Source: an uncultured Clostridia bacterium
GTDB taxonomy: Bacteria > Bacillota > Clostridia > Christensenellales > Aristaeellaceae
Reading direction: 5' to 3'
DNA: 64,000 nucleotides
Assembly (NCBI GenBank): GCA_947166385.1
Contig: CAMVEB010000010.1
Span: forward strand, 44,233-108,232
Shown here: piece after piece, positions 1-64,000 of the stretch
How positions within the stretch are numbered: position 1 is the stretch's first letter
Layout: every line of letters begins with the position of its first letter
Made by a program: the position numbers and the translations under genes
Notes under the pieces: model-generated
The model's database searches: none
The model's input: only the letters and a program-made list of their open reading frames with translations
Told to the model about the DNA's origin: nothing

Positions 1-1733
1 ATGAAGATTTCCTCGTCCTTGAGCTTCAGATTGCGATTCAGATATTTTTCAATGTTGAAAGCGTTCTTTGGATCATAATCCGACAGGTATTTGTAGTTGG
101 GATGTTGAGTGATGTCATACTTTTCCGACAGGAACGGTCTTACGCCGCGAACCTGAAGGATGCACTTGCTGCCGTCCATGACGGCAAGCTCATCAATGGA
201 CATAAGATCTTTGCCGATTTTCTGGTAATTCCGGGTAGATGAATTCTCCCGGCCGCGGGTTTCACCCATGTTGTAGTAATCGATTGTTTCCTTGCCGAGG
301 ATCTCTGTCACTTCCTTGAGGGTGGTTTTTTCCTTGCCGCCCAGGAAAACAAAAGAGTCCATATTGCCGATGATCGTGTCAGCGTTGTCCTTGTAGATTG
401 CTTTCAGCTGACTCTGCGCCTGAAGTACAAGGCAAGCTGAGATTTCACGGCTTCGGATTGTGGCCACCAGCTTTTCCAGATTGGGAATTTGGCCGATGTT
501 GGCGCACTCGTCTATCAGACAGCGAACATGTACGGGGAGCCTTCCGCCGTATACATCGTCTGCTTTTTCGCAAAGTAGGTTGAACAGCTGGGAATAAACC
601 ATGCTGATCAAAAAATTGAACGAGGAATCCGTATCGGACATAATCAGGAACAGGGCGGATTTCTCATCGCCCAGAGTGTCGAGCTCAAGCTCGTCATAGG
701 ATGTGATTTCCCGCAGCTCCGCGATATCGAATACCGCGAGCCGCGCGCCGCATGAAATGAGGATTGATTTCGCTGTTTTTCCCGCAGCCAGTTTGAATTT
801 CTTGTACTGTCTCACAGCAAAATGCTGGGGATCTCTGGCTTCCAAGCGTTCAAACATCATATCGACTGGATTTTGATAATCCTCATCGTCTTCTCTGGTG
901 TCCATTGAGTTGAGCATGTCAATCATGGTGGAGAAGTTTTGCTCCGGTTCGGGAGCTTCGTAATGGATATAGCCGATCAAAGCGCAGTAGAGCATGGTTT
1001 CGGCTTTGAGCCAGAAATCATCGCCGCCTTTGTTTTCGCCCTTCGTATTCGCAATCAGGGTTGTCACAAGCTTCAGGATGTCCTTTTCTGAATGAATATA
1101 GGCGAAGGGGTTATAATGCATGCTCTTGTTGAAATTGATCGTGTTGAACACTTTAATACGGTAATGATCCTTTTGCAGGAGTTTCCCGCATTCGATCAGG
1201 ATACTGCCCTTGGGGTCTGTCACGACATATGAGCTGTGCAGCTGCATCAGGTTAGGCTTCAGCCAGAACCGTGTTTTACCGGAACCGGAGCCGCCGACAA
1301 TCAGAACATTTTTGTTCCGGGCGTACTTTGGCTTGGGTACCCGGCTTTCCATGGTCAGGCCTTCTGTCTTTGTCAGGATGATGTTCTTCCGGGGATTCGG
1401 GTTCATAAAAGGGACGATATCCGCATGCTTTCCCCAGCAGGCGGAGCCAAATTCCACGTTTTTTCGGAACTTTTTTCTGTCTTTGCCCTTGACCTTTACA
1501 AGCATTCGCAGCATGATACCGAACACAGCCCCAATCAGCAGATCAAACGGATGAAAGCTCGGAAGCGGCGACTGCAGGGCAGCAGTTAATCCCTGTATTC
1601 CATGCAGTAGCTTTTCGGATGCGTTCGCTCCCTCCGCAAGCCGCCAGCTTTCTCCGAACTTGGTTGCCAGGAGGCCAAACAGAACATACGGGATGTTCAT
1701 GATGATCAGTTTTTTTATCTTGTCCCTGGTCAT
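1..1733 (-). CDS. VirD4/TraG-family type IV coupling protein, C-terminus truncated by the window edge
   Basis: Minus-strand translation from the CAT at 1731-1733 is open to position 1: MTRDKIKKLIIMNIPYVLFG... with Walker A VGGSGSGKTRFWLKPNL, VVTDPKGSI, IDECANIGQIPNLEKLVATIRSREIS and QAQSQLK motifs typical of VirD4/TraG. Confidence 0.95.
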   Translation of the reverse strand, partial: MTRDKIKKLIIMNIPYVLFGLLATKFGESWRLAEGANASEKLLHGIQGLTAALQSPLPSFHPFDLLIGAVFGIMLRMLVKVKGKDRKKFRKNVEFGSACWGKHADIVPFMNPNPRKNIILTKTEGLTMESRVPKPKYARNKNVLIVGGSGSGKTRFWLKPNLMQLHSSYVVTDPKGSILIECGKLLQKDHYRIKVFNTINFNKSMHYNPFAYIHSEKDILKLVTTLIANTKGENKGGDDFWLKAETMLYCALIGYIHYEAPEPEQNFSTMIDMLNSMDTREDDEDYQNPVDMMFERLEARDPQHFAVRQYKKFKLAAGKTAKSILISCGARLAVFDIAELREITSYDELELDTLGDEKSALFLIMSDTDSSFNFLISMVYSQLFNLLCEKADDVYGGRLPVHVRCLIDECANIGQIPNLEKLVATIRSREISACLVLQAQSQLKAIYKDNADTIIGNMDSFVFLGGKEKTTLKEVTEILGKETIDYYNMGETRGRENSSTRNYQKIGKDLMSIDELAVMDGSKCILQVRGVRPFLSEKYDITQHPNYKYLSDYDPKNAFNIEKYLNRNLKLKDEEIF

Positions 1734-2215
1734 CTGCTGATCTCCCTGCGTACCGCGCGGTCTTTGTCCATGCCCTTAATCATCTCGCGGAAGGCGGCTA
1801 TCATCTTGTGAATGGACGGACGCTCTTCGCGGCCGTGCTCAACGAAGTGATCAATGTACTCCTTCATAGCGGATGTAATAGCATCCTTATCCCGGGATTT
1901 GAAGAAAACCAGAAATTGCGGTTTCCCGTCTTTCTCGACTTTCTTCACGGCATAATCCACGCCGTATTTTCTTGCGATCCTGTTGAAGGATCTGAGGTTG
2001 ATGTCATCGCCAATCTCCACATTTTCCACGCCGGCATTCTGGCCAACCAGCTGTTTTACCGTCTGCTTTCCGTGAGGGACAACATCCTTGTGTTCCTGCA
2101 CTTTATGCTTCGAGTAATTCAGAAAATGAATCATGGCTGATTTCAGCGTCTTTCCGGTAAACTTTCCGGAAGATACCATCAGCGTGACCGTGCGATGCTC
2201 AAGCTCTTCCTGCAT
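1730..2215 (-). CDS. PcfB-like (DUF3801) conjugation protein
   Basis: 161 aa; 4-bp overlap with the coupling protein gene; MQEELEHRTVTLMVSSGKFTGKTLKSAM...FKSRDKDAITSAMKEY resembles PcfB/DUF3801, usually next to VirD4 in Gram-positive ICEs. Confidence 0.85.
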   Translation of the reverse strand: MQEELEHRTVTLMVSSGKFTGKTLKSAMIHFLNYSKHKVQEHKDVVPHGKQTVKQLVGQNAGVENVEIGDDINLRSFNRIARKYGVDYAVKKVEKDGKPQFLVFFKSRDKDAITSAMKEYIDHFVEHGREERPSIHKMIAAFREMIKGMDKDRAVRREISR

Positions 2216-2293
2216 GTTTCATCCCTCCTTCCAAAAAAAGAGATGCCTCTGAGCCAGGGAGGCACCTCCAGTCGATGCAGGTATGTCTTCGGA

Positions 2294-2734
2294 TCACGCC
2301 TTAATCCAGTCGGTACGGCGCGCGATATACGTTTTTCCTTTGTACACATATCTCACCTTGTACTTGTAGTAGCAGTATCCTCTGCCAACACGAAGGTTGT
2401 ACTCTTCGCCGTAATTGATTCGGAAAATACCGGTTCCCACCCAGATATCTTTGGTGATCCCGGTGCCTTTTCTCAGATAAATGCGTTGATTGTCTACCAC
2501 TTTCCGGGCTTTTCCGCCTTCGCCGACCTTGCACCAGACATCAATGTAAACCTTGAAGTCCTTGGCATTCTTGCTTGCGGAAGTAAACTCGACAGTAATG
2601 ATCTTGGTTCTGGTCTGGTTATTCCAGTCGGAGTGAATAACATGAGCGCTGCCCGCGGCCATCCCGGTAAACGGGATGGCGCAGACCAGCAGCGCAGCCA
2701 TCAAAGCGGCAATAACACGGATGATCTTTTTCAT
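2294..2734 (-). CDS. Small secreted protein of unknown function
   Basis: 146 aa; signal peptide MKKIIRVIAALMAALLVCAIPFTGMAAG; aromatic/basic-rich mature region. Confidence 0.7.
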   Translation of the reverse strand: MKKIIRVIAALMAALLVCAIPFTGMAAGSAHVIHSDWNNQTRTKIITVEFTSASKNAKDFKVYIDVWCKVGEGGKARKVVDNQRIYLRKGTGITKDIWVGTGIFRINYGEEYNLRVGRGYCYYKYKVRYVYKGKTYIARRTDWIKA

Positions 2735-2738
2735 TGGT

Positions 2739-5123
2739 TTAATCCTCCTGTTTCTTGGGGGACTTCTTCCGGCGGATGATAAACAGCACTCCGCTCACGA
2801 GAATGAACCCGGCTCCCAAGATCATCAGGCCGGTAACAGCCATCTGTACGCCCGTCTGAATCACGGTGTAGTTGACCATGTGCGGCATGGTTTCAGGGAT
2901 TACGTAGTTTTCATCCATGACGACCTTGATGACTTCGCCGGAAACACTGAAGCCTTCCAGCGTTTCGATTTCCTTGATGTAGTACACGCCGCTGTCCTGA
3001 ACGGTGATGCTGACAATGCCGTTTTCGTCAGACACGTATTCGCCCAGGCTTGTTCCTTTTTCATCTTCCAGGCGGAACTTGACGCCAGATAGCGGATTGC
3101 CACTGGAATCAGTCTTCAGGAATTCATAGTGGTTCGGAATGTTCACGCATTTGATCATCTCCGGTGCTTTCCACTTTTCATCCACATGGATCACGATATC
3201 CAGCAGCCTGCAATAGCCTTCAGGCACCTTGCTTTCACGGATAATCCAGTCGCCATAACCGAACTTGGTGAAGGTCAGGCAACCATCCTTATCAGTTTTC
3301 AGCGTTTCAACGATTTCGGCAGTGTTGGCGTTCATGAGAACAAACTCAATGCCTTCCATGGGCTTTCCGGAGGTATCAGTCTTCTGCAGCGGCAGTTCCT
3401 GCGGAATGTTCACAAATCCCTGTGTCGGTTTTTCGGGATTGACGTATTTCTCGTTCACAGTGACGATGTTTTCTTTTGTGGAGAGCAGATAGCCATCCGG
3501 AGCTTTGGTCTCGCGTACCGTATAGCGGCCCTGCTCCACATGGGTGAAGCTGATTATACCGTCTTTATCGGAAACAGCGGTCATTACCAGTTTGCCTTCT
3601 TCGTTGAACAGTCCGAACTCGGCATCAGCCAGGGCTTTTCCATCCTGGTCAACCTTCTGCATCAGGATCTCTGTGGGAATATTGTTGATAATGGCCAGTG
3701 GTTCCTTCGGATTGATGAAGGTGCCATCCACAGTCACGGGCACGCGGGTATAGTCACGGACATAACCCGGCAGCGGTTCCTTTTCCTGAATGTAGTAGTC
3801 GCCATAAGGCACCTTTTCAAAGGTCGCAAAGCCTTTTTCATCGGTAACAGCGGTCTTGACCAGATAATTGGTATCCGTTGCGTACAGTCCAAACTGAACT
3901 CCCGCCAGAGGCTTACTGGCTTCATCTACCTTCATGATATAGAAGCGGGTGTAGTCATCCGTCACATGAGTGCGGCCGTCCACCTTACCCTCGGAATCCA
4001 CTGTGAAGGAGAACTCGGTCACACACAGTTCATAACCTTCCGGCGCCAGAACTTCCTTATATGTGTACTTCCCGGGCAAAGCAGGGAACGCAGGCACAAA
4101 CCCGTCTTCGCCGGTATAAGCCTTGCAGACGACTTCGCCTTCTTCGTTCCTGACCTCAATCAGCGTATTCGGCAGATAATCAGATCCGGCAATATCCAGC
4201 TTGGCAATTCTGGGAGTACCGTGAACGATCTCATCGATAATGGGAGCCTCGAGTGTGAATTCGCAGATTCCCTCGTCCGTAAGCTGTTTCCGGTCGATAT
4301 CGATATGGTAAGCGGCTTCGTTGATCTTCCACCCGTCCGGGGCGGCGATTTCTTTCAGCGTATAGTGTCCATGCGGGAAGTTCCCGGCAAAGGAAGCTTT
4401 GCCGTCCTTATCGGTCACTGCTACACCGACCAGCGTTCCCTTGGGAAGAGATCCGCCGACATACTTGATCTCTTCATGGTTATAGAGACCGAAAACAAAG
4501 CCTTCGCCCGGAGCGGTTTCAATTTCGCTGGAAACCAGCCCGTTGTCATGCTCTTTGGTTACGATGACCTGCTTTGCTTTTGAAAAATTGATCTTTGCGG
4601 GCAGGAATTCATCTGTAACGCTGACTGTTTCGATCACCACAGGCGTTTTCTGATCCGCGGCCTGAAGCAGTACATCATAGCGGTTTTCATCCACCTTGTA
4701 CCCGGCAGGAGCGCTTTTCTCTACAATGTAGTAGTGCCCCAGCGGAAGCAGCGGGCTTTCATCCTTACCCTCGGCGGTTGTCGTGATGGTTGCGGCGACT
4801 TCATCAGCCTTAAACCATTTGGTTCCTTCTTTGCCAACGATGTCTTCCACGGCACGGATTTCATAAACAGCGCCTTCAAGGTATCCCTCATGATAGTCAG
4901 GCGCATAAACGGTGAACCCGGTGGAATCCTGGGATTCCACGAAACCGGTCAGTACCATGCCTGTCTTTTCCAGGATGATCTTGCCCTTAATAGGCGTATT
5001 CGTAACAAAGATCTCCTGAGTGGTTTCATTCACTTCTTCGCCAAAGACGGCTGCCGGAAGACAGACAAGCAACAGCAGCAGGCTCAGAATCAGCGCGGTG
5101 AATCCTTTTCTTGTGATATTCAT
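2739..5123 (-). CDS. SpaA/Cna-B repeat surface protein with C-terminal membrane anchor
   Basis: 794 aa; signal peptide; repeated Cna-B-type modules (e.g. KTDSSGNPLSGVKFRLEDEKGT...YYIKE); C-terminal VIQTGVQMAVTGLMILGAGFILVSGVLFIIRRKK (hydrophobic helix plus basic tail). Confidence 0.9.
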   Translation of the reverse strand: MNITRKGFTALILSLLLLLVCLPAAVFGEEVNETTQEIFVTNTPIKGKIILEKTGMVLTGFVESQDSTGFTVYAPDYHEGYLEGAVYEIRAVEDIVGKEGTKWFKADEVAATITTTAEGKDESPLLPLGHYYIVEKSAPAGYKVDENRYDVLLQAADQKTPVVIETVSVTDEFLPAKINFSKAKQVIVTKEHDNGLVSSEIETAPGEGFVFGLYNHEEIKYVGGSLPKGTLVGVAVTDKDGKASFAGNFPHGHYTLKEIAAPDGWKINEAAYHIDIDRKQLTDEGICEFTLEAPIIDEIVHGTPRIAKLDIAGSDYLPNTLIEVRNEEGEVVCKAYTGEDGFVPAFPALPGKYTYKEVLAPEGYELCVTEFSFTVDSEGKVDGRTHVTDDYTRFYIMKVDEASKPLAGVQFGLYATDTNYLVKTAVTDEKGFATFEKVPYGDYYIQEKEPLPGYVRDYTRVPVTVDGTFINPKEPLAIINNIPTEILMQKVDQDGKALADAEFGLFNEEGKLVMTAVSDKDGIISFTHVEQGRYTVRETKAPDGYLLSTKENIVTVNEKYVNPEKPTQGFVNIPQELPLQKTDTSGKPMEGIEFVLMNANTAEIVETLKTDKDGCLTFTKFGYGDWIIRESKVPEGYCRLLDIVIHVDEKWKAPEMIKCVNIPNHYEFLKTDSSGNPLSGVKFRLEDEKGTSLGEYVSDENGIVSITVQDSGVYYIKEIETLEGFSVSGEVIKVVMDENYVIPETMPHMVNYTVIQTGVQMAVTGLMILGAGFILVSGVLFIIRRKKSPKKQED

Positions 5124-5211
5124 TCGTTTTTATACCTCGTTTCATTGTCGTTATGGGCATAAGAAAGGGACAGCAGGGTTTTCCGCTGCCCCATATTCCG
5201 ATTCAATGCTT

Positions 5212-7215
5212 TCATTCGCCCGGCACCTTGATTGTGACTTCGTATCCGTCATCAATGTAGTCATCCGGAACATGCGTTTCCGCGACCTTGTACTCGCCCC
5301 AGGTAAGCAGCGGGGTTTCAGCGAAGCCGTTCTCGTCTGTTGTCAGGACAGCAACGATCTCTCCGACATCCTCACCATTATGGGAAGGCAGGCCTTTGAC
5401 GCGGGTCACCGTGAAAACAGCACCCGGAAGCCCTTTTTCCGTCTCGTCATCGGTTTTCACGATCTTGATCTTTCCCTGGAGCGGCATGTTTTTCACCGTG
5501 CGTTCAATAGTTTTGTCCATGATGACCGTGATCTTTTCGCTCCACAGGTTATACTTGTAGCCGACAGGGTTTTCGTGTTCCTTAACCAGGTAATCACCAA
5601 CCAGCAAATCCGGGGACGTTGCAATACCGTCATCGTTCGTCACCATGGTGGCGACCACATCGCCTTCGGTTCCGTCATCCTTTACGGCATAGATATCGAA
5701 CTGAAGGCCGGCGATCGCGTGACCGTCCAGTTCGTCGATCTTCTTGATCTTGATCCATCCGGGAGCATCCTCGTTCACAACCGTATCCAGCACCTTGATC
5801 GGATTGATGTAGGTTCCGTCAACATTTAGTCTCCATGTGTTCTTTGAAGCATGGAATCCATACGGTGCGGAGATTTCCTTAATGGTGTACTTGCCATAAG
5901 GAATCTTTTTGAACTGAACAATACCGTCAGCACCGGAAGTTGCTTCCATGATCTTTGCGCCTTTTTCGTTGTACAGGCCAAACACACAGCCCTCGAGAGG
6001 ATCGCCGTTTTCACGGGTTTTTAGCAGTTCAACATGGTTCACTTCATCCTTGATCGTGGTATGACCGATGACTTTGCCATCCTTGGTGACCGTGAAATCC
6101 ATGATCGCCACATTCAGCGCATAGCCCTCAGGCGCATAGGTTTCCTTGAAAGTGTAATTGCCCGGAACAACAGGAATGTCCGGGATTTCACCGTTCTCAT
6201 TTGTGTACTCGCGGTAGATCAGCGTTCTGTTCTCATCGTAAACCTCGATCAGCGCACCTGGCAGTTTTTCAGCACCGGTAATGTCTGTCTTGGTAATGGT
6301 CACAGGAATATAGATCAGTTCGTTCAGAACCGGCTCTGCAAGTTTCACCACAATGGTGTTTTCATTGGCAGCTTTGTTTGCGGAGGTCAGAACCACAGGA
6401 AACTTCTGAGTGCTCAGTTTCCAACCGTCCGGCACCGCCAACTCTTTCAGATAATAATTGCCATGCGGATACAGTCCGGAAATGGTCAGATTACCGTTCT
6501 TATCTGTTTTCGCGGTGGCCATCAGGGTGTTTGCGGGCAGCTGCTGGTTGTTGGCATAGTTGATGACGGAACTGTTATACAGGCCGAAAACAAAGCCTTC
6601 GCCGGCAACGACTTCAATCACCTGATGAACCATGCCGTTTTCCAGATTCGTGATCTTAGTCTGCTCTTTCTTCTTCTCCAGAGAGACCTTAATCGGCAGA
6701 TAAGTATTGGAAGCGGAAACCTTCACTTCAACCACGGCTGTTTTCTTGTCGATCGCGGCCAGGGTGAAATTGCAGCGCTCTGTGCTGTACACATAGCCGT
6801 CAGGCGCGGAAACTTCCACCAGGTAATACTTGCCCAGCGGCAGCAGGCTGGATTTCACGGAGCCCGTGCTTGTCGTTGTCAGCGTTTCGATCTTCTGATC
6901 TTTCGTATAGAAGGTCGTTCCTTCTTTACCGACGATGTCCTCAGCTGCGTGCAATTCGAACTTCGCACCGGCCAGATAGCCATTCTCATATACAGGCTTC
7001 ATAATCGAATAGCCGTTGGCGTCTGTTTCATTCTGGAACCGAACCAGCTGCAGGCCTTTCTTTTCCAGCATTACATCGCCGCGAACGGGGGTGTTTGTCA
7101 CATTCAGCGTGACTGTGACCGTATCATCCGCTGCAGCAGTGGTGAAATTCAGCCATGACAGCAGCATTACCAGCGCCATGAAAAGATGGAGAAATCTGTT
7201 TTTGTTCATATGCAA
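5212..7215 (-). CDS. SpaA/Cna-B repeat secreted protein without recognisable C-terminal anchor
   Basis: 667 aa; signal peptide; repeated Cna-B modules; ends ...DDGYEVTIKVPGE with no hydrophobic helix. Confidence 0.88.
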   Translation of the reverse strand: MHMNKNRFLHLFMALVMLLSWLNFTTAAADDTVTVTLNVTNTPVRGDVMLEKKGLQLVRFQNETDANGYSIMKPVYENGYLAGAKFELHAAEDIVGKEGTTFYTKDQKIETLTTTSTGSVKSSLLPLGKYYLVEVSAPDGYVYSTERCNFTLAAIDKKTAVVEVKVSASNTYLPIKVSLEKKKEQTKITNLENGMVHQVIEVVAGEGFVFGLYNSSVINYANNQQLPANTLMATAKTDKNGNLTISGLYPHGNYYLKELAVPDGWKLSTQKFPVVLTSANKAANENTIVVKLAEPVLNELIYIPVTITKTDITGAEKLPGALIEVYDENRTLIYREYTNENGEIPDIPVVPGNYTFKETYAPEGYALNVAIMDFTVTKDGKVIGHTTIKDEVNHVELLKTRENGDPLEGCVFGLYNEKGAKIMEATSGADGIVQFKKIPYGKYTIKEISAPYGFHASKNTWRLNVDGTYINPIKVLDTVVNEDAPGWIKIKKIDELDGHAIAGLQFDIYAVKDDGTEGDVVATMVTNDDGIATSPDLLVGDYLVKEHENPVGYKYNLWSEKITVIMDKTIERTVKNMPLQGKIKIVKTDDETEKGLPGAVFTVTRVKGLPSHNGEDVGEIVAVLTTDENGFAETPLLTWGEYKVAETHVPDDYIDDGYEVTIKVPGE

Positions 7216-7224
7216 TATCCTCCG

Positions 7225-9675
7225 TTATTTGATCCACACAGTAACGGTATATCCGGAATCCAGATACCCGTCAGGAACACCGGTTTCTGTAATCCTGTAC
7301 TCGCCCCAAGGAAGCAGACCGGTCTCGGCAATGCCCTGAGCGTTTGTGGTAATGGTTGCAACAACCTGACCGATGTTCGAAGCATTATCCGATTCAGGCC
7401 CGGACAGACGGGTCACGGTGAAGGTAGCTCCTGCCAGAGGCTTATGCGTCTGGGAATCGGTCTTCACAATGCGTACCTTGCCGGAAATTCGCTTATTGGT
7501 GAATGTACTCTTCGTCACTGAACCGGCAACGACCGTCACGTTTTCGGAAGAAGTGGCAGCCAGGTTATATCCCTGCGGAGCTGTCTTCTCACGGACTGTG
7601 TAGGCACCGGGCTCCAGATCGGTGAACTTCGCAACACCACTGGCGTTTGTGGTCGCGGTTTTGATTACCGTACCGTTTTTCAGCAATTCAAAAACAGCAT
7701 TCTTCAGGAGAATGCCGTCATCGGATTTCTTCGTGACTTCGATCTCACCAAGGGCCAGCTCAAAGGTCACACTGCCTTCCTTCAGGGGATACGGAGATCC
7801 GTAAGTCGGCACTATAATCTTCTGAATGGAAACCTCAGGAACGCCAACCAGGAAATTGGCTTCCTCTGAATCGGAGGAAATGGATTCCATGGTTACCGTG
7901 AACTTCCGCTCTGTGGAAGTAACGCTGATAGTGTCTCCACTCTTGGCGTAGTAGTAGCTGCTGTCAGATCCGCCGGTGTTTCCGGTCAGCGTTCCGACGC
8001 TCTTGGGAATTCGGATCAGATCAGCATCCGTGCTGACGGTGACCTTTCCAATATAATTGGTGCCGGAGACTGTCATGCTCGCATCGGAGAAGGTGATCTT
8101 ACCGGTGATCTTGGAACGGGCAATGCCGTTAGCCGCCAGCCAACGGGCGTAGGTCAGGTAAACAGCGGGAGCGCCGCCGCTGAAAGCATAGAAGTTATCC
8201 ATATCCCAGTAGCTGCGTACGTACTGAGAGCCTTCCAGCTGCTTGATTACTTCGCGCATGGCGAACTGACCGGCGACACGGGACCAGGTATTGTTATGGG
8301 CGTCACTGCGATCAAGCACCATGAAGGGATAGGTATGCCGTAGCACCCAGGCCAGGGCATGCATTGTTTTCTCGCTGAAACGAACGCCTGTCACACCAAC
8401 TCCGGCGCTGGTGTTGCAGAAGGAATCCATATCAACCAATACATACGGACCTTTGGGGGCCTGATTGCTTCCGGAACCTTCACCAGGGCCGTCCTGTGTG
8501 TGCTCCAGACAGTAAACCTCGAAACCTTCCAGATAGTGCGGGGTTGCGTAAATCGTGCCGTGGGCGGATGATTTCGCAATCTGCGGATAATCGCTGTCTT
8601 TACCGGAGCTGCCGTTCAGTCCACTTTGCCATTCCGTAAAACTGCCCAGGCTCACATGGATTTCTTTCAGGGTGAATCCATCCATCGCGGTAGGACTAAA
8701 AGAACGCAGCGCCTTTCTGCCAGTGGAAGTGCGCCGCTGCAGCTGTTCTTTGGTGTAGGCATAATCGGTTACGGTGCAGGCGGTCTTGTCAGTATCCTGG
8801 GTTTCCTTAGCCAGTACATAGACTGAACCGTAGGCTGTCCACTTCAGGGAACCGTTCTTGAGCTCGTCGCCATACAGATACCGGACTTTGTACCAGTAGT
8901 CACCATTGGCATCCCGGAGGACATCCTCGATCTGAACAACGGCATCACGAACAAAAACGCCGACAAACAGATCGCTTGTGATCCGACTGGATTCGTCCGA
9001 TTTATCCATATCCGTGAAAACCCAGGTGTCTTTGGTCACATGCACGAAGTCACCAGCCTGATGAGGCGGGAGTTCCTCCGGTTCTTCTTCCTCAGGCTCT
9101 TCTTCAGGTTCTTCCGTCAGCTCTTCAGTCGTTTCCGGTTCCTTTTCCGGTTCTTTTTCCGGCTCTTCGGTCGGTTCCTCAACCGGATCGTCCGTGGGTT
9201 CAGTGTCCAGATCCTCCAGAGAAATTCCTGTGGGTACAATCACCAGATCCTCGAGGAGCTCGGGCGTTTCATCCTCGGATTCTTCAGAAGGCTCTTCGAC
9301 AGGTGTAATCGGACTGATAGGTTCGTCTACCGGTTCATCTGCCGGTTCTTCCGTTTCGTCTGCCGGATCATCCTCATCTTCGGGGATGTCTTCATCTTCC
9401 GTCAGATCTTCATCTTCGGGAAGATCGGAGTCATCCTCATCGGGAGTATCCTCGTCTTCGTCAGGAAGGTCCCCGTCATCATCCGGCGCTTCTTCCGGTG
9501 CGGCACTGAGAAGTGTTTCGGCCTGGACAATCTCAATCTCTTCATCCATAATGACGGAAAGTTCAGTATCACTTTCCAGCGGTTCTTCGGTTTCCGGCGT
9601 TTCAGCCAGGGAAACAGTGCAGGAAAGCAGCATAATCAGGGAAAGAATAAATGTCAGAATACGTTTTGCTTTCAT
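7225..9675 (-). CDS. Large secreted adhesin: acidic E/P/D-rich stalk, thioester-like domain, C-terminal Cna-B modules
   Basis: 816 aa; signal peptide; acidic low-complexity EEPEEE tract; VYCLEHTQDG and VAGQFAMREVIKQ resemble the Cys and Gln segments of a thioester (TQXA) domain; two C-terminal Cna-B modules. Confidence 0.8.
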   Translation of the reverse strand: MKAKRILTFILSLIMLLSCTVSLAETPETEEPLESDTELSVIMDEEIEIVQAETLLSAAPEEAPDDDGDLPDEDEDTPDEDDSDLPEDEDLTEDEDIPEDEDDPADETEEPADEPVDEPISPITPVEEPSEESEDETPELLEDLVIVPTGISLEDLDTEPTDDPVEEPTEEPEKEPEKEPETTEELTEEPEEEPEEEEPEELPPHQAGDFVHVTKDTWVFTDMDKSDESSRITSDLFVGVFVRDAVVQIEDVLRDANGDYWYKVRYLYGDELKNGSLKWTAYGSVYVLAKETQDTDKTACTVTDYAYTKEQLQRRTSTGRKALRSFSPTAMDGFTLKEIHVSLGSFTEWQSGLNGSSGKDSDYPQIAKSSAHGTIYATPHYLEGFEVYCLEHTQDGPGEGSGSNQAPKGPYVLVDMDSFCNTSAGVGVTGVRFSEKTMHALAWVLRHTYPFMVLDRSDAHNNTWSRVAGQFAMREVIKQLEGSQYVRSYWDMDNFYAFSGGAPAVYLTYARWLAANGIARSKITGKITFSDASMTVSGTNYIGKVTVSTDADLIRIPKSVGTLTGNTGGSDSSYYYAKSGDTISVTSTERKFTVTMESISSDSEEANFLVGVPEVSIQKIIVPTYGSPYPLKEGSVTFELALGEIEVTKKSDDGILLKNAVFELLKNGTVIKTATTNASGVAKFTDLEPGAYTVREKTAPQGYNLAATSSENVTVVAGSVTKSTFTNKRISGKVRIVKTDSQTHKPLAGATFTVTRLSGPESDNASNIGQVVATITTNAQGIAETGLLPWGEYRITETGVPDGYLDSGYTVTVWIK

Positions 9676-9693
9676 ATGTTTGGGTTTCTCCTC

Positions 9694-10740
9694 TCATTGT
9701 TCCACACCCATAACCAACAGCCGGCCTTGTACGCCGCCAAAGCTGCGGTCGCAGGTGATCAGGGTAATAATGTGATCAGTTTCGGATACCTCAATACCGG
9801 TATCGTAAAAGGCTTTCTTCCTGGCACGGTTTACGAACTTCAGGAAGGCATTGTCATCCTTGAAGGAAGCTGTTGAAGCATCCCAGTCGGACACCGTGTG
9901 ATTCAGCACGGCAAAGATCCGATAAGTTCTTTTGCCGTATATGGTGTTGAGCTGAATAGTCTGGTGGCTTTTCCAGTATGATTCGTTTTTGTACTGCAGA
10001 AGGGTTGAAAACATAGCAGTACTGTTGCTCAGGTGATGACCGTAGATCGCAATATTCTGACTGGGTGTTTCATAGTCTGATGTAGTCAGGGAAAACAGCG
10101 TACCCAGTTTGCTTTGCTGGCCTGTGATCAGATGATGAAGGTAATAGTCAGTACGGTCAGACCGGACAACAGGATAGTTAATCACCGTTCCCGGAATCGT
10201 CAGCCAGGCAACATAATCCTTGTTATCAGTAGCGGCATTCTGCGGTTTTGCGGAAGGCTTTGGTGTTGTTGCCGCGGCATTTTCCTGGAGCGGTTTCTTG
10301 GTTTGAGCAGGCTGCATTGGTTCAGACGTTGATTGTTCCTCAAACTCTTCTGTTTCATCGTCCTGGGCCGATTCTTCAGTAATTTCGGCAGCGTGTACAG
10401 GTTCCACCACATAGAATTCATCAGCCGGTTCCTCATCTTCTGCTGTGATCGCTTCTGTTTCAGAAGGCTCTTCCGTGGGTGGTTCTGTTGCTTCCGGTTC
10501 CGATTCTGTTTCTTCCTGCTGACTGTCTTCCGGCAGATCTTTAGTTTCTTGGGTTTCAGCTGCCTGAGCCCGTATTTCTTCCGCCAGAAGCGCGTATATG
10601 TTGTCATCCGCTGAAATTTCCTGCTGTTGTGAGATCATGGGAATCACGATCATCGCAACACCGGCTACAAACAACAGAAACAGCAGAAACAGAAAAAAAC
10701 GATTATTGGGCAATCTCAAAGGCAATTCCTCCTTTCGCAC
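9694..10740 (-). CDS. Sortase, class B-like
   Basis: 348 aa; N-terminal TM; acidic linker; TIPGTVINYPVVRSDRTDYYLHH, IYGHHL (catalytic His) and TLITCDRSFGGVQGRLLVMGV (catalytic Cys/Arg). Confidence 0.9.
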   Translation of the reverse strand: MRKEELPLRLPNNRFFLFLLFLLFVAGVAMIVIPMISQQQEISADDNIYALLAEEIRAQAAETQETKDLPEDSQQEETESEPEATEPPTEEPSETEAITAEDEEPADEFYVVEPVHAAEITEESAQDDETEEFEEQSTSEPMQPAQTKKPLQENAAATTPKPSAKPQNAATDNKDYVAWLTIPGTVINYPVVRSDRTDYYLHHLITGQQSKLGTLFSLTTSDYETPSQNIAIYGHHLSNSTAMFSTLLQYKNESYWKSHQTIQLNTIYGKRTYRIFAVLNHTVSDWDASTASFKDDNAFLKFVNRARKKAFYDTGIEVSETDHIITLITCDRSFGGVQGRLLVMGVEQ

Positions 10741-10776
10741 GTTGGAAGGGCATAAAAAAAGACGGCCTCTTTACCG

Positions 10777-11718
10777 TCATCTGGATTGTTCCTTTTCCCG
10801 CTGCCTTTTCAGGTAGTTTTCCAGGAGCTTGATAATGATCTGCTCAATCTTCTGGATGGAATAGGATTTGGGAAAGTACTTTTTCAGCGTATCATGGCTC
10901 AGCGTGATGGAGTCCCGCAGCGGCTTCTTCTCTTCCATCATGATGTCAGTGAGCTTTTCCTTGGTTGCTTCGCCGCTCTCGCTCATTTTTCGGATGCGCT
11001 GCGCCTGGGAAAGTGACGGAGTGTTCTGCGTTTCTTCCAGAGCAACGGCAACATCTCTCTGCTCAGATGGATTCAAGTAAGAAAGTTCAACAGCGGGAGT
11101 CAGCGCCAGCCGCCCTTCATCCACCATTTCTTGTAGTTCCGGATTTAAGTTATTCAGGCGGATTAAGCGTTGAATTTGCTTTCTGCTGTCCGGCGAATTT
11201 TCTGCCACAATATCAATACTACGTCGACCATCTAACTTGTGGCCATCATGGCCACAAGTTAAGTCGCTTCTCTGACCTTGATGTTTCAAGGCTTCCAGCT
11301 TCATCTGATACGCCTTGGCTCTTTCAGTGGGAGGGATCTCATCCCGCTGCTGGAGATTGGAATCGACCATCAGAATGGTGGCTTCATCGTTATCCAGGTT
11401 CCGGATAAGCACAGGTACTTCCTCAATCCCGGCCAGTTCACAGGCGTGTTTGCGCCGGTGACCGGAGATGATCTCATATCCGCCGCCGTCGAGAGGCCTT
11501 GCAATAAGCGGAATCATGACCCCGAATTCCTTAACGCTCTCTACCATTTCCATCATGCGCTTGTCATCGACAACGCTGAAGGGATGATCTTTAAAAGGAA
11601 ACAGCTCTGTGATCGGAATCTTCTGAATCTGCTCCGGCGCGGCACCGTTTCGACTTTGCTCCGTGGAGAAGATATCATCGTATGGGGTCAGGCTTATGTT
11701 TGATCCGTTCGGCTTCAT
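10777..11718 (-). CDS. parB: ParB-family partition protein
   Basis: 313 aa; PLIARPLDGGGYEIISGHRRKHACELAGIEEVPVLIRNLDNDEATILMVDSNLQQR is the ParB/Spo0J nuclease-like core. Confidence 0.95.
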   Translation of the reverse strand: MKPNGSNISLTPYDDIFSTEQSRNGAAPEQIQKIPITELFPFKDHPFSVVDDKRMMEMVESVKEFGVMIPLIARPLDGGGYEIISGHRRKHACELAGIEEVPVLIRNLDNDEATILMVDSNLQQRDEIPPTERAKAYQMKLEALKHQGQRSDLTCGHDGHKLDGRRSIDIVAENSPDSRKQIQRLIRLNNLNPELQEMVDEGRLALTPAVELSYLNPSEQRDVAVALEETQNTPSLSQAQRIRKMSESGEATKEKLTDIMMEEKKPLRDSITLSHDTLKKYFPKSYSIQKIEQIIIKLLENYLKRQREKEQSR

Positions 11719-12496
11719 GCTGCATCACCTCCTTCGTCAGAGCGTGATACGCATTGGCGACTTTGCCGCCGGGATCGTGTTCAAAGATACTTTTCCCTTC
11801 AGAACTGATCTCAGCCGCACGGACGGAATGAGGGATCTCTGTTTCAAACACTTTGATCTTACCGCCGTATGTGTCACGGATCAGGTTGCTGATCATCCGT
11901 GCGTTGTTTGTCCGGTTATCCACCATTGTCAGCAGAATCCCGTCTATCTCAAGCTTTGGATTGATCTGCCGCCGTACCTTTGCAATGGTTTGAAGCAGCT
12001 GCTCCAGACCTTTTGCGGAAAGGTAGTTTGCCTGAACAGGAATGATCACCTTGTTGGAAGCGGCCAGTGCGTTAATGGTCAGCATGCCCAGGGAAGGCAT
12101 ACAGTCGATCAGGATATGATCGTAATCCTTCCTATATTCATTCAGGACATACTTGAGCATTGATTCCCGGCTCATGGCGTTCACCAGAGAAACCTCCGTC
12201 CCGGCCAGCGCGATGCTTGACGGCATTAGATCCATGCCCTCAGGGTGATGGATAATGCCTTCGCCGGGGACGGGAGTTTGATCGTTCATAACCTTGGTCA
12301 TGAGATCAGCCAGTGTGACCGGAAGGTTATCCGGCTGCGGATTGCCCAGGGAAATCGTCATGGATGCCTGCGGGTCTGTGTCCACCAGAAGAACTCGCTT
12401 GCCCTCCTGTACAAGCGCAGCGCCCAGATTGACGCAGCTCGTGCTCTTTGCAACGCCGCCTTTCTGGTTCACAAGCGCCGTTACTGTGGGGGCCAT
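11675..12496 (-). CDS. parA: ParA-family ATPase
   Basis: About 274 aa; VNQKGGVAKSTSCVNLGAALVQEGKRVLLVDTDPQASMT, deviant Walker A; overlaps the parB start. Start codon choice (12496 or 12502) uncertain. Confidence 0.95.
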   Translation of the reverse strand: MAPTVTALVNQKGGVAKSTSCVNLGAALVQEGKRVLLVDTDPQASMTISLGNPQPDNLPVTLADLMTKVMNDQTPVPGEGIIHHPEGMDLMPSSIALAGTEVSLVNAMSRESMLKYVLNEYRKDYDHILIDCMPSLGMLTINALAASNKVIIPVQANYLSAKGLEQLLQTIAKVRRQINPKLEIDGILLTMVDNRTNNARMISNLIRDTYGGKIKVFETEIPHSVRAAEISSEGKSIFEHDPGGKVANAYHALTKEVMQHEAERIKHKPDPIR

Positions 12497-12962
12497 AGGC
12501 ATACCTCCTCCATAACCGGCTTCACATACGCATCAACGTATATGATGATGAACAATCCGTCTGTGATGATTAGGATTACCATAAGCAGCCTCCTTACAGA
12601 ATAGAATAGAAAAAGCACCGGCGCGTATTGCGTCGATGCCCTCTGCCAAACCTGGCACGATAACATTATCAGACTTTTCCCCTTCAATCAATAGCGCATC
12701 GTATGCAATTTTGTCTCATCGTTTAGCGTTCAGTCTCAAATTTTCAGGAAAATGGAAAAAAGATGCTTTTCAAACGAAAAATCTGCGGATCATTCTTCAG
12801 AACAGGTCGATTCCATGGTATACTTTCAGGGATTAGAAAACCCATCCGGAGCTTACGTTATAACGTTTTCACCGAGAGAGGTTATGAAGGCCATTTGTTC
12901 CCCGGGATCGGCTAAATAGATCAGATGTTGACACAATGCGGCTATGCAGATTGTGAGAGAAT

Positions 12963-13559
12963 ATGGAGAACAGAATTATAGAGGAAGCGATAGAGTACAT
13001 CCGGACATTGTTCCAGGGGAACAGCGACGGACACGACTTTGATCATACAATGCGAGTTTATCATACAGCCATGGAGATTGCGGATTCTGAGCCCCGTTGC
13101 AACAGATTAATCGTAGCCCTGGCAGCGCTGCTCCACGACGCGGGTGACTATAAGCTGTTTGAAACGAAGAACAACGCGAACGCCAGAGCTTTTCTGGACT
13201 CTCAGAATATTGATGAAGCAACGGCTTTGCAGATCTGCATGGCCATCAACTCGGTGTCCTTCAGCAAAAACAAAGGCAGATGCCCTGAATTGCTCGAAGG
13301 TAAGATCGTTCAGGATGCTGACAGGCTGGATGCCATCGGAGCCATAGGCATTGCGAGGACTTTCGCTTACGGCGGGAAGCATAGCAGAACACTGGATTCG
13401 TCCATCGAGCATTTTCATGAGAAACTGCTTCTGCTGAAGGCTATGATGCATACGGAAAAAGCGAAGGAACTGGCTGAAAGTCGTCACGCGTTCATGGAAA
13501 GCTTCTTACAAGAATGGGAAAAGGAGCAAGGCAGTAATGAATGTAAAAGCCATCTTTGA
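12963..13559 (+). CDS. HD-domain phosphohydrolase
   Basis: 198 aa; GHDFDHTMRVYHTAMEI...ALLHDAGDY...QDADRLDAIGAIGIAR HD signature. Confidence 0.88.
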   Translation: MENRIIEEAIEYIRTLFQGNSDGHDFDHTMRVYHTAMEIADSEPRCNRLIVALAALLHDAGDYKLFETKNNANARAFLDSQNIDEATALQICMAINSVSFSKNKGRCPELLEGKIVQDADRLDAIGAIGIARTFAYGGKHSRTLDSSIEHFHEKLLLLKAMMHTEKAKELAESRHAFMESFLQEWEKEQGSNECKSHL

Positions 13560-13995
13560 TCGTTATAAAGTCACCGTAGAGGATGATAAGTGCTTTGACC
13601 TAATACGTCAGATCCATGTCAAAGCGACGCCGGAAGAGATTGTTCGCCAGAAGACAATCAAGTATTTGATGAAACGTCTGGAAGTCCCGCAGGCAAAAAT
13701 CATCATTGAAAGATCATTGGGCTCTTTGGGCGTGAAAGGCAGCAAAAAAAGGATTGATATCGGAATACTTGATGAGAATGACCTTATTATGGCTGTAATT
13801 GAATGCAAGGCTTCCTTGTTGGGGATTGATGAAGCTGCGCATGCGCAAGCAGAGGACTATTTTAAGCTGCTGAATACGCGGTATTTCTTTGTGACCGATG
13901 GAAATACATTCACAGGATACTTTTATAACACGGTTCAGTTTATCAGGCTTGAAGAAATACCAAAGTATAAAAATGCCCTGACAGGTTGTAAATGA
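13537..13995 (+). CDS. HsdR N-terminal-like (type I R subunit N-domain) nuclease-fold protein
   Basis: 152 aa; KTIKYLMKRLEVP...KRIDIGILDENDLIMAVIECKASL (D-x-ExK) and YFKLLNTRYFFVTDGNTFTGY; overlaps upstream HD gene by 23 bp. Confidence 0.75.
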   Translation: MNVKAIFDRYKVTVEDDKCFDLIRQIHVKATPEEIVRQKTIKYLMKRLEVPQAKIIIERSLGSLGVKGSKKRIDIGILDENDLIMAVIECKASLLGIDEAAHAQAEDYFKLLNTRYFFVTDGNTFTGYFYNTVQFIRLEEIPKYKNALTGCK

Positions 13996-14006
13996 ACTGT
14001 CAGGGC
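13975..14006. terminator. Hairpin terminator between convergent genes
   Basis: GCCCTGACAG (13975-13984) / CTGTCAGGGC (13997-14006), perfect 10-bp stem; T-rich run follows on the plus strand. Confidence 0.75.
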
Positions 14007-14012
14007 TGATTT

Positions 14013-14459
14013 TTAGCACATCTTTGTAGGGATATCGGCTTCCGTAAGGTCGTTGAGCAATGTGTCCAGGTTTTTCAGGGCAATATCATGTCTTCGATAT
14101 CCCCATGTCCGGGAATGATGAAGCTTGATGGATATTTCATTGAGAGGCATATGCTGCAGGTGGTGATATGTCAGCAGATCCTCGTCATCCTGTTCTTCGA
14201 GGCCGTTCATTTTCCCAGTGATGAAATCAACAAGCGCGGAATAGTAATCAGAAGCAATCCGCAATTCATCTTTCGCTTCGGAAAGCCGCAGAATCGAATC
14301 TTCAAACGAGTGCACGTTTCTGGAACGGGAAACCACTTCTCCTTCCAGAGAAGACGTGATCCGTTCGGCCATGCACTTGTACAGCTCCACCTTTCGGGCG
14401 GCGGTGTTGATATTCCGCTCCGAAGCCTCAATTCTCTTAAAGATTTCAATTGCTGTCAT
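14013..14459 (-). CDS. DUF1492/RinA-like phage-type transcriptional regulator
   Basis: 148 aa; MTAIEIFKRIEASERNINTAARKVELYKCMAERITSS...LLTYHHLQHMPLNEISIKLHHSRTWGYRRHDIALKNL resembles DUF1492-type proteins. Confidence 0.65.
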   Translation of the reverse strand: MTAIEIFKRIEASERNINTAARKVELYKCMAERITSSLEGEVVSRSRNVHSFEDSILRLSEAKDELRIASDYYSALVDFITGKMNGLEEQDDEDLLTYHHLQHMPLNEISIKLHHSRTWGYRRHDIALKNLDTLLNDLTEADIPTKMC

Positions 14460-14500
14460 TTTTCTTTCCTCTGCTCTTAACGCGATATGCGTTTGCTTTT

Positions 14501-14740
14501 TCAGTTTCTGCTGTTATCATCCGGCTTCCAGGTGAGGATGAACTGATCATTCTGATTCCTCATCTGATTTTTCAGCCGGGTGTTTGCCTTCCTGCGGGAT
14601 TGCTTTGCCTTGTGGCGCTTTTTCCTGCATTCCTGGATGTACCTATATTCCTGTGACTTGGCTGACTTCTTTTCGGCCATCACATGAGCTATTGCTTTGC
14701 CTTCCGTGGGGCAGGAATAGTGTTCACTGTTCAGATACAT
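14501..14740 (-). CDS. Small basic protein of unknown function
   Basis: 79 aa; K/R-rich, collinear with surrounding minus-strand element genes. Confidence 0.5.
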   Translation of the reverse strand: MYLNSEHYSCPTEGKAIAHVMAEKKSAKSQEYRYIQECRKKRHKAKQSRRKANTRLKNQMRNQNDQFILTWKPDDNSRN

Positions 14741-14745
14741 GATCG

Positions 14746-14985
14746 TTATCCTCCGTTTTTTTTCTTTGCTTTCTCTTCGATATAGTCAATCAATGCCAGG
14801 AAAATATGGCCTGCCAGCGGATGATTGTCCCAGGCAGCGCATACCTTACCCATTTCCTGCACCGTCTGAAGCCACCAATCAGGAGCGCACTCATCGCTGT
14901 TGGCCGGCGGATTGCAGTGCGTTTTCAGGAAAATAAAGGCATGGCGCATGATTTCACGTTCTTCCGATGTCAGAGTCTGTTCCAT
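14746..14985 (-). CDS. Small protein of unknown function
   Basis: MEQTLTSEEREIMRHAFIFLKTHCNPPANS...IEEKAKKKNGG, collinear between neighbours; overlaps the 3' end of the primase-helicase ORF. Confidence 0.55.
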   Translation of the reverse strand: MEQTLTSEEREIMRHAFIFLKTHCNPPANSDECAPDWWLQTVQEMGKVCAAWDNHPLAGHIFLALIDYIEEKAKKKNGG

Positions 14986-17029
14986 TTCCTGCGTCCTCCT
15001 TAAAGGGAAAACCTTCGATTTCATTCATGTCTACCTGTGTGAAACCTTCCGCCCAGCTGTATGCGGGCACTCCGCCTCTGATATCCGTCATGGTCTTGCA
15101 TGTGCCGTCGAAATAGAGAAGAATCATTTCATCCACAACACCGAGATCACGGTTTTTCATGATTTCAATCGCATTGCCGACATCCGGGGCAATGTTCAGC
15201 TTCGGATAGATCTCTTTTACCCTGGTGAGGAAATCGTTATTCACCCGATGTACCATGAACACGTTGTCCGCTGTGTTGCTCAGGTCGCCGGTGCCGCTGA
15301 TATCATTCTTCCGCAGGAACGATTCCGTCTTTCGCGGATGGCAGATAAAGTGGATGTGAACATTCAGCTGCTTTGCCGCCTGTGAAAGGGTCTGAACGAT
15401 TTGAGACTGGATCTCATACTTGTCCGAGGTTCCGACAGGCAGGTTCAGCGACATCAGATTGTCTATGATGACAACATCAGACCCCTTTTCCTTCACCCAG
15501 TTAAAGATGACCGATGCTACAGTTTCCCAATTGCTGCCGTAATCGTTGTTGTAAATCGCCAGCGATCCGCTCAGTCGTTTGTTCAGGTATTCCTTAATTC
15601 CGGCTTTCAGGCGGTAATGCCGGGGAGACAGTGGGTCTTCCTCCACATTGTCCCGACCGGCTGCCTGCAGATACAGCCAGTACTTGACAAGCTTTGGCGG
15701 CATCTCGCCGGAGAACATGGCAACCTTATATCCCTGGTGAACAGCTGTAAGACCTAGCTGACTGACCAGTGTCGACTTGCCGGAAGAGTTTGATCCCGAC
15801 CAGATCGAGAGCTCGCCCTTGTTGAATCCGCCGATCAGCGCGTCCAGCTTTCCGAGCTTGGACTGAATAGTGGTGATTTTGCTGCGGTCATAGTCTTCAA
15901 CATCGGCAATGTCCAGCATCGTAGGCTTCTGAACGACTGCCGGGGCCTGCTGCACAGCTGTGGCGGGAGCAGCCGTCTGCGAAACCTGTTCGCTGCCGTT
16001 TGAGATTCGCGGCAGCGGAGCGACCTGCTGAGCCTGAAACACACTGTTGGAATAAGCGGAAGGATCGACTTTCGCCCGAAACTCATGCCAGCCAAAGCCT
16101 GAGCAGCCATTGTGAAAACATTTGAAGCCTAACCGCCCGTCGTTTGAGACAAACACAGCCGAATCCGGTGCCTTGTGATCACTGTTGAAAGGGCATTCCG
16201 ACAGGATGTACTTGGTCAGGTTGCCGCTTTCGATCTTCCGGGCCACGCTGATATTGTGGCTGGCCAGGAAAGAATCCATATCGAACGGAGTCGAGGCATA
16301 TCTGTTCGATAAAGTACTCGAGGGCGTCATCTTTTCCCACTCGCCGGCAACCGCTCTTACAAGCGCCATGGGTGTAGGCTGAATGGGGTTCGGCGCGTGA
16401 AGAATCTTGCTTTCCCTGTGGGGACGTTCGGGAGAATTCGCGCCTTTGCGGGCAACCGTGCCGTAGAGTTTCGTGATTCTGGCCGGGTTGTAAACCGCTG
16501 TGTCAATCTGTACCGCTTCGGAAGAGAACCACAGATCCAGCACTTTCAGGAACTGGGAAATGATATCTTTGCTTGAAATCTCTGCCTTGATCTTGTACAG
16601 CAGGTGATAACCGTTTCCGCTGTCGGCGGCGATCGGTTCGCTGAATCCCAGCTTTTTCAGGTGCAGATAGACAGCCCTGGCTGTTTTACGGGCTTGTTCT
16701 TTTTCACCGTCTGTGGCGCTTACGCCGGAAGGACGAACGGGATCGGCATCAATCAGAATCCAGCTGTAGCCGATAATGTCCCGATCTGAGGTCGTTTCCT
16801 TGGGATTGGGCATCAGGACTTCCCGCTGCGCCCGGGAATAACAGCCCGGATCAATGCAGTTCATGGTCTGATAAAAGGTACGGCCCTTATAACGTGCAAG
16901 TTGCTTTTCGATATTGGCGCTGTTTGCCTTAAAAAGCCCGCTGATTGTAGGCTTAGGATCAATGCTGCGGATCTCGATAACATCTTCCGGATCATGAAGC
17001 AGCAGAAGACTACTCAGTATTCCGTCCAT
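14954..17029 (-). CDS. Primase-helicase-like replication protein (zinc-binding motif plus RecA-like ATPase)
   Basis: N-terminal primase-like region (GYSWILIDADPVRPSGVSATDGEK, DSGNGYHLLYKI), zinc-finger-like CPFNSDH...CFHNGC, Walker A SGSNSSGKSTLVSQLGL, Walker B VVIIDNLM. Start MDGILSSLLLL at 17029. Confidence 0.85.
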   Translation of the reverse strand: MDGILSSLLLLHDPEDVIEIRSIDPKPTISGLFKANSANIEKQLARYKGRTFYQTMNCIDPGCYSRAQREVLMPNPKETTSDRDIIGYSWILIDADPVRPSGVSATDGEKEQARKTARAVYLHLKKLGFSEPIAADSGNGYHLLYKIKAEISSKDIISQFLKVLDLWFSSEAVQIDTAVYNPARITKLYGTVARKGANSPERPHRESKILHAPNPIQPTPMALVRAVAGEWEKMTPSSTLSNRYASTPFDMDSFLASHNISVARKIESGNLTKYILSECPFNSDHKAPDSAVFVSNDGRLGFKCFHNGCSGFGWHEFRAKVDPSAYSNSVFQAQQVAPLPRISNGSEQVSQTAAPATAVQQAPAVVQKPTMLDIADVEDYDRSKITTIQSKLGKLDALIGGFNKGELSIWSGSNSSGKSTLVSQLGLTAVHQGYKVAMFSGEMPPKLVKYWLYLQAAGRDNVEEDPLSPRHYRLKAGIKEYLNKRLSGSLAIYNNDYGSNWETVASVIFNWVKEKGSDVVIIDNLMSLNLPVGTSDKYEIQSQIVQTLSQAAKQLNVHIHFICHPRKTESFLRKNDISGTGDLSNTADNVFMVHRVNNDFLTRVKEIYPKLNIAPDVGNAIEIMKNRDLGVVDEMILLYFDGTCKTMTDIRGGVPAYSWAEGFTQVDMNEIEGFPFKEDAGNGTDSDIGRT

Positions 17030-17745
17030 GCGGATCGCTCCTCTCTTTCGCTCAGGTCGATATAGTCTTCCCATTTTCCGTCAAGCCATTTTGCTGCCCT
17101 GGGGATATACTTGCCGTTATCCTGAAGCCATTCTCTGGAGCACTTTGCGTTCTCCAGTGCCGCAATCAGGGTTTCTGTCGGCACTTTCATCTCCATCCAG
17201 GCTTTTCTGGCCGCGGATTTCTCCTCATGCCGGGGGTATGCTTTCCAGAAGATTTCGAAAACCTGGTCGCGGTAAGAAAGTGTTCTTGGTCTTTCTTGGT
17301 TATATTTTTGGTTGTGCTCATTTCGTGGGCAGCCAATGCCCATATCGTGAGCAGCTACGTTCATATCTTGGGCATTTGTGCCCATATTGTGGGCAACTGG
17401 GCTTGTCGGCATGGCGGTTGCTGGCCTGACATTCTCCTGACAGATCTCACTCCAGCCGATCACCGTGTACAATGCTCCGTCAGAGTTGCGAGAAACGCTG
17501 ATGAGTCCTTTGCAGAACAGGGATTCAATGTGCTTTGCTGTTCCGTTTCTGCTCCATCCGAGGGCTTTTGCGATACTGACAACGGACGATTGAAACTGTC
17601 CAGGCTTCAGATGTCCGTAAAAGTTATGGCTGGCGCGAAGCAGAAAAAAGAAATACAGTGCCGCATCATATCCGTCTTCCCAGATACGCGAATCCAGAAT
17701 GGTTCTGGAGATTTTGACAAAACCCGTAGGTTCCATGTTATTCAC
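17014..17745 (-). CDS. Phage-type replication initiator/replisome organizer-like protein
   Basis: 243 aa; wHTH-like N-terminus (FVKISRTILDSRIWEDGYDAALYFFFLLRASH...IAKALGWSRNGTAKHIESL) and C-terminal FWKAYPRHEEKSAARKAWMEM...YIPRAAKWLDGKWEDY common in phage/ICE replication proteins. Confidence 0.8.
   Translation of the reverse strand: MNNMEPTGFVKISRTILDSRIWEDGYDAALYFFFLLRASHNFYGHLKPGQFQSSVVSIAKALGWSRNGTAKHIESLFCKGLISVSRNSDGALYTVIGWSEICQENVRPATAMPTSPVAHNMGTNAQDMNVAAHDMGIGCPRNEHNQKYNQERPRTLSYRDQVFEIFWKAYPRHEEKSAARKAWMEMKVPTETLIAALENAKCSREWLQDNGKYIPRAAKWLDGKWEDYIDLSEREERSAWTEY
17316..17395. repeat. Four 16-bp iteron-like repeats at 21-22 bp spacing inside the replication-initiator gene
   Basis: GCTCATTTCGTGGGCA (17316-17331), GCCCATATCGTGAGCA (17338-17353), GTTCATATCTTGGGCA (17359-17374), GCCCATATTGTGGGCA (17380-17395). 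Confidence 0.85.
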
Positions 17746-17802
17746 CTGCCAATCAATCCCCCAGAGCAGGCAGACCGCCTGCCCTGGGGATAAGGTATTG
17801 GA

Positions 17803-18525
17803 TCAGAAGGGAGTATCCTGATCATCGGTATAGTGCATCGGAAGCAGAGATGCTTCAGGCGCGTACATTGTGGGTGAGACGACTGGAGCAGTCGGCGGTA
17901 TCGCTTCCGGCATGGGAGGAATAGCGCTTGCAGGGATAACAGGAGCAATCGCTTGCTGGATCGTATCCGGAATCTGTCTTGCCGCGGATGAAACAGGTGG
18001 ATAGCCCTGGACGATATGGGATGCACGGCGCTTCATGGGACGGAATGTTCCATTGCGGATCACGGAAACAGGAATGAATTTGCCGATTTCTGTAAAAATG
18101 CAGCCGTTGTATTCGTTTTCCCGAACAGAGATTCCGACCGTCATTCCTTTCAGGGAATCGGTGTTCCAGTTCCAGTTGAATCCTGGATTGCTTGCCATGA
18201 TTGCTCCCATAGTCAGATTGAAGCGGTCCAGCATCCACAGATCTTCCTGCTGAAGATTGTTGGTCGGGCAGAAAATCCTGTAGACTCCGCGGTAACGGGC
18301 CGGATACTGGCCGCCTTCCTGCGCACGGTAGTCCTTCAGGAAAAATCCGGCATACGGGCCTTCCGTGATTTCCACTGTGAAAACCAGCATCTGGTTTCCA
18401 TCAGCACGGTTTTCCGCACGGGCATCCTGGATCACAGCGATATAACCGCCAACCGGCAGCTGTGCGCGGAACTGTTCCTGCATGGGCCTGAAGCCGTTGA
18501 AGGGATTCACATTACTCATCTTCTT
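17803..18525 (-). CDS. DUF669-like (possible ssDNA-binding) phage/ICE protein
   Basis: MSNVNPFNGFRPMQEQFRAQLPVGGYIAVIQDARAENRADGNQMLVFTVEITEGPYAGFFLKDYRAQ...NWNWNTDSLKGMTVGISVRENEYNG, typical of DUF669-type proteins in replication modules. Confidence 0.65.
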   Translation of the reverse strand, partial: KKMSNVNPFNGFRPMQEQFRAQLPVGGYIAVIQDARAENRADGNQMLVFTVEITEGPYAGFFLKDYRAQEGGQYPARYRGVYRIFCPTNNLQQEDLWMLDRFNLTMGAIMASNPGFNWNWNTDSLKGMTVGISVRENEYNGCIFTEIGKFIPVSVIRNGTFRPMKRRASHIVQGYPPVSSAARQIPDTIQQAIAPVIPASAIPPMPEAIPPTAPVVSPTMYAPEASLLPMHYTDDQDTPF

Positions 18526-18832
18526 CATCCTCCTCATTTCCGTCAGTCAGAAGCATTGGAGCGATTATCGTTTCCAGGACTTGTATCTGGTTCATCCATG
18601 CCTTTCGCATATAGCAGCGAACGCAAATGTACTCTCGAGCAAAAAAGTTCGGGCTTTCCCTTGATGGGAATACAGCATCAATCATTGAAAACGTCTTTCC
18701 GCACCGCGTGCACGTGGTAAATGTGTTTTCAATGGTTACTCCGAGAATCTCTCCGGGTGCTACGTCTTTGGGTACCTTGATAAAAACCACTTTTTCGTCC
18801 TCCTTTTGGGGGCCGTTTTTTTTGCCCCTCAC
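18512..18832 (-). CDS. Small CxxC zinc-binding-type protein
   Basis: 106 aa; CTRCGKTF...YICVRCYMRK two CxxC pairs; acidic C-terminus. Confidence 0.6.
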   Translation of the reverse strand: MRGKKNGPQKEDEKVVFIKVPKDVAPGEILGVTIENTFTTCTRCGKTFSMIDAVFPSRESPNFFAREYICVRCYMRKAWMNQIQVLETIIAPMLLTDGNEEDEEDE

Positions 18833-18954
18833 TTGATGTGGTAAAAAATCGCTGTTTTAAGTCACTTTTTGAAAAATTTCTTTGAATAAAATTGAATCCT
18901 TGTGCTTACCAACAGGGATGAGCCCTTTGTTTTCAATGCTTGCAGGCTTATAGA

Positions 18955-19461
18955 TCACTCGAAATTTGTGACGTAGTAATCACGCAGCTCCTTCAGCAGC
19001 TTCCGGATGCGGCGATTTGCGGTTTTCTGCGGAATCCCAAGACGGCTCCCGATCTCATAACTGGTGAGCTTTTCCATGCACATCGTTAAGATGAGATCCC
19101 CATCCTCACAGATGAGCCGAGCCTGGGCGAACATGCGCTCAATGGTGTCTGTATGTTCGGCAATCTCCGCGGGGCCGGGCGTCGGATCAACAGCCAGGTG
19201 TTCCCCGTAGGCAACGCTGTGTTCCGGATCATCGGTCATAAAGGTTTCTTCGTAGCTGACAAAGATGCCGGAAAAGTGCCAGGGACAGATTGCACAGTCA
19301 CCATTGCAGCGCCAGTAGCTTGTCTGCCCGCAGGTGCCGTTTTTACGCGCTTCATTACGAGTATCATTGATCATCTTGTACCAACTCCTTTTCATTTCAC
19401 CGGTGATTTCGATTTCGATTCCATTGATTTTGATCGTGACTTTCTTTTCCTGAGACTTCAT
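18955..19461 (-). CDS. Sigma-70 region 4-like / HTH regulatory protein
   Basis: 168 aa; C-terminal LTSYEIGSRLGIPQKTANRRIRKLLKELRDYY HTH; central cysteine cluster CGQTSYWRCNGDCAICPW. Confidence 0.65.
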   Translation of the reverse strand: MKSQEKKVTIKINGIEIEITGEMKRSWYKMINDTRNEARKNGTCGQTSYWRCNGDCAICPWHFSGIFVSYEETFMTDDPEHSVAYGEHLAVDPTPGPAEIAEHTDTIERMFAQARLICEDGDLILTMCMEKLTSYEIGSRLGIPQKTANRRIRKLLKELRDYYVTNFE

Positions 19462-19780
19462 GCTTCCGATTCCTCCGTTCGTTTTTTCCGAATGGAGGAA
19501 TCAGCCAAAGAAGGGTGCATTTAATAGCGCTGCCAACCATAGCGAACTCTCCATTCGTGTGGTCTGCAGCAACCCTTGCTCAGGTTGTGCGGGTATGTCG
19601 GCTGGCTTTCGGTAAGCAAGCCCCGCGGAAAAACGCGTGTCGCAGGGACCTCCGGTCAGCGTCCTCGGATTTATTATTCTTTTCCCGGAAACGCGGTCTG
19701 GTTATTGATTTGCGGCCGTGAGGGAGAAGCATAATAACTGGTTTGGTGTGTCCTCATCGGGAGGACTGGGAAAAAATAAA

Positions 19781-19824
19781 GGCCAGGAATGCCTTCTCCC
19801 AATCGGGTAAGGCAAATCCTGGCC
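19781..19824 (-). terminator. Rho-independent terminator (minus strand)
   Basis: GGCCAGGA-AT-GCCTT ... AAGGC-AAA-TCCTGGCC stem; read on minus it is followed by TTTATTTTTT. Confidence 0.75.
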
Positions 19825-19871
19825 GTCCAGCAGCTCTGTGGATCAAGTAGATATTCGATTCAGATCATGTA

Positions 19872-20090
19872 CTAATCCGGGGGCAGATGATACCTGTCTA
19901 CGCGGAGAAAGGAATACCCTTCGCGACGAAGGATCGTGCAGTTTCTTTCCATGGTAAACGTGATCTCCCCGCCAACAGGCAGGTAGATCAGGATTCTTTC
20001 TCTTCCTCTTCCGCAGATACGCTCAATAACGCCGTTGTAGGGATCAGCGGTGCACACCGTGTGCTGATCCAAGTCTTTAATCGTTTCCAT
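19872..20090 (-). CDS. Small protein of unknown function
   Basis: 72 aa METIKDLDQHTVCTADPYNGVIERICGRGRERILIYLPVGGEITFTMERN...; a minus-strand terminator follows at 19781-19824. Confidence 0.5.
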   Translation of the reverse strand: METIKDLDQHTVCTADPYNGVIERICGRGRERILIYLPVGGEITFTMERNCTILRREGYSFLRVDRYHLPPD

Positions 20091-20248
20091 AGCGTCCTCC
20101 GTACTTTCTCAGATTCTGGTGCAATGATAATCCCGGAGTTTCAGCGTAGCAGAACAGGCGTAACGATCAGAGGTTCCGTGTGCGGATTATGGTCATCTCC
20201 GCGGAACGTGCATCATCGCTCACCGGAAAACGATTGAGATGCAATAGA

Positions 20249-20264
20249 GGTAACCATAGTTACC
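20249..20264. promoter_or_regulatory. Operator-like inverted repeat GGTAAC-CATA-GTTACC
   Basis: Perfect 6-bp arms; same GGTAA-N6-TTACC layout recurs at 20334-20349. Confidence 0.65.
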
Positions 20265-20333
20265 GCGAATGGGTAAAAAAATTTGCCCCCAGACATTTTG
20301 CATCCCCCTCTCTGCATCGTCCGATTTCTCGTC

Positions 20334-20349
20334 GGTAACTTTGCTTACC
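20334..20349. promoter_or_regulatory. Operator-like inverted repeat GGTAA-CTTTGC-TTACC
   Basis: Same GGTAA-N6-TTACC layout as 20249-20264; flanking C/G extend the dyad to 20333-20350. Confidence 0.65.
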
Positions 20350-20398
20350 GAGAATATCACAGTCAAAAAATAAAGTCAAGAGGTTTACGAAAAAAATG

Positions 20399-20427
20399 TT
20401 GATTATTGTTACCACCTGTGTTATACT
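20399..20427 (+). promoter_or_regulatory. Sigma-70-type promoter for the XRE gene
   Basis: TTGATT (20399-20404), 17-bp spacer, TATACT (20422-20427); a TTACC half-site (20409-20413) lies in the spacer. Confidence 0.7.
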
Positions 20428-20458
20428 CCTTGCAGATTAAGGAAAGGAGCGGCGACAG

Positions 20459-20854
20459 ATGGCTATAAACTATGAAGAAACCTTGGGCCAAATCATTAAG
20501 CGTAAACGTCTTCAGCTTGGCATGAGTCTCCGCGATCTTGCCAAAGAAGCCGGTGTTACCCATGTCGCGATTCTGCGAATTGAAGAAGATAAGTATAAGA
20601 TTGTTGATCCTAAAATTTTGACGGCAATCGCGAACGCGCTGCATCTGGATCGGCTTTTCCTGCTTTCCCTGAATGGTGCAGGTGTAGAGGATGAAGATAT
20701 CCGGATCATTGCCCGCGCAGCCGGGAAGCTGAATCCGGAACAGAGGCAGCAGATGCTTGAAATGCTGAGAGGATCTTTCGCTGAGGCTTTCAAGAACACC
20801 TCGAGCGATGACCTGGATGACACAGAGGATGAATATCTCGATGAACGTGTTTGA
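20459..20854 (+). CDS. XRE-family HTH regulator (ImmR-like position)
   Basis: 131 aa; LGQIIKRKRLQLGMSLRDLAKEAGVTHVAILRIEEDKYKIVDPKILTAIANAL. Confidence 0.92.
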   Translation: MAINYEETLGQIIKRKRLQLGMSLRDLAKEAGVTHVAILRIEEDKYKIVDPKILTAIANALHLDRLFLLSLNGAGVEDEDIRIIARAAGKLNPEQRQQMLEMLRGSFAEAFKNTSSDDLDDTEDEYLDERV

Positions 20855-22340
20855 TCGTTCCTTTGAAAGAAAAGAGGCAGTCCAAAAATCCGCTGAATTG
20901 CTGCGGGATATGAGGACTGCCTCTTTCCCGCTTGATGTGCATGGATTGCTGTCCGCTTTCGGACAGCAAATTAAACTTGTGCCGTACGCGGAGCTCGGAA
21001 CGAATCCACAGGCTAAAGCTACGGATGTAAATCCGCAGATGATGAGTAAGGATGGATTCTGTACGCGGGTCCGGGACGCACTGATTGAATACGGCGATGG
21101 GTTTGTGGAAGGCTCTGTCTGGTATGTCTATTATGATGACAAAGCCTGGAAATCCCGGATTCGCTTTACCCTGATGCATGAACTAGGGCATATCACACTC
21201 CGGCACCATCAGCTCCTGAATATGGATACGCTGATCGATCTGGACAACAATCCGGAGTACAAAGCCGCTGACAAGCAGGCAGACTTATTCAGTATTAATG
21301 TTCTTGCCCCGGCACCAGCTGTTTACAGGATTCTGAAAGAGCATGGGTTCACTTATAACAAAAGGAAGGCTGACTGGCAGCTGACGAATCCGAACGCTCC
21401 GTTTTTGCAGAATCTTGGAGATGTACCGCATCCGGAAGTGCTGATTATGACAGCGTTTGGTCTTTCTCAGCCTGCGGCGAACTGGCGCTTGCATGAATTG
21501 CCTCTGGAATTGGAAGTCTGGAGACAGATTGATCCCGATCTTTATAGTCTTGTGGAGAAGCTTCCGCAACGTGCCGGTTGGTTCTGTTGGGTATGCCATA
21601 CTCGCAGGCGAACAACTTCCATGTACTGCCCAGGCTGCGGAAAAGGATTTCACTACGAGTTCAAGGATTTTGGGAAATTCACGCGGCCTGTCATGGGATT
21701 GCGGAAAAATGGCCAGTTTGAATTCTGCTCGGTCTGTGGAAACACTGATTTCCCGGAAACCGCGGAGTTCTGCCCAATTTGCGGAAGTCCTGTCGTGAAT
21801 GAATGCGAAAACGCATTTCAGACAGACGGAGATTTTATTCGCAGCGGGATGGAGATCATTCGCGGAACACATCGCTGCAGGCCTGGCGATATCTACTGCG
21901 GAACATGCGGAGTGCTTACCGCATTCGGAAGAAGGCACGGACCAAAGGAGAACATGTGGCTTCCGACACCAACCAGTGATCGGTGCCGGACCGTGAAAAC
22001 CCATTACCCAGAAGCTATACCGACGGATGACGGAAAACTGCTGAAATGTCCGGCCTGCGGAAGCACCAGAACCATGCGGGATGGAAGATACTGTGCGGAC
22101 TGCAAACAACCTCTGCAAAATGTTTGTGATTCCGAGGGCCAAAGCGTTCACTCCTGCGGAGCAAATGACCGGTATTGTAGCATTTGCGGAAAGCCGACAA
22201 TCTTCCATCAGGCAGGATGGCTCCCGGAATACACCGAAACCAGGGAGTTTGCGGAATTGCTGGATGCGGAAAAGCACGGCATGAGGGAACACACAGCCCG
22301 ATTACTGATCCATCCGGATGGAGAAATCTGCGTATTGTAA
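20829..22340 (+). CDS. ImmA/IrrE-family metallopeptidase fused to a zinc-ribbon array
   Basis: About 500 aa; FTLMHELGHITLRHH (HExxH); C-terminal region with repeated CxxC pairs (CWVCHTRRR..YCPGCG, CSVCG..FCPICG, YCGTCG, CPACG..YCADC, YCSICG); overlaps the XRE 3' end. Exact start (20829 or 20841) uncertain. Confidence 0.88.
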   Translation: MNISMNVFDRSFERKEAVQKSAELLRDMRTASFPLDVHGLLSAFGQQIKLVPYAELGTNPQAKATDVNPQMMSKDGFCTRVRDALIEYGDGFVEGSVWYVYYDDKAWKSRIRFTLMHELGHITLRHHQLLNMDTLIDLDNNPEYKAADKQADLFSINVLAPAPAVYRILKEHGFTYNKRKADWQLTNPNAPFLQNLGDVPHPEVLIMTAFGLSQPAANWRLHELPLELEVWRQIDPDLYSLVEKLPQRAGWFCWVCHTRRRTTSMYCPGCGKGFHYEFKDFGKFTRPVMGLRKNGQFEFCSVCGNTDFPETAEFCPICGSPVVNECENAFQTDGDFIRSGMEIIRGTHRCRPGDIYCGTCGVLTAFGRRHGPKENMWLPTPTSDRCRTVKTHYPEAIPTDDGKLLKCPACGSTRTMRDGRYCADCKQPLQNVCDSEGQSVHSCGANDRYCSICGKPTIFHQAGWLPEYTETREFAELLDAEKHGMREHTARLLIHPDGEICVL

Positions 22341-22358
22341 GTGTGGAGGTTACCGTAA

Positions 22359-23120
22359 ATGCTTGATTCCAGAGAGTTTACTTTCACGGCATACCAGGAC
22401 AGCCGGACTCAGCAGCACGAGAGTTTTGTCACTGGACTCTCGGGGCCGCTTCTTCTTGCCGTTCATAACAAGACTGGCGAGAAATATATTGTCAAACATA
22501 CTTACGGGCACAATGCCGCCAACGAATATGTTGCCTGCTGGCTTGCTGATAAGATCGGTGTGCCGGCACCGAAAGCCTTCCTGCTTTCAAGAAGCAATCT
22601 CTTCACCACGAAATATGCTGTCGCGATCTCGTTTATTGAAGGCATTCAGGCTGTCAAGGCAAGCGAGTTGTCCTCAGAACAGGTAGATGATGTGGTGAAG
22701 CAATTCGCCTTCAACAGTCTGACAATTCCCGATGATAAGGTGCAAATGAGCGCTGCGGGTAATCATGTTTATTCATATGATTTCTCCGAGCGCTTTTGTG
22801 TTGAAGATGAAGGGCTTCTCCGAGCGTTTCAGTTTGATGAGGAAACGGGAATTAATGCGGCAAAGGCGACACTTCAGGAGTTTAAAAGGCATTTGCAATA
22901 CGTCACATTTGACCTGCCTGGGGTTGCTGCCGAATATGGCATTGATCCTGAAAAGCAAAAAGCCGACATGATCGCTACGGCAAAGCAGGTATTGACGATT
23001 ACAGAATCGGAAATCCGATCTCTTTCAGACGAATTGATTGAGATGTATCCTGTCGGTTATGGCGTTTACTACGAAGAATGTATTCGCCTGATCCAGAAAT
23101 ACGTCAGCAGACTCGCATAG
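22359..23120 (+). CDS. HipA-like kinase-fold protein
   Basis: 253 aa; LLLAVHNKTGEKYIVKHTYGHNAANEYVACWLADKIGVPAPKAFLL resembles the ATP-binding N-lobe/interface of HipA-like proteins. Confidence 0.55.
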   Translation: MLDSREFTFTAYQDSRTQQHESFVTGLSGPLLLAVHNKTGEKYIVKHTYGHNAANEYVACWLADKIGVPAPKAFLLSRSNLFTTKYAVAISFIEGIQAVKASELSSEQVDDVVKQFAFNSLTIPDDKVQMSAAGNHVYSYDFSERFCVEDEGLLRAFQFDEETGINAAKATLQEFKRHLQYVTFDLPGVAAEYGIDPEKQKADMIATAKQVLTITESEIRSLSDELIEMYPVGYGVYYEECIRLIQKYVSRLA

Positions 23121-23134
23121 GTGGAGGACGGAAG

Positions 23135-23992
23135 ATGGAAACAGCGCTCATCATGGAAGGCGGGGCCATGCGCGGTATGTTTACCTGCGGGGTGATTGAC
23201 GTGCTTATGCAGCACGGCATCACTTTTGATGGCGCGGCAGGAATCTCTGCCGGCGCTGTTTTCGGCTGCAACTTCAAATCTGGGCAGATTGGCCGCCCGA
23301 TTCGCTATAACAAGAAATACTGTGCTGATCCCCGCTATTGCAGTGTCCGATCAATGCTTCGGACCGGCGACCTGTACGGCGCTGATTTCTGCTATCGGGA
23401 ACTCCCGGATGAACTGGACATTTTTGACCGTGAAGCTTTCCGAAACAATCCGCTTCAGTTCTATGTCGGAGCGACAGATGTTCAAACAGGCAAACCTGTT
23501 TATCATCTGTGCACAGACGGCGGAACAGAAGATATGCTCTGGTTCCGGGCTTCCGCATCCATGCCCATGGTTTCCAGACCGGTGAAGATTAATGATTTGC
23601 TGCTGCTGGACGGTGGAATAACGGACGCTGTTCCATATGCCTATATGGAAAAACAGGGTTATTGCCGCAATGTCATTGTCCTGACTCAGCCGAAGGGCTA
23701 CAGGAAAGAACCCACGTCAGTCATAGCGATGATGAAAATTATGCTTCGGAAGTATCCCTGCATTACTGATGCCATGGCTATCCGTCACCAAATGTATAAC
23801 CGTCAGATGGATGAAATTGACGGGCGTGAAGCTTCCGGGGAATCCCTTGTGATCCGGCCTCCGCAGTCCCTGCAGATCGGTCATACAGAAAAGAACCCGG
23901 ATGAACTGGAAAGAGTCTACCAGATCGGCGTTCGCGAAGCCGAAAAGAAACTTGATGATATTAAGAGTTTTCTCGCCGGAGGTGAAGCATAG
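23135..23992 (+). CDS. Patatin-like phospholipase
   Basis: EGGAMRGMFTCGVIDVLMQHG...GISAGAVFG (GxSxG) and LLLDGGITDAVPY (DGG). Confidence 0.93.
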   Translation: METALIMEGGAMRGMFTCGVIDVLMQHGITFDGAAGISAGAVFGCNFKSGQIGRPIRYNKKYCADPRYCSVRSMLRTGDLYGADFCYRELPDELDIFDREAFRNNPLQFYVGATDVQTGKPVYHLCTDGGTEDMLWFRASASMPMVSRPVKINDLLLLDGGITDAVPYAYMEKQGYCRNVIVLTQPKGYRKEPTSVIAMMKIMLRKYPCITDAMAIRHQMYNRQMDEIDGREASGESLVIRPPQSLQIGHTEKNPDELERVYQIGVREAEKKLDDIKSFLAGGEA

Positions 23993-23993
23993 C

Positions 23994-24677
23994 ATGAAAA
24001 TCGGCATCATTTCTGATACCCATGATCTGCTCCGACCAGAAGTGGTTGAAGCGCTTCAGGGATGCGACTGCATTCTCCACTGCGGGGATATCAGCAGTCA
24101 GCGTATTCTTGATCAGCTGGAACAGATCGCGCCCGTAAAGGTTGTCCGCGGAAACAATGATAAGGAATGGGCTGAACAACTGCCGATGTTTCTGGATTTC
24201 GAACTGGGCGGACTTCGTATTTACATGACCCATAAGAAAAAGGATCTGCCCAAAGATATGACAGCTTATGACCTGGTGATCTACGGCCACACCCACCAAT
24301 ATGCTGAGGTTTGGCAGAAACCTGTCGGCAAAAAGCGAACCTTGCTGTTTAATCCCGGAAGCTGCGGACCGCGCCGTTTTATCCAGCCGATCACCATGGC
24401 TATATTGAGAATTGATCCGGACGGATGGGTACTAAAGCAAGTCCAGATTCCGCACTCAGCCAGGGAAAAAGCCCCTAAGGTTGACAGCGGAAACATTTAC
24501 AAACAGATTGAAGTTGTGATTCATGATACAGAAAAAGGCTTATCGGTTGATTCCATCGCACAGAAGCGTGGTCTTGACCCAGCACTGGTAGAACAGATCG
24601 TCAGGTTATATGTGACGCACCCCGGTGTGACAGTGGACGGCATCATGACAAAGATAGGACTGCTGGGAAAGCTCTGA
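23994..24677 (+). CDS. YfcE/MJ0936-type metallophosphoesterase
   Basis: MKIGIISDTHDLLRPEV...ILHCGDI...VRGNNDKEW...VIYGHTHQ...NPGSCGPRR. Confidence 0.9.
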   Translation: MKIGIISDTHDLLRPEVVEALQGCDCILHCGDISSQRILDQLEQIAPVKVVRGNNDKEWAEQLPMFLDFELGGLRIYMTHKKKDLPKDMTAYDLVIYGHTHQYAEVWQKPVGKKRTLLFNPGSCGPRRFIQPITMAILRIDPDGWVLKQVQIPHSAREKAPKVDSGNIYKQIEVVIHDTEKGLSVDSIAQKRGLDPALVEQIVRLYVTHPGVTVDGIMTKIGLLGKL

Positions 24678-24692
24678 GATCGGAGGGACAGT

Positions 24693-25217
24693 ATGCGATT
24701 GTTTGTGGGGCTTCGGCCGTCTGAGGAGTTTCGGGCTGCATTGTCTGTGCTACAGTCCCGGCTTCAGTCTGCCGGTGTTGCCGCAAGATATCTTGATTCT
24801 TCCAATCTTCATCTGACTCTGGCTTTTATCGGAGAATGGCCGGAGAACGTCTCCGCGATTCTTCCGCCGGTGGAGCAGCCGTTCACCCTGACCCTTTCCG
24901 GCATTGGCTTTTTCCCGGAAGCAAAGGTGATCTGGGCTGGAGTTCAGAAATCCGCCGCTTTGGATCATCTGGCACAGCAGGTTCGTGAAAAGCTGACAGC
25001 AGCAGATATCCCGTTTGATCCGAAGCCCTTCGTTCCGCATATTACGCTGGGCCGAAAACCGGCCGTCCCTGAATCTGTCAATCTCTCCGGGATTATGATC
25101 CCTCCTGCTGTTATGACCGTAGAGGACGTTTCACTCTACAGATCCGACCGCGGAGAGAACGGAACGGTTTATTCCGTAATCGGCAGCACTACTGAGAAAG
25201 GAGAAGCGGCGCGATGA
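24693..25217 (+). CDS. thpR: RNA 2',3'-cyclic phosphodiesterase (2H/LigT superfamily)
   Basis: MRLFVGLRPSEEFRAAL..., HLTLAFIGEW and HITLGRK (two HxTx motifs). Confidence 0.9.
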   Translation: MRLFVGLRPSEEFRAALSVLQSRLQSAGVAARYLDSSNLHLTLAFIGEWPENVSAILPPVEQPFTLTLSGIGFFPEAKVIWAGVQKSAALDHLAQQVREKLTAADIPFDPKPFVPHITLGRKPAVPESVNLSGIMIPPAVMTVEDVSLYRSDRGENGTVYSVIGSTTEKGEAAR

Positions 25218-25954
25218 GCTTGTTTGCAATCGGAGACCTGCATCTTCATTTCCAGTCAGAATTGAAGGCACCCGGTCAGCTTCATGAACCGGTCTGGAAA
25301 AATCATGACGTGAAATTCCGGCAAAACTGTGAAAAGCTGATCAAACCGGATGACACTCTGGTATTGGTCGGAGATCACAGCTGGGGAAAGAAGCTCCCGG
25401 AATGTGAAAAGGATATGGAATATATCTGCTCACTTCCCGGAAGGAAGATCCTGCTTCGCGGGAACCATGATATGTTCTGGGATGCAAAGAAAACAGACGC
25501 GCTGAACAAGCAGTATGCCGGAAAACTGTTTTTCCTTCAGAACAACTATGCTTCTTATCAGGATTACGCGATTGTCGGAACCAAAGGATACACTTTTGAA
25601 GGCCCGTTCTATATGCGCGGAAATAAAATCGTAGGCTGGGACGGGGTTGCGGAATCTATTTCTGTGAAGCGCATTGAGCGTGAAACAGAACGCCTGAGGC
25701 TGTCATTTGAAGCCGCGATAAAAGACGGGTACAGCCGGTTCATTATGTTTCTGCATTATCCGCCCACCAATGTAATGGAGAGAAACAGTGATTTTACCGC
25801 CATGGCCGAGAAATATAAGGTGGAACAGGTCATTTATGCGCACTGCCATGGAGAGCATCGTTTTCATGACAGCATCGAGGGCCGGCATCACGGAATCATG
25901 TTCCGGCTGGTTTCCGGCGACTACCTGAATTGGGTGCCGCTGCAAATATTGTGA
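25214..25954 (+). CDS. Metallophosphoesterase
   Basis: FAIGDLHLHFQSELK...VLVGDHSWGKKL...LLRGNHDMFW...YAHCHGEHRFH; 4-bp ATGA overlap with upstream gene. Confidence 0.88.
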   Translation: MSLFAIGDLHLHFQSELKAPGQLHEPVWKNHDVKFRQNCEKLIKPDDTLVLVGDHSWGKKLPECEKDMEYICSLPGRKILLRGNHDMFWDAKKTDALNKQYAGKLFFLQNNYASYQDYAIVGTKGYTFEGPFYMRGNKIVGWDGVAESISVKRIERETERLRLSFEAAIKDGYSRFIMFLHYPPTNVMERNSDFTAMAEKYKVEQVIYAHCHGEHRFHDSIEGRHHGIMFRLVSGDYLNWVPLQIL

Positions 25955-25963
25955 GGTGATCGT

Positions 25964-26422
25964 TTGACTGTTTATGTTGACGCGGATGCCTGTCCGGTTA
26001 CGCGGATAGCGGAGCGGATTGCCAAAGAACACGGCATTCCTGTTACGCTGCTTTGTGACACCAACCATCAGCTGACCTCCGATTACAGCACTGTCAAGGT
26101 GATTGGCGCAGGTGCGGATGCAGTGGATATCGCATTGATCAATCTCTGCTATCGCGGGGATATCGTTGTCACACAGGATTATGGAGTAGCAGCGCTGGCT
26201 CTTGGCAAAGGCGCAAGGGCGATCCATCAGAGCGGTAAATGGTATACCGATGAGAATATTGATGGCCTGCTGATGGAACGTCATCTGGCAAAGAAAGCAA
26301 GACGCAGCGGAAAGCATCACCTGAAGGGCCCGGCGAAGCGTACAGAGGAAGATGATAAACGCTTCGCGGAAAGTTTTGAACGAATGATCCAGGAGGCACT
26401 AAATGAAATCCATTCTGATTAA
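25964..26422 (+). CDS. YaiI/YqxD family (DUF188) protein
   Basis: VYVDADACPVTRIAERIAKEHGIPVTLLCDTNHQL...VTQDYGVAALALGKGARAIHQSGKWYT. Confidence 0.92.
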   Translation: MTVYVDADACPVTRIAERIAKEHGIPVTLLCDTNHQLTSDYSTVKVIGAGADAVDIALINLCYRGDIVVTQDYGVAALALGKGARAIHQSGKWYTDENIDGLLMERHLAKKARRSGKHHLKGPAKRTEEDDKRFAESFERMIQEALNEIHSD

Positions 26423-26621
26423 GGATACCACCCGGGAAGAACGCATCCGGATTGTTCATCAAGCGCTCTGGGGTTCCTGCGGAATTGATTGTGAGTTCTG
26501 TTCCGGCTGTGATAACCGAGGCGGCGGCCGTATTGAAAGCATTTACCAGCCATACATTGACGGACTGAAGGAAATCCGGGAAATCAACGCAGATTATACT
26601 GCTCCGTTTGTACGGGGCTGA
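26403..26621 (+). CDS. Small conserved-type cysteine-containing protein
   Basis: 72 aa; ALWGSCGIDCEFCSGCDNRGGGRIESIYQPYIDG; overlaps upstream CDS. Confidence 0.6.
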   Translation: MKSILIKDTTREERIRIVHQALWGSCGIDCEFCSGCDNRGGGRIESIYQPYIDGLKEIREINADYTAPFVRG

Positions 26622-26640
26622 ATCAACGAGGAGAAAAAGT

Positions 26641-27108
26641 ATGAGCAGGATCAAAGATTTACAGAAACAGGTTTTTAAAGTGCTGGCGGATACTGACGAA
26701 CCGATGAAGGCCATGGCTCATCTGCACGGCGTATCCCTTGCCGCTGTAATGATTGCTAAGCAGCGCGGCCAAGACCCTGAACTGGCTGCAATGGCGGGAC
26801 TTTTACATGACTTATGGGCATATAAGTCCGGCTCTTATGATGACCATGCCCATCTCGGTGCTGATTATGCCCGGAAAGTGCTCGGAAAAATGGAGATCAC
26901 CACGGTAGATGAGACAGAAATCATCTGTGACGCTATCTGGCATCATGATGACAAAGCAAGTATTGACAGTCCGTTTGCCGAAGTATTGAAGGATGCGGAT
27001 GTGATTGATCACTGTTTAACTGACCCGACGAAAGAAATCAAGGAAAAAGAGCGTTCGAGATATGAGAAGCTGTGTCGGGATTTCAGGCTGACGGAGGTTG
27101 CAGAATGA
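26641..27108 (+). CDS. HD-domain hydrolase
   Basis: AHLHGVSLAAVMIAKQRGQDPELAAMAGLLHDLWAYKSGSYDDHAHLGA...AIWHHDDKASIDSPFAEVLKDADVIDH. Confidence 0.85.
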   Translation: MSRIKDLQKQVFKVLADTDEPMKAMAHLHGVSLAAVMIAKQRGQDPELAAMAGLLHDLWAYKSGSYDDHAHLGADYARKVLGKMEITTVDETEIICDAIWHHDDKASIDSPFAEVLKDADVIDHCLTDPTKEIKEKERSRYEKLCRDFRLTEVAE

Positions 27109-27386
27109 CTGTAGCGGTAATGACCTTTCGGCTTCGTGCTCCATGGGTACACAGCCTGAAGGAAAAGCGGATGATTGTCAAAAGCCTGACAGTAAAGCTG
27201 CAGAATAAGTTTCATGTTTCTGCCGCAGAGGTTGACGAACAGGATACGCATCAGCTGATCGTGATCGGCGTAGCGGCAATCGTTCCGCATAACGCGATGG
27301 CAGACAGCCTAATGGAGGAAATCTCCCTGTTCGTGGAAGAGAACTGCGAAGCGGAGATCCTGGATGAAGTACACGAAATCAGATGA
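27105..27386 (+). CDS. DUF503/YlxP-like protein
   Basis: MTVAVMTFRLRAPWVHSLKEKRMIVKSLTVKLQNKFHVSAAEVDEQDTHQLIVIGVAAI. Confidence 0.85.
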   Translation: MTVAVMTFRLRAPWVHSLKEKRMIVKSLTVKLQNKFHVSAAEVDEQDTHQLIVIGVAAIVPHNAMADSLMEEISLFVEENCEAEILDEVHEIR

Positions 27387-27405
27387 TTGATGTGGAGGAG
27401 TACCG

Positions 27406-27732
27406 ATGGATACATTCTCGTTGGTTATCATTGTGTTAGTTGCCGGAAGCTTTCTCTATGCCGGATATAACATCTGGCGAACGAAGAAAAACGGTATCGA
27501 GACAGATGCTTTTGTGACGCGCATTGAAGAGCGAGAATCGCATGATTCAGATGGTACGACATATTACGATGATTATTATGTCCGCTATCAGGATCAGGAA
27601 GGCAGAACAATAGAAGCGATAATATCGAATCCGAAGAGGAAGGGATTAGTGCTTGGCGCACGTATCAGGATTTGTTACCTGCCGGAGAAACCGAACTCTG
27701 TCGTTTATATCGGTTTGAAAAACGATGAATGA
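27406..27732 (+). CDS. DUF3592-like membrane protein
   Basis: 108 aa; N-terminal TM; DAFVTRIEERESHDSDGTTYYDDYYVRYQDQEGRTIEAIISNPKRKGLVLGARIRICYLPEKPNSVVY. Confidence 0.7.
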   Translation: MDTFSLVIIVLVAGSFLYAGYNIWRTKKNGIETDAFVTRIEERESHDSDGTTYYDDYYVRYQDQEGRTIEAIISNPKRKGLVLGARIRICYLPEKPNSVVYIGLKNDE

Positions 27733-27755
27733 CATATCAGGAAAGGCACTTTGAG

Positions 27756-28304
27756 ATGACTGAATTATTCGATATTGTGGATGAGACTGGTCAGCCAACA
27801 GGAAAAGTCATCAGCCGGGACGAAGCGCATCAAAAAGGCACACTTCATCGTACGGCCCATGTATGGCTGGTGAAGAAAAAGCCGGCAGGTTACGATATTC
27901 TTCTGCAAAAGCGCAGCGAAGAAAAAGACTCATTTCCAGGTATGTATGATACATCTTCTGCCGGTCATATTTCCGCCGGAGAAGAACCTCTGCCTTCAGC
28001 ATTACGGGAGCTGAGAGAAGAACTGGGGTTATCAGCATCACCGGAAGAGCTAAAGTATGCCGGAACGTTCCGTATCCAGTATGAGAAAGAGTTTCACGGG
28101 CATATGTTCCGGGACAATGAGGTAACGAGAGTCTATGTATATGATAAGCCGGTAAGCATTCAGGATTTGACGCTCCAGGAAAGTGAAGTCTCCGAAGTGC
28201 GCTGGTTTGATTTGGATGAAGTGTGGGATGAGATACATCGAAGCCGGGAAAGATTTTGTGTCCCGACTGCCGGGCTCAATGTGCTGAGAGAGTACCTGAG
28301 GTGA
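27756..28304 (+). CDS. NUDIX hydrolase (IDI/YfcD-like)
   Basis: ELFDIVDETGQPTGKVISRDEAHQKGTLHRTAHVWLV...GHISAGEEPLPSALRELREELGL (Nudix box). Confidence 0.93.
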   Translation: MTELFDIVDETGQPTGKVISRDEAHQKGTLHRTAHVWLVKKKPAGYDILLQKRSEEKDSFPGMYDTSSAGHISAGEEPLPSALRELREELGLSASPEELKYAGTFRIQYEKEFHGHMFRDNEVTRVYVYDKPVSIQDLTLQESEVSEVRWFDLDEVWDEIHRSRERFCVPTAGLNVLREYLR

Positions 28305-28310
28305 TGCGAA

Positions 28311-29003
28311 ATGAACGCGAAACGCGGATATGTGCCGGAGGATGAAAGGAATTTCTCAATCTCAGCACTGGAAACAATGCGGACTGCTTCCCGTCACATT
28401 AATTATCTGATTAACGAAGGCTATGATCTGAAGTCGGCATCAACCTTTGTGGGAAACCATTTCCTGCTTTCTGAACGCCAGCGGCTTGCCATCGTGAGAA
28501 GCCTGGCTACAAAGGAACAACTGGAGACCCGAATGGGAAAGACAAACGAAAACGGTGCAGAAGTCTGGGTTGATGGCTTCAACATGATTATCACTCTGGA
28601 GGTTCTGTTCTGCGATTCTATCCTGTTTACCTGTATGGACGGAACAATCAGGGATCTCGCTGCTCTCAGAGGGACATATCGGATCATTCCGGAAACAACG
28701 GACGCAACAAGTATGTTGCTTGATGTCTTGCTTGAAGCAGGAGTTGAATCCATTCATATTCTTCTCGATGAGCCTGTATCGAATTCCGGACGATTGAAGG
28801 CTCTTATTGCTGATATCGGGGAAAAGTATCCATTCACCCTGGACATTCAGATCCGAAAGGATGTAGACCACGAATTGTACGGGAAGGAAAATGTGATCAC
28901 ATCGGATTCCGTCATATTGGATAACTGCAAAAGCTGGATCAACCTGACGCCTAAATGCCTGGAAAAGTATGGTGGACATGCGCTGAAAGTGTGGCAAGAA
29001 TAA
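28311..29003 (+). CDS. DUF434/DUF5616 family protein
   Basis: RGYVPEDERNF...VDGFNMIITLEV...TTDATSMLLDVLLEAGVESIHILLDEPVSNSGRLKALI. Confidence 0.75.
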   Translation: MNAKRGYVPEDERNFSISALETMRTASRHINYLINEGYDLKSASTFVGNHFLLSERQRLAIVRSLATKEQLETRMGKTNENGAEVWVDGFNMIITLEVLFCDSILFTCMDGTIRDLAALRGTYRIIPETTDATSMLLDVLLEAGVESIHILLDEPVSNSGRLKALIADIGEKYPFTLDIQIRKDVDHELYGKENVITSDSVILDNCKSWINLTPKCLEKYGGHALKVWQE

Positions 29004-29008
29004 AAAAA

Positions 29009-29030
29009 CGCAGAGTATAGGCACTCTGCG
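29009..29030 (-). terminator. Rho-independent terminator downstream of addB
   Basis: CGCAGAGT (29009-29016) / ACTCTGCG (29023-29030), followed on minus strand by TTTTTTTATT. Confidence 0.8.
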
Positions 29031-29090
29031 CAGGTTTAATACCGGTTATCGCTCACTTGACAATCAGCCTCTATGGCCGATCCTTGTCCT

Positions 29091-32000
29091 TTAAACCTGT
29101 GTAATCTCAATTCTCCGCTTGTGGTCGATCTCAACGATCTTGCATCCGGGGATAGTGCTGTCATGCTTGCAGGCGTTCGGGTGATCACACCAGGTGCAGG
29201 GTGATTCCATTCCATCCTTGACAGGTTTAGGAGAAGCTTCGCCTCTGTAGATCAGCGTCACACGATCCGCTACCGCTCCGATGGCACAGTCTTCTACCGC
29301 GTACATCTCCTCGGCACTGACTGCTGAGACAGTATCGTTTGTTTCCAGCCTTTTCGCAATCTTCACAGGCTTTGCGGCTTCCTGAACCTGTTCCTCATCC
29401 AGAATCATACCGGATGTTTGCAGGTCTTTATCGATCTGTGTGTTGATCTGATCTGCATCCTCACTTCCGACAAGCACATCCTTGATTGGCTGGTAAAGCC
29501 CGCCTGCCGCTTCATAACCATCCAAACCCAGCCTTGCCGCGCGGATATACAGCGGGAGCTGGAGCTGAAGACCGGCAACAATGGAATTCTGTTTGACTTC
29601 CTTGTTGGACATCTTGTTGTCCACAATCATGAAGTACTTTTTCCCGTCTGCGGTTTCCAGTACATCAATACGGTCAATTCGGCCAGAGAAAGCAACAGAG
29701 TCCCCGTCAGAAGTCTTTATCTGTATTGCCGGGATTTTGGTCTTTCCGGTTGCGTCAGGCGTACCAAACGGGACTTCCGCAGCCATAGGCAGGAAGTGCG
29801 GCTTCTGCTGGAACGAGCGCATCATGCTTGCGATGGATGTTCGGACACCGCGGATAATCCCCGCACCCTGATAACGGTGCATGGTGTCAGAAGTCAGAAT
29901 TCCGCCCTCCCATTTCTTTACACGCTCTTTCAAGATTTGGTTCAGGAGCTTCGTTTGCGTTTCCTCGGAAAGATTAGGCCATTCCGGAAGCTTCATGGCT
30001 TTTTCCAGGAACATCTGCAGTACGTCATGGTTGAATGTGCCCTGTTCATTCCGCTGGAAGGCATAGGTCCCAGTCGGAACGAGCCCCAGTCCGTACTGCA
30101 GGAAGTGCCGGTACGGACACGAACCAAAGGTTTCCACGCGGGAGATGGTCATGCCGTGCGTAATGTAGAGCCTCCGGGCCTGCTCCGGCGTGATGCTGGC
30201 AGACGGAACCGTAACATGCAATCCGTTTAGGATGCTTTCGATCTTCTTTTTCCATTCGTCGGTCTTATACAGAGAACTGAGGGCATTCTTCCAAAGAGCG
30301 TCATCCGGAGAATCACCCTGCAGGAAGCTGTCTTTACTATCCTTGGTTTCACGCAGCCTGACAGCCAGCGCTTCCAGTGCAAAGGCCGGTGCAAAGGGCC
30401 GAATGTCCGTTTCCATGAGACCGCCGGTCACGTTCCCAGGATTTGTCTCTTCAATGGTTTTCGACAGCCGCTTGAAAGCAGTGGAAGGAGTCATAACACC
30501 ACCGCTGGGTTTTGCGCTGGAACAGGAAATCATCAGTTCCTGACGCGCCAGGGAAACCGCCTGATAAACATCCTGCTTCTGGCGGGCGGCAAGATCCATC
30601 AGTGATTGACCAATCTTGCTGTACGGCCTTTCCATGTTAAGGGGATCTTCCGTTGCCGCCTCTTCACTTTCTTCGCCTTCTTCATCATCCTCTTCAATTT
30701 CCGGCTCGTGCTGATCATCGGAATACAGTTCTTTGTAGAATTTCTGATTAGCCTCTTCGATGAACTCTTCCAGCTGGCTGCGCTCATGTTCAGAGAGAAT
30801 GCTTGCACTGGCTGCAATCTCATTTTCCTGCAATCCCATGACAATCATGCAGCGGACACCGGAAGAGAAGAACATCTGCGGCGGCGCGACCATGACAGCG
30901 CCGGAGAGCTGCGGCAGGGATTTTATCTTTCTTGAAGCCAGCGAGGATTCAAGCATCGCGCACAGGTCGTGCAGCGGAAGCGGTTCGTCACCGATAAATG
31001 TTGCTACAGTGTCGAGCAGCTCATTGACGGCAGTCCATACCTGCCGGTTTCTGTCAATACCCAGGTCATCTCCCTGAGAAGCCAGGACTTCCTCCTGCGC
31101 CTGAAGACAATCGTAGATCTTTGCATCCGTGACGAACTCAAAGAGGAGCGTTGCGGCCTCTTTGCCGGTGCAGGCTTTCTTGGACAGCTTTTTCTTCAGT
31201 TCAACGATGGGATCGATCAGCGCTTGCCGGAGTTCTTCCAGAGACTGCACTTTCTCTTTTTTGCTGTCCTTTTCGGGAATATGGAACGGTTTCAGCCATC
31301 TTGAGCGATGAATGCCGTTCTCCCGGGCATAGTTTTCCATGTCCATGATTTCTTTGGGCTTCATGTCCGTGAAACCGGTCTTGATCAGCCGAAGTACATC
31401 TTCCTGGCAGAAGTTCAGCCGCAGAATCCGCAGAAGGCTCAGGAAATACTGTGCGTATCCGCTCATCAGGATCGGCTGGTCCTGCTTTGCGTTGAAGGGG
31501 ATTCCGGACGCGGAAAGCGTCAGCGGCAACAGAGAAGGAAGCGTGTTCTGCTCACAGACCGCGATGGCCATATCCTCCCAAGGTATGCCTGCCCGATGCC
31601 AGTCTATCAGCGTCTGACAGGCATGCTGGCATTCCAGATAAGAGTTTTTTGCGTAGTACATGTGAACATGGGACATGTCCGGAACATTTGTCTGAGCCAG
31701 TTCAGCCATGGCGGCTTTCTGGACTGTGCCCGGATCATCCCGGATGACATACGTTTCTTCCTTGTTCTTATAGATTCTCTCGCTGCCGAACTTACCGAGA
31801 GCATAGATATTCTTCTCTACATAGGCAATACCGGCATCGATCTGCGGTATGATTTCCTCCCGCTCAATGGAGTATGCCACATGTTTACGTTTCAGATAGT
31901 ACTTCAGTGCCTGAACAGAATCATTGGCGGCCCTGAATATGTCACGGTCAGGGCCTACGTCATCGCTAATCAGCCCGATCACGATCTCGTCAGCACCGTA

Positions 32001-32642
32001 GCCGTCATCTGAGGAAGCGGCTTCCACAAGGTTCAGGATATCATGTGTAATATAGTCGAAGCCGAAAATCAGAAGCTGACTATTCTGAACGATTCCGCTT
32101 TGGCGAATCAGACTGACAGCGGACATCCATTGACCCACTGTATCCTCAAACCCTTTTTCAAGGATTTGTTGATATCCGTCCCAGATCAGCGCGACATCTT
32201 CCAGTTTTGCTTCCGTGCGGCGGCTGGAGGGCGTATACTGTCTCAGGAATCCAGGAGTCAGCTTGGCACGGGTAAAGTCGTCGATTTGTCCGGCAATCTT
32301 TGCGGCCAGCGTTGGCTGTGCCACAGAATCCTTGTAATACTTGAGTTCGTCCCGATAGTGATGCAGCACCTGGGAGATAATCATGTTCTGTCCGTCACCG
32401 GAGATAGGCTTTTTGTTTCCACGTCCCGTCAGTTCCCGGACTTCACGGATCAGCGAAGACGGAGAGAAGATCTTCAGGTCAAAGATGCCTCCGTCACGGC
32501 TCCGGTTCACGATTTCCGTTTCACAGGCAAGCGTAAAGGATTCCGGAATCAAAACCACCGGATTGGAAGCACGATCTATCTCTTTGATCAGGCTGGGGAT
32601 CAGTCCTGGCGCTCTGGTTGTAACGACGCGAATGAGTGCCAT
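29091..32642 (-). CDS. addB: Helicase-exonuclease AddAB subunit AddB-like
   Basis: 1183 aa; PD-(D/E)XK domain FSGRIDRIDVLETADGKKYFMIVDNKMSNK and Fe-S cysteine pattern CTWCDHPNACKHD near the C-terminus; adjacent to addA. Confidence 0.88.
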   Translation of the reverse strand: MALIRVVTTRAPGLIPSLIKEIDRASNPVVLIPESFTLACETEIVNRSRDGGIFDLKIFSPSSLIREVRELTGRGNKKPISGDGQNMIISQVLHHYRDELKYYKDSVAQPTLAAKIAGQIDDFTRAKLTPGFLRQYTPSSRRTEAKLEDVALIWDGYQQILEKGFEDTVGQWMSAVSLIRQSGIVQNSQLLIFGFDYITHDILNLVEAASSDDGYGADEIVIGLISDDVGPDRDIFRAANDSVQALKYYLKRKHVAYSIEREEIIPQIDAGIAYVEKNIYALGKFGSERIYKNKEETYVIRDDPGTVQKAAMAELAQTNVPDMSHVHMYYAKNSYLECQHACQTLIDWHRAGIPWEDMAIAVCEQNTLPSLLPLTLSASGIPFNAKQDQPILMSGYAQYFLSLLRILRLNFCQEDVLRLIKTGFTDMKPKEIMDMENYARENGIHRSRWLKPFHIPEKDSKKEKVQSLEELRQALIDPIVELKKKLSKKACTGKEAATLLFEFVTDAKIYDCLQAQEEVLASQGDDLGIDRNRQVWTAVNELLDTVATFIGDEPLPLHDLCAMLESSLASRKIKSLPQLSGAVMVAPPQMFFSSGVRCMIVMGLQENEIAASASILSEHERSQLEEFIEEANQKFYKELYSDDQHEPEIEEDDEEGEESEEAATEDPLNMERPYSKIGQSLMDLAARQKQDVYQAVSLARQELMISCSSAKPSGGVMTPSTAFKRLSKTIEETNPGNVTGGLMETDIRPFAPAFALEALAVRLRETKDSKDSFLQGDSPDDALWKNALSSLYKTDEWKKKIESILNGLHVTVPSASITPEQARRLYITHGMTISRVETFGSCPYRHFLQYGLGLVPTGTYAFQRNEQGTFNHDVLQMFLEKAMKLPEWPNLSEETQTKLLNQILKERVKKWEGGILTSDTMHRYQGAGIIRGVRTSIASMMRSFQQKPHFLPMAAEVPFGTPDATGKTKIPAIQIKTSDGDSVAFSGRIDRIDVLETADGKKYFMIVDNKMSNKEVKQNSIVAGLQLQLPLYIRAARLGLDGYEAAGGLYQPIKDVLVGSEDADQINTQIDKDLQTSGMILDEEQVQEAAKPVKIAKRLETNDTVSAVSAEEMYAVEDCAIGAVADRVTLIYRGEASPKPVKDGMESPCTWCDHPNACKHDSTIPGCKIVEIDHKRRIEITQV

Positions 32643-32743
32643 CAGACATCCCTCCTCGTATTATAGAGTAGTAGTTTATAGAGCTCCTCTCCAAGAGCTT
32701 GTGCTACACTGCTGGGGATGCTGTGGATTGGTGCATCCCTCCT

Positions 32744-32821
32744 ACCGCTTGACGGTTCTTGAAAGGCTCCAACCACAGCCCCCTTGTTTGTTCGTTAATC
32801 AGTTAGATACCGCTCGACGGT
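32744..32821 (+). ncRNA. Candidate bridge-RNA region of the IS110 element (two similar hairpins)
   Basis: ACCGCTTGACGGT (32744-32756) and ACCGCTCGACGGT (32809-32821) in the 5' non-coding end; IS110 elements are known to encode bridge RNA in non-coding ends. No RNA evidence here. Confidence 0.4.
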
Positions 32822-32897
32822 TTATATGGAACGAGGTTACGAGTGCAAGAGGTACTGTGGACCCAGCAGCATCAATAAACCAAAGGAGAGAATAACC

Positions 32898-34073
32898 ATG
32901 GTATACCTTGGAATTGATGTCGCCAAAGACAAGCACGACTGCTACATCGTAAACTCGGACGGAGAAGTTCTGGCAGACGTTTTCACCATCCCGAATGACC
33001 AGATCGGCTTCAACCTTCTCTTCCAGACGCTCCAATCTGTAGCACCGGATCTGAGCAAAGTAAAAGTAGGACTTGAGGCTACTGGCCATTACAGCTACAA
33101 CATTCTCGGATTTCTCCTCGGCAAAGGTCTCGCCACCTTTGTCATCAACCCGCTCCACACCAATCTGTTTCGGAAATCAACCAGTCTACGCCGGACGAAA
33201 ACAGATAAAGTGGATGCGCGTACCATTGCAGCGATGTTGGCTTCAGATGTAGTCCTCACGTCCTACACAGCCAAATCATACCACAATGAAGAACTGAAGT
33301 CACTGACAAGATACAGATTCGACAAGGTGCAGGAACGGGCTAAGCTGAAATCATCCGTTGCCCGCCTTGTCAACATCCTGTTCCCGGAATTGGAAAAGCT
33401 GGTTCCAACACTCCATATGCATACAGTTTATGCACTATTGGCCGAATTTCCGGGAGCACGCCAAATCGCATCCTGTCATCTTACCCGGTTAACTCACCTG
33501 CTTTCTGAATCTTCCAAAGGTCGTTACAAACGAGACAAAGCCATTCAGATCCGTGAGACTGCCAGAAACTCTATTGGATCGGTAATGCCTGCCAAATCCC
33601 TGGAGTTAAAACACACCATTCACCTGATCGAGGTTCTCACTGAGGAAATCGATGAAATCGAACTCTCAATTAAGCGAATTATGGATGCAGATCCATCTCC
33701 AATCCTTACGATTCCTGGAATAAGCTACCGGATGGGAGCCATGATCCTGGGGGAAATCGGAGACTTCTCCCGTTTCACTTCACCCGACCAGATTCTTGCT
33801 TATGCCGGGCTGTCTCCGTCTACATACCAATCTGGCAAACTGGACAATGCTTATCCTCACATGGAGAAACGAGGCTCACACTATCTCCGCTTCGCTTTGT
33901 TCAATGCCACCCGGTTCGTCTGCAACTGGGATCCGACTTTCGCTGCATATCTGGCGAAGAAGCGAGCCGAAGGAAAACACTACTACGTTGCCATATCTCA
34001 TGCGGCTAAGAAACTTGTCAGGCTGATCTTCGCTCTGGTCAGATCTGGCCAGGCATATTCACCGGCATCTTGA
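32898..34073 (+). CDS. IS110-family transposase
   Basis: MVYLGIDVAKDKHDCYIVNSDGEVL (DEDD N-domain), HTNLFRKSTSLRRTKTDKVDARTIA, and Tnp20-like LTIPGISYRMGAMILGEIGDFSRFTSPDQILAYAGLSPSTYQSGK. Confidence 0.95.
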   Translation: MVYLGIDVAKDKHDCYIVNSDGEVLADVFTIPNDQIGFNLLFQTLQSVAPDLSKVKVGLEATGHYSYNILGFLLGKGLATFVINPLHTNLFRKSTSLRRTKTDKVDARTIAAMLASDVVLTSYTAKSYHNEELKSLTRYRFDKVQERAKLKSSVARLVNILFPELEKLVPTLHMHTVYALLAEFPGARQIASCHLTRLTHLLSESSKGRYKRDKAIQIRETARNSIGSVMPAKSLELKHTIHLIEVLTEEIDEIELSIKRIMDADPSPILTIPGISYRMGAMILGEIGDFSRFTSPDQILAYAGLSPSTYQSGKLDNAYPHMEKRGSHYLRFALFNATRFVCNWDPTFAAYLAKKRAEGKHYYVAISHAAKKLVRLIFALVRSGQAYSPAS

Positions 34074-34136
34074 TGCTGTACCCTTCGGAGCCTGAACTCT
34101 TTTTCGCTGACGCTCAAGCAGCCGGCGCAGCGAACT

Positions 34137-34259
34137 TTTGACAAACCGAAGCATTCAAGTGCTACACTCCCTTTTTGCGAGGGCGGCTGTAGCTTTGTTT
34201 GCTGTACCCTCCATCGCCCTCGCTCGACCGATCCCAGCACTTGAATGCTGTTTGTCAAA
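34137..34259. repeat. Long imperfect inverted repeat/hairpin in the 3' non-coding end of the IS110 element
   Basis: TTTGACAAAC-CGA-AGCATTCAAGTGCT pairs with AGCACTTGAATGCTGTTTGTCAAA (34236-34259); inner GCGAGGGCG (34177-34185) / CGCCCTCGC (34215-34223). Confidence 0.85.
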
Positions 34260-37200
34260 TGCGGCGGTGGTTTGCGAATTTTCCTCTGATTTCCTCCTCT
34301 CAAAGACTTGACTTTTAATAGTTAGTCTTTCAACGGGGTAGGCTTTGCCGGCACGAAGTGCGAACAGCCACATCTCCTTTACTTTCACGCGGGTAAGTCG
34401 CTCTAGCGCTGCCCGGTACCAGTTCATCTGCATCTCATGCCTGGGAACAAAGGTTTCCGGAGCGGTATCATGATCAGTCTTATAGTCGATCAGAATCCAC
34501 TCATCATTTTCCTTGAAAGCACAGTCAATGATACCCTGAACCATGGTAGGGCCATGAGGATCAATCCGCATGGTGAAGGTGGCTTCACGTTTAATCTCTT
34601 TGCTTTCCAGCATCCGCTTCCCAAGATCGCTCTGGAAGAAGGAAACAACTCCGTTTAACCGGATCATTTTTGCTTCATCCTCTGTCAGAATGTGCCTCTC
34701 CCGCATCCGTGCCATTTCAGCACGGATAATCTGATCAGCGCTGGCTCCTTCTTTCCGAAGCTCATCCAGATTGATCAGGCGGATAAAGCGGTGGGTAGCG
34801 GTACCGATGTTGACCGCGGCAACAGTTTCCTGTTCGTCTTCCAGGAACGCCGGCTTGGAAGCAACAGAACTGAGACGGAAGGTACGAACTGCTTCTTCCG
34901 TCTTTCGTTTATCCTCAAGCGTTTCTTCACTGTCATCATCAGACAGAGGTTTCACATGTTGGGTGATAGTCGTAACGCTGGTCTTCAGCGGAGCAGGCTC
35001 TGCATGCTCCGGAGTAAACAGCAGCATGGGTTCATCGCTTTCGAGCACGCTTTCAATCCGGGAGTCCACGGTGTCCGCCGCTTCCTCTGTTTCTTCAATG
35101 GCCTTTCCGGAAACACAGGAAACCCGCCAGAGATCATCTTCGTTGGTCTCATCAACTTCTGGCAGCTTCACCCGCTGCAGTACGGCAGGCATGATCATAT
35201 CCAGCATGCTGTCCGTCTTCCAGATTCTGGCTGCCCGGGTCTGATTTATCCAGAGCTTTTCGTCTCCTTCTTTGTAGGAGCCGATCAGGCAAAGCTTCTG
35301 CATGGCACGGGTCATGGCCACATACAGAAGCCGAGTACCTTCTGAGATGTTCTTCCGCAATGCCTGAATGTCGAAGGCATCCTTGCCCTGGGAATCCATT
35401 GTGCTGTGCTTTCTGCGCTGAATGGCGGGAAGATAAAGCCCTAACGCACCGCCGGAAGAAGAAACATTGATGCGCAGCTTCTCGTCATTCCGTTTTCTGC
35501 GAATACTCTTCTGCAGATCCATGAGGATAACAACCGGGAACTCAAGACCTTTGCTCTTGTGCATGGTCATGACGCGAACAAAGTTGTCTCCGACACCCAT
35601 GGCAGGATGGTCATCACTGTCGCTCTGCTTAGTTTCGCTGGCTTCCCGAAGGGAACTGATGAAGTCTGACAGCCGCATGTTCCCGGCTTTCTGTCCGTCC
35701 AGTGCTCTCTGGTACAGCGCATCGAGGTTTGCCTGACGCGCTTTTCCGTCCGGATAGGCTCCGCGGGCAGCATATACGCCGGTTTCCCGCATCAGCCACC
35801 AGATGAAATCCGGTACCGGCATGCCCTCGCAGATCTTTCTCCATACGTTCAGCTGATCGACTACCTGCTTACAGCGGATGTCTATCGGTTTTTCGTTCCG
35901 TTCTACGCACAACTCAAAGGCTTCGTAGAAAGGCACATATTCATTCTTCTCAAGCCGGATATCCGCCAGTTCGCTTTCTGTGAACAGGAAAGGCGTATTG
36001 ATCAACGTTCCGACCAGCGCGTCGTCATTGTGCAGGTTGTCGATGACGGTCAGGAGGCTCAGGAAAGACTTAACTTCAGCAAGCCCGAAGAAGTCCGGCG
36101 CGCCTTCATACATGACCGGGATATGCATTTTTTTCAGATGATCCACAATGGCCGAAGCGGCACCTTTGGCGACTTTCACAAGAATGACGATATCCTTGTA
36201 CAGGTAATGCTCCTTGCTGCTGGACTCAGACGAGGGGGTAATCAGGGACTGGATATACCTGCCGGCAACTTCGCATTGGGCCTCCAGTTTATCCGCGTCT
36301 TCTTCGCCTTTTTGTACCAGGAACACATCAATCGGCCCGAAGTCGCCCTCGGCATTGCACCGAAGGTTGTCTTCGGGAATATAGTTCATGTCTGTGATCC
36401 GCTCGTCCATGGCTTCTGTGAACACTTCATTCACGGCATCCACAACGCTTTTACAGGAACGGTAGTTATCCATGAAGAAGATCCGGCGCTCTGTCGCGTC
36501 TGCATCATCCGAATAGGTTCTGCGTTCATGCTCGAATAGATCCGGTTCAGCATGGCGGAATCCGTAAATGGATTGCTTGATGTCACCAACCATGAAGAAC
36601 TGATGCCCAGGGCCCGTCAGGGACTTGATAATGGCATCCTGAATGCCGGAAACGTCCTGGCATTCGTCCACATAAATGTACTTGTATTTAGCCAGCAATT
36701 CATTCCGCTTGTCCGGATCGGACATAATACGGTATGCGATCTGCTCCATGTCAGCGTAGTCAATCGCCCCGGCTTCAAGTTTCTGCTTCTCATACTGATC
36801 AGCGGTTTCTCTCAGAAGCAGCTCCAGTCCCCGCAGTTCCTTCTGGATAATGCCGTTCAAGCGTTCATTCTTTTCGTCCAGCATGGCGTCAATGCGTTTG
36901 ACTGCCGTGGAGAATATGCCGTTGGAGCCTTTCATGCTGTTACGGACAGCATCAAATTGCTTTTTCCAGGCTTTGGTAGCATCATCCGACCCACGGGGAA
37001 CAGTTGGCGCTTTCACAAATGCGGCTCCGGTGCCCTGAAGCAGAGCTTTTTTCTCTTCAATTCCTTCAGTGTGGTCATATTTTTCGAGGAAGTCGGCAAT
37101 CAGGTCATCGTCCGCCTGTACCGTATCGTAGCAGGAAGCCAGGGCAAGCGGGTCCTTCAGGAGTTCCCGCTCCTGCCTCAGGCATTCTTCCAATCCCAGT

Positions 37201-37847
37201 ACATCCAGATCAATTGAGGTCATGATCTGCTCATTCCATAGTTCATACGGAGGCTCTTTGACGATTTTCTCAAGGAAATCAAAGGGATCAGGGATGCCCA
37301 TCAGGACGTTATACAGATCCTCGACCATCTTCTGGATGTCTTCCAAGCTGAAAGCGGTCATCAGAAAGCCAACAGCCTGCCTGTCCGCGAGGCTGTACTT
37401 ATCCTTGTTGCTGAAGATCTGCTCTGAGGCATCAGAAAAGCACTCATCCATGATGTGCTTCTTTTCAGCGTCCTTTAACACCCGGGGATTCATGGTTGCC
37501 CCGGCATTATCGTTGAACTCCTTCAGCAGTTGGGTGCAGAAGGAGTGGATAGTGCTGATGGTCGCAGTCTCGATCTCGCTCAGCGCTTTGGAAGCCTGAT
37601 TTACTCCCAACTGAGAAGCCTTCTCAAGGAGATCCCGCAGCTTGTCCTTCATGTTCTGAGCCGCGTCTTTAGTGAAGGTGATCACAAGGAATTGGGAAAT
37701 AGACGCCTCCGGATGACGGATCAGCGTCTCTTTGATCTTCTCCACCATGACGGTGGTCTTTCCTGAGCCGGCAGCCGCTGAAACCAGGATGTTCTGGTTC
37801 TGGGCGTTAATGGCTTCCAACTGGGAAGCATTGAACTTCGTCGGCAC
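34155..37847 (-). CDS. addA: Helicase-exonuclease AddAB subunit AddA, with IS-derived C-terminal tail
   Basis: 1230 aa; Walker A VSAAAGSGKTTVMVEKI, YIYVDECQDVSGIQDAI, MTMHKSKGLEFPVVILMDL, TRLLYVAMTRAMQKLCL, nuclease WILIDYKTD; last 45 residues encoded by IS110 sequence. Confidence 0.93.
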   Translation of the reverse strand: MPTKFNASQLEAINAQNQNILVSAAAGSGKTTVMVEKIKETLIRHPEASISQFLVITFTKDAAQNMKDKLRDLLEKASQLGVNQASKALSEIETATISTIHSFCTQLLKEFNDNAGATMNPRVLKDAEKKHIMDECFSDASEQIFSNKDKYSLADRQAVGFLMTAFSLEDIQKMVEDLYNVLMGIPDPFDFLEKIVKEPPYELWNEQIMTSIDLDVLGLEECLRQERELLKDPLALASCYDTVQADDDLIADFLEKYDHTEGIEEKKALLQGTGAAFVKAPTVPRGSDDATKAWKKQFDAVRNSMKGSNGIFSTAVKRIDAMLDEKNERLNGIIQKELRGLELLLRETADQYEKQKLEAGAIDYADMEQIAYRIMSDPDKRNELLAKYKYIYVDECQDVSGIQDAIIKSLTGPGHQFFMVGDIKQSIYGFRHAEPDLFEHERRTYSDDADATERRIFFMDNYRSCKSVVDAVNEVFTEAMDERITDMNYIPEDNLRCNAEGDFGPIDVFLVQKGEEDADKLEAQCEVAGRYIQSLITPSSESSSKEHYLYKDIVILVKVAKGAASAIVDHLKKMHIPVMYEGAPDFFGLAEVKSFLSLLTVIDNLHNDDALVGTLINTPFLFTESELADIRLEKNEYVPFYEAFELCVERNEKPIDIRCKQVVDQLNVWRKICEGMPVPDFIWWLMRETGVYAARGAYPDGKARQANLDALYQRALDGQKAGNMRLSDFISSLREASETKQSDSDDHPAMGVGDNFVRVMTMHKSKGLEFPVVILMDLQKSIRRKRNDEKLRINVSSSGGALGLYLPAIQRRKHSTMDSQGKDAFDIQALRKNISEGTRLLYVAMTRAMQKLCLIGSYKEGDEKLWINQTRAARIWKTDSMLDMIMPAVLQRVKLPEVDETNEDDLWRVSCVSGKAIEETEEAADTVDSRIESVLESDEPMLLFTPEHAEPAPLKTSVTTITQHVKPLSDDDSEETLEDKRKTEEAVRTFRLSSVASKPAFLEDEQETVAAVNIGTATHRFIRLINLDELRKEGASADQIIRAEMARMRERHILTEDEAKMIRLNGVVSFFQSDLGKRMLESKEIKREATFTMRIDPHGPTMVQGIIDCAFKENDEWILIDYKTDHDTAPETFVPRHEMQMNWYRAALERLTRVKVKEMWLFALRAGKAYPVERLTIKSQVFERRKSEENSQTTAAFDKQHSSAGIGRARAMEGTANKATAALAKRECST

Positions 37848-37975
37848 GGGCTAACCCCCTTTCAAACCGGGTAGTGTATGGGGGAATTATACCATGAATC
37901 CCTTTGTTTTTAAAGGCGAAACGTGATATACTTATCTCCTCGGATGCCCGAAAATAAAGGGAAAGGGCGGATTTC

Positions 37976-38146
37976 ATGTACGGAGACAAGAGGGCTTATC
38001 CCAGTCCCTACGATTATCCCAGCGCAGACGACTACTACGAGGCTGTTGATGACTATAACCAGTGGCTGAAAGGCAAAGAGGAAGCGGACGCAATAGCCGC
38101 TGATCTGGCTTATGAAAGACATCTGGAAGAACTGCTGAACAAGTGA
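37976..38146 (+). CDS. Small acidic/aromatic protein of unknown function
   Basis: MYGDKRAYPSPYDYPSADDYYEAVDDYNQWLKGKEEADAIAADLAYERHLEELLNK; tightly spaced with the next ORF. Confidence 0.45.
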   Translation: MYGDKRAYPSPYDYPSADDYYEAVDDYNQWLKGKEEADAIAADLAYERHLEELLNK

Positions 38147-38162
38147 TTGCAGGAGGAGCATT

Positions 38163-38381
38163 ATGCCAAGGAAAAAGAAAGTCTCGGTGGAACAGGAGCA
38201 AGAAAAGCCGGCTCCGAAGAAGAAGGACTACATGATTGCGGTCACGGAAGATGAGTATGATGCCCATCGAGAAGAGCTCGAAAAGCTGGATAACGTAGTA
38301 ATCTTTGTGGATGACGCTGATCGGGATCACTGGATAGGCGCTCAATGGCGACTTGGAGTTGAACCGGATTGGGATTTATAA
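38163..38381 (+). CDS. Small protein of unknown function
   Basis: 72 aa MPRKKKVSVEQEQEKPAPKKKDYMIAVTEDEYDAH...; RBS-like AGGAGG upstream; terminator downstream. Confidence 0.5.
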   Translation: MPRKKKVSVEQEQEKPAPKKKDYMIAVTEDEYDAHREELEKLDNVVIFVDDADRDHWIGAQWRLGVEPDWDL

Positions 38382-38403
38382 TGGCTTCAAGCGACGAATT
38401 ATA

Positions 38404-38424
38404 AAGGGCTCCAGCCCTTTTTTT
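38404..38424 (+). terminator. Rho-independent terminator upstream of the BREX operon
   Basis: AAAGGGCT-CC-AGCCCTTTTTTT. Confidence 0.8.
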
Positions 38425-38450
38425 GTTTTCCTCGTCGTCCCAAATTTTGA

Positions 38451-38479
38451 TTGATTTTTGTAGATAATTGTAGTAAAAT
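38451..38479 (+). promoter_or_regulatory. Sigma-70-type promoter for the BREX operon
   Basis: TTGATT (38451-38456), 17-bp spacer, TAAAAT (38474-38479); repeated TTGTAG elements overlap it. Confidence 0.6.
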
Positions 38480-38514
38480 ATTTTTATTCATTAATGCGTG
38501 AGAGGACGTTTGTT

Positions 38515-38721
38515 ATGGCACGTGAGAAGAAGGATGGATTAGCATTAAACGTAAGGATCGATGCAGGAATCTACCATGAGCTTGAGAGCATCTGCGATGA
38601 TGCTGGCCAAACCAAGACGAAGGTGGTCGAAAGGGCTCTCCAGGCCTATTTTTCCGACTACAGAAGCAAGCAGGAAAAGCTCAAGATGTTGGAAGATTCC
38701 GCGGTGCTGACGAGAGAATAA
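38515..38721 (+). CDS. Ribbon-helix-helix-like small DNA-binding protein
   Basis: MAREKKDGLALNVRIDAGIYHELESICDDAGQTKTKVVERALQAYFSDYRS; first gene of the BREX operon. Confidence 0.75.
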   Translation: MAREKKDGLALNVRIDAGIYHELESICDDAGQTKTKVVERALQAYFSDYRSKQEKLKMLEDSAVLTRE

Positions 38722-38750
38722 CGTGTTCTTTGGAACGAAAGAGGCGAAAG

Positions 38751-39371
38751 ATGAGCGTTAAGCAGATTGGAAGCGGCTGCCCGTACAAGGCGAGCATCAC
38801 CAGAGAGCCTTTCCTGTTTTACGAGATGCGTACGACCGCAAAGCTTATGATGGATGGGTTGTCTGACGATGAGATTGTCCAGCGGATTGTAGCAGAGAAC
38901 CTGTTCCAATATCCCACGGAAAGATCTGTAAAGCGTATGGCAAATGCCTGCGTGAAGCGGTTGCGCGGCATGGATGACATGACTCTGGTAAACGCAATCG
39001 CCACCAAACCAATGGATGTGTCCCGACAGGTATGCCTATATGCAATGATGAAGGAACACCGCCTTATCAGCGACTTCATGCTGACAGTTATCGGAGAAAA
39101 ATACCGGACACAGGATTTATCCTTTGGAAAGATTGACGTTAATACATTTTTCCTCCGATTGCAGGAGCAGGATGACGCGGTTGCCACATGGAGCGAGCAG
39201 ACAGTACAGAAGCTCGGCCAGGTAATTGTCCGGATTCTGGTCGATAATGAGTATCTGGATAATACGCGAGCCAACCATCTTAATCCTGTGCTGATTTCCT
39301 CCACCCTTGAAAACTCTCTCCGTGCAGGAAATGATGCATATATGCTTCCTGCCTTTAACTGCTTCTCGTGA
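38751..39371 (+). CDS. brxA: BrxA-like protein (DUF1819)
   Basis: MSVKQIGSGCPYKASITREPFLFYEMRTTAKLMMDGLSDDEIVQRIVAENLFQYPTERSVKRMANACVKRL; position before brxB. Confidence 0.88.
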   Translation: MSVKQIGSGCPYKASITREPFLFYEMRTTAKLMMDGLSDDEIVQRIVAENLFQYPTERSVKRMANACVKRLRGMDDMTLVNAIATKPMDVSRQVCLYAMMKEHRLISDFMLTVIGEKYRTQDLSFGKIDVNTFFLRLQEQDDAVATWSEQTVQKLGQVIVRILVDNEYLDNTRANHLNPVLISSTLENSLRAGNDAYMLPAFNCFS

Positions 39372-39375
39372 GGTG

Positions 39376-39939
39376 ATGAGTATGCAAACGATCGAAGAAC
39401 GTTTGGATCGCGTCAGGAAACTACTGAGTGACAGTGATTTCCTTTCCGGAAAAGGACTAAGCAATGAAGTCAATTTCCGAATTTTCCCTTATGATCCCAA
39501 GGATGAAATGGCCGTACGCCATTTTACAGAGCAGATACTCACAGACACATCGTTACCTTGCCGGATCATACATCGGAATCTGTATAAGGTATTTCTGGAA
39601 ATCTGCGATGATATCGGAATTCTGGATACCATTCCGGATATGGAAGCTGAAGACGGGAGCGCTTATCTGCTTGAACAGATCCATGAGGCAATCGGTGAAT
39701 CTGAGTTTGTTGCAAAGATTGACTATCCGGATCACGCGCCGGGAGATGTTGTTCTGCTGACTGGCGTGGGTGAAGTTTTTCCCTTCATGCGGATTCACGC
39801 TTTACTTGAAGGATTGCAGCCTTATTTCACGGGCGTTCCTATTGTTGTTCTTTATCCCGGCGACTATGACGGACATCATGTAAAGCTGTTCGGAAGGCTG
39901 CCAGCCAATGATTACTATCGTGCATTCAGCATTGTTTAA
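39376..39939 (+). CDS. brxB: BrxB-like protein (DUF1788)
   Basis: MSMQTIEERLDRVRKLLSDSDFLSGKGLSNEVNFRIFPYDPKDE...GVGEVFPFMRIHALLEGLQPYFTGVPIVVLYPGDYDG. Confidence 0.92.
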   Translation: MSMQTIEERLDRVRKLLSDSDFLSGKGLSNEVNFRIFPYDPKDEMAVRHFTEQILTDTSLPCRIIHRNLYKVFLEICDDIGILDTIPDMEAEDGSAYLLEQIHEAIGESEFVAKIDYPDHAPGDVVLLTGVGEVFPFMRIHALLEGLQPYFTGVPIVVLYPGDYDGHHVKLFGRLPANDYYRAFSIV

Positions 39940-39953
39940 GGAGGAAGCCTCAA

Positions 39954-42900
39954 ATGATTATTCGTGATATGTTTGAAAAGCCGATCGACCGGCCCATTAA
40001 CGGCGTCATCAAAGTTGACGAAGAAGTGGAAAAGGTCATCGAGCAGGAAGTTGGTGAGTATGTTATCACCAATGAGCTGAAAAAGCACTTCATCACCTTC
40101 TTCAGCTTCTATGCTGATGCACTGGATATTCCGACCGCCGATATTGGCGTGTGGATCTCCGGCTTCTTTGGAAGCGGTAAATCTCACTTCCTGAAGATGC
40201 TCTCCTACATTATGGAGAATAAGGAAATTGGCGGTGTCAGGACTGTGGAACGCTTCCGCGAAAAGTTTGAGGATGACCCGGCCACTTTCATGCTGATTGA
40301 TAAAGCGACTAAGCCTGAAACGGAAACGATCCTGTTCAACATCGGGATTCAGAGTTCCATCAACAAAGACGACACCGCAGTTCAACGTGTGTTCGCCAAG
40401 GTCTTCTATGAGCACTTGGGACTATACGGCAGGAACCTGAAAGTAGCGCAACTGGAGTATTACATTCTCCGGCAAGGAAAGTATGATGCTTTCAAGGCAG
40501 CATATCAGAAGCGAAGCGGCAAGATCTGGGAGGATGACCGTCAGGGATTCGCCTTCAAAGGCAAGTTTATTGTCCCGACACTGATGGAAGTACTCGATAT
40601 GAGCGAGGATCATGCTAACGCTTGGTTCAAGGATAAAGCGCCGATCGAATTCTCCATTGAGCTTCTGGTTTCCCAGATCAAAGAATACGTGGAGAGCAAG
40701 TCAAAGGACTTTCATCTGTTGTTCATGGCAGACGAAGTTGGTCAGTATGTGGGCACCAACGTCAGTCTCCTGCTTGACCTGCAGGGCGTGATCGAAAAGC
40801 TGGGCAGTGAGTGCAAAGGAAGGGTCTGGGTCATCTGTACCGGCCAGTCCGCGCTGGATGAAATCATTAAGGTTCGTTCCGATGAGTTCTCACGGATTCA
40901 GGATCGTTTCAAGACCCGCCTGAGCCTGTCATCCTCTTCTGTGGACGAAGTTATTCAGCGCCGTCTGCTCAAGAAGACTCCCGAGGCGGAAGCCCTGCTG
41001 GAAAACGAGTATGATCAGAACGCGGCGGTACTGCGTAATCTGTTTGCTTTCACCACAAACATCGTTGCCATTAAGAGGGATTATCTTGGCGGGCAGGAGT
41101 TCGCCGCAAACTATCCCTTTATTCCATACCAGTTCATTCTGTTGCAGCGTGTGTTCACTGAAATCCGTCGGCATGGCAATTCCGGTAAGAACTCATCGGA
41201 CAGTGCGCGTCCGATGTTGGCAGGTTTCCAGGAAGCCATCACCATGGTTACGGAGCAGGATACGGTGAAGAGTATTCTTGATAAAGACGAGAATGCCATT
41301 GTTCCGTTCTTCCGATTCTATGACACAGTGCATCGTTCTCTTGATCCTGCTATTCGGAACGTTATTGAAAAAGCTATCCGAGACGCAGAGAAAGGATTTG
41401 GCATTCAGAAGGACGATGTCAACGTTCTGAAACTACTGTATCTCCTGCGCTACATTCAGGAATACATGCCCGCCACCCTGGACAATCTGACCATCCTGAT
41501 GGCTGACGATATCCGGATGGACAAACTGGCCCGCAAGGCTGAGATTCAGGCAAGTCTGGATCGCTTAATGAGCCAGAATTATATTGCCAGACATGCAGAT
41601 CAGTATAATTTCCTGACGGACGAAGAACAGGACATCCAGCGTGAAATTACCAACACCCCTGTTGACACAGCAAAGATCTCTGAACGTATCGGCGGCATTA
41701 TCTATGGCAGCATCTACACGAACAAGAAATTCCACTTCGGCAAGTCCGATTTCCCATTCGATCAGTTAGTTGATGGCCATGCTATTGGTGTTCTGACCGG
41801 TGGTATGCGGCTGCGTGTGTTGACAGATGCTACTCCCGAGGAGATGAAGACTGATTTCAGGCTGATGACGGAAAGCAAGGGTAAAGAAGTTGTCGTCGTG
41901 CTCGCAGAGACAGATTACTTCAAGGCATTGGAAAGCGCCATGAAGATCCGCCAGTATGTCAAAGGACAGAACCTCACACAGAAGCCCAAGTCTGTCCAAG
42001 ATATCATTCGTGATCAGCAGGAAGAAGCCACTCGTCTGGAAGAAAGGGCAGAACAGCAGATTCGTCAAGCAATCGAGGAAGGCGTTCTCTTCGCAGACGG
42101 TGAAAAGCTTGATCTGCATGGCGGGGATGCAAAATCCAGAATTGATAAGGCACTGGAATACCTTGTAACTCACGTATACAGCGAATTGGACAAGATTACC
42201 CGATTTGCAGATTCAGATGCAGACGTTATTGCTGTACTGAATGGAACATCAAGTGATAGCCTCGCTTATGGCATGCAGCATAATCAGGAAGCTGCTGATG
42301 CCATCTATGAGCGGCTTGTTCTGCAAGACAAGAAAAAGATGCCCACTTCTATGGCTGATATCCAGAAGTGGTTCAGCGATATGCCCTATGGTTGGAGAGA
42401 AATCGATATTGCCGCTGTTGTAGCCAAGCTGATCTTTGAGCAGAGGGTAACAATCAAGTATGCCGGATCTACGATTCAGCCAGACAATCCTAAACTGCCA
42501 GATCTTCTGCGCAAGAAAACCGAAACCGGCAAGACTTCCATCAGCATGCGCCACATCATTGCGAAGGAGCAGTTGAAGACAGTGCGTCTTTTCCTTCAGG
42601 ACTATTTCGACGTCATGAGTATTCCTGAAGACGAGGACGGACTTGTTCACTTCATTATCGAGAAGTTTGGCGAACAGAAAAAGCATTATGAAGAGCTGGA
42701 TGCACGCTATAACGGACACAAGTATCCGGATCGCGTGATCCTTTCAAAGGCTCTGACGCTGACCAACGAGATCCTGCAGCAGCAGAAAGACAACGCCGCG
42801 CTGATCAGCCGTATTCAGCAGCGTGAAGGAGATCTGGAAGACAGCCGGGACGATATGGGTCGTCTGGAAGCCTTCTTTGCAACTCAGGTGGATACTTTTG

Positions 42901-43538
42901 ATAAGGCAACTCGCTTCATGGAAGACATCAACAACGATCTGGAATATGTGGATGTTAACGAAAATGCGCATAAGGCACTTTGTGAAATCCGCCTGATTCT
43001 GATGATTCCGCAGCAGGGACCTTACAACTATAAACGCATTCCCGAACTGAACACCCACATGGCAACAGTCACAACTGTCCACGATCAACTGCTGGAGACA
43101 AAACGTCAGGATCTTCAGGAACGAATTGCTGCCGGCATGGGCGCTGTGCATGAATTGATTGGTGCGAATCCAACAGACGAGCATCTGAAGAGCTATCTTA
43201 CAAAGGCTGATGCGTATTTTGTCAGTCGGCGCGAAAAGGTCAAAGAACTGACCAGTCTGGCTTTACTGGATGGCATGGTACAGCCGATGCAGGATTATAC
43301 GGATGATATCGTCGACAAGATTAACAAGTATCTCCATCCACAACCCAAGTCCACACCCAAACCCGACCCCAATCCTTCTCCGGCACCTCAGCCCAAGCGC
43401 ATCAAGCAGGTATACCGCAATTACACATTCCCTGCCCAGCGGTTAGGGAGCGAGGCCGAGATTGATGCTTATGTGGAAGGCATCCGAGCAAAGCTGAAGA
43501 GCGCTCTAAATGGCGTAGACATACTGGATGTGAAGTAA
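39954..43538 (+). CDS. brxC: BrxC-like P-loop ATPase
   Basis: 1194 aa; MIIRDMFEKPIDRPINGVIKVD, Walker A SGFFGSGKSHFLKML, LLFMADEVGQYVG. Confidence 0.95.
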   Translation: MIIRDMFEKPIDRPINGVIKVDEEVEKVIEQEVGEYVITNELKKHFITFFSFYADALDIPTADIGVWISGFFGSGKSHFLKMLSYIMENKEIGGVRTVERFREKFEDDPATFMLIDKATKPETETILFNIGIQSSINKDDTAVQRVFAKVFYEHLGLYGRNLKVAQLEYYILRQGKYDAFKAAYQKRSGKIWEDDRQGFAFKGKFIVPTLMEVLDMSEDHANAWFKDKAPIEFSIELLVSQIKEYVESKSKDFHLLFMADEVGQYVGTNVSLLLDLQGVIEKLGSECKGRVWVICTGQSALDEIIKVRSDEFSRIQDRFKTRLSLSSSSVDEVIQRRLLKKTPEAEALLENEYDQNAAVLRNLFAFTTNIVAIKRDYLGGQEFAANYPFIPYQFILLQRVFTEIRRHGNSGKNSSDSARPMLAGFQEAITMVTEQDTVKSILDKDENAIVPFFRFYDTVHRSLDPAIRNVIEKAIRDAEKGFGIQKDDVNVLKLLYLLRYIQEYMPATLDNLTILMADDIRMDKLARKAEIQASLDRLMSQNYIARHADQYNFLTDEEQDIQREITNTPVDTAKISERIGGIIYGSIYTNKKFHFGKSDFPFDQLVDGHAIGVLTGGMRLRVLTDATPEEMKTDFRLMTESKGKEVVVVLAETDYFKALESAMKIRQYVKGQNLTQKPKSVQDIIRDQQEEATRLEERAEQQIRQAIEEGVLFADGEKLDLHGGDAKSRIDKALEYLVTHVYSELDKITRFADSDADVIAVLNGTSSDSLAYGMQHNQEAADAIYERLVLQDKKKMPTSMADIQKWFSDMPYGWREIDIAAVVAKLIFEQRVTIKYAGSTIQPDNPKLPDLLRKKTETGKTSISMRHIIAKEQLKTVRLFLQDYFDVMSIPEDEDGLVHFIIEKFGEQKKHYEELDARYNGHKYPDRVILSKALTLTNEILQQQKDNAALISRIQQREGDLEDSRDDMGRLEAFFATQVDTFDKATRFMEDINNDLEYVDVNENAHKALCEIRLILMIPQQGPYNYKRIPELNTHMATVTTVHDQLLETKRQDLQERIAAGMGAVHELIGANPTDEHLKSYLTKADAYFVSRREKVKELTSLALLDGMVQPMQDYTDDIVDKINKYLHPQPKSTPKPDPNPSPAPQPKRIKQVYRNYTFPAQRLGSEAEIDAYVEGIRAKLKSALNGVDILDVK

Positions 43539-43559
43539 GAATCAGGAGGCTATGGCTTC

Positions 43560-46500
43560 ATGGATAAGAACGCAATCAAAAAGTATGCCATCTGGGCACG
43601 AAGAGAACTGATCGCCCGTGTGTCCCAGAAAGCGGAACAGTATGGCATTACGGAACAGAATATTATTGATGAAAACGCGGAGAAAATTCAAGGCGTAGTG
43701 CTGACGCCTGCCCAGGTACGGCAACGCCAGACACTGATCCAGCTTATCCGCCGGGATAGCTATCAGCAAGCCATGGAAGAAGTGGCCTATACCTGGTTTA
43801 ACCGCTTTATTGCTCTGCGCTTCATGGAAGTCAATGATTACCTGCCCGGCCACACCAGCGTTTTTACCGATGATCAAAATGCGTTCAAACCAAAGATTTT
43901 GTCTGATGCTTTGCATCTGGAACTCCCTGGAATGAGCATGGACAAAGTAATTGAACTGAAAGAAGCCAATAAGTCCGAAGAACTCTACCAGTATTTGTTA
44001 ATTACTCTCTGTAACTATCTGAATACTATTCTTCCAGGAATGTTCCAGCGAATTGATGACTATACTGAGCTTCTTTTCCCGGAACATCTTTTGCGTGAAG
44101 GAAGCGTGCTTGAGCAATTGGTAGCCATGATCCCGCGGGAAGACTGGCTAGACGCTGTGCAGATCATCGGCTGGCTGTATCAGTATTACAACGCCGAGCC
44201 CAAGGATCAGGTATTTGCAAATCTGAAAAAGAATATCAAGATCAGCAAGGAAAACATTCCTGCAGCCACTCAGCTTTTCACTCCGGATTGGATCGTGCGC
44301 TACATGGTCGAAAACAGCCTAGGCCGTCTATGGGTGGAAGGCCATCCGAATGACAACCTGAAATCCGGATGGAAATACTATTTGGAGGAGGCTGAGCAGG
44401 AATCGGAAGTACAAGCACAGCTTGTGAAGATTCGGGAGCTGTATGCCCAAATGAAGCCGGAGGAGATCCGCTGCATCGATCCCTGTATGGGCAGTGGGCA
44501 TATACTGGTTTATCTCTTTGATGTTCTGGTACAGATTTATGAAGCCTATGGTTATCCAACCCGAGAAGCGGTAGCGAGCATTGTTCAAAACAATCTCTGG
44601 GGATTGGATATTGATGACCGTGCTGCACAACTGGCCTACTTTTCTGTCATGATGAAGGCACGCCAGTACGATAAAGGCTGGTTCCGACGCGGAATTGAAC
44701 CACATGTGTTTGCATTGCAAGATAGTCCTGAAATTAAAGAGGAGATCTTAGATCGCTTTGGAGAGCAGAGGGACGCAGCATCTCGAGTAGTAGATACTTT
44801 TAAGAACGCCAAGGAATATGGCAGCATCATTCAACCAGATGTGTCTTTGGAAGAGTTGGATGCTTTGCAACAAGTGTTAATCCATCAAGACGAGATGTCT
44901 ACAATGGGAAATCTGGCAACTCAAGCTATAGTCGATGAGATGATCAGTATAATGAACCCACTGATTCTTCAGGCACGTGCTTTGACACAAAAATACCATG
45001 TAGTAGTTACAAATCCTCCCTATATGGGTAGTAACGGTATGAGTGAAGCTTTGTCTGAATACGTGAATAAATATTATCAAGATGAAAAATCAGATATGTT
45101 TGCGGTTTTCATTGAACGTGCCAAGCAGATGACAGATGAATCAATGTACTATGCTCTAATTACACAGCCTTCAATTCTTTTTCTTGCATCCTTTGAGAAG
45201 CTTAGAAGACGAATTGTTATGGAGCAAAACATCAGCTCATGGGTTCATATGGGGCGCGGGATATTTGGCATTGACTTTGGATCAACAGCATTTGTCCTAA
45301 GAAACTCATATATTAAACACTTCTGCGCAAGATTTTTTAGGCTACATGCACGCACCTTCCAATATATCAATCCTGACGATATTGAAAGATTGTTTCTACT
45401 TGCTGCACGAGATGAGTCTTTCACATATGATTTTAGCAAATATGATACTAAAACATTCTCATTTGATGAGCAAGTTGTCCTCGATGAGCTAGATGATTCA
45501 AGCGATATTACGGTTGGAGAACAAAAGCTTCATTATTACGCCTTCCAAGACAATTTTAAACTGTTACCAAGCACACCTATTGCTTACTGGGCTGGAACAT
45601 CTGTTTTCTCGGCATTTGAAAAAGGCAGACCGATTAAGAGCATTGCGTCGCCCGTTGAAGGCATCAAAACAGGTGATAATGAAAGATTCCTACGATATTG
45701 GTTCGAAGTAGATGCAACTGCAACTGTTCTTCTTAATAATGGATCTCCAAAATGGTACAAACATGCAAAGGGTGGGCCGTATAGGCGTTGGTATGGAAAT
45801 CTTGAATATGTGATTAATTGGCAGAACAATGGCGAAGAACTACGCCACTTTAAAAAAGCCACTATATCAAATGAACATCTCTTCTTCACTGATGCATTCA
45901 CATGGTCATATATATCTGCCGGGAAGATTTCAACACGATGTGTAGGGAATGATATTTTATACAACAATAAAGGCCCTGCCTGTTATTGTTCAAAAGATAT
46001 AAAATACTATCTGCTTGGGCTAAGTAATAGTGTGGTATTTAACTATATCCTTGGATTTTGGGCAGCCACAATGGACTACAAGCCAGGTAATATTGCAGCA
46101 TTCCCTTACCTCAACATTGAAGATAAAAACACAATTAACGTGTTAGTTGAGGATAGTATTACTTTATCGAGAATTGACTGGGATTCATTTGAAATCTCTT
46201 GGGATTTTGATGTTCATCCCATTGTCCGCTGGAGTCGCAATCTGCGTGATGCTACATCAATTGCAGAAACCCTGGATTACTATTACGGCTATACACCTGA
46301 AGTGCATAGCACCGTGGAGCTCTGCTATATGCTTTGGCAAGGCGAATGTGACGATCGCTTTAAGAAACTGAAAGCCAATGAAGAAGAACTAAATAGAATC
46401 TTCATTGACATCTATGAATTGCAGAACGAATTGACGTCTGAAGTGACTGATAGAGATGTAACCGTCCGTAAAGCTGATCTAGGTCGTGACATCCGTAGCC

Positions 46501-47195
46501 TTGTTTCCTACGCTGTTGGTTGCATGTTGGGTCGGTATTCTCTGGATAAAAATGGACTGATTTACGCTGGAGGAGAATGGGATGCATCGCAATATGCGAC
46601 TTATCCTGCCGATGCCGATGGTGTTTTACCGATTACGGATGATGAGTACTTCTCTGATGATATAGTAACCATGTTTGTGGGCTGGACCAGGATTGTATTT
46701 GGTCCAGATAGTCTGGAAGATAATTTAAAGTATATCGCTACTGCCTTGTATCCCAATGGTGGCGGCACTGCACGTGAACTCATTCGCCAGTACTTCCTGA
46801 ACGATTTCTACAAGGATCACTTAAAGATATATCAGAAACGGCCCATTTACTGGCTGTTTGATGCGGGCAAGAAAAATAGCTTCAAGTGTCTGATCTATCT
46901 GCATCGCTATCGCCCAGACACCATTGCCCGTGTGCGCACTGACTATGTTCATGAAATGCAGGCTCGCTATCGCACTACTATGGAGGAGCTTACTCACCGA
47001 GTAGATACTGCTGTTGGTTCCGAGCGTGTCCGCTTACAAAAACAACTGACAAAGATTCAAGGTCAGGAAGAAGAACTACGCAAGTATGAGGAAAAAATTC
47101 ACCACTATGCCGATATGATGCTCCAATTAGACTTGGATGATGGTGTGAAAATGAACTATACAAAGCTGGCAGACGTGCTGGCACCGATTAAGTAA
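43560..47195 (+). CDS. pglX: PglX adenine-specific methyltransferase (BREX type 1), copy 1
   Basis: 1211 aa; IDPCMGSGHILVYLFDVL and VVVTNPPYMGSNGMSE (NPPY); C-terminal KRPIYWLFDAGKKNSFKCLIYLHRY. Confidence 0.96.
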   Translation: MDKNAIKKYAIWARRELIARVSQKAEQYGITEQNIIDENAEKIQGVVLTPAQVRQRQTLIQLIRRDSYQQAMEEVAYTWFNRFIALRFMEVNDYLPGHTSVFTDDQNAFKPKILSDALHLELPGMSMDKVIELKEANKSEELYQYLLITLCNYLNTILPGMFQRIDDYTELLFPEHLLREGSVLEQLVAMIPREDWLDAVQIIGWLYQYYNAEPKDQVFANLKKNIKISKENIPAATQLFTPDWIVRYMVENSLGRLWVEGHPNDNLKSGWKYYLEEAEQESEVQAQLVKIRELYAQMKPEEIRCIDPCMGSGHILVYLFDVLVQIYEAYGYPTREAVASIVQNNLWGLDIDDRAAQLAYFSVMMKARQYDKGWFRRGIEPHVFALQDSPEIKEEILDRFGEQRDAASRVVDTFKNAKEYGSIIQPDVSLEELDALQQVLIHQDEMSTMGNLATQAIVDEMISIMNPLILQARALTQKYHVVVTNPPYMGSNGMSEALSEYVNKYYQDEKSDMFAVFIERAKQMTDESMYYALITQPSILFLASFEKLRRRIVMEQNISSWVHMGRGIFGIDFGSTAFVLRNSYIKHFCARFFRLHARTFQYINPDDIERLFLLAARDESFTYDFSKYDTKTFSFDEQVVLDELDDSSDITVGEQKLHYYAFQDNFKLLPSTPIAYWAGTSVFSAFEKGRPIKSIASPVEGIKTGDNERFLRYWFEVDATATVLLNNGSPKWYKHAKGGPYRRWYGNLEYVINWQNNGEELRHFKKATISNEHLFFTDAFTWSYISAGKISTRCVGNDILYNNKGPACYCSKDIKYYLLGLSNSVVFNYILGFWAATMDYKPGNIAAFPYLNIEDKNTINVLVEDSITLSRIDWDSFEISWDFDVHPIVRWSRNLRDATSIAETLDYYYGYTPEVHSTVELCYMLWQGECDDRFKKLKANEEELNRIFIDIYELQNELTSEVTDRDVTVRKADLGRDIRSLVSYAVGCMLGRYSLDKNGLIYAGGEWDASQYATYPADADGVLPITDDEYFSDDIVTMFVGWTRIVFGPDSLEDNLKYIATALYPNGGGTARELIRQYFLNDFYKDHLKIYQKRPIYWLFDAGKKNSFKCLIYLHRYRPDTIARVRTDYVHEMQARYRTTMEELTHRVDTAVGSERVRLQKQLTKIQGQEEELRKYEEKIHHYADMMLQLDLDDGVKMNYTKLADVLAPIK

Positions 47196-47210
47196 GTTGG
47201 AGGTTTCCCG

Positions 47211-49835
47211 ATGGACACTGAGAAAGTGATCTCTGATCTGAATAAGCGCTTCGCACAGCCATTGCCACCCTACTATAAACGCAGGGTGATCTTCTGGATG
47301 GATGAAGATCGTGAGTATGCTGACCAACTTGACGATTTTGTATTAGAAAACGCCAAGCTCATACAGTTGACGGGCAATAATCTTTTTACTGTTAAAAAGC
47401 TTATAGGATACGACGATCCCTATAGTAACTATGTCGTCTACTGTCCGGTCTCTTATGAAAAGTTGGAGGACAATTGGCTTTTGGACGTACAGCTGTACAG
47501 CGGTGAACAGTATCGTACAGATCTGATTTCTCAATGGATGTCGGAAATGCACTTGTTTGACAGTCAAAATATGCGTGATTTGGTCAAACGTTATCGTAAA
47601 TTCTTTAATGCCAAAGATCGTCGGGCTAAGATTGCGGATATGCCTGCCATCAACACTCCGGTTCAGGTGCATCTTGCAGTCATGAGTGCTATTGTTGGTA
47701 TCAAGCAGCCCCAACCTAACGCCATAATCAAATCAGTGCTGGAATCAGGGTTAGATCTGGAAACTAACGATGTTTACAAGGCTATGATTGATTATGGCGC
47801 GAAGGATGCTTTCTGGCAGCTGGTAACCAAGGCATCCGGATACAACGAGGAGGACATTAGCCTCCGACGTGTCGCAACTCATATTCTGCTGACTGCCTGC
47901 ACACGTACCATGAAGGCGGAGAATTTGAGTGGACTGGAACGGTATATCTCCCCACCACATCAGGCAAGGTGCTATGACCTGGTTTCCGAATGGCTACATT
48001 CCGACGACAAACAAAGCCTATACAGTATTGCAAGAGAGGTCGAAGAAGAAGTCCTGTTATCGTATCGTTTTGACAAGTTGCCTATCGCTGATCTTCTAGA
48101 AACTGAATGCTTCCCATGTGTCAACGAATGCATTCTGAAACGAATTATGAAGGATATCAGCAATGAGATTGTTGATATTGATACGATCACAACTGCTGTT
48201 CAGAAACGCCGTACATGTGTTTGGTATGATACAGTTGGTATCTACTACGATGGATTGCTCCAGGTTGCAAACATGCAAGGTTTCTATCTGGAACACGCAA
48301 CGGGATTCCATGAAGCCCAACCGGAAGTATCTTGGAAAGCATATACGGAAGATTACTATCGCATGGATACATACTACCGGCTTTTCCACGTTGCTTACAG
48401 TGAGAGTCTAAAAGGATACAAAGAAAACATTACAGACTTGTTTGCTCATGTAGCTGATCAAGTAGAAATGCTCTACGTCAATTGGTTCATGCAAGAGCTT
48501 GGTGAAAACTGGACAAACATCAGCGAAGATGATCTGAAAGAATACGGATACGTTCGTAACATTCCACGTCAAGTTGATTTCTATAAGAACCGCGTTGTTG
48601 TTAGAAGAAATCCCTCCACAGGGCGCCCAGAGCGGAACAAGACTTTCGTGGTGATTTCCGATGCACTTCGTTATGAAGTTGCCGCTGGGCTTACAGAGGT
48701 TCTTAAACGAGAGCAACAGGCCAAGGTGACACTGGACAGCATGCAGGCTATTTTTCCGACCATCACGAAGTTTGGCATGGCTGCGCTGCTGCCTCATAAG
48801 GAATTGTCCATCAATATTGATAACGGGGTCGTAAAAGTATTAGCCGATGGAGTTTCCACAGACAGTAATTACCGGGATAAGATCCTAAAGTCCACCAACC
48901 CGAAGAGTCTGGCTGTACGATATGAGGATATTGTCAGTTTAAAGCAAAAAGAAGTACGTGACCTTATCGCTGGTATGGAGGTTATCTATATCTATCATGA
49001 TCGTGTCGACGCTTCCAGTCATGGCAATGAAGCAGATGTGTTTACTGCCTGCGATACAGCCATTCGAGAACTGCATGGTCTTGTAAAAAAGATCACAGGT
49101 GATATGAACGGCACCCATATTATTATCACCGCGGATCACGGTTTCCTGTATACGCATGACCCTTTATCCGAAAGCGACAAGGTGGGAAAAGCATCCTTCA
49201 CAGAACAGAGTATCGAATATGGACGGCGTTATGCGATTCTAAAAGAAGGATCTCAACCAGATTATCTGATGCCGATTCGTATGTGCGAAGCCGGTGCTGG
49301 ATACGAAGGTTATGCGCCACGAGAAAGCATCCGGATTAAAATGCCAGGTGCCGGTCTGAACTTCGTGCATGGTGGAGCCAGTTTGCAGGAAATGGTAGTT
49401 CCGGTGATTGCTTATCAGCATCTACGCAATGATAGCAAGGAGTATAAAGATAACAAGGCTAAGTATGATACCAAACCAGTCACGATCAGTCTGCTGTCTG
49501 CGTCACATCAGGTTAGCAACATGATCTTCAGTCTGGAGTTTTATCAGAAGGAAGCCGTAAACGCAAACTGGAATGCGGAAACTTATCTTCTTTACTTCAC
49601 AGATGCGTCTGGGCATCCGATCAGTGACACTCAAAAGCTAATTGCCGATAAAACAGATGCAGATAATCGTGCCCGTACCTGGCGGGTAACATTTAACCTG
49701 AAGCAACAGAAGTATGATCAGCATACCTCATATTATCTGATTATTCAGGATGAACGCGGACTGCAGTTGCCGCAGCGCGAGGAATTCCATATCATCATCG
49801 CCATGGCAATTGATGAGTTCAACTTTTTTGACTGA
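47211..49835 (+). CDS. pglZ: PglZ alkaline-phosphatase-fold protein
   Basis: 874 aa; FVVISDALRYEVAAGLTEVLKRE, GTHIIITADHGFLYTHDPLSESDK, VHGGASLQEMVVPVIAY. Confidence 0.95.
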   Translation: MDTEKVISDLNKRFAQPLPPYYKRRVIFWMDEDREYADQLDDFVLENAKLIQLTGNNLFTVKKLIGYDDPYSNYVVYCPVSYEKLEDNWLLDVQLYSGEQYRTDLISQWMSEMHLFDSQNMRDLVKRYRKFFNAKDRRAKIADMPAINTPVQVHLAVMSAIVGIKQPQPNAIIKSVLESGLDLETNDVYKAMIDYGAKDAFWQLVTKASGYNEEDISLRRVATHILLTACTRTMKAENLSGLERYISPPHQARCYDLVSEWLHSDDKQSLYSIAREVEEEVLLSYRFDKLPIADLLETECFPCVNECILKRIMKDISNEIVDIDTITTAVQKRRTCVWYDTVGIYYDGLLQVANMQGFYLEHATGFHEAQPEVSWKAYTEDYYRMDTYYRLFHVAYSESLKGYKENITDLFAHVADQVEMLYVNWFMQELGENWTNISEDDLKEYGYVRNIPRQVDFYKNRVVVRRNPSTGRPERNKTFVVISDALRYEVAAGLTEVLKREQQAKVTLDSMQAIFPTITKFGMAALLPHKELSINIDNGVVKVLADGVSTDSNYRDKILKSTNPKSLAVRYEDIVSLKQKEVRDLIAGMEVIYIYHDRVDASSHGNEADVFTACDTAIRELHGLVKKITGDMNGTHIIITADHGFLYTHDPLSESDKVGKASFTEQSIEYGRRYAILKEGSQPDYLMPIRMCEAGAGYEGYAPRESIRIKMPGAGLNFVHGGASLQEMVVPVIAYQHLRNDSKEYKDNKAKYDTKPVTISLLSASHQVSNMIFSLEFYQKEAVNANWNAETYLLYFTDASGHPISDTQKLIADKTDADNRARTWRVTFNLKQQKYDQHTSYYLIIQDERGLQLPQREEFHIIIAMAIDEFNFFD

Positions 49836-49853
49836 TTGTTAAGGAGCAAGTTC

Positions 49854-52800
49854 ATGGATAAGAATGCCATCAAGAAATTTTCAACTTGGGCACGGCGGGA
49901 ATTAATCGAGCGCATCCGCCAGCAAGCATATCGCTACGGAGTAGAAAACGCTAATGCGGATCCTTATGCCGACTCTGCTCATGGGGGTGTGCTAACCCCA
50001 AAGCAGCGTAGCCAGCGTCAAGCGTTGATTGAGCGGATGCAGGCAAAAGGATATGAGACGACCATTGAAGAAGTGGCCTATACTTGGTTTGATCGATTTT
50101 GTTCCTTAAGGTTCATGGAGGTCAATGGTTATTTACCGGGAAAAACGCGCATGTTTTCAGACGAAAACGGCGCTTTCCATCCACAGATTCTATCAAATGC
50201 TTTGAATGTTGAGCTTGATGGATTAGACATTAATACTGTGATTCAACTGAAAGAAGAAAATAAAACTGAAGAGTTGTTTAAGTATCTTCTTCTAACTATG
50301 TGTAATGTTCTGAAACCGGTTTTAACACTGTTTCAACCCGATGATCGCGGATGCTATTTGTCAGATCGGGATTATACCTGGCTACTGTTGCCGGATAATC
50401 TACTCCGGGAAGGCAGTGTCCCGGAACAAATGGTCCTGACAATTCCGGAGGATGACTGGAAAGATGCTGTGCAGATCGTTGGGTGGCTCTACCAGTATTA
50501 CAATGCAGAACCAAAGGATCAGGTATTCGCCAATCTGAAGAAGAATATCAAGATCAGTAAAAAGGATATTCCTGCTGCCACTCAGCTTTTTACCCCGGAC
50601 TGGATTGTTCGCTACATGGTTGAAAACAGTTTGGGACGCTTTTGGTTAGAAGGGCATCCTGATGAAAACCTGAAAACTAACTGGAAATATTATCTGGAGG
50701 AAGCTGAGCAGGAGCCAGAAGTCCAGGCACAGCTTGCCAAGCTTCGGGAAAGCTATGCTGCCATCAAACCAGAAGAGCTTTTGTGCATTGACCCCTGTAT
50801 GGGCAGCGGACACATCCTTGTTTATATGTTCGATGTACTAGTACAGATTTACGAAGCTTATGGATATCCTACACGCGAGGCTGTCGCAAGCATTGTGGAG
50901 AAGAACCTTTGGGGGCTGGATATTGATGACCGTGCTGCGCAGTTGGCCAATTTTGCGGTTATGATGAAGGCCCGGCAGTATGATAAGGGGTGGTTCCGGA
51001 GAGGAATACAGCCTCATGTGATGGCTGTTCAGGAGAGCAATGGGATTGACAGGAATCATCTACGTTTTATGGGGAACAGCCTAAGTGAATTTGAACGAAA
51101 CAATGCTGTTACACAGATTGATACTTTATTAGACGAGTTTGTTGACGCAAAAGAGTATGGCTCCATTTTGAAACCGCAGAAATATGATTTGGATTTATTA
51201 AAATGTTTTATCGAAGCAACTACTCCTGAACAACAATTGTCAATGGAGGAAGCTGGAATTGAAAGAACTCAGGAACAGTTACGGCAAATAATTGAACAAT
51301 CATATGTTTTAACGCAGAAATACCAAGTTGTTGTTACTAATCCACCATATATGGGATCAACGGGTATGAGCGAAAAACTATCCATATATACAAAAACAAA
51401 TTATCCTGACTCAAAAAGCGACATGAGCACAGTCTTTATGGAGCGTTGTCTTAGTTTTTGCTGTGATTGTGGCTTGATGTCAATGATTAATATACCAGTA
51501 TGGATGTTCCTTTCAAGTTTTGATAAGCTCCGTAAAAACATTGTTGAAAACAATACATACATTAACATGGTACATCCTGGCCGTGGTATATTTGGTTCTG
51601 ACTTTGGTACCACAGCTTTTGTTATCGAAAATCATCGAATCACAAATTATATAGGGCACTATTGTCGTTTGTTTGATAAAAAAGGAGAAGTCGAAAGCGT
51701 TGATGCGCGTGAAAAAGCTTTACTTTCAGGCAAAGGCCGATTCTTTGCCAAGCAAGAAACGTTCTCTAAAATTCCTGGAACGCCTTTGGCTTATTGGGTA
51801 AGCAAAGAATTCATCGATTCATTTAGTTTTGAGAATCTTTATAAATTTGCTCCAACAAAGCAGGGCATCGCGACAGCAAACAATGACCATTATCTACGAT
51901 TTTGGTTTGAAGTAAGCAATAGTAATATTGCATGGAACATTTTATCTCATGAGCAATCATTAGAAACAGACAATAAATGGTATCCATATAATAAGGGTGG
52001 CGTTTTTAGAAGATGGTATGGAAATAGAGAATATGTGCTTAATTGGCAATACGATGGAAAAGAGTTACGCAACGATAGTAAGGCAGTAATTAGGAATCCT
52101 GCTAATTACTTTCTTCCCGGCTGTACTTGGTCTGATGTTACAATGAGTGGATTCTCAGTGCGTATTTCCGATCCTGGCTTCATCAATGACAGTGCAGGCC
52201 CCATGTGTTTCCCTAGCGATGATACAATAGACTATACACTAGCATTATTGAATAGCAAACCAATACAAAGCTTTCTCGAACTGTTAACACCCAATTTTCA
52301 TTATCGTGAAGGCCCTGTTGGCTTATTGCCTTTTAAGATTGAGCAAAAAGAAAAAGTCGATATATTAAGCAAAAGATGTCAGGAATTATCGAAAAAGGAC
52401 TGGGATTCTTTTGAAGCATCCTGGGATTTCCAGTGCCATCCAATCGTACTTGCTGAACAACAAATCAAAACGAACCCCGCAGACGCTCTTGCGGATGCAT
52501 TGTGCGCAGGGGATCTTTCAAAAGTATCTGCGCCGATAGAATCATGTTACAGAGTCTGGGAAGGGCAATGTAAAACCAGGTTCAATCTACTTAAGCAGAA
52601 TGAAGAAGAATTGAATCGTATTTTCATCGATACTTATGGTTTGCAAAATGAACTGTCTCCAGAAGTAGCCGACAAGGATGTGACCGTTCGCAATGCCGAT
52701 TTGGGGCGTGACATTCGAAGTCTCATTTCCTATGCGGTAGGCTGTATGTTTGGTCGCTATTCTCTGAATAAACCGGGTCTACAGTTTGCAGGTGGAAACT

Positions 52801-53429
52801 GGCAACAATGGCTAAACGAACAGGGTGAGATGCGATATATACCTGATAAAGATGGTATACTTCCCATTACCGATGATGAATATTTTAACGATGATATTGT
52901 CACAATGTTTATTGATTGGCTAAAGAAAGTTTTTGATCCGGAAACTATAGAAGACAATCTTAAGTTTATCGCCTCAGCGCTTTATCCGAAGGGAAATGGA
53001 ACTGCACGTGAACTGATCAGACAGTACTTCCTGAACGATTTCTATAAGGATCATATAAAGAACTAGCAAAAGCGTCCGATATACTGGATGTTTGATTCGG
53101 GTAAGAAGAACGGACTTAAGTGCTTAGTTTACATGCATCGCTGGACAAAAGATATAGTTGCCCGTGTTCGCACAGACTATGTACATGAGATGCAGAGCCG
53201 CTACCGCACAGCCATTGAAGAACTGTCTCATCGCGTAGATAGCGTAAGCGGCTCCGAGCGGGTACGACTGCAGAAGCAGCTTACAAAGATTCAGGAACAA
53301 GATATAGAACTGCTGAAATATGAAGAAAAAGTACACCATTTAGCAGATCAGATGATCACAATTGATCTGGATGATGGGGTGAAACATAATTACTCCATTT
53401 TCGAAGATGTATTAGCACCGATCAAGTAA
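49854..53429 (+). pseudogene. pglX: Second PglX methyltransferase, interrupted by one in-frame TAG at 53064-53066
   Basis: ORFs 49836-53066 and 53088-53429 are in the same frame; alignment to copy 1: [21 protein letters not shown] vs DHIKN*QKRPIYWMFDSGKKN. MTase motifs DPCMGSGHILVY and NPPYMGSTGMSE intact. Confidence 0.9.
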
Positions 53430-53462
53430 TTAATGACTTAATCGCTGAAGGGAGGGTTGACA

Positions 53463-56345
53463 GTGAGTGGATATTTTGCAGAACGATATATGAGCGTATC
53501 TTATCCTATTGACAGTGCCTCAAGCAAAGGACTTCGAAATGCGCAACTTGGTGCTGTTCATGCTGTGTCATCCTTTTTTACCCTTCATGATAAACAAGCG
53601 GCAATTATCGTGATGCCAACCGGTGCGGGAAAAACAGCTGTTCTCATGATGGTTCCGTACCTCCTGCGCAAGAACAAGATTTTAATAGTGACTCCCAGTA
53701 AGATGGTGCGCGGTCAGATTGCCGAGGATTTTTCAGAACTAATCACATTGTGTAAAGCTAATGTCTTCCCTGAAGAAATGCCAAAACCGATTGTCTATGA
53801 GATGGAACATCGGTATAGCGAGGACATAAACGATAACTTGCAAGCTGCTGATGTAATTATTGCAACACCGAATTGCGCATTAACATTAAGCGAAACTGAA
53901 TGGGCAAAAAACAATATTGATCTGGTCGAAGTTGATGAGGCACATCATTCACCTGCAAAAACATGGACACAGGTCTTAATCAATTTGGGAGACGCAGCGC
54001 ATGTACTTTTTACCGCTACTCCTTTTAGATTGGACAGGAAGGAAATAGTTGGTGAAATTGTTTTCGACTATCCGCTCTCTCAGGCATATTCTGACGGAAT
54101 ATATGGTGAACTACAATACATACCGGTCGATCCTACAGATAATCCAGATTTAAGTATTGCTCAAAAAGCCGAAGAAGTGTATTACAATGATAAAGAAGCC
54201 GGATTTAAGCATTTTCTCATGGTACGAACAGACACAAAAGAAAATGCTGAAATGCTGGAAAGAATCTATGCAGAAAACACCAAATTAAAACTGAAACGCA
54301 TCGACAGCTCACTAACGCATTCATCCATCAAATCATGTTTGAATCAGTTGAGATCCGGTGATCTTGACGGCATCATTTGCGTAGATATGTTAGGAGAAGG
54401 CTATGATTTCCCAAATTTAAAGATTGCAGCCATTCACGCTCCACACAAATCGCTTGCAGCCACATTACAGTTCATCGGTAGATTCGCTCGCACTAATGCT
54501 TCCGACATTGGTACAGCAAAGTTTATTGCAGTAAACGACTCGGAACTGGAAATAGAAAATAAAAAGCTGTATTCAAATGATGCAGTTTGGCAAGATATGA
54601 TCATCGGTTTGAGTGAAGAAAAAAACCGAACAGAATTAGAAAACCGTCGCTATTATCATGAATATGTCAATGATGATGTTGATGTGACTACCAATGTTCC
54701 ACTTCAGGCTATACGGCCAAATTGCCACGATCGTATTTATCGCATCCGAGAATTCAATTTTGCAGGAAATTTCCCAGACGGCTGTAATGTTGCTAATCGT
54801 GTGCGTCGCAGCAAGAAAGATAATACAATCATTGGCATTGGCCTTGATAATGTCTCGCCTCTATGGTTAAGTAACGGAAATAAGATTGATTCAACTTATG
54901 TCTTATATATTGTTCACTATCAACAAGAAACAAAGATGCTGCATATCTATAGTCCTAAGCATACTGAAGTAGTATATGATGAAATAGCTTCAGCATTCTC
55001 TACCGGCTATGAATTAATTCCTAAGTCTGAAATATATCGCGTTTTAGGAGAATTGCAGGGATTTGAGATTTTTAACTCGGGAATGCTCAATAGACAAGCA
55101 GAATCTGGTGAATCATATAGGATTATGGCTGGCTCTGATGTGAGCAGCGCTATTGATCCCAATACAGGCCGTTTATATTCAGCAGGACATGCTTTTTGCA
55201 AAGCACGAGACTCAAAGTCCGATGAAGAGATTACAATTGGATATAGCAGCGCTTCAAAAGTGTGGAGTAGCTCATATTTAGATTTACGTGATTTTATTGC
55301 TTGGTTTGACTCAGTAGGCAGAAAAATAGCAAATAAATCGATTGTAGTAAAAACAAATACGAACTTTGATTTGCTTCCTAAAGCTGAGATGTTGTATGAA
55401 TATCCTAATAATATTTTTTACGGCGTTTTCTCAGGTAGAACTTATACAAGTCCACCGATTGTTTCTGATCAGATTGGTGAAAACTCAATCCTTCTCACAG
55501 ACTGTTCAATTGTTATCCGGGAGCAGAAAAAGGATGCTGTTGTTATAGAAATTGTTATGAGGCATGGTTCTGCTCTTCTTAGATGCGATACTCATGGGCA
55601 GTATTCTTTTTTGAACGATTCCTTTACTGTTCGCGGTGGCTTTGGAACAATGTTGTTATCTGATTATCTATGTGATTATCCTGTTATTTTCAGAACACTT
55701 GATGACAGAACAATTCATGGTATGGATGTATATTCTGGAAATGCGAATATGCTGCCTTTCGATTCTTCTCTAATTAAAGGTGTTGATTGGAACAGCCTTA
55801 ATGTTGATACTTCCTTGGAATATGGCGTAGCAGCACCTAATAAAAGAGTTTCCATACAAGATGGCTTAGAACGATTACTGATAGATAATCCTGAAAACAA
55901 ATTTATAGTTTACGATCATGGTAGCGGCGAAGTTGCCGACTATATTGCTGTTCAAGAAAGAGGAAACGAACTTCACATTATTCTTTATCATGTTAAGCGT
56001 ATGAGTGCGAAAACTTACAACAGTAGCGTTGATGATGTATATGAAGTTTGCGGCCAAGCAGTAAAATCACTTATGTGGTTTATGCCTCGTGGCAGGTTGC
56101 CAGAGAGATTAATTCACCGCAAGAAGCAACGCACCAAATTCATGGTTAAAGGGGATTTTGATGAGCTTATAACAGCACTCCGGAACACTAATCGATTAGT
56201 GCGCGGAAAAATTGCCGTAGTTCAACCTTCAATAAGTGCTTCCGTTGAGCTTCCTGGAAAAATTGCAGAAGTTCTTGGAGCTACGTCAAATTTCATTACA
56301 AGGGCTGGAAAAGTCAACGAGTTTATGATAATTGGCAGCAATTAA
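53463..56345 (+). CDS. SF2 DEAD/DEAH-type helicase with C-terminal nuclease-like motif
   Basis: About 960 aa; MPTGAGKTAVLMMVPYLL, EVDEAHHSPAKTW, FTATPFRLDRKEIV, TLQFIGRFAR; C-terminal YDHGSGEVADYIAVQERGNELHIILYHVKRMSAKTY...VDDVYEVCGQAVKS. Start TTG/GTG (53457/53463) uncertain. Confidence 0.85.
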   Translation: MSGYFAERYMSVSYPIDSASSKGLRNAQLGAVHAVSSFFTLHDKQAAIIVMPTGAGKTAVLMMVPYLLRKNKILIVTPSKMVRGQIAEDFSELITLCKANVFPEEMPKPIVYEMEHRYSEDINDNLQAADVIIATPNCALTLSETEWAKNNIDLVEVDEAHHSPAKTWTQVLINLGDAAHVLFTATPFRLDRKEIVGEIVFDYPLSQAYSDGIYGELQYIPVDPTDNPDLSIAQKAEEVYYNDKEAGFKHFLMVRTDTKENAEMLERIYAENTKLKLKRIDSSLTHSSIKSCLNQLRSGDLDGIICVDMLGEGYDFPNLKIAAIHAPHKSLAATLQFIGRFARTNASDIGTAKFIAVNDSELEIENKKLYSNDAVWQDMIIGLSEEKNRTELENRRYYHEYVNDDVDVTTNVPLQAIRPNCHDRIYRIREFNFAGNFPDGCNVANRVRRSKKDNTIIGIGLDNVSPLWLSNGNKIDSTYVLYIVHYQQETKMLHIYSPKHTEVVYDEIASAFSTGYELIPKSEIYRVLGELQGFEIFNSGMLNRQAESGESYRIMAGSDVSSAIDPNTGRLYSAGHAFCKARDSKSDEEITIGYSSASKVWSSSYLDLRDFIAWFDSVGRKIANKSIVVKTNTNFDLLPKAEMLYEYPNNIFYGVFSGRTYTSPPIVSDQIGENSILLTDCSIVIREQKKDAVVIEIVMRHGSALLRCDTHGQYSFLNDSFTVRGGFGTMLLSDYLCDYPVIFRTLDDRTIHGMDVYSGNANMLPFDSSLIKGVDWNSLNVDTSLEYGVAAPNKRVSIQDGLERLLIDNPENKFIVYDHGSGEVADYIAVQERGNELHIILYHVKRMSAKTYNSSVDDVYEVCGQAVKSLMWFMPRGRLPERLIHRKKQRTKFMVKGDFDELITALRNTNRLVRGKIAVVQPSISASVELPGKIAEVLGATSNFITRAGKVNEFMIIGSN

Positions 56346-56366
56346 TCGAAAGGCTGGTGAAAAAAG

Positions 56367-58421
56367 ATGGGTAGTGTTTTTCTTACTTCCAGAGAAGAAA
56401 TTAAGGATAAACTCCGTCAGCACTTTGATGGAAAGATTGTCCGCAAGGATCTTACTAAGAAAATCAAGGAAGGCGCCAATGTGCCTGTTTATGTCCTAGA
56501 GTTTTTGCTGGGACAATACTGTTCTTCTGATGATGACGCGATCATTGAACGCGGTGTTCAGCATGTAAAGCGGATTCTGGCGGATAACTTTGTGCGTCCG
56601 GATGAAGCTCAAAAGATCCTGTCACAGTTGCGGCAGAAAGGCAGCTATACGGTAATCGATAAGATCACGGTTGGCCTGAACATCAAAAATGACAAGTATG
56701 AAGCCGAGTTCTCAAATCTTGGCCTGAAAGGGTTACCGATCAGCGAAGAGTATCCGGAACGCTTCGATCGGCTGCTTTGCGGCGGCATCTGGTGCATCGT
56801 ACAGCTTGATTATGAATTCAATGAAGAAGAAAAGCATGGATCTCCCATCAGTATTCGTAAACTGACACCCATTCAAATGCCTCATGTAGATATTGACGAA
56901 CTGAAAGAAGGCCGAAAAGCATTCACCAAAGAAGAATGGATGGATGTGCTGCTCCGATCCATCGGTATGGAACCCGATTCTCTTAAACCACGCGAAAAAT
57001 GGTTGCTGCTGGCACGAATGATTCCTCTTGTGGAGAACAATTTCAATCTTTGCGAACTTGGCCCGCGTTCCACTGGTAAGAGTCATCTGTTCAAAGAGAT
57101 ATCACCGAACAGTATTCTTGTTTCTGGTGGGCAAACTACTGTTGCAAATTTGTTTTACAACATGGCGCGAAAGACGGTGGGTTTGGTCGGCTTGTGGGAT
57201 GTTGTCGCTTTTGATGAAGTAGCGGGAATCAACTTTAAGGATAAAGACGGCATCCAGATCATGAAAGACTACATGGCCTCCGGATCTTTTGCTCGCGGGA
57301 AAGAAGAAAAAGCAGCCTCTGCTTCTATGGTGTTCGTAGGCAACATAAATCAAAGCGTAGATGTGCTGTTAAAGACCAGTAGCCTATTTGATCCATTCCC
57401 TCCGGAAATGGGGACGGATACTGCTTTTCTTGATCGTATGCATTGCTATATACCCGGTTGGGAGATTCCTAAATTCCGTCCTGAGCATTTTACAAATGAC
57501 TGGGGGTTCATCACTGACTATCTTGCAGAATTCCTGCGTGAACTGCGGAAAGAGCAGTTCGGAGATGCTCTGGATCAGTATTATCATCTGGGGCGCAATC
57601 TGAATCAACGCGATACGATTGCTGTCCGACGCATGGTTGGCGGTTTCATCAAACTTCTGTACCCAGACGGCATCTATACAAAGGAGGAACTGGAGGAAAT
57701 CCTAGTTCTGGCTTTGGAAATGCGCAGGCGCGTAAAAGAACAGTTGAAAAAACTGGGTGGCATGGAATTTTATGACGTTAACTTCAGTTATATCGACAAC
57801 GAAACTTTTGAAGAACACTTTGTTTCCGTTCCAGAACAGGGTGGCGGTAAGCTGATTCCAGACGGAGTGTGCAATCCCGGCAATGTGTATACCATTTCCC
57901 AGGGTAAGAGCGGCATGATCGGCGTGTTCCGACTGGAAAGCCAGATGCTTCCCGGGAATGGCAAGTTTGAACGTACGGGCCTTTCGAGCGATCAAAAGGC
58001 GAAAGAATCGACCAATACCGCCTTCAATTTCCTGAAAGCAAACAGTAATCACATCAGCGGTACAATCAGCACCACACAGAAAGATTATATTATTGGGTAT
58101 CAAGATCTACAAGGAATCGGCATGACAAACCAGCTGGCTTTGCCAACACTAATTGCGCTATGCTCGATCGCATTGAACAAACCGACTCTGAGTAATTTGG
58201 CGGTGCTGGGTGAAATCAGTATCAGCGGAACGATTCAAAAGGTGAATGAATTGGCCAATGCTTTGCAAGTCTGCTTGGACAGCGGAGCGAAAAAAGTGCT
58301 ACTTCCGATCACCAGTGCTGCTGATTTATCAACGGTACCGGCAGAATTGATTGGCTGCTTCAATATCATTTTCTATCAGAGCGCTGAGGATGCGGTGTTT
58401 AAGTCCCTAGGGGTAGATTAA
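56367..58421 (+). CDS. brxL: BrxL-like Lon/AAA+ protein
   Basis: 684 aa; CELGPRSTGKSHLFKEISPNSILVSGGQTTVANLFYNMARKTVGLVGLWDVVAFDEVAGI; Lon-like C-terminus KVNELANALQVCLDSGAKKVLLPITSAADLSTVPAELI. Confidence 0.93.
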   Translation: MGSVFLTSREEIKDKLRQHFDGKIVRKDLTKKIKEGANVPVYVLEFLLGQYCSSDDDAIIERGVQHVKRILADNFVRPDEAQKILSQLRQKGSYTVIDKITVGLNIKNDKYEAEFSNLGLKGLPISEEYPERFDRLLCGGIWCIVQLDYEFNEEEKHGSPISIRKLTPIQMPHVDIDELKEGRKAFTKEEWMDVLLRSIGMEPDSLKPREKWLLLARMIPLVENNFNLCELGPRSTGKSHLFKEISPNSILVSGGQTTVANLFYNMARKTVGLVGLWDVVAFDEVAGINFKDKDGIQIMKDYMASGSFARGKEEKAASASMVFVGNINQSVDVLLKTSSLFDPFPPEMGTDTAFLDRMHCYIPGWEIPKFRPEHFTNDWGFITDYLAEFLRELRKEQFGDALDQYYHLGRNLNQRDTIAVRRMVGGFIKLLYPDGIYTKEELEEILVLALEMRRRVKEQLKKLGGMEFYDVNFSYIDNETFEEHFVSVPEQGGGKLIPDGVCNPGNVYTISQGKSGMIGVFRLESQMLPGNGKFERTGLSSDQKAKESTNTAFNFLKANSNHISGTISTTQKDYIIGYQDLQGIGMTNQLALPTLIALCSIALNKPTLSNLAVLGEISISGTIQKVNELANALQVCLDSGAKKVLLPITSAADLSTVPAELIGCFNIIFYQSAEDAVFKSLGVD

Positions 58422-58463
58422 AAAGGAATCATATGAGAGCTATTGGGGATGGAGGTGATGGAT

Positions 58464-59267
58464 TTGTGTCTTGATATTGCAAGATTCTTGTTTTGGAACA
58501 TCCATCACCAATATGCTAATTTGGTGCGTTCGCTAGAATATAGTGAGTTGAACCAAATCGATGTTGTGGCTTTATGTGAAATGCCTGATATTATTCCTAA
58601 TACAAATATTCATGGATATTCTCAGATAGAACATATTGATAGTGCTTGTAATGATATTGGAATCTTTATTCGAACCCTTGTCAATGGAGAAAAAAACTAT
58701 TTTCGTGAAAAACCGCATTTTTGTTTGCTACGATTGAATCAATTTGGTATCAATTTTTTAGTCATGCATCTTAATTCAGGGTTATATAATTCACGCGATG
58801 GACGAATTCTTGATATCAGTATTGCGCGTTCTGATATTGAGCGGATTGAGAAAAAATACGGTGATAAAAGGACGTTGATCGTGGGAGATATGAATATAGG
58901 CTTGTTTGATGAAGAGATGTTATCGTTTAATGGTTTCAATGCATGTTTCTTTAAAAGCGAATTAAAAAAGCAGACTCGGACACTACACGGCGAAAAGCGA
59001 GACTTGTTATACAATCCAATGCTTCAAGTATATAAAGATAGTCGGGAACAATCTGTCCCCAAAGGAACATATTATTATAACCAGCCACCTTATTGGTTTT
59101 GCTTTGACCACATTCTAATGAAACCGGAACTTGTTCCTTATTTTACAGATAACAGTCTTACTATATTGGGGAAATTGGGTGATTATCCGTTGATCACCAA
59201 TAACAAACCAATTAAAACAGTAAGTGATCATATGCCAGTACAATTTGAATTGGAGGTATCAAAATGA
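58464..59267 (+). CDS. Endonuclease/exonuclease/phosphatase (EEP) family protein
   Basis: FLFWNIHHQYANLVRSLEYSELNQIDVVALCEMP, LVMHLNSGLYN, RTLIVGDMNIGLFDEEM, CFDHILMKPEL, VSDHMPVQFELE. Start uncertain. Confidence 0.82.
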   Translation: MCLDIARFLFWNIHHQYANLVRSLEYSELNQIDVVALCEMPDIIPNTNIHGYSQIEHIDSACNDIGIFIRTLVNGEKNYFREKPHFCLLRLNQFGINFLVMHLNSGLYNSRDGRILDISIARSDIERIEKKYGDKRTLIVGDMNIGLFDEEMLSFNGFNACFFKSELKKQTRTLHGEKRDLLYNPMLQVYKDSREQSVPKGTYYYNQPPYWFCFDHILMKPELVPYFTDNSLTILGKLGDYPLITNNKPIKTVSDHMPVQFELEVSK

Positions 59268-59791
59268 AGGGCGAATCATTATGGATAACTTCTGTTGACG
59301 ATCATGAACCATCAAAGCCTGTGTTGGATTTCATTAAAGAACAAGCTAGTTATCTTTCGGAAGAAACAGGCGGAAAAGTTAAAGCGGTTCTTGCACCTGC
59401 CGGAACATCTTGGCGAAGCATCATTAGCTCTTTATCTCTCTTCTCTGAGGATTCATATCATCCTACCCATCATAGCAATGCAAATGATGCGTCTTCTCTA
59501 TATAAAAAACGGACATATGAATTCTATATTGTTGACGAGAAACATAATTATGAATTGTCAGTTTTCCAGATTACATGCAATGATACGTTGCCAGCATCGC
59601 TTGCTATTGAGCCTACAATTGCATCGGAGGCGGGATTTGAAACTAACATTACCGATATTCAAGTAAACAGCCTAAAAGAATTTATTTCCATGTTTGAAGA
59701 GATTATCCGCAGCAATAAAGTAATGTACATTATTGACAGGCTGATAAAAATGCATAGTAATGATCACCAAAATGTTGAGGAGAATCAGTAA
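59264..59791 (+). CDS. Protein of unknown function, translationally coupled to the EEP gene
   Basis: 175 aa; ATGA overlap with the upstream stop; no family recognised. Confidence 0.7.
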   Translation: MKGESLWITSVDDHEPSKPVLDFIKEQASYLSEETGGKVKAVLAPAGTSWRSIISSLSLFSEDSYHPTHHSNANDASSLYKKRTYEFYIVDEKHNYELSVFQITCNDTLPASLAIEPTIASEAGFETNITDIQVNSLKEFISMFEEIIRSNKVMYIIDRLIKMHSNDHQNVEENQ

Positions 59792-59793
59792 TC

Positions 59794-60108
59794 ATGGTTG
59801 GAAGGTATAAAGTCATTACTCTGTGCGGAAGCACTCGCTTTAAGGATGCTTTTATGGAGGCACAAAAGCGCCTGACACTGGAGGGAAACATTGTCATCAG
59901 TGTTGGACTGTTTGGCCATTCTGGAGATGATGAAGTATGGATTGAAGGCACTAAAGAAATGCTTGATGATATGCATAAACGCAAAATCGATATGGCTGAC
60001 GAAGTGCTTATTATCAACGTTGGAGGCTATGTTGGTTCCAGCACCAGATCGGAGATTGAGTATGCTAAGGCACATGGCAAACCGGTTCACTATCTAGAAC
60101 AACAGTAG
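59794..60108 (+). CDS. Nucleoside 2-deoxyribosyltransferase-like / Rossmann-type small protein
   Basis: 104 aa; KVITLCGSTRFKDAFMEAQKRLTLEGNIVISVG...KIDMADEVLIINVGGYVGSSTRSEIEYAKAHGKPVHYLE. Confidence 0.75.
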   Translation: MVGRYKVITLCGSTRFKDAFMEAQKRLTLEGNIVISVGLFGHSGDDEVWIEGTKEMLDDMHKRKIDMADEVLIINVGGYVGSSTRSEIEYAKAHGKPVHYLEQQ

Positions 60109-60221
60109 AAACAAACAAGGCAGGCGGTACGCAGCATGACACTAGTCAAGAAGTCCGAGATACTAATTGTTTATAAGGTTGTATAGTATTGATCCTTAAT
60201 TTGATAAGCAGGTGAAAAAAC

Positions 60222-61292
60222 TTGGACATTGTTACAATTCTCGTTTTGTTTATTGTCGGCTGCTTTGTTTTAATGTGTGTTGTGGGATACAGGCAACACA
60301 AATATGGAACTGGCGGTAAAGTGAAAATGCAGTTGAAGGACGATGATACCGGAAGAGTAACCCGCAGCGGGATTGGCCACTCTTATGGAAGTGCTGCAGT
60401 GGATTTGTGTTCAAAACTGTACTACAGTGCACCCACAACGAAGATTAGTGGAATTCAGGATCGAATTGATTCGATAAACAAGGTTATCAATGAGTACCAG
60501 GGAAGAATGAAGGAAGCTGATCTGCGAACATGTGAATCTTATCGGATCCGTCTTGTCAGCAAAATTAATGATTTGAAGCGACAGGAAGAAGAACGAAAAA
60601 GAACTGCTGAAGCTGAACGACAGAAAAAACTGCAAGAGCAAAGAGAACAAAACAAAAGAATTGCTGCTGAAAGAAAACAGAAGGAGAAGGAAAAAGAACA
60701 GGCTCGGGTTGAAAAAGAAAAACAAATGTCCGAACAAAAACGGTACATTGCAGCTCAACGTAGGCTGATGACAGATTCGCTTAGATATGATGTAATGCAC
60801 AGAGATGGATTTCGGTGTGTTCTGTGTGGTTCTTCCCCAAAGAATGATCCCAATATAGTATTACATGTAGATCATATTCTTCCGTTGGCGAAGGGTGGCA
60901 AGACGGAAATGTCCAATTTGCGTACTCTTTGTGAAAGATGTAATTTGGGGAAACGTGATAAGCTTGAAAGCGGAACGACTGTTTCGCCGGATCAATTTGT
61001 CGAATTGGTTAAGAAAAGTGAATCGGCTACCAATGCGAAAGCCTCTTCTGCAGACGACTCAAAAAAGCTTAATTCTGTGTCTCATATGGCTGATGTTTTG
61101 GAACTTCTGAAACAGGAAGGTGTTTCTTTTATTGACAAACGGGCTGCTGGAGGCGCTCTGTGGGTAATCGGTGGCCACGAGTTGGATGATATGATGGCTC
61201 ATATTAAACGAAAAGGTTTAGCTTTTGTGTTCAGCGAAAAGGGTGGAAAAGCAACAAAGGGACAATCAGCATGGTGGTATAAAGCAGATTGA
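60222..61292 (+). CDS. Membrane-anchored coiled-coil HNH endonuclease with conserved-looking C-terminal domain
   Basis: 356 aa; N-terminal TM IVTILVLFIVGCFVLMCVVGY; K/E/Q/R-rich coiled coil; HNH CVLCGSSPKNDPNIVLHVDHILPLAKGGKTEMSNLRTLCERCNLGK; C-terminal FIDKRAAGGALWVIGGHELDDMMAHIKRKGLAFVFSEKGGKATKGQSAWWYK. Confidence 0.85.
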   Translation: MDIVTILVLFIVGCFVLMCVVGYRQHKYGTGGKVKMQLKDDDTGRVTRSGIGHSYGSAAVDLCSKLYYSAPTTKISGIQDRIDSINKVINEYQGRMKEADLRTCESYRIRLVSKINDLKRQEEERKRTAEAERQKKLQEQREQNKRIAAERKQKEKEKEQARVEKEKQMSEQKRYIAAQRRLMTDSLRYDVMHRDGFRCVLCGSSPKNDPNIVLHVDHILPLAKGGKTEMSNLRTLCERCNLGKRDKLESGTTVSPDQFVELVKKSESATNAKASSADDSKKLNSVSHMADVLELLKQEGVSFIDKRAAGGALWVIGGHELDDMMAHIKRKGLAFVFSEKGGKATKGQSAWWYKAD

Positions 61293-61313
61293 AGTGCTAC
61301 TTAGTCAGGAAGG

Positions 61314-62066
61314 ATGGAGGCAATGAAAAAGCCACTCATTTCGCAATTCTCTGGTAGAATTAAAAAAATGCGGATTATCAGCGGATTTGCATGTTACGGT
61401 GGCCGACTTCTTGCTTACGATGAAACCGAACAAAGGATCACGATCAATGATCGTGGACAAGTATGGCTTACTCGGTATGACAGAGCTCCGAATCCATTTT
61501 ATCCTGATCAAATGTATTCAAAGCAATATTTTCGGTTGTCTCCAGAATCGACAAATCGGATTATAGATGCAGGGACAGAATTCTTCTGTCAGTATAAATA
61601 CCAGAGTATGCGTGATTCTCAAAAATGGTGTGCATATTTGGAAAATACTGAAGGGAAGCTTTTTTATACAGAAGGCACAAGAACATATGAATATCCTCTG
61701 GATACTCGCAATTTGACAGATGCAATTCGGGAAGAATTAGGCATTCAGGATCTGCTGTTGGTCGGTAATGATACATGGGATGAAGAAAATTGGGAGGATC
61801 CAGTACCTTGCTGGTATGAGTCGGCTTCGTTCGAGGAAGTATTCCAACAGGCAGAGATCGGATTGGATTCGGATCATGATCGTCGGGTAGAATTATTGAG
61901 AGCACTTGAATACCATTATTGGGATTATGAAGGTCCAGATGTTGAGAAGATTAAACGAATCCAGCGCTTGATGCACAGGTATGTTTTGACATTGGAATCG
62001 GAAAGGGCAGTAAAAGAAGATAAAAACAGCTTTACTTGGGAAGAATTGGCGGAGGACGAAGAATAA
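61314..62066 (+). CDS. Protein of unknown function
   Basis: 250 aa; no family recognised; RBS-like GGAGG upstream. Confidence 0.6.
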   Translation: MEAMKKPLISQFSGRIKKMRIISGFACYGGRLLAYDETEQRITINDRGQVWLTRYDRAPNPFYPDQMYSKQYFRLSPESTNRIIDAGTEFFCQYKYQSMRDSQKWCAYLENTEGKLFYTEGTRTYEYPLDTRNLTDAIREELGIQDLLLVGNDTWDEENWEDPVPCWYESASFEEVFQQAEIGLDSDHDRRVELLRALEYHYWDYEGPDVEKIKRIQRLMHRYVLTLESERAVKEDKNSFTWEELAEDEE

Positions 62067-62161
62067 TATGTATTAGTCTTATAAGGAAATTCGTTGTGGC
62101 GATGAGAGTATTTATGATCATAGCCTTTAATCTGTCTCCAGGCGAATCAACGCCTGAAATG

Positions 62162-62190
62162 TTGCCATGATATGGATAACATGCTATAAT
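62162..62190 (+). promoter_or_regulatory. Sigma-70-type promoter for the HU gene
   Basis: TTGCCA (62162-62167), 17-bp spacer, TATAAT (62185-62190). Confidence 0.75.
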
Positions 62191-62232
62191 CCCTTGAATC
62201 ATAAGCTCTGGAGGGCAGAAAGGACGGTATCT

Positions 62233-62505
62233 ATGAATAAGGGAGAACTGATCAATGTTGTGGCCGCGAATGGTCTGACCAAGAAGGATGCTGAAACTGC
62301 TATCAATGCCGTTTTTGGCGCTATCGGAGATGCTCTGGCAAAGGGCGAAGCTGTTCAGTTGATTGGCTTTGGTACCTTTGGCGTGAAAGATCGCGGCGCT
62401 CGTGAAGGCCGTAATCCGCGGACTGGCGAAGTCGTGAAGATCAAGGCCTCTAAGGTCCCCACCTTTAAAGCGGGCAAAGCACTTAAAGATAAAGTCGCCA
62501 AATAA
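62233..62505 (+). CDS. HU-family DNA-binding protein
   Basis: [88 protein letters not shown]. Confidence 0.97.
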
Positions 62506-62526
62506 CAGACAAGGAAGGTAAAAATT

Positions 62527-62886
62527 ATGGCTACGAAGAAAAAGGTTGCTGAGGAAATCAAGGAAGAAGTTAAGACTGTAGAGACCAAGGCTAAAAAAGC
62601 TGCCACAGCTGTTAAAAAGGCTCCGGCCAAGGCAAAGACCGCTGTAAAAGCAGAGGCCGCCAAAGTGGAAAAGAAGGTTGCTGAAAAGAAAACCGCTGCC
62701 AAGAAAGCGCCTGCCGCTAAGAAAGCACTGAATGTTGTGATCCAGAGCAAGATGGGTGGATCAATCACGCCTGCAGAGGTTGCCGCAAAGGTTCCGAAGG
62801 ATGCTGTGAACGCCTATGTGAAGGTTGAGGAGAACAAGATCTACTGGACATCTGATAAAGATGCCGGTAGCGTCGATATCTGGTAA
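62527..62886 (+). CDS. Lysine/alanine-rich histone H1-like protein (DUF6465-like)
   Basis: 119 aa; KKVAEE...KKAATAVKKAPAKAKTAVK... low-complexity N-terminus; C-terminal LNVVIQSKMGGSITPAEVAAKVPKDAVNAYVKVEENKIYWTSD. Confidence 0.8.
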   Translation: MATKKKVAEEIKEEVKTVETKAKKAATAVKKAPAKAKTAVKAEAAKVEKKVAEKKTAAKKAPAAKKALNVVIQSKMGGSITPAEVAAKVPKDAVNAYVKVEENKIYWTSDKDAGSVDIW

Positions 62887-62901
62887 GCATAAATCGCAGA
62901 A

Positions 62902-63093
62902 TTATACAGAGAATTGAAAAACTCCTATGCCGTAGTCCTCGTGACGGTCATAGGAGTTTTTCTTGCGGTTATAAAGCTTCTTGCTTTCAACGGTTTTCGT
63001 AACCGGGCTGAATTCCCAGGTGACGCGCCGCTGACGGTTGAGTTCCTTCTGAGCTTTCTTGCTCAGCTTCCCCTTGGGAATAAACCTGGCCAT
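62902..63093 (-). CDS. Small conserved-type basic protein (MARFIPKGKLSKKAQKELNRQRR...)
   Basis: MARFIPKGKLSKKAQKELNRQRRVTWEFSPVTKTVESKKLYNRKK resembles a small protein often annotated in Clostridia. Confidence 0.75.
   Translation of the reverse strand: MARFIPKGKLSKKAQKELNRQRRVTWEFSPVTKTVESKKLYNRKKNSYDRHEDYGIGVFQFSV
62921..62957. terminator. Bidirectional terminator overlapping the 3' end of the minus-strand CDS
   Basis: ACTCCTATG (62921-62929) / CATAGGAGT (62949-62957) with inner CCGT/ACGG, AAAA before and TTTTT after. Confidence 0.75.
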
Positions 63094-63452
63094 GATCATC
63101 AGCTCCCTTCGCATGGCGTGGATGTATTGTATCATAGGCGGAAGAGGGCAGCAAGTGCGGTTGTATTTCGGCTGTTGGAACTGGCTGTTTTTTATTTGCC
63201 GAAATCCAGCAACTTCTCGGAAACATTGGCAAATGAATCATACAGAAATACTCTGAAGACCTTACAAGAATTCAACTGTTCTGTAGGTCTACCGCTTTTT
63301 TTGGAATCTTTCGAGCGGCTCTTCGGAAACCCTGTTGGAAAATCGTCATTTTCTTAGGAGAAATTCCATCAGATCTTTGCAAATCGAAAATGAAAAAGGA
63401 CCAGACCGTCACCCGATTTTTGTGAATCAGATGTACAATCTGGTCAAGCCAT

Positions 63453-63529
63453 TGGCACACCCGGCGGGATTCGAACCCACGGCCTGCCGCTTAGGAGGCG
63501 GCCGCTCTATCCTACTGAGCTACGGGTGC
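63453..63529 (-). tRNA. tRNA-Arg (anticodon CCT), CCA encoded
   Basis: Minus strand: GCACCCG-TA-GCTC...GAGC-G-GCCGC-CTCCTAA-GCGGC-...-GTGGG-TTCGAAT-CCCGC-CGGGTGT-GCCA folds as a cloverleaf. Confidence 0.95.
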
Positions 63530-63725
63530 ATGCCTTGATTTACAAGGTTTCCAGCGTTTTGAGCTAGGCGCTCTTGCAAACATTTTGGGACCTGTGTTTG
63601 CAGGTTGTCCGCACTGGATCGAACAAGTTCCGGAGCCTTTCCGAACGTGCCTTTGCAAATTCGGTGGTTTTCCCTGTCGCCTGACAATTTTCATTTTCCA
63701 TCAAAGGGCTTTTGACGGTCAACAT

Positions 63726-63766
63726 CTTAGGAGGCGGCCGCTCTATCCTACTGAGCTACGGGTGCA
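63726..63766 (-). repeat. 41-bp direct repeat of the 5' half of tRNA-Arg (copy of 63490-63530)
   Basis: cttaggaggcggccgctctatcctactgagctacgggtgca identical at 63490-63530 and 63726-63766. Confidence 0.92.
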
Positions 63767-64000
63767 GGTATTTAACGGAGGGAATTATCCTGGGTTTTAC
63801 ATGTTTTGTCAATTCGTTAATAATCAGATGGAAAAGACAGAAAAGATTTTGGCGCATTTAAATTAAACTTGAAAAGGAGGGACTGTTTTTATGATAGTCC
63901 CTCCTCTGTCTGCATTTATGTTTTATTGCCAGGGTGCATAACAATGAACCATAATAAGCCTCCTGCTGTCTTCACAGTCCTGCGATATCGTGGCGAATCA

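Follow-up and report, generated by a model that had tools for sequence, protein, structure and literature searches.

Does the gene for a putative replication initiator on this 64,000-nucleotide stretch of Clostridia DNA (hereafter the window) also contain the origin at which that initiator acts? The original prediction proposed that an iteron array inside the gene is a candidate origin. A matching array in the closest intact relative, further arrays in related initiators and statistics on out-of-frame conservation all support this proposal, and as far as sequence comparison can carry the claim we back it with high confidence. We put the probability at roughly 80% that the host, an integrative and conjugative element (ICE), has within its initiator gene a replication origin of the lambda type.

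Four dyads and an AT-rich tract in the initiator gene

The initiator probably starts at the ATG at 17736, judging by its alignment with L071, the closest intact relative (rumen MAG RUG13087), whose initiator is 44% identical overall. It matches phrog_270 over residues 21-235 (E=1e-17), with the profile covering most of the protein, and also phrog_2514 and phrog_186 (DnaD-like); the match to the lambda O family, phrog_345, is marginal (E=3.8e-4) and confined to the N-terminal region. No Pfam family, PF06970 (RepA_N) included, matched at E<=1, and there was no NCBIfam match. The AlphaFold model (mean pLDDT 57) is confident only in a winged-helix-like N-domain, with pLDDT of 71-87 over most of it; the linker that holds the array is disordered and the helical C-domain is poorly modelled. 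A PDB fold search returned generic winged-helix matches, none below E=1e-3, and weak Foldseek matches to 4pt7 and 4pql. The modelled structure thus weakly backs the origin reading. The helicase gene that overlaps the initiator (Table 1) matches DnaB_C (E=3.8e-15) and the primase/helicase profiles phrog_19 and phrog_239.

Table 1. Positions of replication, array and partition features in the window
Feature	Position	Strand	Remarks
Replication initiator gene, PHROG_270-like	17014..17745	-	N-terminal winged-helix domain, linker, C-terminal domain
Primase-like / DnaB-family helicase gene	14954..17074	-	Overlaps the 3' end of the initiator gene
Accessory gene, weakly SSB/DUF669-like	17803..18537	-	Upstream of the initiator; syntenic in L070/L071
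Iteron 1, TGCCCACAATATGGGCA	17379..17395	-	Dyad 6/6
Iteron 2, TGCCCAAGATATGAACG	17358..17374	-	Dyad 3/6
Iteron 3, TGCTCACGATATGGGCA	17337..17353	-	Dyad 5/6
Iteron 4, TGCCCACGAAATGAGCA	17315..17331	-	Dyad 5/6; read in a different frame
AT-rich tract, candidate unwinding element	17274..17309	-	Begins 5 bp from the array end; has ACCAA(G/A)A direct repeats
ParA partition gene	11675..12502	-	
ParB partition gene	10777..11718	-	

Four 16-mers had been placed at 17316, 17338, 17359 and 17380, and all four are found there, in the linker between the winged-helix N-domain and the C-terminal domain; the repeats themselves stand, although the true unit is 17 bp, TGCCCA-N5-TGGGCA, rather than 16 bp. Their description as imperfect dyads holds: the arms pair at 6, 3, 5 and 5 of 6 positions, and the poor arm of one copy counts somewhat against the origin reading. 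The peptides had been read correctly, with AHNMGTN, AQDMNVA and AHDMGIG in phase and a one-base frame slip at the fourth copy giving CPRNEHN. Spacing on the coding (minus) strand is 21, 21 and 22 bp; we speak of near-two-turn spacing for distances of 20-24 bp only, the phasing of longer spacings not being decisive. At up to 3 mismatches the motif has 3 matches in the 64-kb window, all of them in the array, against 0.12 expected (0/100 shuffles), and of 127,836 window positions on the two strands only the array itself attains the summed dyad score of four sites so spaced. Neither the rest of the window, the region upstream of the initiator gene included, nor the 48 kb of contig next to it has another cluster of the motif.

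The array is followed, 5 bp from its end, by an AT-rich tract that the original prediction had not mentioned and that, at 28% GC, is the lowest 36 bp of the gene. All 11 genes compared (ten initiators and lambda O) have, from the end of the array onward, a low-GC 36-bp stretch that ranks in the lowest 0.1-2.9% of the gene's windows, with array ends set by the analyst from the listed sites. Within the tract, the block at 17282-17305 is conserved out of frame in L071: the post-array sequence ATATAACCAA(G/A)AAAGA is common to both genes at 15/16 bases in different reading frames (0/150 shuffles). By analogy, this candidate unwinding element completes a lambda-like layout. The most AT-rich part of the replication module is an intergenic stretch at 18855-18901 (17% GC), upstream of the gene at 18512-18832, which could be a promoter or an alternative unwinding site; because it is the lowest-GC stretch of the module, unwinding could take place there rather than in the tract beside the array.

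The same dyads might instead be an autoregulatory operator, with which the initiator blocks transcription through its own gene or limits copy number, while the origin lies elsewhere, for example near 18.9 kb. Helically spaced dyads would suit any dimeric winged-helix regulator, and a lower-GC region is present at 18855-18901. However, the sites lie mid-gene and far from a promoter, the motif does not cluster upstream of the gene, and in every one of the 11 genes compared above the array gives way to a low-GC tract, as at oriLambda. We consider the operator unlikely. Initiators often serve as both regulator and origin binder, and for that reason an operator role is in any case compatible with the origin reading.

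The host element and its diverging relative

The element that carries the gene is an ICE, or a conjugative element with the same organisation, and not a phage. We call it so because of the gene content of its contig (C10) and of the window, and because of the coupling protein and relaxase in related genomes. C10 encodes a tyrosine integrase, a MobA/VirD2 relaxase, a topoisomerase, a CD1107-like mobile-element protein, an NlpC/P60 hydrolase and a VirD4/TraG coupling protein, so that the integrase, the relaxase and the T4SS coupling protein all lie on a single uninterrupted stretch; gene order continues in the window with DUF3801, SpaA-type proteins, a sortase and ParB/ParA, followed by the helicase and the initiator. 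In related genomes the coupling protein is on the initiator's contig, and in most of them the relaxase is there too. A search for attachment-site direct repeats at the element ends returned only 13-14-bp matches at chance level, none convincing, and the sole tRNA in the window, at 63453, is far from the element end.

A relative in genome G237 is syntenic with the window element, with identities of 85-95% for the SpaA-type proteins, 89% for ParA, 81% for ParB and 69% for the helicase. Its initiator is only about 45-50% identical to that of the window, and its iterons are entirely different. Because the backbone is alike while initiator and sites have diverged, origin specificity appears to change faster than the backbone, and the two elements amount to a natural specificity swap. 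The G237 gene (L070, about 4240-4330) is a near-identical copy of the L071 gene in which the fourth site and the AT-rich tract are missing, a point against the origin reading, but the copy is also frameshifted there; either its origin and initiator are broken or the assembly is wrong at that point. The SpaA-domain surface proteins that G237 shares at such high identity are three large ones, encoded with the sortase at 2739-9675 of the window. Between ParA and the replication genes, the window has two plus-strand genes at 12963-13995, the second HSDR_N_2-like; these look like inserted cargo because the corresponding interval in G237 is only about 350 bp long.

The presence of ParA and ParB about 5 kb away raises the alternative that the element's own ParAB use the array as their partition centromere, since iterated dyads are common in centromeres and canonical parS was not found elsewhere in the window. 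However, the comparison with G237 shows ParB to be 81% identical where the array sites differ completely, so ParB specificity does not track the sites. With no canonical parS and sites that do not follow ParB, we reject the centromere as highly improbable.

Constraint on the DNA and replacement of its sequence

In the window array the constraint acts on DNA and not on the peptide. We shuffled synonymous codons within genes, preserving protein and codon usage, and scored mutually out-of-frame 16-mer repeats. The window initiator scores 9 against a shuffle maximum of 8, so that 0/1000 shuffles reach it, which upholds statistically the earlier claim that the motif is conserved as DNA while its translation changes. 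The L071 initiator scores 10 (1/1000 shuffles) and lambda O 11 (0/1000), whereas neither lambda P (685/1000) nor any of 20 other window genes is significant. At a threshold of 2/200 or better, a wider census found 22/32 initiators significant, lambda O among them. Among 121 intended control ORFs 8 scored, of which 5 were the matched initiator ORFs themselves and 1 was lambda O; these six were assigned as initiators by coordinates after the result was seen and are counted as initiators, and with them removed 2 of about 115 non-initiator control ORFs score. Because lambda O and other initiators were flagged unprompted in the control set, the test could serve to look for intragenic origins on a large scale.

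Absence of repeats from homologous linkers had been named as evidence against an origin, and differing iteron sequences at the same site as something to look for. The proposal withstood this check. At the matching position L071 carries four copies, GGTCAGATTATGACC, GGTCAGATTATGACA, GGTCAGATCGTGACC and GGTCATATTGTGACC, with the same spacing as the window (21, 21, 22); copies 1-3 share a reading frame (GQIMTFE, GQIMTHA, GQIVTPR), and the fourth falls in a different one (GSYCDPY). The half-sites are TGCCCA/TGGGCA in the window and GGTCA/TGACC (GGTCA-N5-TGACC) in L071. Because both arms have changed together, the dyad has been kept while its sequence was replaced.

A helicase-primase of 56-71% identity over nearly its full length occurs in six other genomes of the taxonomic family, and a seventh (G225) has a 75% fragment. 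Besides G237, the other five of the six (G163, G101, G049, G168 and G295) encode it beside divergent initiators. Related ICE initiators in G101, G295, G049, G010 and G163 have linker arrays of their own at the equivalent place, with GG(C/T)NCC-type dyads in the linkers of G163, G101, G295 and G049; the G168 linker has weaker dyads, among which a 12-bp tandem repeat is interspersed. In G163 there are ten sites, whose spacing is 23 and 22 bp in turn, which puts successive sites in two strictly alternating frames (WPNNQA / GSEIRP), and G101 and G295 have six sites each in alternating frames. Viral contigs scanned with the window initiator, with the helicase and with two alignments gave no confirmed relatives. 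A second class of array, which repeats about every 10 bp (one helical turn) and is also conserved out of frame, is seen in the linkers of L039, L040, L057, L012 and L024. The genome that holds the window encodes a second PHROG_270-type initiator (L004, G000:C71), with few detectable dyads and a clear AT-rich tract.

These data leave little room for two further explanations. That the heptapeptides (AHxMGxx) are a protein-level repeat, with the likeness in DNA a by-product, is scarcely credible: three of the four copies are in phase, but the fourth is out of frame in both the window and L071, none of 1000 synonymous shuffles reproduces the window score, and relatives alternate frames throughout. 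Chance or simple, functionless tandem duplication is just as implausible, for although linkers tolerate repeats and some related linkers hold low-complexity ones, the dyad score is reached only at the array, L071 retains the layout with its sequence replaced, and significant scores are common among initiators and rare among the controls.

Known intragenic origins and a proposed mechanism

An origin inside the initiator gene is established for lambda (PMC7466680, PMC3985674) and for SPP1 gene 38 (PMC6316719), and has been proposed for staphylococcal 80alpha ORF20 (PMC5499656). The lambda origin consists of iterons, which are 19-bp imperfect inverted repeats, and then an AT-rich tract (PMC7466680). 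Like the window locus, oriLambda in gene O has four imperfect-dyad iterons in the linker at about two-turn spacing (20, 24 and 23 bp), in several frames (three in lambda O), before its AT-rich tract. The two differ in iteron sequence, in the carrier (a conjugative element here, a phage in lambda) and in the partner, which is an element-encoded DnaB-type primase-helicase here and the P loader in lambda; similarity between the two initiator proteins is only marginal. The precedent first cited, iterons within initiator genes of lambdoid phages, is sound for lambda O, but restricting it to lambdoid phages is too narrow, as SPP1 and probably 80alpha are alike. In published descriptions (PMC6316719, PMC5499656), SPP1 gene 38/oriL and probably 80alpha ORF20 resemble the layout proposed for the window locus: the initiator, of Firmicutes, has in its own gene both the origin repeats and an AT-rich unwinding element, and a helicase is encoded nearby. 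Unlike the window element, both are phages, and SPP1 has a second origin, oriR. Intragenic iteron origins are thus already known, and the candidate described here is carried by an unexpected type of element, an ICE; in the open-access literature we found no paper that reports an origin of this kind on a comparable ICE.

RepA_N initiators bind semi-palindromic iterons and occur on conjugative transposons too, where they are suggested to have gained other roles, as such elements need not replicate (PMC7145576). The RepA_N plasmid initiators of pSK41 and pTZ2162, as well as PLE RepA, bind semi-palindromic iterons through a winged-helix N-domain, a layout similar to that proposed for the window, and the weak Foldseek matches to 4pt7 and 4pql count as a further likeness. 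Unlike them, the window initiator does not match PF06970 and has a C-terminal domain in the PHROG_270 / primosomal-protein group. Why ICEs carry replication initiators is an unsettled question.

By analogy to lambda O, winged-helix dimers of the initiator would sit next to one another on the four dyads and wrap the DNA, the filled array would cause the adjacent AT-rich tract to melt, and the C-terminal domain would load the element's own DnaB-family primase-helicase, after which the excised circle could replicate autonomously. The linker peptide would serve as a flexible tether, which would leave its frame and sequence free to follow the DNA sites. We are evenly divided on the broader proposal that autonomous replication from intragenic origins of the lambda type is shared by a family of Clostridia ICEs, whose initiator and origin, being one locus, shift specificity together. 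If it is true, iteron differences between similar ICEs would look like sorting into incompatibility groups. A constrained, intact candidate origin in the initiator gene argues that these ICEs replicate as circles, and it offers an 80-120-bp target for tests. The locus makes both ICE replication and the co-evolution of origin and initiator directly testable.

In the G049 initiator (L023), the iteron at 1220-1236 includes CCTCAAAACGAGG, 13 bp identical to the core of lambda iteron 1 and found at the corresponding point of the gene, a match that may reflect either ancestry or convergence.
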